Assembly (NCBI GenBank): GCA_004764695.1
Contig: SMSO01000036.1
Span: forward strand, 2,020,001 to 2,084,000
Length of the DNA stretch: 64,000 nt
DNA from: Schizochytrium sp. TIO01
Taxonomy: Eukaryota > Sar > Bigyra > Thraustochytrida > Thraustochytriidae
Reading direction: 5' to 3'
Shown: positions 1 to 64,000 of the stretch, in pieces
How the letters are laid out: each line of letters begins with the position of its first letter
Position numbering within the stretch: position 1 is the first letter of the stretch
The notes under the pieces: generated by a model
Told to the model about the DNA's origin: nothing
The model's database searches: none
What the model saw: the letters and a program-made list of their open reading frames with translations, nothing else
Position numbers and translations under genes: made by a program

Positions 1-3000
1 CCACGGAAGGAGCAGCAGACTTCTGGTGTGTGGCTCAGACTTTGCATGCATACGGCAGGGAATGAATGGATGGACTTCTGCAGCAGAAGGAAGGTATACA
101 ACAACAAGAAGCAGGCATCTGTGGAAATCCAGCATCAACATCATCTCTCAAGACCCTCACGAATGTTATCACCCCTCAAACCTGCTCGCACGAAGCTTGA
201 ATGATTTCTTTCTGCTCCATACATTCTCAAGATTCGCAAGGTGAAAGATCGATCGTCTTTCCTCTCTTTCATTAACAAACGTAATATAAAGACAATAATA
301 GTAGCAAAACTGCGTCTTCACACCTTTCCAGCTTGCCTGAACTTGTTACAGACTCAAAAATAAAGAAGCTACCAGCTTCCACGCTAGCTTTCTGTAACTT
401 CCAAAAGAAGAAGACCTCCGAGTTGCTTGAAGGTATTGCAGGGTGCAAAGGAGGCTGTCACGGGATGAACCCATGAGTTCTTGGTGGAGCCTCTAAAGAT
501 ACGTATAATACGTGTGTAGCAAGCAAGCAGCATTAGCAATGTGCCCCTGCTTTCGAAAAGCGGACTTGGTGAAGTATTGAATTACTTGAGCCCAAGTGAG
601 CCGAAGCGCGTGTTTAACGGCGGCGCCAGAACACGCACAGACCCGTGGCCTCGGCGCTGAGACGAAAGAAACCCTCCTTCGTCGAGACCCGACTTGGCCC
701 GCTCACCACTTCGCTTCCTTCCAGCCTCTCATCGATGCGGAAAGCGCAGCGAATGCAGAAGTTTGAATGATATCTTGAGCCCTTCGTTTCTCCAGGTGCT
801 GCTGTTAATTTACCCTTCTTATCTTTCTCAACAAATGAATGAATGAACGAATGAATGAATGAATGTATACCGTACGAAATATCGCAACAGCTTCATAGCT
901 TCTTACTTACACAGTACGCACAATACTCGAGTTCGAGAAGGGAACGAGGATCTTTTGGCGAGAAAGCACGCGGAGCTGTGGGTACTGAGTCGGCAGTCCC
1001 ACGTGCAGGAGCAAAAGCGGCGGCAAATGATGCGGAAGCTGTCGAGAACATCCCGCCTCGCTACCGCCCTGAGACTCTTTCCCGCTGTCTGTCTGTCTGT
1101 CTGTCTCTGCCCTTCAGAACGAGCTCAGCGCAGGCGCCCAAAACAGATAGATCCCGGCAGAAGAAGAAGAAGCAGAAGAGAAACAAGAGCCCCTGCCACA
1201 GCCAAGCAAGCGTCAGGAGCGAGATCTCGAACGCAGCGCAGGCCGCCCCAAGCTTCGAAGGCGAGGGCTTCTTTTTCTGTGAGGATCAATCACAGAAAGC
1301 TTGAAATGAATTCTGTGAAAGCGGTTTCGAACCTGGGCAGGTAAGCGTAGCACACACCTAATGCCGACTAGGAGGATCGAGGCCTCAGTGAAGATCCAAG
1401 GTCAGCGATGTTGTTGGATGGATGGATGGCTAGAAGCTGAGATCTTTACGGAAGCGGCGTAGAGAAGAGCACTGGCCGCGTGTGTAGCGAATGGGCGGAC
1501 CCGCACTCTTTCTCTGCGAACTTGACGAAGATCGATCGATCTTGCTCGGGCGCCTTGGCCGATCAGGCACATCGAGACCATCGATCTTGAGTGAGTTTTG
1601 CTCGCAAAAGCCAGACAGCTTTGTGGAAGAAGCACCTAAGGTAAACCCTAGCAGTGCAAGGTGTCAACAATCTCATAGAGCGTCTGGCTAGCAGTAGAAA
1701 GGGAACAATGAAAGCTGGCTGAACTTTCCCGTTGTTCAGCGCAGCTTAGTTAGTAATTGTAATAGAATGAGAACGTGATATTATAATACACTTCTTCTTT
1801 TCAAAAATAAAGCATGATAATAAGTGAGGTCTGATGGTTCAGTCTCATGTCGAAAAGCTCTTCTTTCTTGCGGGAGAATAAGGAGTAGGGAGGAAGTGGT
1901 AGTAGCAGAGTAGTAGGGAGCTAGCTAGCTAGCCTCTGACTATCGAGAAACGATGGACCTGCCGCTGAAGTTCGGGCGAGTGAGGCAGCAGAAATCTTCG
2001 AATACTCGAGCTTGAGGATGGATGGATATTCGAAGCTCGACTCGAGTTGGGGCTCGTCTGAGGCCGTGACGGAGATAACAACGCCTGCGCCTCGAGATCG
2101 ACTATGATCAGGATTCGCAAACAAACAGACAAACAAGCAAACATACAAGCAAACAAATATGTACAACCTAACTAACTAACTTACTTACTAACTGACTGAC
2201 TGACTGACTTTTCAAGGTCAAACAAACATCTCATGACGGCCACGGCCACTTCCAGTGGCGACAGAGACCATCTTCGGCTGCGCTATGGCTGATGAGGCGC
2301 GCGCGGCGGTCGAAAGTATTGGAAGCCTCTGCAAATGGGGCCGACTATGGCTGATGAGGCGCCGATCAATCACCACCTCAATCACATCGAGCGGATTGGA
2401 CTGCTCGCGATTGGAGTGCTTGTTCTTTTTGATTGTATCCACCACGGAGAAGATCTTATACGTCTTAACACTGAGTGCACGGTTGCGATTGCGATCTCTT
2501 TTGAAATCGAGCAGATTTCTGCATATCCATCGACAGAGAGAGAAACAAAGAAACAAGCAAACAAGCAAGAGCAAGCAAGTCGAAGCGAAGCGAAGCTTGG
2601 TCTACGAGGGGTGTTCTCAACTTTGAGAAATCCAAGATGGAAGACTGAAAGTCTTTTGTTTGCCTCGAGATCTCAAAGTGCCGCTGACTTGCACACGTGC
2701 ATGGTAGAAAGATTTCTCAATGTCCAACCTCGGTCTAACTCTGACTCGCAGAAACACCATTCATTCATTCATTCATTCCACCGCCCCTCAGAGAGAAAGG
2801 TAGGTAGGACCTCCCTACCTGGCAGTAGTGAGCAGTAGGTAGGTAGATAGCAGTGAGATTTTCCACAGCGAGATTTTGAGAAAGGAAGGGAGTTGGAAAC
2901 GAAGAGCGAAACTTTGATGAGCGAGGGATGTGAGACAGCAACGGCGCCCTTTAAGGGGAACGCTGTCTTCAAACTGAGCAAGATATCTGCACGAGTTGGC

Positions 3001-4040
3001 TCGTTGACAACAGGCGTGAATAAGAAAGGGCGATCGAGGTCGAAGGGGACATAGGACCTGTGAAGTTGCCAAGTCTAGAAAAAAATGCACTAGGTGATGA
3101 TAGCGGTTTAGGCTAGGAGTCTAAGCGGAAGAGGAAGAAGAAAAACTAGAACTAAATGTCAAGGGTATGATTATATACATCATACCTGGGGTTCTTGAAA
3201 TACCAGGGATTGGAATCAGGTTTCCCGCAAAGCAATGCGGCTCGGATTTGTTATGAGTGGTGGGCGGCTCACAGACCTCAAAGAAGAAACTGAACAGGAA
3301 GGAAGGTCAGGAATTCTCAAAGAGCGGCGCCTTAATTCTATTTTTACCTATTCAATGATGTAAATAATAAAACTTTTAAAATTTTATTGTAATCTTATTA
3401 AAAACAAACGTCAAATATCAAATAGACGTCCTTCTGAGGACTGTAACTCGTCTACACCAACTAGGGCCCGGTTTCGCAACTCCCCGTAAACGTACGTTAC
3501 TTCAAACGAACTCTTCGCGACGGTATGCTTTGTGCAGACACCGCGTGCCTTAGTACTTAGTCGACCCAAGTGGCCTCGGCCCTTAAACTCGAGGTACGCA
3601 ACTTATAAGTTTAAGTTTAACGCCCCCTTTATGGATGCACACCTTGTTATGACGAAACAAAATCGATGTTTCTTGAACCTCACGTCACGCACTCTCTCTC
3701 AGTTTCTTTTGACTCGCAGCCTTTCAGCCCATAGCAAGAAGAGCCGAATGCCAAGATTGATATTTTCGGGGACCGGTACCTACTATGTACTACCATCAAG
3801 CCACGCCATCGTCGTCAAAGTGATGTGAAGTATCAAACTAATCGATTATTCGTGCATTACACACAAACTCACAAACACACACACGTGCTCACATTCGCTC
3901 GTGCCACAGAGGCACAGTTCGTGGCAGTTACTGCTGCTGTCCGCCTTTCATTCATGTCATGCGATTCGCATCCAAACTCTCGCTCGCTCGAGTGCTTGCA
4001 CACGCGCGCTTCGCCAAGCTGGACCTCGATGATGAAGAAC

Positions 4041-4105
4041 GAGACCAAGACCAAGACCAAGATCAAGATTAAAATCAAGATCAAGATCAAGATCAAGATC
4101 AAGAT
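4041..4105. repeat. (CAAGAT)n hexanucleotide repeat
   Basis: An imperfect hexamer array begins as CCAAGA units and becomes TCAAGA units. It reads as KIKIKI on one strand and LDLDLD on the other. The frames across it are a by-product of the repeat and do not support a gene. Confidence 0.85.
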
Positions 4106-5688
4106 AACAGCAACGAGCAGCCTTCTTCAGAGTAGTAGCTAGTGCGTGCAAAAGCTGCGTTAAGCGGAGGTCCAAAGCGCCGCCGTCTGGGAGGTACGAT
4201 GAGATCACGACTGATTGGCTCACGACCACTCGCTGGAGGTGGAGCTCGAAGATGGAAACTGAGGCACCTCGAAGGAAGTTGAGGTTGGCAGACAAGAATG
4301 ACTTACTTACAGACTTCAAGCAAATTGACCTGCAATGCGACGGAGCGCAAGTTCCCACGAGCTCCAAGTTCTTCTCACGGCTATCAAGAACGACCCATCA
4401 GCACCGCGATGCTTAACTTACACACCTGCTCATTTCGAGGCTCGCACGCGCTGGAACTGAGGACCACGGGCGATGGGATAGATCGAAGACGCCCGAGTCG
4501 AACTCGAACTTGAGGCTGCTGACTTGAGGCGCCATCTTGGCTTCGTTCGATGGTCGTCAGAACAGAACCGGAGGAAGCGTAGCTATTACGAGCTGACTGA
4601 CTCGTCGGTCTGAAGATAGTTTGTTTCTTTGTTTCTTTGTTACTTCACGAGTGGGCGGACCTCCAAGAACCAATGTGAACCACGAACGAACGCAAATGAA
4701 GCACCTCGTGCAGCACGATCAGTGAATCGTCATCAGCTTCGATGGATTAGAAATCGGCGCTCGAGACTTCTTCTCCATGGCTGTTGCTCTCTGCCAAACC
4801 AACAGTATGTAGGTAGGTGTAGAGGAGAGGCTACCATCACAGGCTGGCTACCCACAGTAACTAACAGTAGGCTAGTGGCAACAAGCCAGCGTCGCACAAG
4901 TTCGCACACCCGCGTGGCGCCGACTTACAGGACACCGTCTCGTACGAAAGGCCGAAGAGAAAGGACGGGCAGCGGGGCCTATGCGGGCCTACGGTTTGCC
5001 GTAGCTAGCCGGCGGGATATTCGATGGATGGACGACGATTCTTCGAAACCCACTCGAGAGGGACTCTGATCGACGACACGAAGCCGTCCGTGAAACTGAT
5101 GGGTTCGCAGTAACACGCGCAGAGCACGCGGCGAAGATAGTCCGGCCTTGCGTTTTGCAGATGACAGACAAGCAAGCAAGCAAGCAAGCAGGTGAGAAGG
5201 GTGCAAGCCAAGTCAAGTCAAGTGCCGACTTATTTTGAGCCTCCAAAGTTCATTGAGATTGACTCATATCTGAGGAGCAGCTAGCACTGCGCTAGGCAGC
5301 AGTAGCCATTAGAAGCGAATAGGAAGAAACGTAGTGGTCGACGAGTGTCGTGAATCTCTGGCTCTTTGCTTTCTTTGTCTATTTGTTCCATTTATTTTAC
5401 GCAGACCTCTTTAATGGGTTGCATGCACCCTTAGCTATACTAGTAGGAGGAGGCGTACCTACCTCCTACTGGGATGAGGAGGGACTTACTCGCTTACCCA
5501 CTTGTTTACTTGATTAGTTCTTACCCGATATTAGAACGCTGAGAAGGTATGTGTAATTGGTTGCGACTATGAACAGTGAACACCCCTACTAGTGAACTTT
5601 TTCCTTCAATTTATGAGCTCAGTCGCGATTTCGCCTTCTTCTTCTTCGATTCTTGTTCTTTTTCTTACACCTAAAGAGTGAGACGTCT

Positions 5689-5788
5689 TTCATTTATTTA
5701 TTCATTTATTTATTCATTTATTCATTTATTTATTTATTCATTTATTTATTTATTTATTTATTTATTTATATTTATTTATTTATATGTA
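5689..5788. repeat. (ATTT)n / (ATTC)n tetranucleotide array
   Basis: About 100 bases of TTTA and TTCA units, running into an AT-rich segment with long A and T runs. No coding content is seen. Confidence 0.85.
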
Positions 5789-6713
5789 GTAGTTTAGTTT
5801 AGTTTAAAATACATCTTATTTCTTATAATGTATTTTATGGAATTATGAATGAAGAAAAGACTTTGTTTAATTGTGAAGTGTTTTTTAAAATAAAAAATTA
5901 AAATTATTGTGTTTTTTTTTTTAATTATAGAGTTTTTAATTTTTAATTAAAAAAAATTAAATTATTTTCAATAATTTGATAGTGAGACGGTATTTTATTT
6001 AAAGTATGTTTGTTTATATTTTAATTTTCTATTTGTTTTTAATCAACTATTGTGCTCGTAGCTTCTAAGTATTTTTCAAGTTATTTTTGTTGCCATGACA
6101 ATGTGGTTGGAGTAAGAATAACATCCAATGGGCACACGTACCTTTGGTACATCATGGGAACACGATGAAGTGTTGCTCTAATTCAGCATGCTACAACATC
6201 TATCGTTGTAATGAATTGAAGTTTTCCCTTCGGTCCGAGCAAGTTAGCCAAAGAACCTCAAGACTCCTTCAAGACACATCTCTAGCTAGAGCTAGCTAGA
6301 GTCTCTAGCTAGCTAGCTAGCTACAAACTGCGAAACCCATATTTGCTTTTAATTTACCCATTTTGTCTCTGCAATATCTTTATGAATGCTGATTTCAATC
6401 TGAAGAAATTGCTACGGTCGTTGTCGTTGTTGTTATTGCTGAGGATTCGTCCTTCTTCGCCTCTGGCTTGGGACTCGAGCACTTAATCAATACCGCGACT
6501 CGAAGGCCGCCTTTGCGGACTCGATACGAGTCGAGATCTTGTATCGTGAGAGAAAGGCGGTCCCAAAAGACGAACTTGCGTATCGAGGCGCATCAAACTT
6601 GTCGTTGTGGACAGAGATCTGCCGACGGCTTTGGGACTATCTTTTTTGACGTTGACTTAGAATTTGTTGTTTCAAGAGACTCCAAATTTGTTGCGGGCAA
6701 GCTCAAAGGAGCT

Positions 6714-8333
6714 ATGTTGCCTCAGAGGAAGCTAGCCTTCAGTGGCGTGCTCCTCTTGATAGCGTGCTTATCAAGCTTGCTTGAGACAGTGCAAGCCCTG
6801 AAGCCAAACATCGTCTTTATCCTTGTGGATGATCTTGGATACACCGACTTTGGATACAAGAATGGTGGCGAGATTGATACACCTAATTTAGATGCAATTG
6901 CCCATCGCGGCATTGACTTCACCAGATACTATGTGCACTGCGTGTGCTCACCTAGCAGAGCAGCCCTCATGACTGGCCGTTATTCGCATCACACGGGAGT
7001 TCACAATTGGCTAGTACCTGTTGGCAACATTGGCGTGGGGCTCGACGAAGTCTTCATCAGCGAGAAGATGAACGAAGCTGGTTATGCCACTCATATGGTT
7101 GGCAAGTGGCACCTTGGCCACCACAAGTGGGATTACCTTCCCAATTACAGAGGCTTTGATTCCTACTACGGTATGCTTACCGGAGGTGGTTGCTACTTCA
7201 TGGGCCGTGCCAATGCAGAAGGATTCTGGTATCAGTATATCGAAACCACTGCCCCCAAATGCAATGTGGAATCTTGTGCAAGAATCCCATGGGAAGCCCA
7301 GACCAAGTACTCTACAGAAACATTCAGCGAAAAGGCAGTCGAAGTAATTGATCGTCATGCTGCTGCGTATAACTCCCAGCCACTTTTCCTCTACGTTGCC
7401 TATCAGGCTGTACACGCTGGAGGATGGCAGTTTACTCAAGTGCCCCCGCACTACGTCGACCCCTATTTAGATCGTATGAAGCCCGGCAAGCGCCAGCAAT
7501 TTGCCGGAATGGTGGCTGCCTTGGATTCAGGCATCGGAAACATTACAAGCGCTCTTGAGCGGAATGGCTACACAGACGAAAACACGTTGATTATTGTATC
7601 TACAGATAACGGAGGTCCTATTGAGCCTGTTGACGCAACTGGATCTAGCAACAGACCTTTTAGAGGCGGCAAACACTCCCTATATGAAGGCGGTGTACGC
7701 GGACTAGGCTTTGTTGCCGGTTATGGTATTCAACGTAAGAATACTACCTACGCCGGCCTCATGCACATCACGGACTGGTTTGCAACCCTTGCTGATGTTG
7801 CGGGATATTCATTGGACACCAAAAAGCCACTCGACAGCGTTTCTCACTGGGCCAAACTTTCAGCACCGGAGTCTTTCTCAGAAGAGGACATCCTGGCATC
7901 CCCTATGCGTACCGAAGTCGTCCTTGGTAACTCTTCTGACCATGGTATTGGCTTTGCTATGCTTGTAGATGATGAAGAAGGCAGGCAGTGGAAAATTGTC
8001 ACCGGCACTCCTGGTTTCCCAAACACATGGGGCACGTATAGCACTACTCCTGAAGAGCAGTTTCTCGCTGACAAGAAAGAGGGCGTGCCTTGCCCCAACA
8101 ACTTTTGCCTGTATGAAATCTCAAGTGACCCAGAAGAGCGCCATAATCTGTCTACCGACCCTGCTTATAAACAGGTTCTCAAAAAACTGAAGAAGGTCTT
8201 ATTAGATGAATTTGCAACAAGCCATGACCTCGTTGCCGACTGCGACATCAAACCTGTGTCCAAGGTTGAAGAGCACGTCAATCACGCATGGTGGCCTTAT
8301 TGTGATAGCACAAGTGCTGGTGTAGAGAAATAA
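6714..8333 (+). CDS. secreted arylsulfatase, paralogue 1
   Basis: Type I sulfatase of 539 residues, expected to hydrolyse sulfate esters. The subgroup resembles arylsulfatase B/I/J. M1 begins a typical signal peptide (hydrophobic core about residues 8-26), so the enzyme should enter the secretory pathway. Visible family features are the N-terminal metal-binding pair D39-D40 in a PNIVFILVDDLGY context, the formylglycine motif C78-S-P-S-R followed by AALMTGR, the GKWHLGHHKW segment, and the D298-N299-G metal site. Length is usual for the family. The frame is open 246 bases further upstream, but only from a TTG and without an ATG, so the first ATG is chosen; it gives a clean signal peptide. The second sulfatase lies 964 bases downstream on the same strand and is closely similar throughout, so the two are a tandem duplication. 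The likely substrate is a sulfated polysaccharide, by inference. Activity would depend on a formylglycine-generating enzyme elsewhere in the genome. Confidence 0.93.
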   Translation: MLPQRKLAFSGVLLLIACLSSLLETVQALKPNIVFILVDDLGYTDFGYKNGGEIDTPNLDAIAHRGIDFTRYYVHCVCSPSRAALMTGRYSHHTGVHNWLVPVGNIGVGLDEVFISEKMNEAGYATHMVGKWHLGHHKWDYLPNYRGFDSYYGMLTGGGCYFMGRANAEGFWYQYIETTAPKCNVESCARIPWEAQTKYSTETFSEKAVEVIDRHAAAYNSQPLFLYVAYQAVHAGGWQFTQVPPHYVDPYLDRMKPGKRQQFAGMVAALDSGIGNITSALERNGYTDENTLIIVSTDNGGPIEPVDATGSSNRPFRGGKHSLYEGGVRGLGFVAGYGIQRKNTTYAGLMHITDWFATLADVAGYSLDTKKPLDSVSHWAKLSAPESFSEEDILASPMRTEVVLGNSSDHGIGFAMLVDDEEGRQWKIVTGTPGFPNTWGTYSTTPEEQFLADKKEGVPCPNNFCLYEISSDPEERHNLSTDPAYKQVLKKLKKVLLDEFATSHDLVADCDIKPVSKVEEHVNHAWWPYCDSTSAGVEK

Positions 8334-9297
8334 TAAGTCCAGGCGAATCTCACTTCGCATGCGTGCATCTACCGTCGCCCTTTTTCAACTTTGGCATCAG
8401 TTCATAATTAAATAAAAAAGCTGACTTAAAGCAAACAAATCGAACGATCATTCATAGGAATCTGCTCAAATTTATATCCTCCTCTAACCTCCCAACAAGT
8501 CGATTGTGATCCGGGGAGTACAGCTCAAATCTAGGCTTTGCTCCCCAATCTGATGTATATTCTACGTTCTTGTTAGTAGCAAAAGATTATAGCATTTTCT
8601 ATTGTCGCAACAGTAAAGCTCCTGGTTCACTCCACATCTTCTTCACATTTTGAAATTGAATAACCCATTATTTCTCTTGGAGATTCGACCAGATCTATTA
8701 CCTGCGTGTCTTGTATTTCACCAAAGAGCTACACTATATATACATGTGTACCCTCACCTGCCCGTAATCATTAGATCAAGATCAGGAGACAGCCATGCGC
8801 CTTCCATGGAGTTAACACCATCTTCATTTACAAAACCCATAAAAGATATTTCTTTCTAAGCATCACCTAGGTAGCACTAACTACTAGTAAGTATCTATGG
8901 GTTTACTCTTTTCCTCTTTTTATAAAGAAGAAACAACAACTTGGGTTGGAAAGACCTCTTTCGTGGGCTTAAAAAGCAAAGACCCAACCGCTACGAAAAA
9001 GTCGAGCAGTCGCTCGCCGTTCTACAGGGAGGAAACAGCTTATAACCTTTGCCCTGATCCCCGAGGCGCCTGGAGTCTGCGGGTATTTGGGCCTTGCGTA
9101 GCGACCCTAAAGAAGCAGCTCTCCTGAAGCTGGGACGCGTGGAGTGCAGTTGAATCTTCTTTCTTTCTTTATCTTGAAGATCTTGTATCTTCTTTAACGA
9201 TCGGTATCTATCAAGCCAATTCCTAGTTTTATGAAGTACCTCTGCATCGACGAAGCGGGGGTGATCGAATTTAACGTTCAGACTTCGGTCGAAAAGA
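8334..9297. other. spacer between the two sulfatases
   Basis: AT-rich spacer carrying the 3' end of the first sulfatase, with a possible poly(A) signal, and the promoter of the second. An open frame at 8897-9127 has no recognisable domain and is not called. Confidence 0.5.
8411..8416 (+). promoter_or_regulatory. possible poly(A) signal AATAAA
   Basis: A canonical AATAAA hexamer lies 78 bases after the stop of the first sulfatase. It could direct 3' end formation. The hexamer is common by chance in AT-rich DNA. Confidence 0.35.
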
Positions 9298-10953
9298 ATG
9301 ATCCTGAAAGCTCTGGTCCTGGCATTTGCTTTGGTGCTTTGCCTTGCTCAGTTTGCGAAAGCTGCTGAGAATAATGGGACGAAACCAAACATTGTATTCA
9401 TCGTAATTGATGATCTCGGCTATGCAGATATCGGCTACCGCAATGACAACGAGATCGATACACCTCACCTAAATTCAATTGTGGGGCGTGGTATTGATTT
9501 GCAACGTTACTACGTTCATACAGTTTGCTCCCCGAGCCGTGCTGCACTCATGACTGGTCGCTTCTCGCACCACACAGGCGTCCATAATTGGCTTCATCCG
9601 ATTGCCAACATTGCTGTCGAACTTGACGAAGTCTTTCTTAGCCAAAAGCTCAAGGACGCTGGCTATGCTACGCACATGGTAGGCAAGTGGCACCTTGGGC
9701 ATCACAAGTGGAGTTACACCCCTACCTATCGCGGTTTTGACACATACTTCGGATACTACACAGGTGGTGGCGACTACTTCATGGGCCGGTGTGACTCAGA
9801 GCGATACTGGTTCCAGTACCTTGATGCTAAAGCGCCAAATTGCAATGAAGAAGAAACCTGTGTACGAATCCCTTGGGAAATCCAGGTTGAATACTCAACA
9901 GAGGTTTTCTCTCGTAAAGCCGTAGAGGTTGTTGAACGCCACGCAGCTCACGAGAGAGACAAACCTCTCTTTCTTTATCTTGCTTTTCAAGCAATGCATG
10001 CGGGCTTTTTCCAACCTAACCAAGTCCCTCCCTACTGGGTGGAACCCTACCTTAAGCGAATGGGACCAGGGCAACGTCGCCAGTTTGCAGGCGCTCTTGC
10101 AGCTGTTGATTCTGCTGTAGGAAACCTCACAGATGCTCTTGAGCGTAATGGGTTTACCGATGAAAACACTTTAATTATTGTATCCACAGACAATGGCGGT
10201 CCTGTTCATGTTGGAGACGCGGTAGGTGCTCGCAATACCCCCTATCGTGGTGGTAAGCACTGCCTCTACGAAGGAGGTGTCCGTGGCGTTGCTTTTCTAG
10301 CGGGTTATGGAATTAAACGCAAGGGTAAATCTTACAGTGCTCTCATGCATATTACCGATTGGTTTGCCACACTAGCTGATGTTGCGGGCTTCTCGCTTGA
10401 GACCAAGCGTCCGTTGGATTCCGTTTCCCATTGGGCACGCCTCTCTGCAGATTCTGATGAGGAACTTGCAGATGCAGAACCTCTGCGTACAGAAATTGCA
10501 CTTGGAAACGTTTCTGATTATGGTTACGGATTTGGCATGATTATCGACGATGATGAAGGCCACCAGTGGAAAATTATTGCTGATTCTCCTGGGTATCCTT
10601 CTGTTCTCACAGAGGAGGACCCTGCATCAGATCCCCACGGCTTGGAAACGAAAGGAAAGTCTTGCCATAATGGATTCTGCCTCTTCGAGCTTACATCTGA
10701 TCCTCAAGAAAGCAATGATCTTGCGGAAGACCCTGCATACGCTTCGATTCTTGCAAAGTTGCGCAAACGCATTCTTCAAGAGATTGAAACGTTCCATGAT
10801 ATTCCCAAAGACTGTGATATCGAGGCCACTCCACGTTATGAACTGCATGTCGGCAATGCTTGGTGGCCGTACTGCCCCGACGATGACGACAGCCACGTTT
10901 CACAAGAAATTGAATTTGCAGCTAAGCAGCATGGATTTCTCGCAGAAAAGTAA
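9298..10953 (+). CDS. secreted arylsulfatase, paralogue 2
   Basis: Second type I sulfatase, 551 residues, colinear with its upstream neighbour over nearly the whole length. It starts with an ATG and a signal peptide (hydrophobic core about 5-18, ending near AKA). The metal-binding pair is D38-D39, the formylglycine motif is C77-S-P-S-R-AALMTGR, and GKWHLGHHKW and STDNGG follow. The C-terminus is about ten residues longer than in the first copy and ends in a polar tail. All catalytic landmarks are intact, so both copies should be active. Differences gather in the signal peptide, the segment near 395-405 and the C-terminus, which could reflect different substrates or simple drift. The likely role is removal of sulfate from extracellular glycans, which is an inference. 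No membrane anchor is seen after the signal peptide. Confidence 0.93.
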   Translation: MILKALVLAFALVLCLAQFAKAAENNGTKPNIVFIVIDDLGYADIGYRNDNEIDTPHLNSIVGRGIDLQRYYVHTVCSPSRAALMTGRFSHHTGVHNWLHPIANIAVELDEVFLSQKLKDAGYATHMVGKWHLGHHKWSYTPTYRGFDTYFGYYTGGGDYFMGRCDSERYWFQYLDAKAPNCNEEETCVRIPWEIQVEYSTEVFSRKAVEVVERHAAHERDKPLFLYLAFQAMHAGFFQPNQVPPYWVEPYLKRMGPGQRRQFAGALAAVDSAVGNLTDALERNGFTDENTLIIVSTDNGGPVHVGDAVGARNTPYRGGKHCLYEGGVRGVAFLAGYGIKRKGKSYSALMHITDWFATLADVAGFSLETKRPLDSVSHWARLSADSDEELADAEPLRTEIALGNVSDYGYGFGMIIDDDEGHQWKIIADSPGYPSVLTEEDPASDPHGLETKGKSCHNGFCLFELTSDPQESNDLAEDPAYASILAKLRKRILQEIETFHDIPKDCDIEATPRYELHVGNAWWPYCPDDDDSHVSQEIEFAAKQHGFLAEK

Positions 10954-13900
10954 ACAACATTTCATTTATTTTCCTTCTTATTTGCTTTTGCGTATCAAGA
11001 TGTCGCGAACCAATTAGTTCATCAAAATATCATCATAGGGTTGTTGTTTAAACTTTCAAGTTTGATTTGATTCATATATTTTAAAGGGATAACTTTGTTC
11101 ACTCGGAATAAAGTTGAGAAGAATGGTTTTGGAATAAGTCATTTAGAAATAAGATCAAAATTTTAACAGGGTGCATACGTCTTTGAAATAACTGATGCTG
11201 ATGAAAGAAATTGATACAACCTTCACTCCCCTTCCTCCAACAAAATTCAAAGTTTTCCTATTGCATTTCTCATTTCTTGTATATCTTACTCATTTGCTTT
11301 TTACTTGTCTAACGAATGGAAATCTCACCTTAAAAATAGCCTTGACGGCTCAGCTCTATACCCCAAGGTACATTTTCAACATAATTCTCCTTGTGACCGA
11401 CCCTGTATTAGCTCTTCGAAATTGAATACAATAAAATTTGATTAAAATCTATCAAGACACTCGGTGAGAAAGATGAATAGCCAGAATGTGTCATGTTGCC
11501 CTATTGCCCACATCACTCTTTCAAGCTGTGCAATACACCGTCGAACACAACCTTCGATACTTGCAGCCGGCGTTGTCCTATGTCTGAATGTATCCCATGG
11601 TGTGCGAAGTCGTCGTTCAACTCACCCATCGGAGCAATCACAATTGGTAGGTACCACTATATAGAAATCAAAATCAAAGACTGGGGCAAACAGCTCATAT
11701 TGTGAGATGTTGCGTGTAACCTTGTTGTTGTTCGAAAGGGAGTCAGCATTCTTCCCTAATGGATCAAATGTTCTTCATAAAGGTTTACGTCAAGGCAGCG
11801 AAGGTTGCTATAAATGCATGAGCAGGGCTGCGCCCAGTATCAGCCTAAGCCTGTGAGGTGAGACGCCACTGCTGCGGCGAAGAGTAGCCCAACCTTTCTC
11901 GGTGGCGTACTGCGTCATGTAATATTGACATCGTAGCCACCATATGTTAGCTCGAAATAAACGATTCCTACACCAGTACTAAAGTTTGACATAGTTAATC
12001 GAAACGTGTTCACTATTCGCTTCTGCTGAGAGACATTCAAAAAAAGAAAATTGCAAGTTTGGTTTTACCTAGCCATACTAGTGTTTTACATAAGAGTATG
12101 TTCTTACCATCGTCAATAAACAATTAGAACATTTTGGAACACTCAATTTAGGCGCCCCATCCCGCATGATATTGGGAACCCAAATTGATGAAAAGAACGA
12201 CTATGTTTTGCAAGCGCGCACATGTTTCTAGAGCGTAGAGCAAGTGCTGTTATTACGTGATTGGTTTTATTAAAATGAATATATAGATGAATTGTAATTT
12301 TATAGGAGATTGCCTTGTGGCTTCGAATGATTTTAAAACTACGAAACATGACGATTGTAGCGCAATGTCGGCCATCTCCTGGATCTCCTGGCACCACCTT
12401 TACGCTTTCATACGCCAGTAAAGCCTTTGAGTAAATCATAACACGTGCACAATGTCTTGGATAGGTACTTGTACCTGAGCCTAGGATCGACAGCAAGAGG
12501 AGTTTCACTCCCTCGCAGCCTTGTGATCAAGCCTTGGTCCTACGTTGTTAGAGTGGACTGATCACAAGGCTAACTTATCTCAGCAGGCAAAACAGAGAAA
12601 AATGATTGACGATACCATGTTTGAAGCCGTCAATCTCTAGCGCGTGCGTCGAAACTAAGTTCGATGGACCAGCGCGTGTCGGCCCGTGACCCAGCGAACA
12701 AAAGAGCAATGAATACTCGCCCCACCCTTGGCCAAGGGCTTCTGAAGCAGGTGCATCAGCTCTCGATCATCGAATAGGCAACACATGCAGCCTTGAACCT
12801 GACTGTTAAATTAGCAGCAAAGCTTTGTAGGTAACGACATACAGGTGGACGAGCTTGTAATAGCAGTAGTTGTGGTTGTTGAGCACGTGCACAAGGATCT
12901 ACTACTGGTAGTACTATTGTTTTTAGTAGGACAGAATGCCACATATTTTAAAAAAGGAGGTAGGTATAGATAGACCTAGGTACAAACTATTGCGTGTGCT
13001 TACTTGAAGAGCTTAACAGGTGCCTTCAGCACATACTCGCAAGTTCAAGGCAGCAAGCGAGTCAAAGCAAACAGGCGCGCAAGTATACACCCGGGCAGCC
13101 GGCGTTGGAGACAAACTGAATACCCGCTGGAAGAGAAAAGTAGGTACTCGTACTATAGATGACGAAATATGAGTCCTGTAATAAAGACATGAGCATGCCA
13201 ATTGAAGAAAGAGAAAATAGAAAAACGAATGAATGAACGAACGAAGAATCGAAGAGGCAGAAAGCATAATTACATTTTATAGTCACGACGGCTGCCATGC
13301 AACAATAAACAAGTGGCGTGTTGACATGAAGAGATTAGAAGTTACGCCAACCAGGCGAGGCTGACGCGGAGGGCCACGAAGAAATCATGCTGCTTGCGAC
13401 GAAGTGCATGTAACACAACGCATTATCATGATGATCACAATTAGAAACTAGTTGACACCTATAACAAGTTCATCCAGAGAAATCTAAGGACTATCATGGC
13501 AATTTATGGCGGCATTAAGCTACGAGCGCTCCTGAGAGATAGCCCCAGAGAGTTTTTTAAGGCTTGTCAAACGGCTCCACTGTTGGCTTCAGCTGCATTT
13601 TATCCAGGGTAACACAAGTTGGAAAACAACTTTAAAGGGGTTCATAGCTAGGTGTACGTACCTACACTCGCCAGCCTCTCAAAATCGCTGCTTCAGCTCG
13701 AAGTCGCGGTATCTTCAGCCTTCTCCCGCGGCGTTCTAGCCAGGTGCCACCTCCTGATTTAGTAGACATAGAAACAGCAAAACAACCGTGACATAAGCTT
13801 GAATCACAGACCTGTGAAAGTCGGAAGCGCACGTGAAAATTACACAATTTTATACTTTTTATTCGTCACATGAAAAGAGAGTGTGACTTTGCCGCTTTAC

Positions 13901-14441
13901 CAACTAGGAATCTTCATCAGCACTCAGGCGCTGCTTACTCTTCGTAGACACTGTACCTAGATGCTTCTTCTCGCATCCCGCCAAAGCTCTTTCTTGTCTC
14001 AAGGCCCTTTCTTGCAACAAAACTGTGTGCGTGGGTATATGGATGTATGTATGTATGTATGTATGAATGTATGAATGTATGTATGAATGTACCTACCTAC
14101 ATCGACGTGTAATGTAATAAATCATTCCCATTGCTTTTTCTTTTCTTTTCTTCTTCTGCTGTTGGTACCAAGGTAAGGACGAGTAGATCACTACTATGGG
14201 GGTGCGTTTATTAATGTTTCCTTTTAAAGTTTCTCTTTTCATATGTTCTTTTGATGATGATTACGACTTAGAGGAAGACACTCTTGACGCGTGCAACCTC
14301 GAAGAATATCGACGAGGCCTCGTGCAAAAGCCAAAAGAGCTCAAGTACGTCTGGCCGAGTTTGTCAGCGGACCTCTAACGCATTTTGTGCGTGCCAGCTT
14401 TAGTAGGGTACTTGGTGGTTAAGTTAGCTGTGGAACCAACC
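10954..14441. other. intergenic, no clear gene
   Basis: About 3.5 kb with no supported gene. Open frames here are short, without domains, and overlap on both strands. A TATG/TGTA tetranucleotide run lies at 14042-14096. A 60-codon open frame at 14196-14378, in another frame just before the NDPK-like gene, has an acidic stretch but nothing recognisable; it could belong to the 5' leader. Confidence 0.5.
14042..14096. repeat. (TATG)n tetranucleotide repeat
   Basis: Imperfect TATG units with some AATG variants, about 55 bases. Confidence 0.8.
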
Positions 14442-15425
14442 ATGGGCTGTGCAGCGAGCTCTGGTGCTGGGGAAACTACCTTGTCGAGTCCTCACGGAGC
14501 ATCGGATGAGGATGGGGCCCTGACGTACAATGAAGCGCTGGTATTCATTAAACCTCATGCAGCAACAAAAGAGGCAAAGGAATTCGTGGTCGAGTTCCTT
14601 CAGAACAGGGGAATCGAGGTGCTGAAGGAGGGCAAGTGGCTAGGCCCGGAGATTGACAAGAAGGGTATCATCGATGAGCACTATGCACACATCGCCAAGA
14701 TTGCACTCAAAGTGGACCCAGCAGACATTGTTGTGACAGATGAGAAAAAAGAACTTTTCGAATCTACCTTTGGAGAGACCTGGACCCAAGCTCTGGATGA
14801 CGGCAAGCTCATCAACCTTAAGACTTTTGAGGATGAGTTCACTGAGCTTACCTTTTCTGAAATTAATCGCTTGTGGCTTGGCGATTTGGAAAAGATCAAG
14901 CTGGCGCCCGGTACCTATGTAGGATACTTTCCAGATCAGGACCGCTATGTCATGAACCCATTCTATGCCAATATGCGTGCCGTCTACACTAATGCGGACG
15001 CCAAAGTTACCTACTTTGTCATCCGTTTTGAGGAGAACAATATTCCATGGAAGGTCTTCCGCAGCGACATCATTGGTGCTACAGACCCTGCCCAGGCCCA
15101 CGAAGGATCCCTCCGGGCTTCTATGCTTGCGAAGTACAAGGCCCTCGGACTTAAGTCCGAGCCAAACACTAGTGACAATGGAGTCCACGCCAGTGCTGGC
15201 CCATTCGAAGGCCTTAAGGAGCGTATTGTCTGGACAGGTGCCAAGATTGAGACTGACCTTTTTGGCAAGGAACTCATCGCTCAGGGAGTCAGTCGTGCGC
15301 TTATTAACTCATGGCTTGATAACGAGGTCGTGACAATTAATGGTGAGACTGACCATGCGTTTGACCTGCTGGAGGACCTCGACTCAAGCAAGGCCCTTGA
15401 ACTTGCTTTGCATGCGTCAAGTTGA
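14442..15425 (+). CDS. N-myristoylated nucleoside-diphosphate-kinase-like protein
   Basis: Protein of 327 residues. The start MGCAASS is a textbook N-myristoylation signal (G2, S6) with an adjacent palmitoylatable C3, so the protein is probably held on the cytosolic face of a membrane. The frame extends 19 codons further upstream only from a TTG, which supports this ATG. NDPK-like marks are ALVFIKPHA at 32-40 (K37), the GATDPAQAHEGSLR segment at 212-225, and H249 in a VHASAGP context at the place of the catalytic histidine. The domain spans about 230 residues against roughly 150 in a standard NDPK, with about 100 residues inserted between 90 and 190. A C-terminal acidic tail of about 65 residues follows. 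Whether it transfers phosphate is uncertain, because the helix around the histidine differs from the usual motif. It could be a regulatory relative of NDPK. Confidence 0.78.
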   Translation: MGCAASSGAGETTLSSPHGASDEDGALTYNEALVFIKPHAATKEAKEFVVEFLQNRGIEVLKEGKWLGPEIDKKGIIDEHYAHIAKIALKVDPADIVVTDEKKELFESTFGETWTQALDDGKLINLKTFEDEFTELTFSEINRLWLGDLEKIKLAPGTYVGYFPDQDRYVMNPFYANMRAVYTNADAKVTYFVIRFEENNIPWKVFRSDIIGATDPAQAHEGSLRASMLAKYKALGLKSEPNTSDNGVHASAGPFEGLKERIVWTGAKIETDLFGKELIAQGVSRALINSWLDNEVVTINGETDHAFDLLEDLDSSKALELALHASS

Positions 15426-16039
15426 CAAGGGGAACTCTGCTCAATGATCACTGCAGCCATGTGAAGTACCGTGGTGTATGTCCTATGGATGTTTAAAGCC
15501 GCCTCGTCAACTTCCTGCCATCTAAGTGCATTCTGCAAACCTATAATGTGTAATCAACCACCATTTTGTTCACTTTTATATTGTAATTGTTAGATTCATC
15601 TATGTTTCTGCCTTATGACGTGCTGGCACCAACGTATCTGGGGGCTCTTTGGATGTTGTTCTGAAGCAAGTATACAGGATTGGTAATCTTCAGAATGTAG
15701 TAGTAGCATTAGCAGTGTGTGAATTGTTTCAGTATCTTTTAATGTATCAAGGTGTAGGTGCTAGGTTTGGGTTCACATACAACAAGACATTGAAGACCAG
15801 GTGGGAATCCCCACCATGCTGCAGAATGCTCATGCATACACTTTACAGCTATTGCTCATTAAAGATAACAAACATGTTAAAACATTTAAGTCATGGTATG
15901 CAACAGTAGTGACCACAAACGAAACGATGCTGTGATATCTTATACACCCCAAAACAAGGTTTTTCCCTCATTTCTAACAGTAAGATAATAAAGAGTACAG
16001 CAAAGTATGAGTTAGAATTCACAACAGAAGCAACTTTCC
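15426..16039. other. convergent 3' spacer
   Basis: The 614 bases between the stops of the NDPK-like gene (+) and the LRR-NEL gene (-) should hold both 3' UTRs. No other feature is seen. Confidence 0.6.
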
Positions 16040-19000
16040 TTATGCTGCAGCGTTCTTTTGCTTTTGAACTTTAGGACTCAAATCATCTGCATCTGCAGGG
16101 TTGTCCACGTAAACGATGTCACAACGAGAAAGGTTATCGCGCATATCTTGAATTGAGTGATGAACATTATTAAAATCCATGCCTCGACGCACCCAGTGAG
16201 TAAGAAGCTCACTAAGTGACCAGGTTGAGCGACCTAGCTTGATGGGATCGTCAATTTCATCTCCCATAAGTGTTGTGCGGCCAAGACTGACTCTCTTGTG
16301 GTTACGAGGCAAATCCTCCCACTTCAGGTCATGCGCAAATTCAAAGCGATCTTGCCGCTCCCACTCTACCCACTGACCCAGCCAAGTGTTGAACTCTTCC
16401 TCAGTTATATCCAGTACCCGGCGCGATACACGGATGACTTCTTCACCCGGAATGGTACTTCCATAGACCATGAAGTGAGCTGACACTGGAAGATTCAAGG
16501 GTAGCCGGAACTGAATTTCATATTGCAAGAAGACACACACATCATCTACATTTTGAAAGCCCCCACGATCTTCAATACGCTTTTGCGCTGCTTCGTGAAC
16601 ATATTGTAGGTTCATAATCCGGCGACCAAGCGCACGCAGCTTTTCGCGATCACCACGCGCATGCGCAACTGCGCCAACAACCTCAAGCTGGTTCAAAGCC
16701 CAAATAGGCTTATCTTCACACGCATCGATTGCATCAGCCATGCGGGAACAAAGTTCATCTCGTGCCTCGTCATCCTTTGCTACATTCATCAGCATCTCGA
16801 CAACTCGCTCAGCTAACCCACGCCGCGTTGAGGGATTGCGGTATTCACGTGAGTCCCGAAGCATGCTTAGAAAGGTGAGCACACTATCTCTATAAAACGA
16901 GTCAACTTTCTCATCAAGTGGCTTAAGCACATCAAAGTCAATGTCTGACTCTATCAGAAGGCGCATAAGCCGTGGAGGGCGGCCTGTGGCGGCTGCTTTC
17001 CAGAAAAGAACTGCATTTGAAAAGCTTTCAAAGTCTCCGTCATGGCTTAGAGTTTCCAAGCCACCCTCTTCACCAGCGCTGATAAAGTCAAGACCGGCGA
17101 GGTCATTCTCTTCATCCTCTTCACGCTCAAAAACTGCATCGCACATCCTTAGATCTCCTGCAACTATCCCGTCACGGATCCAGTTCATGCACTGTAGACG
17201 ATCAGGGATAGAAAAGTCAGAGGTTATCGCTTGAAGGACCTCTGGATCAATGCCTGTACCTTTGAGCATAAATCTGCGACAAATAATAGCAGGCTCAGTA
17301 GCGGGGTTTCGCCCTATACTACGAACACGAGTTAGCCAATTAGATGGTCTACGCCATGGCCTAGTCCGTTGAGTTTGGGCTTCCTTATACGCGTCTCTTT
17401 GAACAGCAGCATCGATACTCTTTTGGAGCAAAGAGTTCAATATCTCGCGTGGAATTGTTGTGAGTTTGGGAGCTACATTTACCACTAGATAGATATCCAC
17501 ATCTAGGTCAGGGCTGATTTCGCAGAGCTCGGGTAGATTTATTAACGCAAGAGAATTGATGACGACACCAGATGAAATATGTGTCATGCAAGGTAATACA
17601 GAGAGCAGAAGACCATGGTTGATCATGGTGTACCCTAGTTGTGAGTTGTATTGCTGTAAGGCATCCTCTCCACTGGGCTGAGATGCCTCCTCATCAAGAT
17701 CTTCGGTTCCTTCCGAAAGGTAGTCTTCATCAATAGCGTCTTCTGCCTCAAGCTCTTGACTTGATACATCATCATCACGGAAAACATCCACTCCAGGAGC
17801 AATTTCTTGCAAATTTGCCTCATCAACGCCCTCTTCTTCAGCTTCATCTTCCCCTAACTTAAGTTCGTGAATGTCGAGCTCCTCTTGACCCTCGACCCTT
17901 TCATGTATTGTATCAAGCTCGATGTGGCTCCCAGAGCTTTTTGATCTTGAAACACGCGAAGAATTTTGTCTCGGTGGATATAGACGAGTAATAGAGCGCC
18001 GTGCACCGCCTAACAAAGTATTACGACGCAGCCACTTATAATCTACTTGTCTGGAGTTTGCTGTCCACGCTCGCTGGCGGTGACGCACGACTGTTGCGAA
18101 ATGCTCATTCAGATACCCTTCAAGCGTCTTAGAGGAACTTCGCCACTCTACAGGTATACTGTGGTCAAGACGACGCTCAGCTTGCTGTGTGCTTTTGCGC
18201 CGGCTCCTGAGTCGTTTGGCTTTGGAATTGCTCAAAACCGGAGCAGGTTGTTCCAAACGAAACCCAACTGGTAGCGTTTCAAAAGTATCGCAAGAATGTA
18301 TGGCAAACGTTTCTCGTACTTGCATTTTTTTGGGGATGTTTTTGAGAGCACGGCACGAAGCGACAACCAAGTTACCGTGGTAGATACCATTGTCAGGAAT
18401 ATCTACAAGGCTGTCCAAGAACGCAAACAGGCAGTCGCCGTACACAGTAAGACGTTTAGGAATGGACTTGAACATCGGGCATCCGATCAACATAAATGAA
18501 CCAAAGTGTTCTTCTTGAGTAAAATCCTCATCATTTGTAGTAGGAATACCAGCCAGCGCAGGCCAGCCTACTTCAATTTTGTTCTGGCTAAGATCTGATA
18601 GGCCCATGCAATAGCGAATGTCAAGTCCACCTCGACAAATCATTTCCTGGGGCAGTTTTTGCAATGACGGACAGTTACGCAGGCGTACAAAACCAGGTTT
18701 GAATACGTCAGTTGTAATGATCTCAGAATCTCTCCATGATTTAACCAAAGGTAGCTCATCCCCTACAATCATTTTCGATCCGCCAATCTCTTCTAGCGTC
18801 ATACAATGCGAAATATCAAGCATACCGAATACCCGCTCCATCTCGACTTTCCTTAGACGGGGACAAAAGCGGAATGACACGTTGCTGGTTTTTGTGAGCG
18901 TGAGAATGCCGGGGTCTTGCTGACCAACAAGAGAGCCTGGATGCACGATTTCGAGACTTTGCATATGTGTACACATTAATTGTCCCAACACACGAACAGG

Positions 19001-22000
19001 GTGCAATTCACGAATACCAGTGCCAGACAAATTTAGATCACCTGTGACAAATTTCATTGCAAAAGTCTCAAGACTTGAACATCCACTTAAATCAACATCG
19101 CCTGAGCAACTCTGCAACCCAACCACATACCCGTCGTCCCGAACACGCGAGATTAGCCCTGCCATGAAACCATTCTTTAATTCACGCAGTTGCGTGCAGC
19201 TCTGGGCGCTGAGTGATGCAACATGAATTGCAGGAATAACCTCTAAAGATGTACAATGGTCCAACTGCAGTTTAACTCGACCAGGTGCAGCATTAAAAAC
19301 ATCATCTGGAATATGAGCCAAATTTGCGCATTTAGAAAGGTTTAGAGTGCGCAATGTTTGGGGCAGAGGACCTGGAATAGTGCGCAGTCCGGTGCTACCA
19401 CGGAGGTTAAGAATACGTAGGCCACTAAGCATACCAAGATCCAGAGGCCTTGCGATAGGTTCCACATGGCTTGCGTTACCAGAGTTCTGAGAAAGGCTGT
19501 CAGAATGTAAGTCTTCACCAACAAAGTGAGGGCACTCACTCAACTTGAGTTTGTTGCATCCCGTTCGGAGCTTGATATCTTCCAACAGAGGCAGGTTGTA
19601 GAGGCTCAGCTCACCTTCTGCCTCATCTTTTGTTGCCAAACCAACGTCCACGCGCGTGAGATGTTCACAATTATCTACACGCACTAACTGCCAAATTCCA
19701 TGGAGAACAAGACCTTCGAGCATATTGCAGCTATCGAGATACAAATATGACATGCCGCTACCCTCGATGTCACCCAAGTTTTCTACGCCAACGTTCTCGA
19801 GCCTAATTCGAAGATTCAAGCCAGATTTAATGGAGACAACGTCATCAGAGATCTGGGTGAGATTTTGCATACCATTAAGGTACAACTCTGCGTCATCGTA
19901 CTGATCAATGAAGATTGAGTGAGCGAGACGTTCCATAGATGGTGAATCCGTAATTCTTAACAACTGGATTTGAAGCCGACCACCAGCTAAACGTTGCAAG
20001 GAGTTACATTCGACAATTTCCAGGGAGACAGGGAAGTCTGGGCCATCGCTATCCCACAACACATCAATGTTCGGGCAATGTTGGACATTAAGATGCCCAA
20101 CTTCATTTGTAGTGTGCCATTCTGGAAGTGACTTCACAGGTAACCAACGAAGCGTCAGCCTTGGAGTCTCTAGCTTACCTTGAAATTTCTCGATAGGGAA
20201 CCGAAGAAATTCGCATGAAAAGCTTGCCTTTATATCATCAACCCACTCCCGCAGTTGAAGAGTCTCAGTGCTCGAGGTCGTTTCTTCATTATCATCTGCA
20301 TCATTGTCAATCTCATTATTCATGCCATCATCGGACTCATTTCCCGAGTGGTTCGAACCTTCATATACAGGGTTAGTTAAGTTGTTTTGACTATCCAACT
20401 CGCTTGAATTAGCGACTGCTGGAAAATTTCCATCAACCTCGTCAACAATAAGCCCGGGAATTCGTCCGCTGGTATTCTCGAAACCTCCATTAAAGCTTTG
20501 GAGACTCATGATCTGGTCGCGAAACTCAAAAGATCCACGAAGAGAGAATGAGCGCACTACGATAGACCCCTCGCAAAGACGAGGGGGGATCTCGATACCA
20601 CTAATAATCAATTCGTGCGCTGGAGCATGTACTCCGGCGGCGATGGGAGTATTGGTATCAACGCATTGAATCTCAATAGAAGTTTCATTCGGGCTGGTAG
20701 GTTCCTCATCACAGTATAAAACACCTTCACAGAGTCTATGCAAAGAGCCCTGCTCAATTCGTAGGCTCCCTGCTACATGTAAATCGCCATTGCAGAGAGT
20801 ATTCAGTTGAGGACAGCGCTGAATTCTCGTAAATGTACCAAGTGAGAGTTTATCAATGCCGATATAAGCTAGCTGGGGCAGGTATAAAAGCTCGAGTTTC
20901 TGAAGAATTGTGACCTTTGGTGGACAACTTGAAAGCGCTTGGCAGTTTTGCAGTCTGAGCTTCTTCAAGACAATCTCCATATTACTGCTTGATTCCAGAA
21001 ATTCAAGATCAGGACAATTTTCAACTTCAATAATTGCAGGTTCTTCTGCGGAAGTGATTTGATCAAAATCTATGGATTGTAAACCACTGACAGCACTCAG
21101 TTTCTTGTAGTTGGCCTCTAAGGTCTCAATCATTTTCTGCGAGCTTCCTCGGCAGCTTATGACCGAGAGCTTGTTACATGTCCAGTGCGAGAAGTCACCT
21201 GAGGGTAGCGAACAACCTCGAAAGGAAAGGTCTCCGTTCACACTCACATTGGGAGGGAGAGCTGGAATATCGAGATTTTCGAATGAAAAGTTTCCTTCAA
21301 TAGCAATCCTGGATGGCTCCCCATCATTTGATGAAATCAAGCGCGCGTTTTGCTCACCAAACTCGTAGAATACGCGTTCTAAACCATAAAGGTTTTCGGT
21401 ATTCACACCCTTTGCCCACTCCTCCAGGTAAAGCTGTAATTCACTCGACATGCTGAGGCCAGTAGGCCCTTCTCCATCGTTGTCTAGAGGAAGACGCGAC
21501 TCGCCTAGGGTTTGCCAGCCGTCATCTCCTAGACTAAGACTCAAAGCAAGCAAGTGGTCAATTTCCTCAGGGTCTAGAGCGCCTTGCTCCATAAGAGCAG
21601 TAAGAGCATCAAGGTCATCTTGTATTGTGCTTGGATTTGTACCACTCGTATCGATTGCATGCTCTTCTTCAGTACCATTACCTTCAACGTATTCAGGATC
21701 ATGAAGTTGCAACTGTACCTCAAGGTCAGGAGGAGCATCATGCTCATCCAGGGATGCGATATGACTTTGACCGTGGCTTGATCTGCCTCCTCTGCTTGTA
21801 TCAGTTGACCGGCTTGTGCGGCTTGTGCGGCTTGTGCGGCTTGTGCGGCTTGTGCGGCTTGTGCGGCTTGGTGCGGCTTGTGCGGCTGATGCGGCTGGCA
21901 TTGTATTGTGTCTGCATGTCGTTGGCTTGTGCAGGTTGGAGGTCGCCGAATTCGCCATCGTTTGCAAAATGGTCATCTTCAATTTCGTCGTCACTATCAT

Positions 22001-22529
22001 GGTTGTGATGACTGAGTCTATGGCTCGATCTGCCGCTTCTAGTCGAGCCACTGGCTCTGCTGAGTCTGCTCGAGACTCGAGACCTGAGCTCACGCAGCTG
22101 CTCTTGAGCTTCTACTTGGGAATCCAATTGAGCAAGGCCGTTCATATCTTCGAAATTTGTAGAAGGATGCGGATCATTAGACTGTACGGCAACCTCTCCA
22201 GTATATTGATTTTCTTCTTCATGAAGAACTTCACCCTCAGCGTTATTACATTCGATTGCGTCCCCATGAGCAAGGCTTCTACGGGAACTGCGAGCACCAG
22301 ACGTACGCCTCGATGAGTGTGAAGATTCTGCATCTTGAGGAGTACGGTCTTCAACATTGTCCTGACGAGCAAGGCTTCTTCGGGATCTGCGATCACCTGA
22401 GGTGCGTCTTAATGGGGTCGAATGTTCTGCATCTGGGGACGCAGGAGCTTCCACTTGTGGAGTTGAAACAGGCAATGAGCCCCGGCGTTGCAGCATACCT
22501 GCGGCACACATGAGTTTTCTGACGACCAT
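16040..22529 (-). CDS. giant LRR protein with C-terminal NEL-type E3 ubiquitin ligase domain (one frame break)
   Basis: About 2,162 residues if one extra base near 21,870 is removed; as given, the frame starting at the 22,529 ATG stops at 21,801. Order: a Ser/Arg-rich N-terminus with two RRTSG...RRSLA blocks; a Ser-Arg-Thr minisatellite; an acidic helical part; leucine-rich repeats over about 410-1435, with units such as LRTLNLSKCANLAHIPDDVF; an acidic linker (about 1545-1630); and a NEL domain at about 1833-2150. In the NEL domain the catalytic C-x-D is C1937-E-D, followed by an xWALNQLE helix, an RIMNLQYVHEAAQKRI helix and a WLGQWVEWER segment, in the order seen in IpaH/SspH-type ligases. 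That family forms a Cys-ubiquitin thioester and is known mainly from bacterial effectors delivered into host cells. No signal peptide or membrane span is seen. Its function in this organism is unknown; ubiquitination guided by LRR binding is the inference. Confidence 0.88.
16080..17030 (-). other. NEL catalytic domain
   Basis: Part of the LRR protein. The catalytic Cys codon is at 16718-16720, followed by Glu and Asp, giving the C-x-D signature. The helices around it match the NEL order: a helical region before the Cys with a conserved LCSRMADAI stretch, then ALNQLE, then a long helical bundle with LPVSAHFMVYG, then a tryptophan-rich C-terminal helix. The domain has about the length expected for the family (roughly 300 residues). 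Confidence 0.85.
21811..21898 (-). repeat. 9-bp coding minisatellite, site of a frame break
   Basis: Six perfect 9-base units (GGCTTGTGC on the + strand) are followed by one 10-base unit with an extra G at 21870/21871, then two further 9-base units, the second a variant. On the coding strand they give repeated Ser-Arg-Thr. The 10-base unit turns this into Lys-Pro-His for the frame that starts at 22529, which then stops at 21801. The Ser-Arg-Thr frame continues into the LRR-NEL body. Without the extra base the two halves join. Confidence 0.85.
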
Positions 22530-25401
22530 GGTTGTTTTGATAAAAAATATTTCACCGCGCCGCGCAATGCTGATGCAAGCCCTATCTACAACAAGTATCT
22601 ATGAAACCTATCTGAATTTGGCTTCTTAATCCCGAGAGAGTCAATATTTAGAGTTGCAAACCTTTGAGCTCCACCAAAGCAAGTATTGTTATCTACCTTG
22701 AAAACGAAAGAGAGATATCTCTACTCCTGGCTTCTAGTCGAAGGGTAATCGAATCGTTGCTTGTAGCCTTAAGATGCTCAGTAATTAGCAACTTGGCGAT
22801 ATATTAATTCACGTGCACGTGTTATCGACGACGCCTTTATCAAAGATGGTAACTATCTTCAGGGCTGCTCCTTTGAACGAAAGTCGTTCAAATAAGCTTC
22901 AGGCTTCTAGCTCGACAGTCACAATCAAAGCCGGATCGAATACTTCAAAACACAGAAATTAAGCCACAACCAATAATCCTCGTCAAAGCTCGAAGTTTGA
23001 GCGCGCGACGAAACTTGAGAGGGAGAGCAAACAATTGAACAAGGCGCGTGCACGCGCCGACTCAATGAGTGATGCCAAACAATGTTGCGTGCAGAAACTC
23101 ACAACACACGAGTATCAACAACAAAACCCACGAAGCGAGCTAGGGACTCCAGCTGCGTGGCGTGGCGTAGCGTCCCTCCCAACGTCTCACGACCGTTCGG
23201 GATTTGGTCGCCCGCCGACAGACGTCGTAGGTAGTACTAGTTTCATCGAGCTTGAGAAGTGCACTCGTAGCATGCTAGTACCACTAAGACCTCTACATTT
23301 TCTATTACTGTCTACATATTCCAAGAATGGAATGAAAGAGTACCTGGGGAAAGGAACAGCTACTTTGGAACGATAGAACGTTCTGCGTAGGTGCTGCAGG
23401 GGTTCCACTGCTCATATTATCCTCATAAAGAGGTGCGCACACGTGCCGTGCGAGCAACCTACTTGAATCATCGGTGATCGTGATAGTAACTGAGCATGCA
23501 TGACTCGGCGCGTGGAAAGCCCCAAACAGAGAACTAAAATGCTGGTGGGTACAGGCAGCTAAGAGAGACGCCTAAGTGCTCTCGAGCGAGGTTGACTGCA
23601 TCATTGTCATCGTCTACCTGTGTGTACAAGTTGCCTTTACGTGACAACAGGGGATGGGTGTGCACGAGTTTCTACAAAAGAGCCCAGAAAAGGATGATGA
23701 ATGTCGTTAGCTACTACAAGTTGGCTGGCTGCAGCAGTTTGGGCCGCCGTAGTAGTCAAGGAAGTTCGCGTATGGGTGTAGGCGGTACCTACCTATAAAG
23801 TATCGAAAGCAGATCGGGGAATCGAATAGCGCTACGTATGTACTGCAAGCACTGGTGATCTCAGAATACACAACCCAGATACCTTACTGTGTTCCTAGAT
23901 TACAAAGGTCGCAGCAATTGCTTGAGAAGATAATAGAAGAACGTGGCAAAGACTCGCAAGAACCGAATATACTAAAGTGGCTAAAGTGCAAATATATGAT
24001 CTCCGGGCAGCAAGAGACTGAAGAATAGTTGGTGCTCGCCAGAGTATAACCTATTTAAAAAAAAGTAAAAAGGAAGGACTTTATAAGCTTAAAAAGTAGA
24101 AAGTGAATATCATTGTAGATACAAGCTCTTGGAGCAGCTGCGCAATGATTAATATGGTTGCAAAATTGTGAATCGAACGAATACTTTCCCCAACATAAAT
24201 GGTCTATACATGAAGATTGCTCGATGTCACTTCTCAAGACCTGAGAGGTTTTTAATAGGTGTATATTTACCAATATGAGAATGGTTATTCTAGTCGTGGC
24301 AGGTATGAACTTGAAGGTAGGGCTTCTCGAGAAATGATGTGGTCTATGAAGAACGAGATCATAAAATTATAGAACCAACGAGATTCAATGTACAGGTATG
24401 ATTTACAAGAATATATTATGACGAAACGACAAACCTAAATCGCAAAAGCAAAAGTGGTGATTTCAAATGTATTTAGATGCATCTGTGCTGGCCTAGACGA
24501 GGCACTGGCAAACCATATTCAATATATGCGAATTCTTGAAAGGTATTTATATTACGACAAGGTCAGATCAAAGCAAATCCCTCTACGAGCATCAGAGAAA
24601 GAAATAGTTCGCAAATATTGTTAAAAAAAATACACCACTCACTATTGGTCACGATACATCGACCCTCGTAGTTGCCCACCAGGACCAATTTCTATTTCGA
24701 AATGCCTAATGCCATATCACCAGTCTAAGCAATCAATGAAAAGTAATACCTGACACATGCAGACTGCTGAAGTCCTACACTCAAAAGCAGAAAATCACAT
24801 AGGAGTTCCTTCGCTTCATGATTTCTGGGCCAGAGTGATCAGGTTAGATTAATTCAGTTCCCGGGCTCATAATCTCCCAACCCATCATCCGAACAACCTA
24901 TCTCGAGTTCATTGCTGCACTTTCCATCATAAATCCACTGTTAAGTTGTGTAAACAAAGTTGATGAATAACTTCTAAACCCATCCACATCTCTTCATAAT
25001 AGGGATGCTATGCTGGCGATGGGGCTGGCAAGCAACAACCTACCATGGCACCAAGGTTTGTTGGATTTCGCAAACGTTTCTGTCGTTGACGATTTTTGGG
25101 AATTCTCTCTTGTCTGTTATGTCAACCTAATTGGGCATTTTCTGCAAATCGCACAATTCAGCCATAAGTAGACTATATACGTGGATACTCTACTGTATAC
25201 AACATCGTGTAAAGTATTGTAAGTGCACTATAGCACTTCGACAGACCTTCAAGTTGATTTCTCATTTTCTTCTGCTGTTGATTCTTCCGTCGAGACGCAA
25301 TTCCGCAATCCAACAGGGGCGGAGGCTCCGCGAGGCACGCAAAGGTCCCGCCGGCGGGAAGGCCTGCGGCGATAGCATTGGCTTAGGCACGAGAAAGTGA
25401 C
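22530..25401. other. divergent intergenic region
   Basis: Almost 2.9 kb between the start of the LRR-NEL gene (-) and the FYVE-SYLF gene (+). It must hold both promoters. Open frames such as 23035-23376 and 23592-23798 show no domain and are not called. The segment from about 24,050 to 25,250 is AT-rich and unremarkable. Confidence 0.5.
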
Positions 25402-28195
25402 ATGGCGGACGCCGGCAACGTCGGCAGCTCAGACTTACGGGAAGAGCCCGAAACCCGCGCTGCTCAGATCGAGAGTGGCAGCGAAGGTACAGCTGAGGCG
25501 GAGTCGGCAACTCCAAGCGCCACAGAGGTCTTTGCGAAGAACAAGAACAGCACTGAGGTGCAGAATTCCGAAACGGAAATGGATACTGCGGAAAAGGACT
25601 CCGTTCAAGCCACGAGTGGTCTTGAAGACAGCGATATCCAGAATCTCGATGACGCCGGAAACGCCGCAATCGACTGCCAAACTGGTCATGAGCAGGAAAT
25701 TGTTCAGGAGCGGAAGGATCTGAAGAGCTCAATGAAACAGAGCTCGGAGGTCCAACATGTGTCAAATGATGACGCAAGTGACGGAAATGGCTTGCTGGAA
25801 ACATCCAATGATCAGGACGAGAATGTAGAAGATTCGGCGGATGCAAATGAGAGCGACGAAGGATCTTGGGACGAACAGGACCCTTATACGCAAGTTCCAG
25901 CGCCATTCAATGGGGATGGTAGCGAGCTTGCACAAGGTCTCCAGACAATGCAACTTGACTCTCCCATGGGCTCAGACGATGAAGAAAATCACGAGGATCA
26001 GTCAAACATTTTGAGCTATGCAGAGGCAGTGGCTTTAGGGAGTAGTATTGATTCCCCTGAGGCTGCAAATACTAGTGGTGGTCAAAGCCCCCCCCCGAGC
26101 CTCAACCAGGACGAGCATGAGCACCAAGAAGAGCAAGTTGAGGTACCTGCGAGCCCGGGTAGTAGTGCTGACTACGCTTCTGCTACTAGCGAGCATGTTC
26201 CATCAGGCGATGATGATGATGATGATGATCATGAACGACCACGACCACGACGACGAGAGTGCCAACGATGTCCAAGGGGACCTCCATATGGAGAATGGTG
26301 TCAACGTTGTAGAAGGAGGCCACAGAGGAGCGGAGGATGAGATCGACGTCTCCAATAGCGTTGAACATGTACCTAAGAATGGAAGTACAATCAACACTGA
26401 TGAACCAAGCTTTACCGATTCTGGCGAAAGCAATGTGCCGATATCAGAGGCTAATGCGCCAGGTCAAAACATCGAAGAAGGACATACAGTTTCGCCTGAT
26501 AATGATCACAGAAACACTGTTGTACTTAAACCTGAGCACGAGCACGTTGAAGAAAATGCCTCCCCGGCAGTCGACAACGGAAACATCTCTAGCGTAAAGG
26601 CACAGGAGCAATCCAAACCACTTGCCTCTTCAGCACCACCTTTACCTGCTCGGGATAGTGAGGAAGAAGGCAATTTAGTTAACTTTGCTAGCCTTCCCGT
26701 GGAGTCAGAGTCGAAGGTTGCAGTTCCTGATGTTGTACCAACTGTAGATGCCACTATGGAAGCAGATATGGAAGATGCCCCACGCATTCCGGAAGACGAT
26801 GATGAAGCTGAACACGTGCATATTCAAGGTGACAACATCATGCAGAGCGATATTTTTGGCAATATTAATGCCAGTGAAGCAAGCAGGTCTGGGCCTGTCT
26901 ATAGTGGATCAGCGCCAGAAAATAACGAAGGCCATACCGGCGCATCTGTGGTCTCAGGTGGTATCAGTGAGGAAGATGCTACAACTAGCTCTGTTTTTCA
27001 GTTTGATTCAGCTAAGCCATGGTATATGTTTGGAAGAGGTACTGTAGATACGTCAGGAGCCTCAGGTGCACCGGCTTGGGAACCAGATGCTTCGAAGTCT
27101 GAGTGTACTTTATGCCGGAGTAAATTTGACTTTTTCCGTCGCAGACATCACTGTCGCATGGATGGCAAAATTTATTGTAAGAACTGTTGTAATCAGTTTC
27201 GGCTCTTGCCTGCACAATTCGGTGTTCGTGAGCCTCAACGTGTATGCAATACCTGCTGCACGAAGTTGGACCCACTTCAAGATGAGCTTGCAGCGACTAT
27301 TAGCAATGCAACAAGAGAGCTTGGTCGCTCAGGTGGCAGCGCTGCTAGTGGCAATTGCGCACCAGGAGCGCATATGGGTAGTGCAAGTAGCACTACCAGT
27401 GATGAGTCAACTCAACACTCGCAGTCATCTAGCTTGTCTTCTCCAGGTGCTCTCTTGGGAGGTAGGGTAAACATTTCCTCACCTGTGAGTTTTTCAATGT
27501 CAGCAGAAATAATGAAAGCAGCAAATGCTGTAGATAATTTCTTTGGAACTTCTCAGCAGTCTATGTTGCGGGATGAATATATTCCTGCAATGTTGCTGAA
27601 GCAGGCCAAGGGGATTGCTTTCTTAACTGTTGTCAAGATGGGTTTCGTTGTGACTACACGCTTTGGCACTGGCCTTGTGGTTGGTCGAGACCGGCATGGA
27701 TCATGGACTGCTCCTAGCGCTATCGGTCTAGCTGGTTTTGGATGGGGTGCACAAATGGGGGGCGAAGTTACAGATTTTGTAATTATTCTCAATACAGAAA
27801 GTGCAGTTGATGCTTTTAGTGGGAACAGCCAGGTTGCCTTGGGATCCCAATTGAGCCTCGCCGCTGGTCCACTCGGTCGGACTGGAGAAGCTTCTGTAAA
27901 TGTAAGCATGGGTGGCGAGAGCCGTATTGCCCCTTCTTATACGTACTCCCAGTCGAAGGGCCTCTTTGTAGGTATCAGTCTTGAAGGTGCTGTCATCCGA
28001 GCTCGCGCGGATGTGAATGAGCGCTTTTATGGAAAGCACTATGACCCGAAGGATATTCTTGGAACTCGAGTACCTCGCCCCAAGGCTGCAGAGCCCTTGT
28101 ATGAGGCTTTACAGCGGGCGTGTGAAAGAGACACCTCGGCCGGTAACGCATCTCCTATGGGCGTGACGCGTGCACCACTCATGGACGAGATCTAA
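25402..28195 (+). CDS. FYVE-SYLF (Ysc84-like) membrane-trafficking protein (one frame break)
   Basis: About 930 residues if one surplus base near 26,234 is removed. The first 555 residues are acidic, low in complexity and probably disordered. A FYVE zinc finger follows (about 555-625): WEPD, CTLC, the basic RRHHCR motif, then IYCKNC and RVCNTCC. At the fourth zinc-ligand position the usual Cys of the RHHCRxCG motif is an Asp (D587, in RMDGK). A Ser-rich linker leads to a SYLF/DUF500 domain (about 700-886), with AKGIAFLTVVKMGFVVTTRFG, GLVVGRD and SLEGAVIRAR typical of the family. FYVE domains bind PI3P on endosomes, and SYLF domains of the Ysc84/SH3YL1 type bind membranes and actin. Together they suggest an endosome or actin-linked trafficking factor, like the FYVE-SYLF proteins of other protists. 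The ATG at 25402 begins the first acidic frame, and the second frame carries both domains. Confidence 0.85.
26205..26262 (+). other. frame break in an acidic GAT/GAC tract
   Basis: The 25402 frame reads a run of Asp and then leaves acidic sequence for Arg/Pro-rich sequence, stopping at 26340. The frame of the FYVE-SYLF half becomes acidic just here. Loss of one A from the AA at 26234-26235 would keep the acidic tract unbroken. No GT...AG intron fits. Confidence 0.75.
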
Positions 28196-28919
28196 TATTG
28201 TGTATTGGGCGGTAGAGGCACTAGCATTTTACATTCTAGATTTTGCACATGTTTGTCTACCGGCAAGCACAATTCATTTCGTGTCCATGCATTGAATACC
28301 CTATCGTGACCATGACTCCACATTGGATTCGCTCTTTACAATAACAGGGAGGTTGAAGCTCCTCTGCTTTTTAGCGCTCCTAAGGTTGTATGGAAACTCT
28401 CTTGTAGTCTTCCATTGATAATGACCAGGAATATGCGATTTTGGTGTCTCTAGCCCTAGTTAATGAGAACTCCTCGCTTTCATCAAAACAATTCTGCTTG
28501 CACACAACGCTTGGAAGTTTAAGCTGCGAATTGGCGTACTACCGGCTTGTATTTCAAGGAATCTTTTCTTGCCGCCTCCAAACTCTGCAAACCAATTCTA
28601 CACTTTCCCTTACTCCATTCTTTATACATAGATATTTTCAAGACACTGAATTCGATGCTCAGTCGTGTCTTCTGATTAAAAGCATGGATTAATCGTCGAA
28701 TTATCTTCTATCGTAAAAATTAAATTTATGCTATTTGCTGTTTTAACACGAAGATATTCTGTTGCGTAAGCCACATAGATCTGATCATCTTCGATTTCAA
28801 ATTTAAACCTTGGAAGATGGGGATGAATGTGGTGAGAAAATTATGGGTCTATGTGTACAGTTTGGTTATTCATTACAGTTTTTTTTTGCGAGGTCATGAA
28901 GAATTCCTTTTCAGTCTTT
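28196..28919. other. convergent 3' spacer
   Basis: 724 bases between the FYVE-SYLF stop (+) and the stop of the unknown gene (-). AT-rich and without a recognisable gene. Confidence 0.55.
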
Positions 28920-31246
28920 TTATGAGCAGATTTTTGTACGTAAACTTGTGTGAATGTCTATTTCCTGTAATATAATTTTTTCTGCAGCTCGAACTCGGAT
29001 CCATTCATCCTTACTACAACGCGGCCACCAAGATGGTCCACTTGACACTATTTTCCAAGCTTTATCCATTTTCTCTACTTCTTCAGCACGTAAGGCAGCT
29101 AATTTTTCCGAAACCCGAAGGACTGGTTTTCCATCTACCAAGACGCGACGAGTAGCCTGTCTCGGAGTCACTGGTCGATTCTCTATAGGAACTGCAATTA
29201 TAAAAGGGTTCATCCGCAGTGGCATAAGATCACCATACCACTGATGGAGCTCTGGGATTTCGTCAAGATAATCCAAATGGGTAAGCATACGGACAAGGAC
29301 ATTGCCTCCACCCCATATGAATGGGTAAGTCTTGGGGTGGTGGTCAGGATTATTTGACGCGGCCAAATCATTTCTTGCTTGACGCCACTGAGTAATTCCT
29401 TCCACCAATGAACATGTTGCAAGGCGTAACTCAAAAATGAGCTTGGTAGTTTGGTCATATGCGTGGTTTCGAGCTGCATGTGTACTCACAGTGCGATAAG
29501 CATGTGTATTGTCTGTGACTACTTGTCGTAGGCTTTCGTGAAGCTTTGTGTAAAGAATCACACGCTTGATTGTGGTTTGGAGCTTTCGATCGACTTGATC
29601 TTGTAGTCTTTCACGTCGAAGTTTTTCACTAAGCGTCTCATTAGCAGGAGCTTCTCTTGAGTTGGGGATTTGTCGCTCCTCGTCAGAATATCGCACATCA
29701 TATTCGTTAGAGGGGGGTTGACGATTATGCGATTTGCGAGAAGGCCTCTTTCTGTGATGAGGTTCCAATCGCGATCTTTGTGGTTTTGTAGTCACCCATT
29801 GCGGCTTGGGCGCAGGCCCTGTAACCTTTTCCAATCGACGGCTTTCTGCTGCAGGTTTCAAAGGAGTTTTCCACCGGATTGGAGGGCTTCTGCTGCTTCG
29901 GGGGCCGTCAAGCGATTTTGGGTGCGAAGATTGTAAAGTTCTTTCCCAAGTTTCATTTCGTGGTGCACCAGGCCGTCGATGAGATCATCCATGGAATAAC
30001 TCCCTTTGGCTACAAGTTCCTGTAGCGATTCCCGGACATACTCATTAGCTTTGTCGAGCGGATTTCCTACATTTACCCCGTCTATGATTTCTACTTCCTT
30101 CTCAACGAAGTGTTTATTCTGTTGACCAGAAGGCTTATCTGCAATGCCTGGTGTAGATTGACTATACTCTTCATAGGTACAAATACTGGAGTTAGACTCT
30201 TGTCTCTGGGGAGGTGGTGGTTCATTTGTGTTTTTAGGTCTTCCATAGGACGAGTGTTCAATATTTGTATTCTCAAGTTTCTTTTTATGCTCAGCCTCTG
30301 GAGCTGCTGATTCTTGATGTAGAAATTCCTCCAAGTCATCCTCGTATTCAGCTTGAAGGCGGTCAGCAAGCTCAGAGTAAATAGGCAAAGCATCCTGTAA
30401 AGGGGCTGCAGCGTTTAAAATTGCAGTGTGAGAGCCTAATTTAAAGTCTGGACTTTGGGAAATCTTGAACTTGGACATTCCCATATCGCGAAGTGTATTC
30501 GCTCGGAAGAACATTGATTGAACCTGTGTATTGTTCATTCTGGGGGGCTTAGTCAAGAGCTTGCGACGCTTGTCCTCTATCAAGGCTTCTTCTTCAGCTC
30601 GCTGCCTTGCAATAAAATCCTCCTCAGGCGTGTCTGGCCTACGCTTTATGAAGGCCTCGTGGCCCCTCGTATGCAGTATTTGATCAACTGCTTCGCGCCA
30701 TAAGCCATGACGAACCATATCTGCATCTAATTTAAGATCTAGTCCGGGGGGTGGAAGCATATCCTTAGCTTTGTCGAGAAGCACTGGGTCGCTCAAATAG
30801 AACATAGCCTTTTCATGGGCCTGAAAAATATGATCAAAATGCTCAGAGTGGCGTCGAAGATACACCACACAAAGGGCAAGGGTCCATTTCCAGTGTGTGA
30901 TGCCATCGGGAGGATCTGGTATACCATGGCCACTGCCTAATATTTCTTTAATTCGTTCATTATTCACAGGCCATTTACCATCGCTTTCTTGAAAGCTTGT
31001 GAGCTCCAAAAGTTCTGGAGGTACACCTGCCACTTGATCTGCTCGCACCTTTTGTTCAGCCTGCCGTATTTTGATCAGCTCATCGTTTCGAATAGATTGA
31101 AGAGATTTTTCTGGGTGTTTGACACTCAAGTATCCGTCTTTGAGTGCCCTTCGGACCTGCCTGGAGCGAGTAAAAGCTTTGTTGAATACTTCAAACTCTT
31201 GGAGTTGTCTTGAACGGCGCTCCCGCTGCCGTTGCGTCAAGTACAT
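28920..31246 (-). CDS. conserved-looking protein of unknown function (one frame break)
   Basis: About 775 residues if one base is restored at a T4 run (29867-29870). As given, a 462-residue frame from the ATG at 31246 ends exactly where a second frame opens, with a 4-base overlap. The first part is charged and helical. Its segment LTSFQESDGKWPVNNERIKE, followed by WKWTLALCVVYLRR, recalls the 'LQ-x-x-DGSW ... WATALALAYL' module found after VWA domains in VWA5A/PARP4-like proteins; this is a weak resemblance. The middle is low in complexity. The C-terminal part (about 560-720) is helical, with WRQARND, PFIWGGGNVLVRMLTHLDYLD and PLRMNPFII, and could be a second conserved module. No signal peptide, membrane span or catalytic motif is seen. 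I do not recognise the family. Confidence 0.7.
29858..29872 (-). other. frame break at a homopolymer
   Basis: On the coding strand GGTGGAAAACTCC reads to a stop (TGA) at 29858-29860. With one more A in the A-run the reading passes smoothly into the second frame, without a stop and with similar composition. The second frame has only a TTG at its start, which argues against it being a separate gene. Confidence 0.75.
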
Positions 31247-31517
31247 GGGCGTTGTCTCGATGTAGTGTCATGCAGGCCGGCTGCCAAGCATTTTGCGCGC
31301 TCTCGAGAATGTTTTTCAGCTAGAGTACCCCTCGTCTGTGAAGAGGTTCATCAGCTTTACGGCGTCCTGAAAATTGTTCTCGTTGTTCAACGGCTTAATT
31401 TGGTAAATATCCACAGTATAAAATCTGTTTTACCTATTTCTCCTTCCATTGGTACGCCAGTAGCTAGCTAGCTAGCGAGCTAGCTATATTACCTAGTTTT
31501 GAGAAGGAGCATGTAAA

Positions 31518-31563
31518 CCTTGGAGCACTTCGCGGTCCAACCTTGGAGCACTTCGCGGTCCAA
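31518..31563. repeat. 23-bp direct tandem duplication
   Basis: Two perfect adjacent copies of a 23-base unit that starts CCTTGGAGCACTTCGCGG, with the beginning of a third (CCTTG) following. It lies 270 bases upstream of the start of the unknown (-) gene. Confidence 0.9.
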
Positions 31564-34500
31564 CCTTGAAATCGGTAGATATGTATCGATTGGTATGCCC
31601 TGAGACATCGAAACCTTCTTCCTCTGTATCAGCCATAATTCCTCATTGATAATTAATTACCAGCCAACCTTTTCCCAGTTGATTCTAAACTGCAGATTTA
31701 AGCAAATGCGCCATTTACCCACGGACGTACTTCTAATTTACTCGCAAACGTGCTCTTAAGTTTCAAAGCAGTACATTCTTTGATCCTACTACTATGTCAC
31801 AGCTGAGAGTTTGTATAGGAACATGGGTTTTCAACCAAAGGAAAAAGAAAAAAGAAAAAAGAAAAAAGAAAAAACATTACAGTATACATGTTATATAACA
31901 ATATCCATGTCTCTACTAGAGTTCATCATTTTTTAAATAAAAGTTTTTAACAATTTAAATTTTACAAAAGAAAAGAAACGAGATAGGGGAAGAACTTTTT
32001 TAAAATGCTGTTAAAAAAGCCTGCCTAACTGTGGAGCATGGCAGCTCTCGTTTAATAACGCGGTCAAAAGCCGCAGTTACCAGTGCTCTGCCGATGCACG
32101 AGCCGAAGGCTGCACTTCCTCGTCGTGCTCACAAACACACGAACGAAAGTCAAGAAACTGCTTGTTTTGCCACGTGAAGGAGTCTGAGGGACCTCTTTCC
32201 CAGCACCTTAGCCTGACCTGGTCCACTCGAGTTCTCTGCTTTTGCAATGCTGATTGGCCGCCTTTTTAATTAATTAATTAACTCCCTTCCTGTCATTCTT
32301 TCATTCTAAACAATACAATCTTTCTCCAGCAAGAAGAAGGAGGTTTCAAGAATCAAATCATAATCAGAAGGAGAGGATAACAAAGAACCTCTCGGAGACG
32401 ATGGGTTCTTGCGAAACTTCTCTAAACGATAGCGACGAACTCCTCTCGAAACAGGACGCCGACTGCTACTCACTGCTACGCGCCACTACCGAGGCGAGGC
32501 GCTTCCGGTGGCCCCCAGAACTACAGCTCAACACATCGCTCGATCGACCCTTCGATCCTCTGCCCAAAGCTTGTGCCCCAACGCGAAGGCAGCGAGCGAG
32601 CTTCCGGGCCTGCTAGCTAGCGAGGTAGCAGCTGGCGAGGCACCGCCGCTCTCGACATGCGTAGCGAGCGAGGCTGGCTGGCTGGCTGCGTACGGCAGGC
32701 TAGGGCCCGGGTTCTCGGGTTCTCGGAGGACCTGCTCTGGCGCAGCGCAGTCCTTTGGGCTGCTGCAGTCGCGGCTGTTTGTTGGAGAGCTAAGAACCGA
32801 TTGCCATCTAGCTTCGAGGCCTCTTGTGTGAGAAGCAGGCAGGCAGGCAAGCAGGCAAGCAGGCAAGCGAGCAAGCCCGCCTTCTTCACGCAGAGCAGAG
32901 AAGAGCTGAGAGACTGCAGCGCCACCTCTGCCCGTGCCCGTGCCTGTGCCTGTGCCTGTGCCTCGGTCCGCGAGGCCTCGGGGCTCCTGTTGTCTGTCAA
33001 CTGTGCTCGCTTCTCCTTCGCTTTGCCATCGCGATTCATCGAAAGACAGAGCAGCAAAGCAAACCTTAAGAAAGAAGTAAAAACAACAGACTAACACAGG
33101 AAAGAAAGAAAAGGAAAGGAAGGAAAAGAAATACATGAATGGAGGCTCTTATTATTTTTATAATTAAAAGAGAAAAGAAGAGGGTTTAGGCCTCAGCGAC
33201 CTACTAGGTCGGTACTACGTCCCTCCCGTAGGTGTAAGAAATCGAAAGGAGTTAACCAACAAAACAAAGGTCTCAGGGGGTCCACAGACATCGCTAGCTA
33301 GCTACTCTCCCGCGGAGCTCGAAAGGGCCAGCCAGTCGGCCTCCGAGCCAGTGACGTCAGAGAAATAAACCAAAGAAAGTCGAGCAGGAGGAGCTTCGAG
33401 GTATTCTTCATTCGTTGATTTATCTATTCATTGATCCCTTCGTTGACAGAACTTCTAAAATATTCAACTTAGCGAAAGCCCAAGCCACTACAATCACGCA
33501 TTACTTGGTTCTAACATACATAGGCAGAGATTTCTCAGCCAGAGGGGCTCTTCAACATCAGCTCTTTTACGACTTGACTATTTGCTATTCGTAGAAAAAT
33601 CATCACTCAAGTCAATATAAATATACAAAAGGCCCGGAGATTAAAGAGGTCGATCGACTGAATCGTTCTCTATCTTTAGCGGAGGCTAAGCTCGATGGCA
33701 ATTCGCCGTCGCGGAACTCGAACTCGAGTAAAAAAGCCTATTATCCTGCTCAAAAGACCAACTTATAAAAAAGGCTCACTGGCATGCTTTAAAAGTTCGC
33801 ACTTAACAGCGGATGAGTCAAAAGATAGAAAGAAAGAAAGAATTACAAGACAAGACAAGCAAGCCAAGCAGGTCAAGCATCAAAATTTCATTGGCAGGGG
33901 GCGTTACAAAGTCCTCCAGGTCTTGTCGTTTTGCAAATTTGTAGTGCCCGGCAAATTTAACATGTCAACATGAGCCGAGAAGCAAATTCAAGGGGCAGCA
34001 GATTCTGAAAACTAAAGGAACTTCATTGTTTTCTAATTGTCAATAAACCAGAGGTTAGTTTTATCTTTGTTAAAATTCTCTCGTATGCACAATCTACCGT
34101 CATAGACGATAGCTGTAGTACTGACTAGGCAACGCACTTGCCATCGAAGGATGGTGAGTTCTTCCCAACCTTCTAGCTCAGATTCCCTCCGAGTTCTTGT
34201 TTTGCGAGAGTTAGTCAGCCACAAGACAAATGAACTTGAACGAAATGAGCTTCTAGACAGTGCTACTGCTTCGTATGTTTCTTCTAGCCTGCGGGTGAAA
34301 GAAAAATAAATCGCGTTCGTTACCTTGCATTGAAAATTGAAAAAAGAAAATGTACTGGTGGACATGGTTGTCTTTTCACTTCTAAAAGCGAACAGCCATC
34401 GATCAGTAATTCCCTATAATTAAGGTGGTAGCCCAGCTTTCTTGCTTTTCTACATCCAGGATACCTACCAGAACAGGTATTTGGCTCTGCACACGTAGGC

Positions 34501-34749
34501 ATTAAAATTCAAAGTAGCATGATTTTTCATTTCACTTATTCAAGGAAAATCTTCACTTATTTTTATCCATGATAGATAGTTATGTTCATTTCTAATAAGA
34601 CTTTTTTTAACATTGCCAAACGTATTAACTAGCCCCCCATGAAAGCTTCTACTTGAGGCGGGCTCAGAGGTTTCTCCCCTCCATCAAGAAGGCGAGAGGG
34701 TATACAGCAATTATACACAAAGGCGTTTTGTGTAGATAGCCACTCACCC

Positions 34750-35150
34750 AATCTTTCTCTGTGTCTCCATGTTCCTCTCTCTACCCCTCTGCATTTTCCC
34801 CCCTCTGTCTCTCCTCTCCTCTCCTCTCTCACTACCTCTATCTGTCTCTCTGCCTCCCCCTCTCCCTCACTCCCCTACTAAACTTTCACCTCAAAATCTC
34901 CCCCCATTTCCCTCTCTCCGCACTGGCACTATTATTCCCTGTTTCACTCTCTTCCCCTCTCAGGCTCTCACTCCCTCATTCCCACTCTGCTCCACTGCCT
35001 TGCTCTCCGCTCCCTCACCAACTCTCCCTCTCCCCCTCTCACATACTTGTTCATCAATCTCCCTCACAAAGCTCCTGAGTGCACAACTCAAAGCAGTCTC
35101 CCTCTCCTCTCTCCGCTCCTTGTCAAAACAGGGCCTTCGATCAACGATCA
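34750..35150. repeat. CT-rich polypyrimidine tract
   Basis: About 400 bases in which the + strand is overwhelmingly C and T, with CTCTCC/CTCCCT-like units. The open frames across it (Ser/Leu/Pro-rich) are a consequence of composition. Such tracts can form triplex DNA. Confidence 0.7.
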
Positions 35151-38100
35151 CTCGCCAAAGCAGAGGCGCTTACTTACTTCCTCCTACACCTCTCGGAAGT
35201 TACTGCTACAGCAGCTGTTACCGTTTGTGGGGGGAGGGGGGCTTCGCGCCTGTGTGGGACTTCAGAGTGCAAACGAGGCCGCCCCTGTGTGGTCTGTGAG
35301 GCCTGCCGGGGCTTCTCGCAGCGCCTCGAATGGGGAGACAGGCGCCAGCCAGTACCTAGCTAGGTGTCTGCGCATTTGCTTACTCCCTGGAATCCGGTAG
35401 GGCCGCTCTCCCGATTCTCTCGAATGGAGAACCTTCTCGATCGAAAGCGTTGTTTCTTTCAGGGTGCCTGTTTCCTGTTAAGCTAAAAGAAAGAAAAAAG
35501 TTCTCTTCTTACGATCATGATAATAGTTTTTATGATCAGGTTTATGTTTATCATCATTATTATTATTATTAAGATGAAAATGAAAAGTAAAAGGAAAGCG
35601 CGCTTGTTTAGAGCAGTTGACGAATTCAATGTGAGGGGTTTCGCTGAGCGAGGCCGACTTTACTTAGATAAGAAAGGTCTTTAAGTAAAGCAACGACGCA
35701 AAGCAAAGGGTGGTAATGGCGAGAAAGAGGCCTCTAAGAGTCTTGATGCAGAAGCCTTCGAAGAAAAGGCCGCAGGGGGGCCTAGTTAACGAAGAGCAGC
35801 GCGTTCGTGGAGAAAGAAGACAACGGCAAACCAAGGCTTCAAGAGTTTTCTACAAGATAGTTTTCTTCACAGGGAGTCCTCGAGCGAGTCACCGTTTACT
35901 TGCTTTGCTGGCAACCGTGACGGCTTTGACTCTCAGGCTTGTGGCGAAGAGCGTTGTTGATCACTGTATTTGATGAGCAAGGAAAGCCAAAAATGGATCT
36001 ATATCCTTTGTAAAAGTAAAAGAACAAAAGTAAAAAAATAAATAAAATTATTAAAATTATTATTAAAATAATATTTAAATTGTTTAAAAATCAGAAACCT
36101 CAGTAGTAGGAATAGTAGTAATGGTGGAGAAGGATTAGACTTGAAAGAAGGGACATATGGCGAACAAACGCAAAGCTGATAGCTAACACAGAGAGGAAAG
36201 CCAATAAGCAAAGCGTGACCTTGGATCATCAGAGTATAACAAGAGACCAACCAATCATGTGGAGAAGCGGATTGCGCAGGTCTCTGGCGTGGCGTTTTCC
36301 AATAGGAACGATCATGCTCGATGCAAAATCCATTGGACAAAGTGCTACTACACTCACTGGGTCGAAAGAAGGGCGGCTCTGAATTGGCACTGCGGGGTGT
36401 TTCGAGGAGGCTTGCAAAGAAAATGCCAAGTAAGAATACAGAAAAAAAATCGAGGTCAAAAGAGGTAAAACCCGCACATGGTGCAGCGACGGCGATGCCA
36501 AGACAGCTTTACTTGCTAGATGAGAGCAGAGAACCTCGTAAGAACAGCAAGTGCGGAGATAACTGCAGAGTTATGTGGTTTATGTTACAAAGGTGGAGGT
36601 GACCTCGCTCAAGTCTTTGGTATATACTGGTACTCGTTTACCTTTTTGTTTACTTCGGTACTCATATTTACTTATATACTACTTACTTTTACTTGCATAC
36701 TTGAAGAAGGAGAGAAGGGCGGCAAAAGACATTTAAACAACCTTAATGGCAGTCTTGTTGATTGAAACGAGGACAGGAGAAATCCTCAGCGCAATAGTCT
36801 GCAAAATTTCAAGCGAAGCTGTGAGTGAGGTCAGCAGTGGCAGTGGAGGCGAGACAGTGGAGGCTGAAGAAATGAAGGAACTTTGCTTAGCAAGTAAGTA
36901 CCTCCTCTCTACCGACCGACCGACTAAGAAGCGAAACCTAAGGCTCTCTCTGGGTGTATAATTTTAAAAACAGAATAAAGAGAAATAATAGTAATAATGG
37001 AAGCCAAAAAAAGTAAACAATCGGCTACCAAATCGAAAAAAGCTGAATGTAGGATTCACTCTATATGTGTATACCTATGCCAAACTTCGATGTGTGTAAC
37101 GATTTTCGATTCGTGGTGTCGGAAAGGCTAGGCAATGAAGTTAAGGTCGAGGTGCGGAGCTCTAAACCAATAAAATGGCTCACGGGGTATTTCAGGTTTC
37201 TCCACTGTGGCAAAAGGAAGAACAATATTTTGCGTCTCCAGATATTAAATGCATATTTATTCAAAAAAGAAGCAAATGGATACTTTCACGAGCACCTGTT
37301 TTGATATTTTCTTCTTTCCTCGTTCCTGCTCACCCACTCACCACGATTTAATTAATCTAAGCTATATAGGCTTTAAAGCTCATTAAAAAACTTACTCGGT
37401 CATTTTTTTTAGGTCACCACGGTAAAGGTGGATCGATTTTCTATTTATTTCTTTTCCTTCTTTTAGATGAATTAAAATCGTAGGTAGTAGTAATCATGCG
37501 GAGACGAGATAAAATAATACATAAACTATTATTATTTTCGGTGGGGGAGGGGGGTGAAATTTCTGTTTGCAAGCGTTGTAATTGTACTATAAGCATAAGT
37601 GGGTGATGCCACGACTCCCTAGCCTTTCTCCTAACGCTGGCCGTTTTCTCCAAGGGCAACGCTTCGAGCAATACAACATCTTGAGCTTATTCTTTCGCGA
37701 GACACACAGCCTCCAATGCAATACCAACAGAGGGCAGTGGTAAATGTACATAATTTTGGTGAAGTTTCAACTTTGACGATTCTATTTTCCACCACAAAGC
37801 CTAAGGACCAACTTCTAAGGGAAGTTCGACACTAATAATGATTTCTTGTCTAGTAAGCTTGAAAACCTGTTTCTATGGGTATATAATACCTCTCTCTGCG
37901 ATTTTTTTTTTTTTTTAAACCTTAAAACGTGAATGAAGGACAAAGAAAGGATAAGTTGAAATTAATTTTTGTACTAGCTAGACTAATAAATATATTTACT
38001 TGCAACTTTGAAAGCGTGCGAGAGAAGCATCGTTGCTCTTATTTTAAAATAAAAATCGAATGATAACAATATATTTAAGCTGTATGAGATAGTTTTTCGT

Positions 38101-40367
38101 GTCGATATAAGATTCATAATTTAAGTAGCTGACTTGGCCGACTTATCCATCCCATTGCTAAGGGGCTTGAGCAAATTTACTCAAGCGGGTTCTGGAAAGG
38201 GTGCAACAGAGATGAGGAGCATCAAATAGAGTCGATGCACATTTTTTAAAATTAAAACCTAGGAAACACGTATATTAAGAAGTAGATGATAAGATAACAG
38301 AGTGATATTTAGAGTATCGTCGTATTTAGCAGTGTAAAGTGATCTCCTACTTTTGCGTTTCTTGTAAGTTTTTAAAGTATTTATAGATGATCATATTTTT
38401 TAGTTTGAACATTGTCACATAAAATAGCTAAATTGATGAAATAAAGCGTTCTATTGCTAATGTTACATATTGTAAAGGAGGAAATGCAAGTATGGTCGGC
38501 AACATTATATTTATTGTTATAGAAGGGGAAGAAGAAGCCTACAACTGAAGCTTTAAAAATATCCTTTTCTATATTTTAATTAAATATAATCTGGTTTTTA
38601 ACCATAATCATGCTACCTCTAAAGAAACAACTGGGAAATATGCTCTTTCAAATATGCTATTCTCTTTTTAAAAACTAATAAAACCTCTGTCTAGAAAAGC
38701 AAAACATAAATCAAACGATCTACAACCATTTTAATTCTTGTTTTTTGTTTTAGGTAAGGACCTGCTACGTGTTTCCTAGTTCTTTTTGTCTTCGATTGTA
38801 GTTTTCACAAGTAATCAGGCTAAGGCCTTGAGCATTCAAAATAAGAAAAAATCTATATGGTTTGCACAATAAAACATTATCATGGTTGGGATGGTGGCTG
38901 CGCATAAATACTCAGACAGGAAGCAAGCGAAGTAGCCCCTCTAACTCAACCTAGCGATGAAGAAAGTGGGAGAATCATGACATTCTTAAAGCTTTCTTTA
39001 TGCCAACTCACCTTGTAAGCTTACTTTTCGAACGATCTGTAGCAGTGATTGGCAAAATAATCACACTGAGCTGGCTGAGGTTTCCAATAGGTGTTATAAG
39101 TACGCAAGAAACATGCATTTCCCTTTATAAAAGGAAGGAAGAAAGAAAGAAAAGCAAAGTAGTTTAAAGAAAAAAATGGATACGTTTTCAATTTCTTTGT
39201 CAACAAATTTGACCTCGGCAACAGTAAGGTATATATGATCACTCTGTGCTTATCAAGTACCTTCCATTGCACTATTGAAAACTAAAATAAAAAATACGTA
39301 TAACCTCCGACTAGGGTTAGTTTAGCTACAAAAACGGAAGTTATTATAATGAATATTTCAAGCAACAATTGAAATTGGAAAGTACTTCCTGAGCTGTTAG
39401 TCTCTTTTTACAGATTCACCTGTGAAGCACTATTAAACATTAAACGCTACTTGATTCCGTCTATAAAATTACACTATCCAACCCCTGGTTTCATATTCCA
39501 TAAGAAAGAATAGCTTAGCGTAGCGTGGCAAGTCGATTGTGGTCAAGAAAAAGGGGAATTTGTCAACAATGTATTTTGAGATGAGTAGCCAGTTATACGC
39601 GGGAGGGAGGCATCACGTTACAATTTATGGAACGAAACAGAAGAGAAAATCTGAGCCGACAAAGTGAAATGATTTGACATGCGTGTTAGGTAATCGTAAC
39701 CACAAGCAACTTGAACTTATCATGAGTGCCTGTATTTAAGATGAGTCAGGTATTATACTACGATTAAATAATTTTGCAGTGACTAGGGGTGTAGCTTGCA
39801 CTCAAAGAGTAACAACAGGTCAGTTATGTCTCCTGGAAACGTTTTTTTTTTATTTTGAACAAAAAGGGAATTAATAATCGATGTCCAGAATAAATCTCTT
39901 CAAGGCCACATTTCAATCCGCTGATATGGCATTGCAAAAGCTCAAGTGCACAAATATAGAGTACCCTAAGACTTGGTAAAGCATTGGGGATGGAGATTGC
40001 TACAAAGGGGATACAGCCGTCAGTGGCATGGAGTCTTGAAAAAGCTGGAGGTACTTTTTTTCGACTTTTTTTCCAATGATGTACACGCGATGGTAAATGT
40101 AAATGTATAGGCCACATAGTAGGTTTTTATTTTAAGATAAGAGTAGAGAAAATAAAATAAAATAAAAGGTAGATAGAAATAGGATGCAATCTGCAAGAAA
40201 AAGAATGGAATGAGTTCAAGGCTATTCCCTCATCACATGTCCAGAGTTCCAAAAGCGATCTAAGCGAATCGTCTATTTCTTGTTTATTTGTTCATTTGCT
40301 TGGTGTTAGGAAAATGCAAATCTATAAGACAAAAACAAAAAGGAGAAAACACGCTTGGAAAGAGAAC

Positions 40368-40368
<1 letters not shown>

Positions 40369-40392
<24 letters not shown>
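40369..40392. repeat. (GA)n dinucleotide repeat
   Basis: Twelve GA units, continuing into a purine-rich stretch. Confidence 0.85.
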
Positions 40393-40398
<6 letters not shown>

Positions 40399-42293
40399 GA
40401 CGAGCGAAAATTAGGTTAATTGATTATTATTATTATTAAAATAAAAATAACCACAAGCAAAATCAAATTTGGCCAAAAATACTTTATGTCTTCCATAACA
40501 TCACAAACAAATTGTCGCTTCTTATGTCGTTGTTCGTTTTGTCTATTTTTGTGGTGGGTGATCATAGATAGTTGAATAATTAAGCAATTTAGCCAGGTAC
40601 TTGACTAGCTTGGTGTACTTCGATTCCGAATTTGTTCTTTACCTACTTAGGCAATAAATGAAGGACTCGGGACGAATCTTATTCCTGAGAAAGGACGATG
40701 AATCTGGCATGACGAGGGGCTTCAAAGCCTACACTATCAATTCGAATTCACTTGCTTGGTCCAATGGCTATTTAGAGCTGCTAATAATCCTTTTTCTATT
40801 ACCCGAACTGAATATAATAACGCAAAACTCTTCAAAATGAGAAACGATAATGCCACCCCGAAGACGTAAATTAATGACTAATTGCAAATATAGAGCCCTC
40901 CAAGAGGGGAGACGCAGCATCGGCATATGAAAAGAAAAGCTGTCGAAGTTATGATTTAAATGATCTCTCACGCAAGGTAAATTCGACTGTTGATAATTGG
41001 TAGAGTATTTGTGCAATATGCTTCCCGCTCATGCGCAAATTAATTCCTGCAAGAATTAAGCGAAAGGCCAACCTCCGAGCTCCCTTTTCCACACCTTGGT
41101 ACCGACTGCACCGTGAGGAGTTATGACGATAACGTTTCAAATGATGATGTCCTGTAGGTCTGTTTGTTCTAGCCGCTATTCCAGAAATCTCATTTCTTCT
41201 GCGCATAAGAATGGTACTGTAATTTTGCCAAGCGCTTCTGAGAGGGGCTCGGAGGGTAGGCGCCTAGTTTCTTCTTGAGCTGGGCGCCCCGGTGTTCTGC
41301 TCGATCTCTTTGAGGTTCATCTGCTCGGCATGAGAGCGAAGCGTTGCTTATGCAACTGGACCACCCCTTTAGGAACAAGTTCCTGGGAATAGCTGAGGAG
41401 ATGAGATGAAAAGTACTAGAAAGAAAAAGTTGAATGAGAGGCCAACTAACAGAATGTGGGCCCCACTATATGTTATTATAGCAAAGTGGAAATGAGTTAG
41501 CAAAAGTAGGGAAACGCTCTTCGTACTCTGGCTCTGAAGAGGCTTTTATCAGCGTCGCCATACAGCCTTGTCCGGGCTTCAGCTACCTGCGTTAGCTAGT
41601 TAGCCTTCGTTTCTAGCTAGCTAGAGTTTCTCTCAGGGGCTTTGCCATATTGCTTTCTTTTTGGTGAGTGAAAAGAAAGGAAGAGGCCTTCCACAGAGGC
41701 CTTACCTACTTCACACAGTCGGCTCGGAGAGGCCTGCATTTACTGAGACAGCGGGAAGAAGGCCCCCGCAGAGGGACTGCGGGGAACTGTTTCGGGAATT
41801 ATATGGCCTAGAGGAACTATATGATAATCTCTCTAGGGCCTTATTATTCTCGATGGCAAGTTTTGGGGGTCAGAACCATGGAAACTCAAACAGGGGAAGG
41901 CGCTAAAGGTTCTCTGCTCTCACATCACCCCAAGTCAAGATCAAGGAATCAACTCTATCATCTTGGTGCAAACTAAAGTGAGAATTGAGGCATGGGGAAG
42001 GTCTCTCGCTTCTATCATTAGATGTTGGACTCAATGTTGCTTGTTCTTCCTCTCCTTTAATATTAAAAATTCAAAAGTTAAAATTAAACTGAAAAAATAT
42101 GTTTATATATATTTTTTCTTTCTGCTGAGAATCTCAGAAGTCATTCTATTTTATTTTAAATTAAGAAGTAAGGTTATCTTATTAAAAAAAAAGTAAGTTT
42201 GAATAATTGCAGTTTTCTATTTTATTTCTTTTTCAGTTTTGAGTCTTCCCTACTTAAGGCCTTGTGAGGGAGGCCCAGTGGAGAGGAAATTCA

Positions 42294-42294
42294 A

Positions 42295-42376
<82 letters not shown>
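42294..42376. repeat. (GAAA)n tetranucleotide array
   Basis: About 20 uninterrupted GAAA units, giving a Lys/Glu-rich frame that is not a gene. Confidence 0.92.
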
Positions 42377-44977
42377 CACTCACCGTCTGCGTTGCAGTCA
42401 CGCTTCACCTCATTAACGGGAGAGGAAAGAAAGAATTAACCGAAAAAAAGTTCGTACTCCTCCTTCCAGAACCTTTGTCTTCTAGTGTATGATTATAGCT
42501 ACAGAAAGAAACCGAAGGAGTAGCAATAGTACCCATTAGCCAGCTGGCTAGACAACAAAGCACTCGAACCAAAAATAATGCAAACCAGTTTGTAGCAAAC
42601 TGATGATTTATAAAATTTAATTCACTACACTCAGAAGCACTATAGAAGTATAATATTTATTTTCTTTATTTTTCTGTTGATGCTGTCAAACTAAGCTAGA
42701 TTGAAGCGGCGGTTGCACTGCAGCTTGCAAATAAGCAGAGTAGCACCAAGAATGTAAGAAGGTATGGCCTCTGTCCACCACTATTTTGCTGTTGTTGCTG
42801 TTGTTGTTTTTTTGGCACCGCTTACTCTGTAGCTATTGTTGGATTTCACCAAAGTAGCCCTGCGAAGCCTCTGTACTCGCGATTCTTTTTTGTAGTCCAC
42901 TGTGCTTCGCTGTGCTAGAGATGCTCTGTAGTCTGGCCTCCTCCTAACACAATCGATCAATCGATCAAGTACGATAAAAATATAAATAAACAAACAAACA
43001 AACATATGGATGAATAAATAATTTAATGAATGAGTGGAATCGTGCCTAAATCCCTTTCGTTCTTCCATACTTACTAAAGAGAAAAAACGAAAAACGAAGC
43101 GAAGCAAAGCAAAGCAAAGCCTCACGCGATGCTATAATTCCAGCAGAAGCTAGCACCATCAGTGAAGGCCCTGAAAGCTGGCAGCTGCTACGTTCTTGAA
43201 ACAGTTGTCGGCATTTTGTTCTTGCGGCTTCTACTGTTCTACTGCTTCTCCTTCTGGAGCAGGGTTTGAAGAATAATTGATTGCTCTTGAAGGTGCATTT
43301 AAAGTTAGTAAGCTGCCTATTTATTAAAGGTACTGAGAGAGGGGAGCATTGACTCCGGGGAGTAAACGAGAGAGACAGAGAGAGAGAGAGAGAGAGGTGA
43401 GAGAGAAACAAAAACAAACAAATGGTTTCTCTCTCTCTCCGGAAGACAAGTATCAAAGAGAGTCGGCCTTCAGAGCGGTGCGAGTGATGGACTGTGGGAG
43501 GTTGTATGGGAGGAGGCGAAATTGTTTTCTTTGTTTCGAAAAGCTCTTCTTTCTAGAAAACAAATCCCTCTTTTAGTGCTACTCGTTCTGCTGTCTTGCA
43601 TCCCCATTCTTCAATTGCGCTGTTTTGTAATAAGAAGGCTGTATTTAATGATATATATAATAATAGTAATAAAAATAAATTAAAAGTCATTAAAGCATAA
43701 TGAATGTGGTCGTGAAAAGGCATAATGAAGAAACAAGCGAAAAGATTATGCTCGGCGACAGTTTTATGAAAAAGAAGGATCAGACAATAAATTAGGGCTG
43801 ATAGGTAGACGAGCTGACCAGAAACTAGGATCATTAGACAAAAGCCATTGACTGAGTGCCACAGTGGGTATCCTTTTTTCTTCACTTACTAACTGCACCA
43901 CTAGCAAACAACGAGAGAAAAGAGTAGAAAGAGAAAGGGCCGTCCACAGGAACTCTTGAATCCGGCCCTCCTAGTTTTGTTTTGGATGACGATAAAGAAA
44001 ATAAAACCCTACCACTGATAACTTGAGTTTTTCCAACAGCCAAAGAGGGGCCGTTTTCAAGAAACATAACACAACTAGTTGAGAAAATAAAACAACGCCC
44101 GAAGCGTTCTAACAAGCAACAGACCACGCAAGACCAAGCAAGCCACCCAAAACACGCGCTCTGTGCTCTGCTCTGCTTCGCGACTTATTAGTACGTCCGT
44201 GTAGACAAAACCTCCCTCCTTTTTTCTTCCTCCTATTTACTATTCACTCGAGAGAAGAAAACTTTCTGCTAAATCCGTACAGAGGGAAAAAAACAAACAA
44301 ATACTAAATTAAAAAAATAAAAAATTGTTCTGCGCTGTCCTCGTGGGTTAGCTTCATATCTGTTCGCGTTAGTATTTTGCCCAAAAGAGAAGGTCCGAAA
44401 CTGGGGTTTTATTGTCTTATCTAAGCGAGGCAGGCGAGGCAGGCGAAGCCTCAATCCAACAACAACAACAAAACAACAGCAAAAACAACAACAAAAACAA
44501 CAACAGAGGAGAGAGGATGCCAGAGAGAGAGCGAGAGAAATGCAAGGGAAGAAGGTATGGGCGCTCTTCTTCTTGCCTCTAGCTAGAGAGGGATAAGCAA
44601 GCAAGCGATCGAAGCCGCAAGCAAGCAAGCAAGCGATCGGCCTCTGAGAGCAGCAGCAGCCAGCTTTGAGGGGTATGCCGCTGGCCTCTGCCCGCATCGT
44701 GGCAGGCTTGGCCTAGGATCGGGCGCGGTGCAGCTGAAGCTGGAGGCTGCTTTGGAATGGAATAAGATCTTCGGGAGGGCAGAATGACGAAAGAGGAAAA
44801 GCAAGCTGCTACAGCAGCAGAAAATTGCAGAATCATGCATGATTTTATTTACGGGGTTCTGCTACTACAAAAATAGGAAATAGAATGCAGCTTCAGATTG
44901 TGAATGCCTCTCTGAAGGCTGACGGAGGAGGGATGAGCCTCTCTGCAGTTTTGTCAGCAGGTTATCGGCAGAATTCA

Positions 44978-45042
44978 GGTTATGAATGAATGAATGAATG
45001 AATGAATGAATGAATGAATGAATGAATGAATGAATGAATGAA
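44978..45042. repeat. (GAAT)n tetranucleotide array
   Basis: About 16 units of AATG/GAAT, with no interruption visible. Confidence 0.92.
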
Positions 45043-46136
45043 TTGTGGATTAATCGTACTATTTTAGAAGGCGGCAATCTCTATCTTTCCAGGGTGAAAA
45101 CCACTATATCTCTTGTGTTTATAATAAAATGTATCGATTAGATGACACCATGATGAATATAGCGAAATCAAATCGTGCAGCAATTCCTCACCACTAACGA
45201 AGGCTTTAAAAGTATCTCCAGCGGCCTTTCGAATGTCTATTGCGATTCAGGCTTAAGTAGCATGGGCAAATCCAGGCGGGAGGTCTGCTGGATGTCTAGC
45301 TAGAGTTATTGGCGATATGCCAGCCATACGAGTGGCAAACCTTTAATCTGAGCCCTTCATCTTAACTAGATGGGTGGATGTGAGGAAAGATCATCTTCCA
45401 GAGACATTTGCCCTGGGAAAATAAAGATGCAAGATTATTTTAAAATTATAAATATTAAATAACAATAATCAACTCATGAATGCTCGTTTCACATGCTTGG
45501 AAATAACTCATACGTATGATGAACTCATATATAAATATATATATATATATAATAAAGAGGAAACGATTGATTGGGGTTTTAAAAGCAAAGAAGAGAGATT
45601 TGAATGGATCTCTGGGGTTGTTGTATCTCTGTGTTTCCCCACCTTTACAAATATATATAGATTTATATACATACAACTATAAATTAAATTTGCCAAATCG
45701 AAGATTCAGGACGAGTGAATTTTTAATCATTTGAAGCATCCTCGCATTCGAGTGCAAATTTCTTTTGCATTTCGAAAAGTCAAAGTGCTAAACTTCTACT
45801 ATACAGGGCATAAAGGAGGCCTTGAAGAGCCTTTGGTCGATCTTGAGCGGCCCATTGCCAAAAGGGCCACGCGTAACACAAATCCGCTGATTGCGTATGC
45901 AAATGCGCAGTCTCTGCACTCGCCATCGTTGTTGCGCAGGTACAGAACAGCAAAACCACTGAGCTCGAAGATGGGTTCGAAGGCGGATACAGATCAGTTG
46001 CAGCAACCCCTCTTCGCTCTTCGTGTGTCCATGCAGATGCAACACTTGGATACTGAAAGGTAACTTAAGGCGGAGCAGAGGAGAGATCACAGAAACCAGT
46101 AAGTTAGATTTCATTCAGAAAGGTCAAGAAAAAAAG

Positions 46137-46218
46137 GTCAAGAAAGAAAGAGAAAGAGAAAGAGAAAGAGAAAGAGAAAGAGAAAGAGAAAGAGAAAGAG
46201 AAAGAGAAAGAGAAAGAA
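46137..46218. repeat. (GAAAGA)n hexanucleotide array
   Basis: About 13 units of GAAAGA, pure purine on the + strand. Confidence 0.9.
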
Positions 46219-46935
46219 AAGCAAAAAATAAGAAGAAGATAATCCAACAGCGCCGCGATATCCTTGCATCTTAAAACAAACCACAGCTCTCAAGTCAAAC
46301 CAAGGCCTCTGGGGCCCTTCTTCAGCCTGCCGTTTGCCTGCCTCGGTGCGGTCAGCTGTGCCTCCTGCAGCCCAGCCAGCGCGGTCGCTGCGGCGGCAAC
46401 GCGAGTTGGCTCTGAAGCTAGCTAGCTAGCTACAACCATGACAGCCAGCGATTAAAAAAACGACAGCGGTGATAAAAGAAAAAGAAGAAGAAGAAAGAGA
46501 AAGAGAAGAAGAAAGAGAAGCGCCAACTAACTAACTAACTAACTGACTAACTGCCTATTGCTGGGAGGCTCTCCAGTGGAGAAAATAAAATTTTTGTCCA
46601 CCCACGGGGAAGAGGGCGAAAGCGAAAATAAGAATGGACAGGAAGCAGAGGCCACCACTAAGGCTTTGACCAGGCCAGTTTATGAGGGCTCAGGTAGTGA
46701 GAAGAGCTTTCCGTCTCTGTGGATGGAGGCGGCGATGGATGGTTGAAGCAGAGGAGCTCAGGCAGCAGGGCAGGAGCATGCACTGAAGCAGGAGGGGACC
46801 GACGGCGTGGAGGAGATGGCTGACGGCTGACTGACTTGCTGGCTGGCTGGTTGGTGCTGGCTGATCTTATTGGGTCATCGATTGATCGACTGATTGATTG
46901 ATTGGAGACGAAATGGCAGTGCTTATTGAGGTTGT

Positions 46936-46938
46936 TTG

Positions 46939-46973
<35 letters not shown>

Positions 46974-46994
46974 TAACTTCTTTCTTTCTTTCTA
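46936..46994. repeat. (TTTC)n tetranucleotide array
   Basis: TTTC units with one short interruption, purine on the - strand. Confidence 0.85.
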
Positions 46995-47794
46995 TTTACA
47001 CATATTTCATTTTGTTTTAAATACCCACCTCTACTCTTCTTCTCCTATACACGCAAGCATAGTTATTAGTACACTTTAAAGGGAAAGAACCAACAAGAGT
47101 TTAATAAATATATATTTAAATCAATTAAAATGTTGTGCTTATTCTTTTGGTAGGTGCTTCCTTTGAGTTCAATTACAGCAGTTTACATCAGCTCATTTCG
47201 GATGGTAAAGAAAGAGGGGCACAGTGCGCCGAGGATCAAACGCAATTTGCCATCGCGCGGCCAACAGCATAAGCTAAAATGCAATAAAGCTTATCGCCAG
47301 AGCCGCCGGGGTCTGCGCAGCACACGCGCAAAAGCCGGGAAACCAGCGGGAAACGAGCAACGAGCAGGCAAGAGGACGCGCAGGCAGCGGAGAGAGCGAA
47401 GGGAGGGCAAGACATCAGAAAATCGGGAGACAGGAACTTAAAAAAGCCCCACCTTCCAACAGAAAATTAAACAAAAAGAAAAGATGCGAAAAAACTTATT
47501 GTTCCAATCAAGAAATTAAAAGAAAACGCCATCAGCTTAAACGAAAGAGGTGAAAGGAAGTGAAAGGGAATGAAAAGAGAAGAGGTGAAAAAGAGCAAGA
47601 AACAGAAACATATATATGTATGTTTGTATGGATATATGGATATATAGAGAGAGAAGAAGCGAAGGAGTCCTCCCTCTCACAATCTTATTTATCCTTTCGG
47701 CCAAATAAACAAATAAATAAATAAATAAATAAACAAACAAACACTGCTGCAGACTCACTCACTCGTTCATTCTCTCTCTCTCTCTCTGACGTGA

Positions 47795-48465
<671 letters not shown>

Positions 48466-48768
48466 TAGTGCCTCTGTCCCTATCTTCTGCCTATCCTTAG
48501 ATGGTTTGATTGGGTTATTATTGAGGATGACGAAGAAGAAGCAGGTAGCGAAGGCGATGTGCAGAAGGAGAGAGACCTCTGGTCAACAGCAGTTAATTTT
48601 CCGTTGCTTGCTGCAGAGAGCAGGAGCTCGAAAAAGCTGATCCTGGCCGCGTCTTCTTTGGGAGGCTTTCTCAAAGATGGTGTCTCTGGAGAGTGGGTAT
48701 CCTGGAACATGAGATGGATTGATTGATTGATTTAATGCCAAGAAAGAGCGAGGCTTTCTTCGGGATTC

Positions 48769-48998
<230 letters not shown>

Positions 48999-49219
48999 GT
49001 TTCCCTCTCTAACTCTGTCTGTTTTTCCCTGTTCCTGTTTCCTGTTTCGCTTTTTCACCGAGAGGAGAGAGGTGTGTGCTGCAAGGCTCTACAGAGAGGC
49101 CTGCGCGATACCGGTGACTGGCTTTGAACTGTTTTTATTTTCGGTGTCGCTTCTTACCAAAATGATTATTTTCGATCTTTTTAGTTAAATCCTAGTTTTA
49201 TTTTCACTTTGTATTTTCC

Positions 49220-49315
49220 ATTCTGGGCTTCCCTCCTCTTTCCCCTTTCCCCCCTCCCTTTTTTTTTTTTTTTTTTTTTTTTTTCCTTTTTTTTCTTTCT
49301 TTCTCTACCCTCCTT
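49220..49315. repeat. pyrimidine tract with T26 run
   Basis: Almost pure C/T on the + strand for about 95 bases, including 26 consecutive T at 49259-49284. Confidence 0.85.
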
Positions 49316-50779
49316 TATGGCTCTTTCTTTTAGTATTCTTTTTATATACGCCTTTAAAAGCATAATCTTTTCTTGAAAAAGGAAAGATAAGACTGAGACA
49401 TAGAACAAGGAGATGCATAATGGAACAGGCGTTTTATCTTCCGTGCTCTGCTTCGATGTGGACTTGTCCGTATGGTTTTATCCTGCGAAGAAAGACTCTG
49501 AGGACAAGTTGGCGAGGAGGACCTTTCTCCCTCTCTTTCCCCCAGTCTGCACGGCAGCCGAATAAATAAACAAAACAAACAGAGATAGACACAGTGGAGT
49601 GAAAGAGAGAATGCGATTTCATATTCTCTATTAAATGGAAGCACTTTATGCAAACAGGATAAAGCCCTCCCACATCTCCCTCACTCAAATGAATAACGTC
49701 TTCTTTCACTTTCTTCCTGCATCTATTTTAACATTCTTTTTGGTTTAAATACAAAATACTCAAAACAATAATTTCTATTTTATAAAAAAAAAAAATTACA
49801 GTTTTTTTTTTTCAAAGGCCTTTCTCTCTCTGAATCGATTATATCAACAAACAACCAAATAATATTTCCCGACGAAAAGGGAAATCTCACTAAGAGTTCT
49901 GCTACTGATATCTTATGGTGAGTAAGAATGAATGATTCTGACGGACGCCAACGAACCGAAAGATAGAAAGCGAGAAACCAGAAAAGCAAAAGAAGAATCG
50001 GCAACGGAGTAGACAGTGAAAAGTATAAAGCGTAGGGCTACAGATAAAATGGGGAGAGTGATATCTGTGTCGGCTACAAAATATTTATCCGCGCAGGATT
50101 TACATATCCTCAATTCGCAAGGTTTGTCTCTTCGAATGTGCTCATTCTCCACCTCTCTATTCAAAAATAAATAAATAACTATTTTATATACATATATATA
50201 ATAAACAAAGAAAAACTCAAAGAACGAAACGAGAAGTAAGCAAAATCTCTTTAAACTCCAGAATTAAATCGTTCGTCTGCTCCATTCAGGCTCCTCTCCG
50301 GCCTCTGCCCCCGAAGCGGCTGCCCCCAAGCAGACCCCCAACGCTCCTTACCACACTCGCAAGCAAAGAAGCAATTGATTAAACAAGCCCCAACCTGCTC
50401 TGCTGTTCCCCCGGCGTCTTCTCGCGCTGCGATTTTCCCATTTTCGATCAGCAAGAGAAGAGGCCTTTATTTTAATCAATTCCCTCTCTCTCTCTTTCTC
50501 TTTCTCTTTCATTATCTCTTTTCGATAACATCTCATTCATCGACTTCGTTGAGCGATCAATCGATCGATTGTCTGCATCAGTCAGTCCATGAACTAGCGA
50601 TCGGGGCGAGAGACCGACGCGGCGATCGACCTCCGACAGCAGAGCGCTGCCGTAGCTTGGGGGAGGCGCAGAGAGGTAGCTCGCTCGCCGGCCGGAGCGC
50701 CTGTTGGATTGATTGTTGCTTTTTTGCTTGAGGTGCTTTTTAGCTAGGATTATTGCCTCTCTCAGTCTGTGGCCTCGCG

Positions 50780-50975
50780 TTTCTTTTTCTTTTTCTTTTT
50801 CTTTTTCTGTTGGCCTCTTTTGTTTGTTTGTTTGTTTGTTTCTTTCTTTCTTTCTCTGTTTGTTTGTTTCTTTTTTTGCTGTGGCCTTCTTCTTTTTTTC
50901 TTTTTCTATTTGCTGTTTGGAGTGTTTGTTTGTTTGGGTTGTTTGTCATTTGTTTTTGTCTTTTCTGTATACTGG
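50780..50975. repeat. T-rich (TTTTC)n / (TTTG)n leader of the polyQ gene
   Basis: T-rich stretch with TTTTTC, TTTG and TTTC units, 160-350 bases before the ATG of the polyQ gene. Its coding frame stays open through it and gives a spurious Phe/Leu-rich extension. Confidence 0.75.
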
Positions 50976-51130
50976 CAAAAGTTTTATTTTTCGAGCTTGA
51001 AAATTTTGCGCTCAGGCCTGCTCCAAAGGGACAGCCAGGACGGCGGCGGCGACCGCACGCAGAGGCACGACGAGGGCGAAGCGCAGGGCGCACAAAGGCG
51101 GCGCAGGAGGCGTGCCTGCTGCTGCGCGCC

Positions 51131-51247
51131 ATGTGGCCGGACAACCCTTGGTCTGGGCCGCAGCAGGAGCAGGAGGGTACGCCTTCGCAGGCGCGGCAGC
51201 CACCTGTGCGGCAGCCGCCAGCGCCGCGGCAACAGGGCCCGCCGCGT

Positions 51248-51286
<39 letters not shown>

Positions 51287-52162
51287 CAACAACAGCAGCA
51301 GCAACAGCACGCTCGGCACCAGGACCAGCAGCTCCAGCAGCGGCACAGACACCAGCAACACAATCATCAAAGTAATCAACAACAAAACCAACAACAACAG
51401 CAAAACCAGCAGCAAAACCAGCAGCAAAACCAGCAGCAAAACCAGGAAAATCAAAGGGAGCATCGCCACCGGCAACGATCACACTCTCAAAGACAGCAGC
51501 AGCAGCAGCAACAACAACATACAGGCAACTCGGCAAACTCGAACCACCAGGACCAAAACCCATACTCAAATCTTCAGCAACAACATGAGAACACCGCTGC
51601 TTCTCAACAGCAGCTTCAAAATATGATGAATACCGCCGGGAACCAACTAGGGCCGCACAATGCGGCCAACATGATGACTATGCACCAGGTATTTGGCAAC
51701 CACCAGGGCTCACATGAAATGTTCATACCTATGATGCATGGCATGCATCCATATGCTCAGCAATCACAGCAGCAACAATCTCAGCAACAGCAATCTGACC
51801 AGAGCATGCAAAATCCACAGCAGCAACAACAACAGCAAGTGCTGCAGCAACAGCAACAAGGGTCGTTGCCGATGCTGCAGTTCTTACTGCGCGAGAAACC
51901 ATCACAAATTCACCATGCGCACATGTCAGGGCAATCATCAGGGTCAAATATGACAACAACACAGGTTGCTGACAACTCTGTTGGCCACATTGCATGGGCG
52001 CCGCAGAACATGGCAGGACCTCATCCTATGTATGCCAATGCTGGCATGAACGCTGACCCTGCTACCTTTCAAGCGATGATGAATCAGGGTATGATTCCCA
52101 ACTTTGTTGCGCCAAATCAACAAGCTGCTGTTGTCGCTGCACCCATGTCACAACAACAGCAA

Positions 52163-52221
<59 letters not shown>

Positions 52222-53914
52222 ACAGCAAACAGCAACAACAGCAAACAGCAGCAACAAATTCAACAGCAGCAACTTTTGCAGCAGCAACAACAACAACATA
52301 TGCAACAAGCCCACCTCCAGCTTCACAATTCTGCAGTAATGGGGCCCATGATGCACATGAACTCAAACGATGGGTCAATGTCACACATAATGATGGCCAA
52401 TTTGCCAATGATACCTCAACTTCCCGAGCGACAACGTCATATTGCCATGCAAGCAGAGCATCTTCTCTCAAGCATGGAATCTTTCCTCGGCAAAACATCA
52501 AACCAAGTAAATACCCAGTTAGATAGAGTATCGAACCTGTCCAAGCAAGTGACAAAGGTACGCACAGCCTTTGCCTTACTCGAAAGGCGTCGCTACCGCC
52601 GCAAGTTTCGCCGGCAAGGCGGAGAGTCCAACTCAAGGTCCTCCAACTCCTCGTTCTCCTCATTCTCCTCGCCCTCCACTTCGTCATCTGATCGCCAAGG
52701 TAGAGCTCGATTTGGTCGCCAGAGCGGCAGTGGAGTTGATGATCGTCGCTCGAGCGATCTTGAAAACGAAAAGAATGGCCCCATGGTTAGTGAGGCGTCA
52801 GGTCAGGCGAGCAGTAGCGCATCCGGCCAGCAATCGCAGCAAATGACATCCTCGCCCATTTCTGCAGCCCAAACCAAACGTTCCGCAGCACACTCCAGCG
52901 CTGTGGCCACCACACCAAAACGCAGGCGAGTCCAGGGTTCCACAGCCAGCAGCGAGCACCTGTCTTCTTCCTCAGGAAGCTCCAATCTGTCCAATATTGG
53001 CAGCAGCGACAGTGCTAGTGAGCCCGAAAAGACACTATTACACCTTGTGCACATGCATCCCAGCCAGAACAGTGAAGAACTCCGAGAGAACCTTGCTGAG
53101 ATGCGTGCATCAGATCCTGACAGCCAGCTTTCTAGCATCGCTCAGGCAAACATCTTGCACGCATACATGGACTCATTCCTCAAGTTTGAGATCCTTGACC
53201 TCCGCGTTTTTCGCGCATTCCACCGCGCAGGATTTAGCTTTGAGGCTCGCAATGATGAGGGTGACACAATCTTGCTCCGGGCCGCGAGAGGAAAAGAGCG
53301 TGATCAACTCTTTCCGCTTTCTGATTAACGAATGTGGCGTCAACCTGAATCGCACGTCAGCACGCGCCAACGACACTGGTCTTCACCTCTACATCCGCCA
53401 CGGCCCCATTTACCTTCGAACCCTACAAGCATACTTGGAGGCAGTGCCTGTCAAGTTTGGCCCGTTTAAGGTGAACTCTGTAAACAGCGATGGTAATACC
53501 GTGCTCCACGAGCTTCTGTTGCAGACATCTCGCATTGACGTCACCGATGAACTCTGCAATAGTGTCATCAACATGCTGCTGCAGAGACGCTTCAATGTGC
53601 ACATTCTGAACAACCAAGGTCTCAGCGCCCTTGCGCTCGCGCAATCCCTTTCTGCCAGTGAAGACGCCAAGTCAGGCTCAGCAGCATCTTCTTCTTCAGC
53701 CGTTTCCGCCTCGGCATCTTCCTCTTCCATCGTTACATCCAGCGGATCTGCCCCCTCTGCTGTGGCAACGGCCCAAAACAGCCATATTCTATCCAAGCCC
53801 ATGCCAGTTGCCGCAGCTGCCAAGGCCATGCAATCTTCCGCGCAGGTCGCCAGGCGCCAACTTCAGTCCACCATATCGCTGCTCAAGCGCCTACAACTGC
53901 AAAACAGCAACTGA
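51131..53914 (+). CDS. polyglutamine protein with C-terminal ankyrin-like repeats (three frame changes)
   Basis: About 926 residues if three surplus single bases are removed (A within 52227-52229, A within 52243-52245, G at 53290/53291). The chosen ATG starts MWPDNPWSGPQ; the open frame before it is a T-rich repeat translated into Phe/Leu and is not believed. Order: a Gln/Pro-rich start, polyQ tract 1 (51252-51306), a Gln/Asn/His-rich middle, polyQ tract 2 (52149-52310), a conserved-looking helical block (about 52,410-52,620) ending in RRRYRRKFRR, a Ser-rich region with a basic TPKRRR that may be a nuclear localisation signal, then two or three ankyrin-like units (FEARNDEGDTILLRAA; NDTGLHLYIRHG; NSDGNTVLHELLLQ; NNQGLSALALAQ), and a Ser/Ala-rich tail. 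Composition suggests a nuclear regulator or a scaffold with prion-like tracts. The exact family is unknown. Confidence 0.72.
52149..52310 (+). repeat. CAG/CAA polyglutamine tract with two frame changes
   Basis: Interrupted CAG/CAA repeat. Two CAGCAAACAG sites each add one A and shift the reading by +1. Gln codons resume in the next frame after each, so three frames in succession carry the polyQ. Both flanks read as sensible Gln/Met-rich protein only if the two extra A are ignored. Confidence 0.8.
53280..53300 (+). other. frame break within the ankyrin-like region
   Basis: The frame ending at 53328 carries the first ankyrin-like unit, and the frame ending at 53914 carries the rest. They meet at GCGAGAGGAAAAGAGC. 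Dropping one G from the GG at 53290-53291 joins the units with normal ankyrin spacing. No intron borders are present. Confidence 0.75.
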
Positions 53915-55447
53915 GCTCAACAGTGCCTGCCGCGCGCTTTAAACTCGCTTTGCGACCACAATCTATTTGCAACCACTGATCATCTCCATCTTCACAAGAG
54001 TCCCGCCCACCGAAGATTGCGCTACGTGCGACACTTGGGAACTCTCTTCCTTGCTTGCCCATTTGCTGACAACTTGTCTTTTCTCTCAGCGCACCAAGGT
54101 TGCGGAGGACGACACATGAACCCTTGCTTGAGATCGCTGTGGCCGACACGATGATTGAATCTTCTGATTGCACGCGATTTCAAGGGCAAAGGCATTCAGC
54201 AAGAGAAAAATGACATGGCATGCTTCTGGTGGCCGTTCCCTAGAGAACCCCCTCATCTTAATTTTCTTTTTCCATTCTTTTTGTAACGCTCTTAAACTGT
54301 TTCAGTTCCATCAGGTAGGACAGGTAAAGCTATTGTAATACCAAAGTTGAAAACTCTTATTAAAATATCTAAACAGAATAGATTGGCTTGAAAGATCTTA
54401 GAAAGCAGCTTCTCGTCAGATTGGGACTTCTCGACAGGATTTTGTATGCCTGTACCTGTTTGCATGACAGCATTCCACTCAGTGATTGGATGAATAAATG
54501 CTATTCCTTTCTTAACTTTTCATCTACAAAGTGACAATCTATCCTTCCACAGACCTATGCGAATGGCAATAGTCCTCGCCGCCGCATGAGCTGGACTTAG
54601 TTAATGCGGCCTCGCATGCAGATGAGATATGGAGAAGTAAGCAAATTTTGTGCCTTTAAAAACAAGAAAAGAAAAAGTTGCGCCCAAGGAGGCCATTACA
54701 AGTTTCTTTTTTAATTCTTGAAAGGTTTCAGAACGCACACCAGGAGGGTAGGAATCCCAAGCTATGCACCATGTGCCCTTGGCAGGCTTGAACTTTCTTC
54801 TTCTTATTGTTCTTTTCTTTTCTTTATTCGGGAAAGATCTTGTGCAACGACGCTTCTTCTCCTCAAATGTTTTGAGCAGCACACTAAACTCGTCTTCTAG
54901 ATTTTACTGATCATGCGAGAGCAAATGGACGAGGTAGGCAACGCGAGCAATTACCCAAGGTTTAAAGCCGAACGAAGCATACATATTCGGACCAACCCTA
55001 TCTACAAGTAATACGAGTACGGGAATGAAAAGGAAAAAAAGTGCAGATGAATATTGCTGGAGATTTTCGTCAGACTAATGTGAAAAATAAATAAACAAAT
55101 GAAAATAAAATGGGGGGAGAGGGGGGGAGAAAAGCCAAACCAACAACACAGAAAAAATGTTGCATTTCATTTCTTTTTCAATTGAAAGAAATGACAAGGT
55201 GAGCTTTTCTGATTTTATACTTGTCTGTGTGAACTGTGTCTCCCCATCAGCTAGCTGTTGACCAAGTGAAGAAACTGAGTACTCTTCAATAGGAGATTAG
55301 AGACCAAAATTTACACCAAAAAAATGAAAGAACCAAAAACAAATTCAAGCGACCAAGCCAGCCAGCATGTGGCCATCGGCAATAACTTATATGATCGCAT
55401 TGGCTCAGGATATGTTATATGCTCAAAGTTGTGTGACTTGTATCTTC
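53915..55447. other. convergent intergenic region
   Basis: 1.5 kb between the stops of the polyQ gene (+) and the pseudo-helicase (-). No gene seen. An AATAAA at 54494-54499 could be a poly(A) signal. A short purine/G-rich run lies near 55,110-55,135. Confidence 0.5.
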
Positions 55448-58018
55448 CTACATCGCGGACTCAGACACGGGTTGAAACGCATGAGGCGCCATCTGTGTAA
55501 GGATAGTGGGATTCACCCGCGTTGCATTTCGTAAGCGACGTTGTAAACGCGGTACCACAATCCAAGGGGGGGGGATTCCACAATGACGCGCAAACAGACT
55601 TGAAGGGTGAACCTCTAACATTACATTGCCATGAATAGTAACGTAGTGCTGCCCATCCTTGTCAAGACGGGCAATATTAAGAAACAAGCTTTTACATATG
55701 CATTGAATAAGACTTTCCACATCCTCGCAACATGAGAGAATTTGTAAACCCAACTCTCTAGCTTGCCTTCCCAGAATTCTGGCAAGATCTGCACGTATTG
55801 TATTACAACGCTTTAATGTAGCTAGACGCAAACCAAACTGATTGCAAAAAGTCTTCCTGCCGATGCCTTGAGACTCGCTAGCATCCCGAAATGCATTAAA
55901 TATGTTCACATACATGATCAAATCTCCTTCCTTTGCGCCCAGAGCACGCATGCACTCATCAGATTTGGCTTGCTGTCGCACATCCCCAAAATGAGTTGTA
56001 GCAGACTCAAACAAACTTGCATATTCAAGAGCCTCTAACATCGCAGCAATCGACAGCACCTCCTCCGCGCACCCCAGGTCAAGGGAGCATACCAACATTC
56101 GCCCAAGCATGGGGCTCAACGGAAGGAATTCTGCAATTCGCACACCCAGAGCTGTCAATTCTCCTTCATCATCCATTGCTTCCAGAGCATGTAGGCAATC
56201 TAAAGCTCGCATCATTGCTTTAGCTGGTGGAGGCGTCATGTAGGAATATCGCACAACATTACGCACTTGCAACCTCTTCAGTTGCAAACACACTGCAGAC
56301 AAGTCGCTTCGTAGTATCTCAGCTTCAGCCTCCGTACTAAGTTCTTCCCGAGCGTCTGCCTCGGTGCAAAGACGAAGAACTAACTCGTTAGAAAACACAG
56401 CGCGCTGTCGAGCCTCATCCCAACTCACTGGCACAATACCCCTGTCTTCCACTCCTGTTTCGCTGTCAACGACTGTCCTCTCAGTGAACATGGAGTCAAT
56501 TACGGCAAAGACACCGTGCAAAGCAGCTGAAAATTTTGAACTTGACTCCATAACTGAGGATGCTACAACGCAGTGACGAAGACCATGTTCTGCGGGGCCA
56601 ACTCTTAGCTGGGATGCACCACCTTGAGTCCAAGGAATAAGATTAAGCGTTGAGCACCCTTGCCTTCTTTTCAATAAGTCTACAAAATTCGATACGGCAC
56701 GATTGGTTGGCAGAAAAACAAGAATGTTTCCTGCGCTGACAGGGCGCTCGATATGCAACATTGCAACGAGATCTACGCTCTCCTGCAAGTAGTTTGAGGT
56801 GGGATTTTCAAGATACATAATTCGGCGTTTCCTGTTATCCCACGTATCCCTTGGTTGGCGTAGATCAAGAAGGCCGCATTGTGGGGTTGCAAGCAAAAAT
56901 CGATCTCGCACAAGCTCTGCTGATGCTTCTGAGCTAGAAAAGACAACTACCCTTAAATCTTGTCGCTGGCATATTATTTTAACCAAAAGACTCATCAAGA
57001 TATCCGTATAGACACTACGCTCCTCAAACTTGTTCACGACAATCATTGCAAATCGAGATAGCAAAGGGTCGCGAAAAGTCTCTTGCAAAAGCATGCAGTC
57101 GTTGTACACAGTGATTAAGTTGTTTTCTCCATTACCATGTAAGCGCTGCCGGTCAAAGCGCTCTACATAGTCCCCACATCTATAGTCGAATGCAAAATTA
57201 CGAGCATTGTTTCCCCCTGGAACCGTACAGGCAATTCGGGCTGAAGTTGAGGACGCAGCGTCGCTTAGAAATGCTCCGCACATTGAACCCCCACGTTCCT
57301 CAAGACATACTACCAATTGAAGCGAGGTAGAAAATTTCAGGATATCTGCTTTCTGAACCTGCTTAGACTTGCGACGCATGACTTGACTATTCGTGGAATC
57401 CATTGGATCTCGCAAGGATGTGCATGGCGCATCCTCATTGTGTTCTTTTTTTGGGGCGTTGGTCGCATGAGGCTCGCGAGAACTATGACGAGATTTGTGC
57501 CTTGATCCACGTTCTTCACGCGAATGCTTTCGATGCGATTTTCTAGACCGTGAATTACGAGAGTGTTTATATTTATGTGCCTTGTCACGAGAAGCCTCGC
57601 TCAGAGACTTTTGTGAGCCTTTTTTTTTTCTTGACTTTGAGGATGATGAGGATACAGAGGATGAAGACGATGAAGACGATGATGAGGTTTCAGATGAACT
57701 TGAAGACGAAGAGCTTGACACAGATGACCTTGATGACGCCCTCTTGTGTCGTCGCCTTCTTACTTCTCGTCGTCCCCGCCGCTGATCTTTTCTCCTCCTC
57801 GAGTGTCCAGAGCTTGGTTTTCGAAGCGGATTTGCCGCCGGTGTTGCATCAGCTTCTGTCTTTGCAGATATTTTACTTTCACACTTTTGAAACTCACTGT
57901 CATCTCTATCTCTGCGGTGTCTCTTGCGACTTGTTTTCTTGCTTTTGGCAGCCTTCACAGTGGTACTTCTTGAGAGTACAAGTCCTTGGTTCTCGTCATC
58001 GTCCTCTGGAAGCTCCAT
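55448..58018 (-). CDS. RS-domain DEAH-type helicase relative with lost ATPase motifs (pseudo-helicase)
   Basis: 856 residues, complete frame from the ATG at 58018. The N-terminus is a Ser/Arg/Lys-rich RS-like region (about 60-185) with long Ser runs, as in splicing factors. From about 230 the DEAH/RHA fold can be followed: CMLLQETFRDPLLSRFAMIV at the position of motif II's lead-in, then N329-K-F-E instead of D-E-A-H, followed by ERSVYTDILMSLLVKI, which matches active family members closely. No GxGKT Walker A is found, the motif V site reads SSVMESS, and the QRxGRxGR motif VI is reduced to ARQRAVFS. The winged-helix/ratchet and OB-fold parts are well kept (ALEAMDDEGELTALG, CAEEVLSIAAMLEAL, EVHPSSLF, MAPHAF). 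Such a protein should neither bind nor hydrolyse ATP but could still bind RNA or spliceosomal partners. Nearest relatives are probably the Prp2/Prp22/DHX35 group. It is divergently transcribed with TRM10-SDR. Confidence 0.87.
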   Translation of the reverse strand: MELPEDDDENQGLVLSRSTTVKAAKSKKTSRKRHRRDRDDSEFQKCESKISAKTEADATPAANPLRKPSSGHSRRRKDQRRGRREVRRRRHKRASSRSSVSSSSSSSSSETSSSSSSSSSSVSSSSSKSRKKKGSQKSLSEASRDKAHKYKHSRNSRSRKSHRKHSREERGSRHKSRHSSREPHATNAPKKEHNEDAPCTSLRDPMDSTNSQVMRRKSKQVQKADILKFSTSLQLVVCLEERGGSMCGAFLSDAASSTSARIACTVPGGNNARNFAFDYRCGDYVERFDRQRLHGNGENNLITVYNDCMLLQETFRDPLLSRFAMIVVNKFEERSVYTDILMSLLVKIICQRQDLRVVVFSSSEASAELVRDRFLLATPQCGLLDLRQPRDTWDNRKRRIMYLENPTSNYLQESVDLVAMLHIERPVSAGNILVFLPTNRAVSNFVDLLKRRQGCSTLNLIPWTQGGASQLRVGPAEHGLRHCVVASSVMESSSKFSAALHGVFAVIDSMFTERTVVDSETGVEDRGIVPVSWDEARQRAVFSNELVLRLCTEADAREELSTEAEAEILRSDLSAVCLQLKRLQVRNVVRYSYMTPPPAKAMMRALDCLHALEAMDDEGELTALGVRIAEFLPLSPMLGRMLVCSLDLGCAEEVLSIAAMLEALEYASLFESATTHFGDVRQQAKSDECMRALGAKEGDLIMYVNIFNAFRDASESQGIGRKTFCNQFGLRLATLKRCNTIRADLARILGRQARELGLQILSCCEDVESLIQCICKSLFLNIARLDKDGQHYVTIHGNVMLEVHPSSLFARHCGIPPPWIVVPRLQRRLRNATRVNPTILTQMAPHAFQPVSESAM

Positions 58019-58399
58019 GGCGTCGATTAAAAGGTGTAACCAATATAGAAACTCCCTCCACAGAGAAATTTCTCAACCTTTTTTAAGCTAGTCCCTCCAG
58101 CTCTACGACACGATCAGTTCCTTCTTCAGCTTCGTGCCAATGTAGCGAATCAGCTCTCGCCAGAGGGCTGTGGAGTGAGTGTATCGAAGATCATCACAAT
58201 CACCTTTACCCGTCCTAACCCCTACTTCTACTCATACTTAGCTTCTTATACTTTCAGGTCTATACTCTACTTTCACACTCTACTTATACTTATACCTCAC
58301 TTATAATCGACTTATAAACAGTAAGTACGTAAGTGCTTATCTATTGGTTCACTGGTATTTGTTGTTGAGAACGTGAGGCCCTCGAGCAGCAAGGCGGCA
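58019..58399. promoter_or_regulatory. divergent promoter region
   Basis: 381 bases separate the ATG of the pseudo-helicase (-) and the ATG of TRM10-SDR (+), so both promoters must lie here. A run of TACTTATA / ACTTATA-type repeats at about 58,215-58,320 is the only visible structure. Confidence 0.55.
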
Positions 58400-58519
58400 A
58401 TGGGCGGGGCCAACTCCACGCTGCAAACCGGAAAGGCGTGTTTGACACTGCCCAAGAAATCGCTGGGGTACAGGATACCTGCGAGACATTTCTCAAGCCG
58501 CCAGTCAGAGTTCGAAATT
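58400..58519 (+). other. predicted mitochondrial presequence
   Basis: First 40 codons of TRM10-SDR: no Asp or Glu, Lys/Arg/Ser/Thr-rich, with an Arg-His-Phe-Ser cleavage-like site about residue 31. The prediction is by eye. Confidence 0.6.
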
Positions 58520-60646
58520 CAGCAGAACTGCCGCTTGAGTGCTTGCAAAGCCAACATGGAGCACCAACCAAGCCAGGCTGAAGGAATGAATGGTGAGCAC
58601 CAGGATAAAGTGGAGCGCACGGATAGCGGAGCACAGGTCGATGCAGAGGGCAACGCAAAACCTGGCGAAGCACAGGTGTCAGAGAGCCCTGCTACAAAGG
58701 ATGCAAATATTTTGGAGACCTCCCAGAAAGATGCTGCCGAAGAGGCCCGCAGAAAGAATTACGAGCAAGTTAGAGCCCTCGTGGAGGAGAAGCATAAGGA
58801 TATTTTAGCAGAGTACTCTTCAAAGGAATCAAAGAATGCCTTAAAACGCAAGATGGCCTCGCTTGTACGTCAAGAGCTTGTGCGGCAATCAAAGGCAAGA
58901 CAGAAGATGAAACGTGCCAAGTTGGCCGAGACTGAAGGCAAGAAATCGGGTCGGCCAGAAAGACCAGAGGCAGAGGAACGCAAAGCCATGGATCAAGCGG
59001 CTATGTCACAGCTGAGGAAGGCTGCAAAGGTTTCTGTACCAAATCTGATGCAGACAAACCCTAAGATTGTAGTGGACATGGAGTTCGCTCAATTAATGCC
59101 CCGGGATTTGCGAAGAGGGTTGTACCACCAGATTTCGAGCACATACGGCAATAACCGTGGAGCCTGGAGACCGAGTCTACTGATGCTTGTGGGAATGACG
59201 CCCGAGCTCCAGGCTGACTTTTTAGAACGTCAATCTACAGCAGATTCGTGGAAAGAAATTGGCGACTTTTCCATGCACAGCGAACCCTTCGAAGAGCTGT
59301 TTACCCCTGAAAATGCAGTGTATCTTTCTGCAGACGCCACAGAAACCCTTGAAGAGTTTGATCCTAGCAAAGCCTATATTATTGGTGGACTCATTGATAG
59401 GAATAGCAAAAAGGGTGCGTCACAAGATAAGGCCCGTACGCTCAAGTTTCCCAGCGCCAAGCTTCCTATGGATGAGTACTTCACGCGCCAAAATAAAACT
59501 GAGGGTAAAAAGGTTCTCACTGTAAATCAAGTCTGTGATATCATACGTGACCACCGTGGCTCTGGTAGCTGGGATTATGCACTTGATCGTCAAGTTCCAC
59601 ACCGTTTCAATGCTGCCACAAAAGAAAAGCTCCGCGCGGCTAATATTGATGTGGAGTCAGCTCATGACAAAACTAGCAACTGGCGCTATGTTGATGAGAA
59701 GCCGCGTACAGCACTTGTCACTGGTGCCTCCTCCGGCATTGGCCTTGCGTGGGCCAAAGAGCTCCGTCAGCGGGGGTGGTCCGTCATTATGGTTTCACGT
59801 GACGCTCGTCGTCTTGATGCTGCAGCTACAGAGGTCCGGAAGGTTACACCCGAGGGCAGTTCCCGGCCTGAAGCCACCTTGGAACCCTTGGTCTTTACTA
59901 CAGAAGCTGATTGCACTAACTGGGCCGATGTGGCACGGCTGACCCTGGCTGTGAAGACCCGGGTTGAGGGTTTGGATGGAATTGTTCTTGCAGCCGGTAC
60001 TTTCAAGTGGGATGACGACCAGTTACTTCAGTCTGACCATTCACTCCTTATTCGCCAGAACCTGTCCAGCAAATCACTTATTGCTAAGGGTCTCCTGCAG
60101 GTCGTTCACTCAGACCTGCGCTACCGTGAGAATGAACCTGCCCCAGCAGTAGAACCAGAGGTCGACAGCAGCAATGAGAGTGGAAATAAACCTGCCCCTC
60201 AACCCTTCTTTCTTCAGGATCCCACCGGGTTTATGCTTGTTCGCGAAGAGAAAAAACAGGAGCAATCTTCCAGTACAGAAATGCATAAAGCTAAGCCTCA
60301 GAACGAAAAGGATGATGGTTTCCAGAGGTTTGTCATGGTTGTTGGCTCTGATGCAGGCACCCCAGACTTTTCTCAGCGCGTTCCAGATACTGAACAGGAG
60401 CAGGGATATATCACGTCTATGCAGGCTGTCCGCACATGGTCTACCCAACTTGCCACTTTAGTGAAGGATGTTACAGACAGTGTCACTATTCAACTGGATG
60501 AAGCTCCTCTTCTCGACTCCCCATTAGCCCGTAGTGAGTTTTCGCGCCTCAAGATTGATTGGGGGACTATTCCCAACACCCAAGATTATGTGCACGCAAA
60601 GGCGGAAGCCCTCTTTACGAATCTTCAACAAAAGCCGTGCAAGTAG
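58400..60646 (+). CDS. TRM10 tRNA (guanine-9) methyltransferase fused to a short-chain dehydrogenase/reductase
   Basis: 748 residues in one uninterrupted frame. Residues 1-40 have no acidic residue and several K/R/S/T, ending in ARHFSSR, a typical R-3 mitochondrial processing site, so a mitochondrial presequence is likely. A charged helical region follows (about 110-205). The TRM10 SPOUT domain (about 220-402) shows KIVVDMEFA, YIIGGLIDRN (D333, the conserved Asp region) and VLTVNQV, as in enzymes that methylate N1 of purine 9 in tRNA. After a linker of about 15-30 residues comes an SDR Rossmann domain with TGASSGIG (421-428) and LAAG (530-533). Where SDR enzymes have Y-x-x-x-K, this one has Y670-I-T-S-M674, so the catalytic Lys is missing. 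In animals TRMT10C binds the SDR HSD17B10 within mitochondrial RNase P, and this gene joins the two families in one chain. ATG 58400 is the first in frame; another at 58556 (MEHQ) would give a form without the presequence. Confidence 0.9.
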   Translation: MGGANSTLQTGKACLTLPKKSLGYRIPARHFSSRQSEFEIQQNCRLSACKANMEHQPSQAEGMNGEHQDKVERTDSGAQVDAEGNAKPGEAQVSESPATKDANILETSQKDAAEEARRKNYEQVRALVEEKHKDILAEYSSKESKNALKRKMASLVRQELVRQSKARQKMKRAKLAETEGKKSGRPERPEAEERKAMDQAAMSQLRKAAKVSVPNLMQTNPKIVVDMEFAQLMPRDLRRGLYHQISSTYGNNRGAWRPSLLMLVGMTPELQADFLERQSTADSWKEIGDFSMHSEPFEELFTPENAVYLSADATETLEEFDPSKAYIIGGLIDRNSKKGASQDKARTLKFPSAKLPMDEYFTRQNKTEGKKVLTVNQVCDIIRDHRGSGSWDYALDRQVPHRFNAATKEKLRAANIDVESAHDKTSNWRYVDEKPRTALVTGASSGIGLAWAKELRQRGWSVIMVSRDARRLDAAATEVRKVTPEGSSRPEATLEPLVFTTEADCTNWADVARLTLAVKTRVEGLDGIVLAAGTFKWDDDQLLQSDHSLLIRQNLSSKSLIAKGLLQVVHSDLRYRENEPAPAVEPEVDSSNESGNKPAPQPFFLQDPTGFMLVREEKKQEQSSSTEMHKAKPQNEKDDGFQRFVMVVGSDAGTPDFSQRVPDTEQEQGYITSMQAVRTWSTQLATLVKDVTDSVTIQLDEAPLLDSPLARSEFSRLKIDWGTIPNTQDYVHAKAEALFTNLQQKPCK

Positions 60647-61184
60647 TGCACACTCTGATTGCCCATTTACTTATATATGATTTGACTTCTTTTCCTCCAG
60701 TAGAAATGTATTTGCAGTATGCCAATTTCCCCTAGCTATAGGCCACAAGATGCACTCGTGAACTTTGTCAAATAATACTCTCTTTCTTGATGTAATGTTC
60801 TTTTGAACGAGGAAGAACCTCTAAATTTCAAACGCCACCCCTACATGAAAAATTTAATCAGTTTATTAATCTAAGAAAGCCAGTAGAATGAACTTCTAGA
60901 TCCAGTAGAAAATGATTTTGCACTACAGTGAAACTTATTCAGTTTAGGTCACATGCACTCTACAAACTTTGCATTGCAACTAAGGAAGTCGTGATTTCGC
61001 TTTCATGTTCAACCTCTGATATTGTTCCTGTCAGCAAAGACAATAATAAAAGGTACCAAACGGGCTGTAACCATGATTTTACCTAACTCTCAGGCAAAAC
61101 GAAGAACCCGTTTTCTTCAACTCAACAAGAAGGCCCAAGACTGTGATGCAAGGAAAAGGAAAAAAAAAGCAAATAATATCATCA
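60647..61184. other. convergent 3' spacer
   Basis: 538 bases between the stops of TRM10-SDR (+) and the AlkB-like gene (-). AT-rich, no gene supported. Confidence 0.6.
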
Positions 61185-63503
61185 TCATGCTTGAGGGTAC
61201 TGAGATAAGTCCACAACAAATCGCGCTCCCTTCATAAAAGGATACGCCCCAGCCCACTCTGGCAAAGTAGAGGTGCCAACTTCGGCCACACCATGATGAA
61301 TGGGATGTGTCAGCGTGCCACGAAAAACTAGTGCGTCTCCACTTTTCATCACTATCCGCGCTCCATTGATTGTCACTACAGCGTCCTCTCCTATGCTAAT
61401 AAGGGTTTTGCACGCGTCGCTTAACACAGGGCGTGGCTCCTCTGCGCATCCATGCACGAAACATTGTAACTGTGCTTCCCGGAACCCGCCCGGTGTCGCA
61501 CATTCCTGAAGCATACGTACACCTGCCTGCCTATCAGCAGTGGTAAATCTTGGATCATTTTCAATGGTAGAACATGCCTTTGTTGAAGCCGCATCAAAGT
61601 GCGAGGCCCATGAATCAGCATGCAATGGCATGGAAAAGGATGGGAAGCTCATCCGCAAACCATCCCCAATTTGCAACAACGGCGCCATGCGGCAAAGGTG
61701 GGTCGAAGCGTACACTGCGTCAAACAGAGCCTTGCCACCATCACTGCAGTAGTTGCGGATGAATATCACAGGGATATGACCATGACGAATAGGTTGCATC
61801 TGGTCAACTGTATTTTGATTCAATGGTAACCCACGCGCAAGGTGAACTCGAATGTGCTCTCGTAGGTCTTCGCATTGCATCATGTACCGATCTTCTATCA
61901 TCTGCGGTGTGATGCATAGCTGAACGACTTCTGAGTTTGTTGAAGCCATTTGAGCCTCACACTGGACGGGTTCTTGGACAATAAGGACTGTTCCATTGTG
62001 AGCACCAGCAGCCACGAGAGAACGAGAGCCATCTGCGCTCCGACGAAGATGCGCCGGCTGGAAAGCCGCCATGGCCAATACAAAGCGCCTCCGTGAAACG
62101 TTAGGACCAAACTTTGCCATCACTGCCGCAAAAAGTTCCTGAACTGTTGCTGTCGTTGGCAGTGTAACAACAATGGACTTCTTTCTTTTCTCAATGAACA
62201 CGCGCATAGTAAAAGTATTCGACGATTGAAGAGGGGCGCTGCGGCCCGTTTGTGTGCGGGTATCTACGCATTCCTCAATCCAATTGACGGTTCTAAGTGC
62301 GATATCTACAGAGCTAGTTCCGTCACGCAGACGAGTTGGTTTGCCGTCGAACTCGATATCGTGAATGTTCTTCATTGACGGCCGCCAACCAGTTGCCATG
62401 AGAAGACGCAACACTGTGCCAAAGTGCGTCTCGAAACAGCTGTTTTGAAGGTTTTCAACCCGAATAGCCAGGGGTGCCCCGCTTTGTGCGCGCTCCAAAA
62501 GGCCGCGAAGAGAGGTCATCATGGTCTTGATCCCCAACATCCAGCGGACGTCCACACGGTCAAGGAGCGTAGCCAATTGGTTCGCGGCCTCTTGCAAGAC
62601 CTCATCAATGGACTCAAAAGAAGAGCTGCTGGTGTGACTCTGCGATAGCATTACAGGTGGCTGGCCCATGACCATAAGGTCTTGATTGTCGCCGCTGTGA
62701 TTCCGAGAGAGAATAACCGGGTCGCCCCTGCGTCGCTTTGCCTCAGCTTCTCCAGCCTCCTCGCGAGACGATTGTGTCTGGGCCCTGCATACCGTCCTTG
62801 GCTCCACCTTATCATGAAACTGGCCTGAATTACTACTCGCTGCCGTACAAGGGGCCATCGGCGGTGATGTTTCATGTGAAGCAGTCTGCATTGAAGTGCT
62901 TTGAGAACTCGCATTTCCCACATCTTCGTTTCCAATCTCAGTTTCAACTGAATTACGTGTAAGGTTTTCGTCTGCAACTGCATTAGTATATGTGTTCGAA
63001 GCTATGTTCGCGTTTGTATTGGCGTTCGTGGCAATGTGGTCTGCATTAGATCGCGCTCTACGTTCGCCATTACGTCCATAAGTGGCATCCTGGCCGATCC
63101 TACTACTACGCATTGCTTTCACGACCTCCTCCTGATGCGAAGCTGCTCCTGGATGTTTAGCAACTCCCTGTTCTGCAGTGTTTGGACTTCCAAGGTTGTT
63201 TGAAGAAGGTTCATTTGGCACCAAGCTTGGCGCTGGAGTCGGATCTACACTCAAATGTGATGAAGATGTCGAAGGCGCTGCACGCTTAGCGCCAGCTCGG
63301 ACGCCCGTGTCTGTGTTGATGTTGATGTCGAGGTCCAGATCAAGGTCTGCCCCACGAGGTTGCTCTTGGGTGACTTGATCACCGGAGTTCGTGAAGTCTG
63401 GGGGGGTAGCAGCGCTGGCGTTGGCATCGGCGTTGGTGCTCCTAGCCTTCTGCGCTCTCGCCATCTCCGCGCCCATGGCAGGATTTTGCGAAGCGTCGGC
63501 CAT
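61185..63503 (-). CDS. AlkB-like 2-oxoglutarate/Fe(II) dioxygenase with PUB-like and ubiquitin-like domains
   Basis: 772 residues from the ATG at 63503 (MADASQNP); the frame continues 24 codons upstream only from a GTG. The first 290 residues are disordered, with LDLDLDININTD and Asn/Ala/Thr-rich stretches. Residues about 300-400 look like a PUB domain (IRVENLQNSCFETHFGTVLR, then LLMATGW); PUB domains bind the p97/VCP tail. About 430-515 resembles a ubiquitin-like or UBX fold (TMRVFIEKRKKSIVVTLP, TVQELFAAVMAKFG). About 560-772 is an AlkB-type oxygenase: H628-A-D630 as the HxD iron site, a SGDALVFRG segment, H736/H737 in HPIHHGV as the distal iron ligand, and R761 in GARFVVDLSQ as the likely 2-oxoglutarate contact. 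AlkB enzymes demethylate nucleic acids or proteins. Substrate is unknown. The PUB-like and Ubl calls are weaker than the AlkB call. Confidence 0.8.
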   Translation of the reverse strand: MADASQNPAMGAEMARAQKARSTNADANASAATPPDFTNSGDQVTQEQPRGADLDLDLDININTDTGVRAGAKRAAPSTSSSHLSVDPTPAPSLVPNEPSSNNLGSPNTAEQGVAKHPGAASHQEEVVKAMRSSRIGQDATYGRNGERRARSNADHIATNANTNANIASNTYTNAVADENLTRNSVETEIGNEDVGNASSQSTSMQTASHETSPPMAPCTAASSNSGQFHDKVEPRTVCRAQTQSSREEAGEAEAKRRRGDPVILSRNHSGDNQDLMVMGQPPVMLSQSHTSSSSFESIDEVLQEAANQLATLLDRVDVRWMLGIKTMMTSLRGLLERAQSGAPLAIRVENLQNSCFETHFGTVLRLLMATGWRPSMKNIHDIEFDGKPTRLRDGTSSVDIALRTVNWIEECVDTRTQTGRSAPLQSSNTFTMRVFIEKRKKSIVVTLPTTATVQELFAAVMAKFGPNVSRRRFVLAMAAFQPAHLRRSADGSRSLVAAGAHNGTVLIVQEPVQCEAQMASTNSEVVQLCITPQMIEDRYMMQCEDLREHIRVHLARGLPLNQNTVDQMQPIRHGHIPVIFIRNYCSDGGKALFDAVYASTHLCRMAPLLQIGDGLRMSFPSFSMPLHADSWASHFDAASTKACSTIENDPRFTTADRQAGVRMLQECATPGGFREAQLQCFVHGCAEEPRPVLSDACKTLISIGEDAVVTINGARIVMKSGDALVFRGTLTHPIHHGVAEVGTSTLPEWAGAYPFMKGARFVVDLSQYPQA

Positions 63504-63885
63504 ACCCGCGCGGATCACCGGAGATGCGGCGGAAGGTGCAAGCGGGAGCGAGGGAACGAAGCTCTTGTGCCCCACTCGCTACCGAGATCCGCGTTTGCGG
63601 TGATTGTGTTCTGCGAGACCATACTCGACAATAATGATAATCTTGATCTTTTCGTGATCATTTTTTTGTTACTGTTCTTGTTGTTCTCCTCATAATTGAG
63701 CAAGTAAATGTGGACTTCTTAAGAATCCCTCACTCATCAACAGACTGAGGTTTCAAAGAATCAAGTGAGAGATAGCCTTACTTTGGTTTCTGCAAATGAG
63801 TGAATGGAATGGTTGGGGGGTGTCTTGTTTTCTAACCTTGTGATAAAATAACTGTATCTTACTTTTTACAATCTTGTGCTGGTAG
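63504..63885. other. upstream region of the AlkB-like gene
   Basis: Holds the promoter and 5' UTR of the AlkB-like gene (-) and possibly the start of a gene reading to the right. From 63,640 on it is AT-rich. CTAAC at 63832-63836 and a pyrimidine-rich stretch ending in TAG at 63883-63885 could be a branch point and a 3' splice site. Confidence 0.35.
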
Positions 63886-64000
63886 AAAAGGTTTAGTCGA
63901 TCTGGATGCTCATGAGAAGAAGATTGAGAACCTCACAGAAATCGAAGCTCGCAGTCTCGGAGTTGAGGAATCCTATGGATCTACGGGTAAAACACACCTG
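63886..64000 (+). CDS. possible partial exon running off the window
   Basis: The frame is open from 63836 to the end of the window. From 63886 it reads as a charged helical protein (LDAHEKKIENLTEIEARS). It follows a TAG that looks like an intron acceptor, and GGGTAAAAC at the window edge could be a donor. No ATG lies in this frame here. It could be an internal exon of a gene to the right, or chance. Confidence 0.25.

Follow-up and report, generated by a model that had tools for sequence, protein, structure and literature searches.

RBR (RING-between-RING) ligases carry an E2-binding, RING-like module and a catalytic cysteine in one chain. The NEL ligases (IpaH, SspH, SlrP and NopM; Pfam PF14496) are described, in excerpts of PMC9320238, as enzymes that bacteria inject to misuse the ubiquitin system of the host and whose nucleophile sits within a C-x-D motif. 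According to the same excerpts, Asp339 and Asp397 of IpaH9.8 matter, UbcH5-type E2 enzymes are preferred, and the leucine-rich repeats (LRRs) both bind the substrate and inhibit (PMC9320238). In the window analysed here (the whole stretch of 64,000 nucleotides from Schizochytrium sp. TIO01) lies a gene whose predicted product resembles these enzymes in having an NEL core with a C-x-D cysteine and a second Asp, a helical fold and LRR-like repeats ahead of the core. Unlike the bacterial enzymes, it belongs to a chromosomal, eukaryotic multi-gene family with varied front domains in which most members (15/17 in this genome) carry the extended motif C-x-D-K-P-x-W-A-L, and it ends in a U-box-like domain where the bacterial enzymes have an unrelated tail.

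The presence of an NEL domain in the window protein is certain. First, PF14496 matches it with 86 bits (cut-off 24, E 3.1e-24), and the profile gave matches in 0 of 14 control genomes. Second, the window protein alone matches the solved IpaH/SspH chains (E about 1e-7 to 1e-3), and a family profile made from the 17 members of this genome with an uninterrupted NEL region matches 12 NEL chains in the PDB (E 1.1e-17 to 3.5e-24). Third, the predicted structure has the NEL fold when compared with the PDB by VIA-align on the top chains from Foldseek. The preliminary description, which had placed an NEL signature at the C-terminus (16080-17030) and had proposed a profile search and a structure prediction as checks, is borne out by both. 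Its ordered helical bundle is likewise predicted, but the last 60-70 residues lie outside the bundle and form a beta-beta-alpha-beta unit. Similarly, the catalytic site that it gave as C1937-E-D is present (motif CEDKPIWALNQLE), but the cysteine is residue 1792 of the main frame, 1937 being the number that a count from the ATG at 22529, in a different frame, would give.

Residue conservation was counted in 33 family sequences, i.e. 17 from this genome and 16 others, leaving out near-copies of genes of this genome (P0002, P0003, P0006 and P0009, so that the window gene enters only once), two fragments (P0020 and P0021) and one split locus; P0024 was retained though identical to C30 in the NEL domain, and hence is counted twice. 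The Bradyrhizobium set comprised 16 of 17 loci, L043 having been left out after failing the motif search. Both residues of the C-x-D motif are kept throughout the two sets, and the position of the candidate second catalytic Asp is nearly as constant (Table 1); C-x-D-K is also found in both fragments and in the leading portion of the split locus. Alignment and spacing suggest that Asp1850 is equivalent to Asp397 of IpaH9.8, as 58 residues separate the cysteine from the second Asp in the window protein and 66 in a Bradyrhizobium NEL, compared to 60 in IpaH9.8 if its catalytic cysteine is Cys337, as we assume. The window protein is, judging from these residues, probably an active E3 ligase.

Table 1. 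Features of the NEL gene and its surroundings, in window coordinates
Feature	Position	Strand	Remarks
Main open reading frame, 2017 aa	16040..22093	-	LRR-like repeats, NEL and U-box-like domain
Upstream open frame from ATG	21801..22529	-	Overlaps main frame; Ser/Arg-rich and acidic
9-bp tandem repeat, 9.6 copies	21810..21896	-	Within overlap of both frames; Arg-Thr-Ser repeats in main frame
LRR-like repeats, residues about 355-1275	18269..21031	-	Presumed substrate-binding part
Linker, residues about 1290-1500	17594..18226	-	Basic Ser/Arg-rich, then acidic
NEL domain (PF14496), residues 1738-1913	16355..16882	-	Profile, PDB sequence match, predicted fold
Cys1792 of C-x-D, predicted catalytic	16718..16720	-	Kept in 33/33 family and 16/16 Bradyrhizobium NEL sequences
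Asp1794 of C-x-D	16712..16714	-	Kept in 33/33 family and 16/16 Bradyrhizobium NEL sequences
Asp1850, candidate second catalytic Asp	16544..16546	-	Asp in 32/33, Glu in 1/33 family sequences; 16/16 Bradyrhizobium NEL
U-box-like domain, residues about 1937-1994	16112..16285	-	Behind NEL core; not in the preliminary description
FYVE zinc finger fused to Ysc84 actin-regulator domain	26048-28195	+	
Two sulfatase genes, tandem	6468-8333, 9298-10953	+	

The start of the window protein is tentative because the main and upstream frames overlap and the 9-bp tandem repeat lies inside the overlap. The upstream frame, which is in another reading frame, probably belongs to the gene and provides its true N-terminus; P0002, a predicted protein from another source, has its start where the main frame has residue 168. 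A length change in the 9-bp repeat would shift the reading frame of the protein N-terminus. The LRRs that had been described ahead of the NEL domain are supported by 19 LRR-like cores in the whole window protein, whereas 200 shuffled versions contain 2.2 on average and 8 at most, but the Pfam LRR matches are weak and all stay below the Pfam cut-offs. The protein is indeed longer than IpaH/SspH-type effectors, as had been noted, but several Pseudomonadota NEL matches belong to frames that stay open for about 1,570-2,320 codons, and long NEL proteins are therefore not restricted to the protist.

Neither the gene family nor the U-box-like domain behind the NEL core figured in the preliminary description. 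PF14496 detects 18 loci above cut-off in this genome and one further match below it; the 18 lie on nine contigs of 2.3-9.8 Mb (C3, C13, C24, C30, C31, C32, C34, C35 and C36), and the same loci are recovered when the copy that diverges most serves as query. The NEL region is uninterrupted in 17 of them, whereas in the remaining one (L025, C31:2872556-2873105) a frame change divides it and the latter portion contains a stop, so that this copy may be a pseudogene or contain an intron. Three NEL genes lie within 17 kb (C24:1949952-1966773), one of them running opposite to the other two. A 23,648-aa open frame beside NEL match L014 was rejected because of a long run of N. The front parts vary: armadillo repeats are found in C13a and in its partner P0004 from Hondaea fermentalgiana, a thraustochytrid (Labyrinthulomycetes, Stramenopiles), SPRY and LRR in C34 and C36a, a SAM domain in P0003 (the partner of C3a, with LRR-type matches under the cut-off), and TPR with a protein kinase in Hondaea P0005, perhaps by fusion of automatic gene models. 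The count of LRR cores is above all 200 shuffles in 12 of the 18 frames of this genome, the control for C3a being weakened by its run of X, and not in C13a, C34, C13b, C36b, C35b and C24c.

The U-box-like domain aligns in all 17 genes of this genome with an uninterrupted NEL region, with Gly, Pro, Trp, Gly and Asp conserved at 90% or more, and has no counterpart in the Bradyrhizobium NEL alignment. Its predicted beta-beta-alpha-beta fold is that of a U-box, as in the U-box ligases Prp19, E4B/Ufd2 and CHIP and in AvrPtoB, and resembles E2-binding modules in the modelled structure; on reading, its sequences reveal no zinc-ligand pattern. Unlike the U-box ligases, the domain falls below Pfam recognition (0/17 C-termini significant with the U-box profile PF04564) and is fused to a cysteine-type ligase core. 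Comparison by hhalign with a profile of five U-box matches from this genome, of which L050 is weak (24.2 bits), gave a probability of 65.3% (E 5.9e-5) with 0 of 200 decoys equal; with other settings the real score was 22.1 (probability 16.6%) and the best of 197 decoys reached 10.5 (0.7%). A regular expression for the U-box core finds 17/17 C-termini, which is no test because these very sequences were used to shape the expression. Based on the predicted fold, the C-terminal domain most likely docks E2~ubiquitin.

We consider it likely that the window protein is an endogenous, thioester-forming E3 ubiquitin ligase, one of about 18, which binds its substrate through the front part, docks E2~ubiquitin through the U-box-like tail and follows a two-step mechanism comparable to that of RBR ligases. 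The substrate would be held by the variable front part (here the LRR-like repeats; SPRY plus LRR, armadillo, SAM or TPR in relatives) and E2~ubiquitin by the tail, perhaps together with the NEL core; ubiquitin would then pass from the E2 to Cys1792 of the NEL core and from there onto a substrate lysine, a transfer that Asp1794 and Asp1850 may assist. The likeness to RBR ligases would lie in the proposed mechanism only, in that a RING-like E2-binding module and a catalytic cysteine share one chain (excerpts of PMC9834252). By contrast, the parts are NEL and U-box instead of RING1 and Rcat, and the analogy carries no claim of homology.

The most cautious alternative, which leaves all else unchanged, is that of an endogenous NEL ligase whose C-terminal domain serves just to cap the structure or to provide a dimer surface and whose NEL core recruits the E2 alone as in bacteria. 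Excerpts of PMC9320238 indeed report that the bacterial NEL domain itself recognises the E2-ubiquitin complex, and the U-box match is weak at the sequence level. However, the retention of the domain with its conserved residues in 17/17 genes and a predicted fold that matches E2-binding modules argue against a mere cap, which we judge rather unlikely.

The upkeep of about 18 NEL genes by a eukaryote would turn effector chemistry into ordinary cell machinery, and the U-box-like tail, if it recruits the E2, would represent an independent invention of the two-step design of RING plus cysteine. Profile matches in this genome number 19 for HECT, 26 for E2 and 9 for U-box at E up to 1 (8 above cut-off), figures that are lower bounds and count matches rather than genes. 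We tentatively entertain the broader possibility that thraustochytrids made a core of the bacterial-effector type into a diversified ligase system of their own, similar in size to the HECT set, fused to a U-box for two-step action and parallel to RBR ligases from unrelated parts, with a range of front ends that would suit diversified receptors recognising, for instance, viruses or bacteria inside the cell. In Aurantiochytrium limacinum one gene was shown to be essential for carotenoids (excerpts of PMC10016063), so close relatives can probably be modified genetically and the ligase proposal is open to experiment. As to earlier claims, excerpts of PMC7145615 mention that NLR genes from the green alga Klebsormidium carry an NEL domain, at most a weak precedent because this NEL is tied to an LRR-type domain, and PF14496 is merely listed among search models in the excerpted part of PMC7029713. 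No report of NEL in thraustochytrids, or of NEL joined to a U-box, was found among the matches listed for the open-access literature, which leaves subscription journals mostly outside.

The NEL module was likely captured from bacteria, because the family profile matches 9 of 398 sampled Pseudomonadota genomes (E up to 0.001) while the named matches in three protein searches are all thraustochytrid: these searches returned 22 proteins, of which the three that carry an organism name are from H. fermentalgiana and none is named as bacterial. Because a hit in these searches depends on 5-residue words in common, the lack of matches from other groups counts for little. No close bacterial donor was found: the best Pseudomonadota score is 81.6 bits, and among 369 genomes from the class of the best-scoring genome none passes 1e-10 except that genome itself. 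A protein search of plasmids gave 166 records, mostly from Shigella (129), followed by Edwardsiella (21) and Escherichia (14), with one each from Bradyrhizobium and Serratia; identity was 22.6-27.3% among the 30 matches listed. Relatives of the locus were confirmed for 0 of 67 pattern stretches in genome contigs and 0 of 14 in viral contigs. In an unrooted tree of 32 family sequences (P0019 was omitted as too short) and 15 distinct Bradyrhizobium sequences, the only genus on the bacterial side, the two groups separate with 100/100 support. This clean separation in a tree without a root would also suit an NEL domain of eukaryotic origin that was later passed to bacteria, but the confinement of named protein matches to a single thraustochytrid and the Pseudomonadota matches make this direction improbable.

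Within the family, the window gene forms a pair with C3a (99/98). The groupings that unite three genes of this genome with three from Hondaea have support of 100/100, 99/99 and 100/99, so several members predate the split of the two species. The 12 closest paralogue pairs have pS values of 0.76-0.91, which are saturated and therefore preclude a numeric dN/dS, and pN values of 0.23-0.37; pN well below pS points to purifying selection on these coding sequences. The split locus is what an inactive remnant family, retained for binding only, might contain, but with C-x-D in 33/33 sequences and synonymous change far in excess of replacement change we regard such a family as very improbable.

The window gene resides on a eukaryotic chromosome. 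The contig spans 2.7 Mb in an assembly of 64 Mb and 37 contigs, and the window itself is without N. Ten neighbouring frames were scanned with Pfam (E 1e-4), four of them without a match; consistent with the eukaryotic neighbourhood noted earlier, the others include the FYVE-Ysc84 gene and one with HA2/OB helicase-associated domains, in addition to the two sulfatases. The codon usage of the gene correlates with that of six neighbours (r 0.83), compared to -0.14 for a Bradyrhizobium NEL gene, -0.10 and 0.39 for the two wrong frames of the window gene and 0.45-0.70 for each neighbour against the rest; 16 NEL genes of this genome gave 0.57-0.83. Although NEL proteins are elsewhere presented as effectors of bacteria (excerpts of PMC9320238), bacterial contamination or a chimeric join, the latter raised by the preliminary description itself, can practically be dismissed in view of the 18 loci on nine large contigs, the window without N, the neighbour-like codon usage, a 99.7% identical protein from another source, Hondaea orthologues of other members with eukaryotic domains, and 22 protein matches, three with an organism name, none of which is named as bacterial. 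Since it lies on a eukaryotic chromosome and is not bacterially encoded, the gene is classed as an NEL ligase rather than as an NEL T3SS effector. The near-identical protein is P0002 (source code lgn), which agrees with the window protein over 1850 aa and is encoded on a 7.8-kb contig. Similarly, P0003, P0006 and P0009, also from other sources, are 98.3-99.8% identical to other family members, and P0009 carries an MMETSP transcript name.
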